A stretch of 6,403 bases of DNA from JALTID01 sp027004335 [NCBI: bacterium] (GTDB lineage: Bacteria; JALSQH01): assembly GCA_027004335.1 (NCBI GenBank), contig JALTID010000069.1:6275-12677 (forward strand), in the 5' to 3' direction. The position numbers were made by a program, and so were the translations under genes. The first letter of the stretch is position 1. Every line of letters starts with the position of its first letter. Shown here piece by piece: positions 1 to 6,403 of this stretch. The notes beneath the pieces were generated by a model. It did no database searches. It had not been told where the DNA came from and saw only the letters and a program-made list of their open reading frames with translations.

Positions 1-289
1 TCTCATCAGCTTCATTAAGTGTCGTAAGATATGGGTTTATGCCATTTTTTATCAATTGGGGAACAGACTCTCTCCCCATGGACTTGCCGATAAAAATTTC
101 TGAATCCCCTAAAATTTTCAAAATATCATCTGCCTCCGCATGGTTATGAGCACCCAGAACAGGATTCTCCATTTTTTTAACCCCTTGAACCTCCCCGTTC
201 AATACCTCATAGATGACAAAAATTGGACTCATCCCAAAATGAGTCATGGAGAGTTTTTTACCATCCTCAGTTCCAATAACTATCTTCAT
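1..289 (-). CDS. NifX/NifB-type dinitrogenase iron-molybdenum cofactor domain protein (3' end beyond window)
   Basis: This is the first 96 codons of a gene that runs off the left edge. The reading begins MKIVIGTEDGKKLSMTHFG and continues with an FVIYEVLNGEVQGVKKMENP strand, a conserved H-N-H-A-E-A-D-D-I stretch (about residues 48-56), a GDSEIFIGKSMG turn and a PQLIKNGINPYLT segment. This order matches the small Nitro_FeMo-Co fold (Pfam PF02579) of NifX, NafY and the NifB C-terminus, which bind iron-sulphur or iron-molybdenum cluster precursors. Stand-alone relatives of about 100-130 residues are common in anaerobes that do not fix nitrogen and have no settled role, so nitrogen fixation should not be inferred. 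The ATG overlaps the MFS stop as ATGA. A strong GGAGGAG site inside the end of the MFS gene sits six bases or less upstream, so translational coupling is likely. The family call is by eye. Confidence 0.85.
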   Translation of the reverse strand, partial: MKIVIGTEDGKKLSMTHFGMSPIFVIYEVLNGEVQGVKKMENPVLGAHNHAEADDILKILGDSEIFIGKSMGRESVPQLIKNGINPYLTTLNEADE

Positions 290-1464
290 CTTTCTCCTCC
301 TTCCCTTATCATTAAAAAAATTAAACCTGCACCTATCCCTGTGTAAGCCGCCACCTGGAAGGCCCCATTAAAACCAAACTTATCTATTAAAAAACCTATA
401 AGGGTGGGAGCAAGAGAAGCAAGAGCAAGGGAAAATGTTAGCATAACCCCAACTCCGGTTCCAGCTTTTTCTCCCACCAGATCTATTATAAAAGCATACC
501 TCACAGGAATAGTAAAAAACACAAAAAAACCCATAAGCATCAGGATAATAATAGATGGATGTCTGATAAAAAGAAGCAGGAGCAGTGAAGCTACTATGTA
601 TCCAAAAGATATCACCCTTTTTCTTCCTAACTTATCAGAAATTGCCCCACCAAGGGGTTGGGCTATCAATCCAGGAAGCAGCATGTAGGTAGTAAAAAGA
701 TTTGACTTAAATATACTATCCCCTTTTGCATAAAAATATGATGGCATAAAAGAGGAGACACCTCTGGAGAAAAAGGTGTTGATACTTGCCAGAAAAGCTA
801 CAAAGAGCAGAGTTATACTGAAGGTGCTGAAATATGACTTTTCTACAGGTTTTTCTTCTACACGGAGAAAAGATAAAACAAGAAGAGCCGTTACAACCGC
901 AGGAATCCAAATAAATTTAAACCCTTTTATGCCCGCTGTAGCAAGAATAACTCCTCCCAGAAAAGGTCCCATGAGGAAACCAAGAGAGCCTCCAATTCCA
1001 TGTAATCCCAGAACACCCCCCCTCATGGAAGATGGATAAGATGCGGTCAATATAGAAATCCCTTGAGGATGGTATGTGCTCAAACCAAGACCAATTAAAG
1101 TAGCTGCAAGAAGCATCAAATTATAAGTGGGAGCCTGGCTAAAAACAGTAAAGCCAAAACCAAGAATAATGAAACCTGTGACAAGAAGTAACTTTCTCAA
1201 TCCATGCTTCTCACCCATATGACCGGAGAAAGATTGTAGTGAAGCAGATATAACAAAAGGAATGGAGGTAAGTAATCCAAGTTGAAGATAAGTGAGATTA
1301 AATTTGCCCTTTAAAATAGGTAAAAGTGAAGGTGTAAGCATAGAATATGTATCATTAACAAAATGAGCAGTAATGGTAAGAGCAAGTACTCCCCCGGGAG
1401 CGGTCTTAATCAAAAGAGGGGTAGTTAGCTCTATTTTCTTTTCACTCTTAACTGCTTCTGCCAC
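286..1464 (-). CDS. MFS transporter, fosmidomycin-resistance (Fsr)-like branch
   Basis: This 392-residue protein is the usual length for a 12-TM major facilitator superfamily permease of the inner membrane. A motif-A-like loop, GHMGEKHGLRK (residues 81-91), follows TM2, and a second copy, ISDKLGRKR (275-283), lies in the matching loop of the C-terminal half. N-terminal AHFVNDTY (33-40), LLPILKGKFNLTYLQLGLLTS (47-67) and the YHPQG motif (131-135) resemble Fsr-type and related drug or small-molecule exporters. The substrate cannot be read from sequence. The start is GTG; GAGAGGAAG about eight bases upstream is a reasonable ribosome-binding site. The start overlaps the end of the MerR-like gene by 17 bases, and the stop overlaps the NifX-like ATG by four, so it sits in the middle of a three-gene operon. 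If the adjacent regulator works, it may sense the transported molecule; that is inference. Confidence 0.93.
   Translation of the reverse strand: MAEAVKSEKKIELTTPLLIKTAPGGVLALTITAHFVNDTYSMLTPSLLPILKGKFNLTYLQLGLLTSIPFVISASLQSFSGHMGEKHGLRKLLLVTGFIILGFGFTVFSQAPTYNLMLLAATLIGLGLSTYHPQGISILTASYPSSMRGGVLGLHGIGGSLGFLMGPFLGGVILATAGIKGFKFIWIPAVVTALLVLSFLRVEEKPVEKSYFSTFSITLLFVAFLASINTFFSRGVSSFMPSYFYAKGDSIFKSNLFTTYMLLPGLIAQPLGGAISDKLGRKRVISFGYIVASLLLLLFIRHPSIIILMLMGFFVFFTIPVRYAFIIDLVGEKAGTGVGVMLTFSLALASLAPTLIGFLIDKFGFNGAFQVAAYTGIGAGLIFLMIREGGER
294..301 (-). promoter_or_regulatory. Shine-Dalgarno site of the NifX-like gene inside the MFS 3' end
   Basis: On the minus strand AAGGAGGAG precedes the ATG at 289 with AAAG between. 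It lies within the last codons of the MFS gene (Arg-Glu-Gly-Gly-Glu-Arg-stop). The ATGA stop/start overlap follows directly. This fixes the start of the downstream gene and argues for co-translation. Confidence 0.85.
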
Positions 1465-1792
1465 GATATTTTCTTCCTCTCAGAGAGCTCTTGTTTTTGT
1501 AATAATCACACGATGCTCGTTTCTTATCATCACAGTTTTTATTCAATTCCCAGCAGTTCATTTTTTTTAGAACAATAGAGAGAGAATTAAGATTAAATCC
1601 TTCGGAATGGATCATTTCTCTTACGCAATTTATGAAATTAATATCTCCCACAGAATAGAGGCGCTGGCTGCTGATCCTGCGGGGTTCAATAATACCTTTT
1701 CTATCGTACAATCTTCATGTCTGGGGATGAAGATGTAATAACTTTGCCACTTCACCAATTCTGTAGTATCTTTTTTCCAGTTCTATTTTCAC
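1448..1792 (-). pseudogene. HspR-like MerR-family regulator with an in-frame TGA at codon 26
   Basis: Reading from a GTG at 1792 gives 115 codons including the stop, with one internal TGA (1715-1717). Before it lies YYRIGEVAKLLHLHPQT; after it comes RLYDRKGIIEPRR, then SQRLYSVGDINFI and an REMIHSEGFNLNSLSIVLKK helix. This is a complete MerR winged-helix domain, closest by eye to HspR-type repressors, whose HPQT-L-R-L-Y-E-R-K-G motif carries Leu where TGA stands. The tail has C80-W81-E82, C87 and C95, a Cys motif I recall from other MerR-like proteins. The frame is open on both sides and its TAA overlaps the MFS start by 17 bases, so this is either a recent single-base nonsense mutation, a sequence error or readthrough. 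A TTG two codons after the TGA could restart translation but would lose the first HTH helix. No clear Shine-Dalgarno site precedes the GTG. Family call is strong; functional state unknown. Confidence 0.8.
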
Positions 1793-1813
1793 TAAAAAGC
1801 AAATTAAGGATTT

Positions 1814-1841
1814 ATTGTATCTTTATAACAATCATTGTCAA
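1814..1841 (-). promoter_or_regulatory. Sigma70-type promoter of the regulator-MFS-NifX-like operon
   Basis: On the minus strand a perfect -35 TTGACA (1836-1841) is followed after 16 bases by TACAAT (1814-1819, five of six matches). Transcription would start near 1807, about 15 bases before the GTG of the MerR-like gene. The short leader contains no obvious Shine-Dalgarno site. Confidence 0.7.
1828..1838. promoter_or_regulatory. Candidate operator: palindrome in the promoter spacer
   Basis: ACAAT-C-ATTGT is a perfect 5-1-5 inverted repeat that overlaps the -35 and runs into the spacer of the operon promoter. MerR-family proteins bind dyads between -35 and -10, so autoregulation is plausible. 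However, the arms are short, A+T-rich, and do not match the HAIR consensus of HspR well; only the CTTGA part of one half is present nearby. Confidence 0.4.
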
Positions 1842-1870
1842 GTTTTTTAGCAAAAAAAATAAATTTCAAA

Positions 1871-1898
1871 TAATTAAAAGGCAGGCTTTCAGCCTGCC
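1871..1898 (-). terminator. Intrinsic terminator of groES
   Basis: On the minus strand GGCAGGCT-GAA-AGCCTGCC forms a perfect 8-bp G+C-rich stem with a three-base loop, followed by TTTTAATTATTT. It begins six bases after the groES stop codon and ends the transcript before the regulator's own promoter. Confidence 0.93.
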
Positions 1899-1904
1899 AT
1901 GGAT

Positions 1905-2180
1905 TTACTCAACAATCTTCGCTAAAATGTCACCTTTCTGAACAATGAGATAATCCTCACCCTCAATACTTATTTCATTACCACTGTATTTTGCGTAGAT
2001 TACCTTATCACCGGCTTTAAAGAGATCCTTCACCTCTTCACTATCTCCCACTGCGATCACTTCACCTACCTGAGGTTTCTCCTTGGCAGTATCTGGAATA
2101 ATAAGACCTCCTGGAGTCTTTTTCTCTTCTTCTTCCAGTGGCTTAATCAACAACCTATCATCAATTGGCTGTACCTTCAT
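1905..2180 (-). CDS. groES: GroES (Hsp10/Cpn10) co-chaperonin
   Basis: The 91-residue product is slightly shorter than E. coli GroES (97) and typical for the family. It forms a heptameric lid on the GroEL ring in the cytoplasm and caps the folding chamber. Visible family features are the N-terminal strand VQPIDDRLLIKP (3-14), the mobile loop with TPGGLIIPDTAKEKPQ (22-37) that contacts GroEL, VGEVIAVG (38-45), KAGDKVIYAKYSGNEI (55-70) and the C-terminal GEDYLIVQKGDILAKI (74-89). The ATG at 2180 is chosen because AGGAGGAGG lies five bases upstream; an in-frame TTG at 2204 would put this site inside the gene. The usual groEL partner does not follow: a terminator comes directly after the stop, so the gene is monocistronic. 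A CIRCE-like promoter suggests HrcA-type heat-shock control. Confidence 0.97.
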   Translation of the reverse strand: MKVQPIDDRLLIKPLEEEEKKTPGGLIIPDTAKEKPQVGEVIAVGDSEEVKDLFKAGDKVIYAKYSGNEISIEGEDYLIVQKGDILAKIVE

Positions 2181-2221
2181 CTTACCTCCTCCTGTTGGGT
2201 TCAATTACTGATTTTTAGATT

Positions 2222-2249
2222 ATTATAATCAGCAGCAGCCAAATGTCAA
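2222..2249 (-). promoter_or_regulatory. Consensus sigma70 promoter of groES
   Basis: On the minus strand a perfect -35 TTGACA (2244-2249) and a perfect -10 TATAAT (2222-2227) are 16 bases apart. Transcription should start near 2215, leaving a leader of about 35 bases with a strong Shine-Dalgarno site (AGGAGGAGG, near 2185-2193). Confidence 0.88.
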
Positions 2250-2258
2250 GAGTGCTAA
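2232..2258 (-). promoter_or_regulatory. Degenerate CIRCE (HrcA operator) overlapping the groES promoter
   Basis: The minus strand reads TTAGCACTC (2250-2258), a perfect CIRCE half, then a 9-base spacer starting with the -35 TTGACA, then GGCTGCTGC (2232-2240). The canonical second half is GAGTGCTAA; here five of nine bases match, including the central TGCT. The spacing is exactly the CIRCE N9. Seen directly: one consensus half-site at the correct place in a chaperonin promoter. Inferred: HrcA repression, possibly weakened. Confidence 0.65.
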
Positions 2259-2372
2259 TTTCAATGTGTTCATATCTAACGAAAATTTTTATAAAGCACT
2301 TATTGACACTCCAATTTATTAGAAATTTAAATCAAGATAGGGAATATGTCTTAACCAGAATAAGCTTCGCAC

Positions 2373-2401
2373 TTGCAATTAAAATTAATAGTCATTATAA
2401 T
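2373..2401 (+). promoter_or_regulatory. Sigma70-type promoter of the RND exporter gene
   Basis: TTGCAA (2373-2378) and a perfect TATAAT (2396-2401) are separated by the optimal 17 bases. The predicted start near 2408 leaves about 20 bases before the ATT at 2430, with GGAG at 2419-2422 as ribosome-binding site. A second TTGACA at 2303-2308 lies upstream, but its best -10 candidates (near 2326-2332) match only four of six bases. Confidence 0.72.
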
Positions 2402-2418
2402 TGGGTCTCAAGCATAAT

Positions 2419-2432
2419 GGAGAAAAGAGATT
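2419..2432 (+). promoter_or_regulatory. Shine-Dalgarno site and putative ATT start of the RND gene
   Basis: GGAG (2419-2422) is followed by seven bases and ATT (2430-2432), in frame with the whole RND protein. No ATG, GTG or TTG in that frame occurs between the upstream TAA (2415-2417) and 2490. An ATG at 2417 overlaps this site but encodes only MEKRDF before TGA (2435-2437). Confidence 0.5.
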
Positions 2433-4712
2433 TTTGAGAAATTAGCCAAATTCATTGTCAAATACAGGATTCTGCTTTTTACAATCCTCATGATCATATT
2501 TATCTGGGGAGCATGGGTTGGGAGAAAAGTCCAGTTTGATTTCTCACCCAAATCAATCTTCATTACAAAAGATCCAGAACTCCAGTTTCTTGAACATTTT
2601 GAACAAATCTTCTCTCCCAGTGACAACCTTGTCTATGTGCTACTTCTGCATAAAAAAAGCATTTTTAACAGAGAATCCCTCTTATCAATAAAAGAAATGA
2701 CCGAGAAGATTTCAAACCTTGACGGCATTGATAATGTAATAAGTATCACCAACGCAAGTCTTCTGGAAGGCTCACAGGAAAGTTTTACTGTTACCACACC
2801 ATTTGAAGAAATTCCCAAAAGTCAAAAGGAAATAAACAAAATCGCGCAAAAATTTCTTAAAGAACCCCTTGTAATAGGTCAACTCCTTTCAAAAGATGCA
2901 AAAACCACTGTACTGGTGGCTCAATTTGATAATGAACACGAGGAGGATGAACAGAGAAGACCTATCATTAACAAAATTGAAAAAATAGCTAAATTCCACA
3001 GAGATCAGTTCAGGATTTACTTCGGTGGATTACCTGTAATATCAAAAGCATACGCAGATATTTTGAAACATGATTTAGTAGTATTCACAACCCTTGCCAT
3101 GCTGATAAATATAATCGTGCTTCTCCTTATATTCAGGAACTTACATGGAGTAGTAATACCTCTCACTGTAGTACTTCTCAGTACAACTCTTACAACTACA
3201 CTGGCTGTTCTTACAGGACAGAAGCTTAACGCACTTAATAACATAATCCCGCCATTTTTGTTAGTTTATGGGCTTGCTGACTCTATTCACCAGATAAACA
3301 GGTACTATGAAGAAGTACCAAAGTATAAGAGCAAGCTGGACTCTATTAGATCTATGTTGGCAGCCATGGCTCTGGCCTGTCTGATGACAAGTGTTACAAC
3401 AGCTGTAGGATTTGGGGCAAACTACACAGCAAAGATCTCTGTGGTAAAACATTTTGGTTTATTAGCCGCTGGTGGTGTTTTAATCGCTTATGTTGTAACA
3501 ATAATTGTTGTTCCATCCATGCTCTCTTTCTTCAAGAAGCCACCCGAAAAAATTAAAAAGGAACTTGATAGGGGATTCTTAGGCAAAATCCTTGTCGGAA
3601 TCAGCAGATTCAATGAAAGACATCAGAGACTCGTCTTGCTGCTCGCACTTTTGACTTTCGTTCTATCGGTCTGGGGTATATTACTAATGAAACAGGAATC
3701 CAGAATGCTCCAAGAGTTAAAGTCCAATAACCCGGTAAATGTTGCCAATCGGATGATGGAGCAGCATCTCTCCGGGATCGTCCCTCTGGAGATAGCAGTC
3801 TATTCAGATGAATCTGACAGGATGAAGGATCCCAACTTGCTGGCAAAACTGGATAAACTTGAACAGTATATTGAAAGTGAGGATGGAGTAAGCACCGTTA
3901 TAAGTTTTATGGACCTAATTAAAAGAATGAATCAGGCATTCCATAATGACAATCTCAGATATTACAGAATCCCGGATAATCGGAATCTTATTGCACAATA
4001 TCTGCTGTTATACTCCATGTCAGGGGGACAGGATCTCACAGGAAAGCTGGTTAACGAGGATTACTCAAAGATGAGAATAAGCATAAGAACAAAGGATTAC
4101 GGAAGTATCTGGTTCTTCAATCTCCTGAGAAAAATTAAAAACTATCAGAAAAAACTTCATTTGCCTAAGGATGTAAAAATTCATTACACTGGTTCTTCAC
4201 TCATAGTGTATAAGGCCTTGAACCACGTTGTGAAAGACCTTATGGCAAGCTTTATTGTTGCTTTTCTATTAGTATTTCTGTTAGTTTTCATAGAATTTGG
4301 CTCACTTAGACTTGCAGCTCTAAGTATGGTGCCAACAACTCTACCCATGCTCTTTACAATGGGGTTTATGGGATTTGCAGATATACCCCTCAGGATGTCC
4401 ACTGCTGTGATTTTCAGTATATCAATGGGAATTGCCATAGATAATGTTATCCACTATGCGGCGAGATACAAAGAAGAGCTCCACGCCGGAAATGGCTACA
4501 ATACATCAATGTATAAAACCATAATAGGTGCTGGAAGAGCAATCATTTCTACCACTTTTCTTGTTATAGCAGGTTTCATGATCCTGTTGACATCTCAGTT
4601 TGTGGCAACAATAAATCTGGGATTGTTGGGGAGTATCACACTTTTCATAGGGCTGGTAAGTGCACTATTCTTCCTCCCAGCACTTATACTTGCAATAAGA
4701 CCAAGGCTTTAA
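2430..4712 (+). CDS. RND superfamily exporter, MMPL/HAE3-type (COG1033-like)
   Basis: The inner-membrane proton-driven exporter has the classic duplicated RND plan. Numbering from an internal Met at 2490 (740 residues), there is TM1 at the start, extracytoplasmic loop 1 (about 20-190), TM2-6 (about 195-348), TM7 (about 381-399), loop 2 (about 400-575) and TM8-12 (about 582-737). Each half carries the charged TM motif of the family: GLADSIHQINRY (Asp264) and GIAIDNVIHYAARY (Asp651). The length fits HAE3/MMPL proteins rather than the roughly 1000-residue AcrB type, and no periplasmic adaptor or outer-membrane channel gene is adjacent; substrates may be lipids or hydrophobic compounds. The Met at 2490 falls inside TM1, and the frame is open upstream to a TAA at 2415. 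Starting at ATT 2430, with GGAG seven bases before, gives 760 residues and the cytoplasmic lead FEKLAKFIVKYR, typical for the family. Gene certain; start uncertain. Confidence 0.92.
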   Translation: MFEKLAKFIVKYRILLFTILMIIFIWGAWVGRKVQFDFSPKSIFITKDPELQFLEHFEQIFSPSDNLVYVLLLHKKSIFNRESLLSIKEMTEKISNLDGIDNVISITNASLLEGSQESFTVTTPFEEIPKSQKEINKIAQKFLKEPLVIGQLLSKDAKTTVLVAQFDNEHEEDEQRRPIINKIEKIAKFHRDQFRIYFGGLPVISKAYADILKHDLVVFTTLAMLINIIVLLLIFRNLHGVVIPLTVVLLSTTLTTTLAVLTGQKLNALNNIIPPFLLVYGLADSIHQINRYYEEVPKYKSKLDSIRSMLAAMALACLMTSVTTAVGFGANYTAKISVVKHFGLLAAGGVLIAYVVTIIVVPSMLSFFKKPPEKIKKELDRGFLGKILVGISRFNERHQRLVLLLALLTFVLSVWGILLMKQESRMLQELKSNNPVNVANRMMEQHLSGIVPLEIAVYSDESDRMKDPNLLAKLDKLEQYIESEDGVSTVISFMDLIKRMNQAFHNDNLRYYRIPDNRNLIAQYLLLYSMSGGQDLTGKLVNEDYSKMRISIRTKDYGSIWFFNLLRKIKNYQKKLHLPKDVKIHYTGSSLIVYKALNHVVKDLMASFIVAFLLVFLLVFIEFGSLRLAALSMVPTTLPMLFTMGFMGFADIPLRMSTAVIFSISMGIAIDNVIHYAARYKEELHAGNGYNTSMYKTIIGAGRAIISTTFLVIAGFMILLTSQFVATINLGLLGSITLFIGLVSALFFLPALILAIRPRL

Positions 4713-4717
4713 GTTTT

Positions 4718-6019
4718 TTACTTGTTAAATTTAAAGAGGTAAAAAGCAACCCCACTGGGGACCTTGGGATAGAAGAAGGTAGATTTCTGGGGCAACCTTT
4801 CACTAATGGCAGATACCTTCTCTACATCATCAAGGGTAAGAGGCTTCATCAAAACAAGAAAATCTCCTTTACCCTCTTCTAGCAGGCTTAACCCTTTTCT
4901 CAATTCCTTGATATAGATAATATTCACCTGTTTTGCTTGGGATTCCATGGAAATACCTAAAATTTTCTCAAGAATCCCTCTATGAAGCATGTTAACATTT
5001 AAATTTCTCAACTCCTCAGGCAAATTGAAAAGTAAGCCATCTATTTTTTCCTTAACAGGTTTAAGAGATACCACTCTATCCCTGGTCATTATCATAAAAG
5101 GGAAATCCATACCAGATAATTTTGAAAAAATTTCTTCTACGGGGGAATTAACACTTATACTTTCCTCATAATCCAGGGAGAAAAAGGGAGTAATTTTCCT
5201 AAAAAATTCATCCTCCGTAACTTTTAAAGAATGGAGCAATCTATGGGTGGGAAGGATAACAAGTCCCTCATCCTCACTGTTGGCAAGGTACATCATCACA
5301 TAATCAGCAGGATGCTCAACATCATCAGGGATATTCTCCTTTTCTCTTATATATTTCTTAATATTCAGAGCCGTTTCATATCTGTGGTGTCCATCAGCAA
5401 TGTAGAGTCTCTTATCTATAAGAGTTTTTTCAATCAAACTGATAAAATCAGGATCCTTCACCACCCATACTTTTGTAGGGATCCCAGTTGTATCAGTAAA
5501 AGTTAGATCCGGCTCACCCAGTTCACTCCACTTTTTCTCAATGGTCAAATCGGGATCCCTGAAGAGGGAAAATACAGGAGAAAGATTTCCTCCAACATTA
5601 CTCATCAATTTAAACCTATCCTCTTTAGGGGCATCAAGGGTTCTTTCGTGAGGCTTAACACCTTTACCAAGTTCCTCTAATTTAACTCTGCCAAGAATAC
5701 CTTTTCTTCTAAGCACCCTTCCATCTTCCAGAGTGTATTCCTGTTCCATCAAATAGAAAGCAGGTTCATCACTGGTTAAAGCCCCTTCATCAAGCCATTT
5801 ATTTAAAAGATCTCTCGCTCTTGTATATCTGTTATTGGAATCTGAATCCTCATCATAAATTTTCCCTAAAATCAATCTGATCACATTGTATGGGGATCTT
5901 TTGTAAAGTTCTTCCTGTTCTTCAGAACTTATAACATCATAAGGCGGGGCAATAACATCGTCTAATTTAAATCTTTGGGGATTATACCTCACTCCAGCGA
6001 ATGGTTCTACAACTGCCAT
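4718..6019 (-). CDS. DUF1015 family protein (COG4198)
   Basis: A 433-residue soluble protein, full length for DUF1015 (PF06245), a widespread family in anaerobes and thermophiles with no settled function as far as I know. Recognised family blocks run in order: VIAPPYDVIS (22-31), SPYNVIRLIL (42-51), HERTLDAPKEDR (124-135), ADGHHRYETAL (208-218), LPTHRLLH (256-263) and the C-terminal FFYPKVPSGVAFY (415-427). The DGHHR box recalls the phosphate-binding motif of the ParB/sulfiredoxin fold, including the archaeal free-serine kinase SerK, so a nucleotide- or phosphate-handling role is conceivable; that is inference. AAGGAG seven bases before the ATG supports the start. No signal peptide or membrane segment is seen. 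In other genomes this family is sometimes near serine-synthesis genes, but none is visible here. It is transcribed alone, converging on the RND gene. Confidence 0.93.
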   Translation of the reverse strand: MAVVEPFAGVRYNPQRFKLDDVIAPPYDVISSEEQEELYKRSPYNVIRLILGKIYDEDSDSNNRYTRARDLLNKWLDEGALTSDEPAFYLMEQEYTLEDGRVLRRKGILGRVKLEELGKGVKPHERTLDAPKEDRFKLMSNVGGNLSPVFSLFRDPDLTIEKKWSELGEPDLTFTDTTGIPTKVWVVKDPDFISLIEKTLIDKRLYIADGHHRYETALNIKKYIREKENIPDDVEHPADYVMMYLANSEDEGLVILPTHRLLHSLKVTEDEFFRKITPFFSLDYEESISVNSPVEEIFSKLSGMDFPFMIMTRDRVVSLKPVKEKIDGLLFNLPEELRNLNVNMLHRGILEKILGISMESQAKQVNIIYIKELRKGLSLLEEGKGDFLVLMKPLTLDDVEKVSAISERLPQKSTFFYPKVPSGVAFYLFKFNK

Positions 6020-6055
6020 GATACGCTCCTTTTCTTGAAAAGAATAATTATAGAA

Positions 6056-6083
6056 ATTATACTTAAATTGCTTTTAGGAGCAA
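6056..6083 (-). promoter_or_regulatory. Promoter of the DUF1015 gene
   Basis: On the minus strand a perfect -10 TATAAT (6056-6061) lies 16 bases after a weak -35 TTGCTC (6078-6083). A second TATAAT-like hexamer follows a few bases downstream. The leader to the ATG at 6019 is about 30 bases and holds the AAGGAG site. Confidence 0.55.
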
Positions 6084-6102
6084 CAGAAAAAAAATGATTT
6101 TA

Positions 6103-6111
6103 TGATATAAT
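6103..6111 (+). promoter_or_regulatory. Extended -10 promoter of the polysaccharide deacetylase gene
   Basis: TG-A-TATAAT is a perfect extended -10 element. No -35 is evident 17 bases upstream, as expected for this promoter class. Predicted transcription start is about 6118-6119, which coincides with the ATG, implying a leaderless or nearly leaderless mRNA. Confidence 0.6.
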
Positions 6112-6118
6112 TTGCTTG

Positions 6119-6403
6119 ATGTGGAAAATTATAATCTATATTTTTTTACTTTCCAGCCTCTGGAGTAGTAGCGTTATTACCCACTTTCCTACAAGGAAGA
6201 AAGTAATTGCTATAACTTTTGATGCCTGTGAAACTATCCATCCCACCTATTTTGATAAGAGGATACTGAATTACATCACCAAAAACCAGATACCCGCCAC
6301 GATTTTTGTAAGCGGGAAATTTGCAATTACAAACTCAGATACCCTTCAAATTATATCCAGATACCCCTTTATAGAAATAGAGAACCACTCATTTAATCAT
6401 TAC
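6119..6403 (+). CDS. Secreted polysaccharide deacetylase (NodB/CE4 domain), 5' part
   Basis: The first 95 codons of a gene that runs off the right edge. The N-terminus (Lys3, then a hydrophobic run IIIYIFLLSSLWSSSVI) is a signal peptide or membrane anchor. The CE4 fold follows at once: beta strand and motif 1 as KVIAITFDACE (28-38), a PATIFVSGKF strand (59-68), and motif 2 as HSFNH (90-94), whose two His are metal ligands. Such enzymes remove N- or O-acetyl groups from peptidoglycan, chitin-like or exopolysaccharide chains outside the cytoplasm. The canonical TFDDG is TFDAC here, so the second Asp, normally a metal ligand, is Ala; related TFDAC variants exist. Motifs 3-5 lie beyond the window. 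No Shine-Dalgarno site precedes the ATG; the promoter position suggests a leaderless transcript. Confidence 0.9.
   Translation, partial: MWKIIIYIFLLSSLWSSSVITHFPTRKKVIAITFDACETIHPTYFDKRILNYITKNQIPATIFVSGKFAITNSDTLQIISRYPFIEIENHSFNHY

Follow-up and report, generated by a model that had tools for sequence, protein, structure and literature searches.

A single in-frame TGA was found at codon 26 of a MerR/HspR-like gene in a stretch of 6,403 nt, here called the window, from a bacterial draft genome (assembly GCA_027004335.1, 262 contigs, 80.2% complete; contig JALTID010000069.1, positions 6,275-12,677, forward strand). The stop is most likely the result of ordinary gene decay, and recoding of the codon is disfavoured. 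We consider it probable that the frame encoded a local, HspR-like autoregulator of an operon resembling the ORP and Mrp systems, that it came under relaxed constraint, and that it is now truncated. The features of the window are listed in Table 1.

Table 1. Features in and around the interrupted regulator gene (positions in the window)
Feature	Position	Strand	Remark
NifX-like Nitro_FeMo-Co protein	2..289	-	runs past window edge
MFS transporter	286..1464	-	overlaps merR end by 17 bases (1448-1464)
merR/hspR-like frame, GTG to TAA	1448..1792	-	interrupted at codon 26; winged HTH and Cys-Trp tail
87-aa TTG restart frame	1448..1711	-	start inside second modelled helix
In-frame TGA in the MerR/HspR-like frame (codon 26)	1715..1717	-	read from sequence
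Sigma-70-like promoter, TTGACA-16-TACAAT	1814..1841	-	agreement with consensus only (11 of 12)
Possible operator-dyad remnant	1822..1842	-	left half 9 of 9, whole 12 of 18; 26/200 shuffles as good
Terminator-like hairpin after groES	1880..1898	-	between groES and merR
groES (Cpn10), upstream gene	1905..2180	-	

Premature stop in a MerR/HspR-like frame

On the minus strand, the frame runs from GTG at 1792 through 25 codons to the TGA (1717-1715), and then through 88 sense codons to a TAA ending at 1448, with one internal stop and no frameshift. The TGA that an earlier note on this DNA had reported inside this frame is thus confirmed in the sequence, and the neighbouring ORFs of 392, 433 and 740 codons are open, as had been claimed. 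With X at the stop position, the frame scored 39.6 bits against the Pfam MerR_1 winged-HTH domain (cut-off 21.6). This match places it in the MerR superfamily and points to a real domain rather than a chance opening. Its best match in NCBIfam was HspR (NF047375), in agreement with the proposed HspR-like nature of the domain. The score of 62.5 bits was below the equivalog cut-off of 105, as were the scores of four intact relatives with the same best match (57.1-73.5 bits). The frame's codon-bias score of -0.03 was under that of every one of the 170 long frames (median 0.23). As 18 of the 81 short frames scored no higher, this measure decides nothing.

In 27 relatives, the column of the stop holds Leu (21), Ile (4) or Val (2). 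The position is therefore a conserved aliphatic one; the conserved hydrophobic residue expected there stood, but not the strict Leu. None of these 27 other family proteins had a stop within the MerR domain, and two stops flagged by the profile scan in G267 fall outside its open merR frame. The window's frame thus carries a stop in a conserved domain that is open among relatives, as a nonsense pseudogene does. No tandem repeat was found near the stop (1600-1860), which leaves the phase variation suggested earlier without support.

A structure was modelled from an alignment of six sequences with the TGA read as Leu. The read-through product was modelled as a winged HTH, with pLDDT block means of 80-93 over residues 11-70 (mean 72 for the whole model, in which the tail was modelled poorly). 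In this predicted structure, residues 23-31 form the second helix, and the stop falls within it.

Relatives of the regulator and their gene neighbourhoods

A family profile gave matches at E <= 1e-25 in at least 24 of 386 genomes sampled across the domain, one of them that of the window, with at most nine candidates scored per genome. In the phylum of G022, all nine genomes matched at the looser value of 1e-8, and six of them carry the Cys-Trp form. The relatives used for comparison were 27 proteins taken from 26 other genomes. No close relative of the regulator was returned by a search of genome contigs with the 87-aa fragment, from which the window's own or very near genomes were possibly excluded. 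The set contains two genomes of the window's phylum; the other one had no match to the regulator, and its MinD2 match covered only 49 residues. Neither search thus gave a near orthologue by which to date the stop. In the window's own genome only one other MerR_1 domain was found, which is intact (L001 1423-1731); the genes preceding it are, from their appearance, what we take to be pheT and an IHF/HU protein gene.

Eight of the 26 other genomes carry the same kind of MerR beside MinD-type ATPases (below, linked genomes), and in seven of these there is also a distinct NifX-like hit; flanks were read up to about 8 kb (one region was 19 kb long) and less at contig ends, which qualifies the missing NifX and MinD neighbours in the other 18. 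For L153 and L168 the hits were weak only. In G022, G060, G061, G062, G063 and G066 the MerR is fused to a Nitro_FeMo-Co domain. The fused domain scored 59.2-65.7 bits in five of these and 136 bits in G066, where it is present in two copies in a frame that crosses an N stretch. In a tree of 28 rows, the window's protein grouped with the eight linked proteins and with the unlinked L163 and L165, at a support of 94/97, which is just under the mark of the tool, and the placement of long rows is unsure.

In the window, the MFS gene separates the regulator from the NifX-like genes. Outside the window, the operon continues with another NifX-like gene and a pair of ferredoxin-MinD-type ATPases, then a FeS_assembly_P protein and a ferredoxin. 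As described in the earlier note, merR has a promoter and overlaps the MFS gene, although a promoter scan gave 7 sites in the scanned region against 3.8 in shuffles. The MFS gene finds its best match in the phylum's second genome at an identity of just 24%. Directly before the start of the window, inside the first NifX-like gene, are 10 consecutive N (L031 6265-6274).

Divergence of the regulator

The window's MerR has diverged unusually far from its NifX/MinD-linked relatives, which its MinD neighbours have not. Its identity to relatives of comparable depth was 0.379, compared with 0.532 for intact pairs, a difference of 0.154 (bootstrap 95% 0.076-0.236); this comparison was picked after the end branches of an 8-row tree had been seen. 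The same deficit was -0.039 for MinD1, -0.016 for MinD2 and 0.040 for NifX2 (interval includes 0), so that merR alone showed a significant excess among the four operon genes tested. Intact pairs numbered seven: L158 was paired with L162, and each of these two with L144, L147 and L167. The near-copies L145 and L146 were omitted, as was L148 (N run, split MinD1), and for NifX2 L158 was missing. In the 8-row MerR tree, the window's end branch was the longest (2.66, against 0-0.74 in the other seven rows), whereas its MinD1 and MinD2 end branches (1.06 and 1.01) were within the range of the others. One residue is inserted in the window's MerR and absent from all 27 relatives, and three columns that at least 92% of the other proteins conserve are broken.

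This excess of amino-acid divergence speaks for relaxed constraint; it could alternatively be adaptation. About 0.067 nonsense changes are expected per missense change, or one nonsense in some 15 missense changes. A long neutral drift would be expected to leave more than the one stop found here, with no frameshift; most of the divergence would therefore have arisen while the frame was still translated, and the stop probably arose late.

Some observations argue against decay. L168 and L165, both open frames, are almost as deviant or more so: in the 28-row tree the window's end branch is second longest, behind that of L168, its leave-one-out profile score is the lowest of 28 only narrowly (85.7, lowered by the X at the stop, against 86.8 for L168), and L165 breaks four of the conserved columns. 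Also, Arg27, Tyr29, Gly33, Arg44, Cys80 and Cys95, which are present in 27 of 27 relatives, are all retained, and the tail is hardly less similar than in intact pairs. By region, the identities of the window's protein and of intact pairs were 0.48/0.60 (residues 9-25), 0.46/0.67 (27-47), 0.26/0.48 (48-74) and 0.37/0.40 (75-99).

The tail bears on the earlier suggestion of a restart at the TTG two codons after the stop. The product would have 87 residues, would lack the N-terminal HTH half and could serve as a dimer partner or a metal-binding remnant. All 87 codons from TTG 1711 are open, Cys80, Trp81, Cys87 and Cys95 are kept, and the tail is almost as alike as in intact pairs. However, such a protein would begin within the helix modelled at residues 23-31, which would leave the DNA-binding domain incomplete. 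The stretch from the stop to the tail is kept worse than that before the stop, and with the one other MerR_1 domain in this incomplete genome no same-family partner was seen. We regard this restart as improbable.

The main rival to decay holds that the TGA stems from an erroneous consensus call or from a minor strain in the draft, and that the regulator is fast-evolving yet working. The assembly is fragmented and incomplete with 10 N adjoining the window, a lone stop in a frame that is otherwise open resembles an error, and the read-through product could be modelled as a winged HTH. Against this, the stop hits the one gene, of four tested, whose excess divergence is significant. Such errors also seem uncommon in this genome, where no internal stop was found in 19 ABC_tran matches (14 over the cut-off, five below) or in 17 Radical_SAM matches. 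An error or strain variant is, in our judgement, unlikely, though clearly less so than the restart. A nonsense allele, already the leading option in the earlier note, is thus supported.

Reading of the UGA codon

Decoding of the UGA by a suppressor tRNA, as selenocysteine or by programmed readthrough would give a full-length regulator. One frame is interrupted here with coding sequence on both sides, and a decoding tRNA could be absent from the assembly of an incomplete genome. The translation machinery argues otherwise. RF2 was over the cut-off in both genomes of the phylum. No tRNA-Sec was over the cut-off (best 38.2 against 47 bits), absence being weak evidence in a genome that is 80.2% complete. 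Among 33 loci scanned, a sample of the genome, the Trp tRNA seen has the anticodon CCA, and the search for a UGA suppressor proposed earlier returned no tRNA with a UCA anticodon or other suppressor. Neither Cys nor Trp occurs at the column of the stop in any of the 27 relatives.

TGA is not over-represented among coding-flanked stops: in a 24% sample, it accounted for 13 of 47 in-frame stops flanked by coding-like sequence and for 56 of 180 long-frame ends. Most of the 47 are probably gene ends, with adjacent genes in the same frame. The window's own stop was below the thresholds of this count. The earlier view that a general reassignment of TGA is unlikely was borne out by the presence of RF2, by the TGA share and by the domain matches, none of which had an internal stop (0/36 together). 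Decoding of this UGA appears highly improbable.

A candidate operator

A dyad, CTTGACAAT-N3-ATTGTCAAG, was found with 0-2 mismatches upstream of merR in the six genomes with a fused regulator. In a whole-genome search that covered the eight linked genomes, it occurred at this level once in each of the six, at merR, and was absent in G182 and G267. At its loci (L144, L145, L146, L147, L148 and L167) it lies upstream of the gene for the MerR-CysTrp-NifX fusion. When the 220 bases upstream of the estimated start were scored for 27 relatives against single-base shuffles, the six reached 16-18 of 18 (0/200 shuffles each) and L166 reached 12 of 18 (4/200 shuffles); apart from G267, which has a form one base wider, the remaining relatives, including L158, L163 and L165 of the same clade, were not above shuffles. 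All six dyad genomes are from one phylum, so common descent accounts for part of this sharing.

At 3 mismatches, further sites turned up in the linked genomes (G060 1, G063 3, G066 1, G182 1), and a reversed-pattern control at the same level gave 1 in G182 and 3 in G267. The window's own genome had 2 such sites and G001 had 5 (control 0 and 1), one of the latter at 2 mismatches. G267 carries a 40-base palindrome (L162 1717-1756) with two perfect 19-base arms round 2 bases, which has the same core, one base wider, and sits between merR and the divergent NifX-like and MinD genes.

In the window, the left half of the dyad and the promoter are kept, and the right half does not fit. As 26 of 200 shuffles reached its score, the support for this site comes from its left half and its place over the -35 box. 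G182 (L158), with an open MerR, likewise has no right half, so the missing half in the window is supporting rather than decisive. The excess divergence, the three broken columns, the insertion and the missing right half do not agree with the earlier statement that nothing else is decayed.

Comparison with known regulators and proposed role

The geometry of the relatives' dyads is HAIR-like. The HspR operator HAIR is given as CTTGAGT-N7-ACTCAAG in an excerpt of its source (PMC6102357), and by that excerpt its outer arms and spacing, CTTGA-N11-TCAAG, are equal in the relatives' dyad, whereas the inner arm bases are GT/AC in HAIR and CAAT/ATTG in the dyad. Unlike HspR, the MerR of the linked clade stands at NifX/MinD genes and has a Cys-Trp tail. 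Among solved structures, those closest to the intact L158 protein are the MerR-family regulators GlnR/TnrA (4r4e, E 4.8e-13), in a match that covers residues 3-74 only, with the Cys-Trp tail outside.

In the portion of PMC6345978 consulted, the ORP operons and MrpORP of Desulfovibrio vulgaris combine dinitrogenase-cofactor (NifX-like) domains with P-loop Fe-S ATPases, as is the case here. The orp operons of D. vulgaris are described there as under sigma-54 control, in contrast to the sigma-70-like promoter and MerR/HspR-like gene of the window. Scores against the MrpORP family were 54.5 and 47.1 bits, below its cut-off of 450.

In the relatives, an HspR-like MerR with a Cys-Trp tail heads an operon for NifX-like proteins and MinD-type ATPases (ORP/Mrp-like; handling of Fe-S or related clusters). 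We propose that it binds the dyad across the -35 box of the promoter from which it is itself expressed, and represses it. In the lineage of the window, the MerR has diverged faster than its MinD neighbours, and the right half of the dyad is absent. The TGA would then have cut the MerR to 25 residues, inside the second HTH helix, presumably with loss of function. The near-consensus promoter would drive MFS-NifX-NifX-MinD-MinD constitutively, freed from MerR control.

More tentatively, the relatives may form an undescribed family of one-target autoregulators, Cys-Trp HspR-like MerR proteins with a NifX-type fusion in one phylum, which would monitor the state of an ORP/Mrp-like Fe-S operon and each bind one dyad of HAIR geometry per genome. 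The window's lineage would be losing this switch, both protein and operator, while keeping the operon. A literature search joining MerR with NifX, Nitro_FeMo-Co or dinitrogenase-cofactor returned no relevant paper, although it covered open-licence PMC articles only and says little on novelty. The stop codon itself is ordinary, and the MerR-NifX fusion with a single operator is more interesting. Following up the stop yielded a regulator-operator pair that can be tested for NifX/MinD (ORP/Mrp-like) clusters. With a cofactor-binding domain fused to a DNA-binding protein, a metal cluster may be sensed directly.

The upstream groES gene

HspR, a heat-shock repressor, has chaperone genes among its targets, for example dnaK and clpB. 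The only chaperone gene near the window's merR is groES, which has its own promoter-like site and terminator-like hairpin. It looks like a unit separate from merR, given the hairpin that follows it and merR's own promoter. Immediately before the -35 box of the groES promoter-like site, at 2250-2258 of the minus strand, is TTAGCACTC, which we take to be half of a CIRCE element with the other half degenerate.
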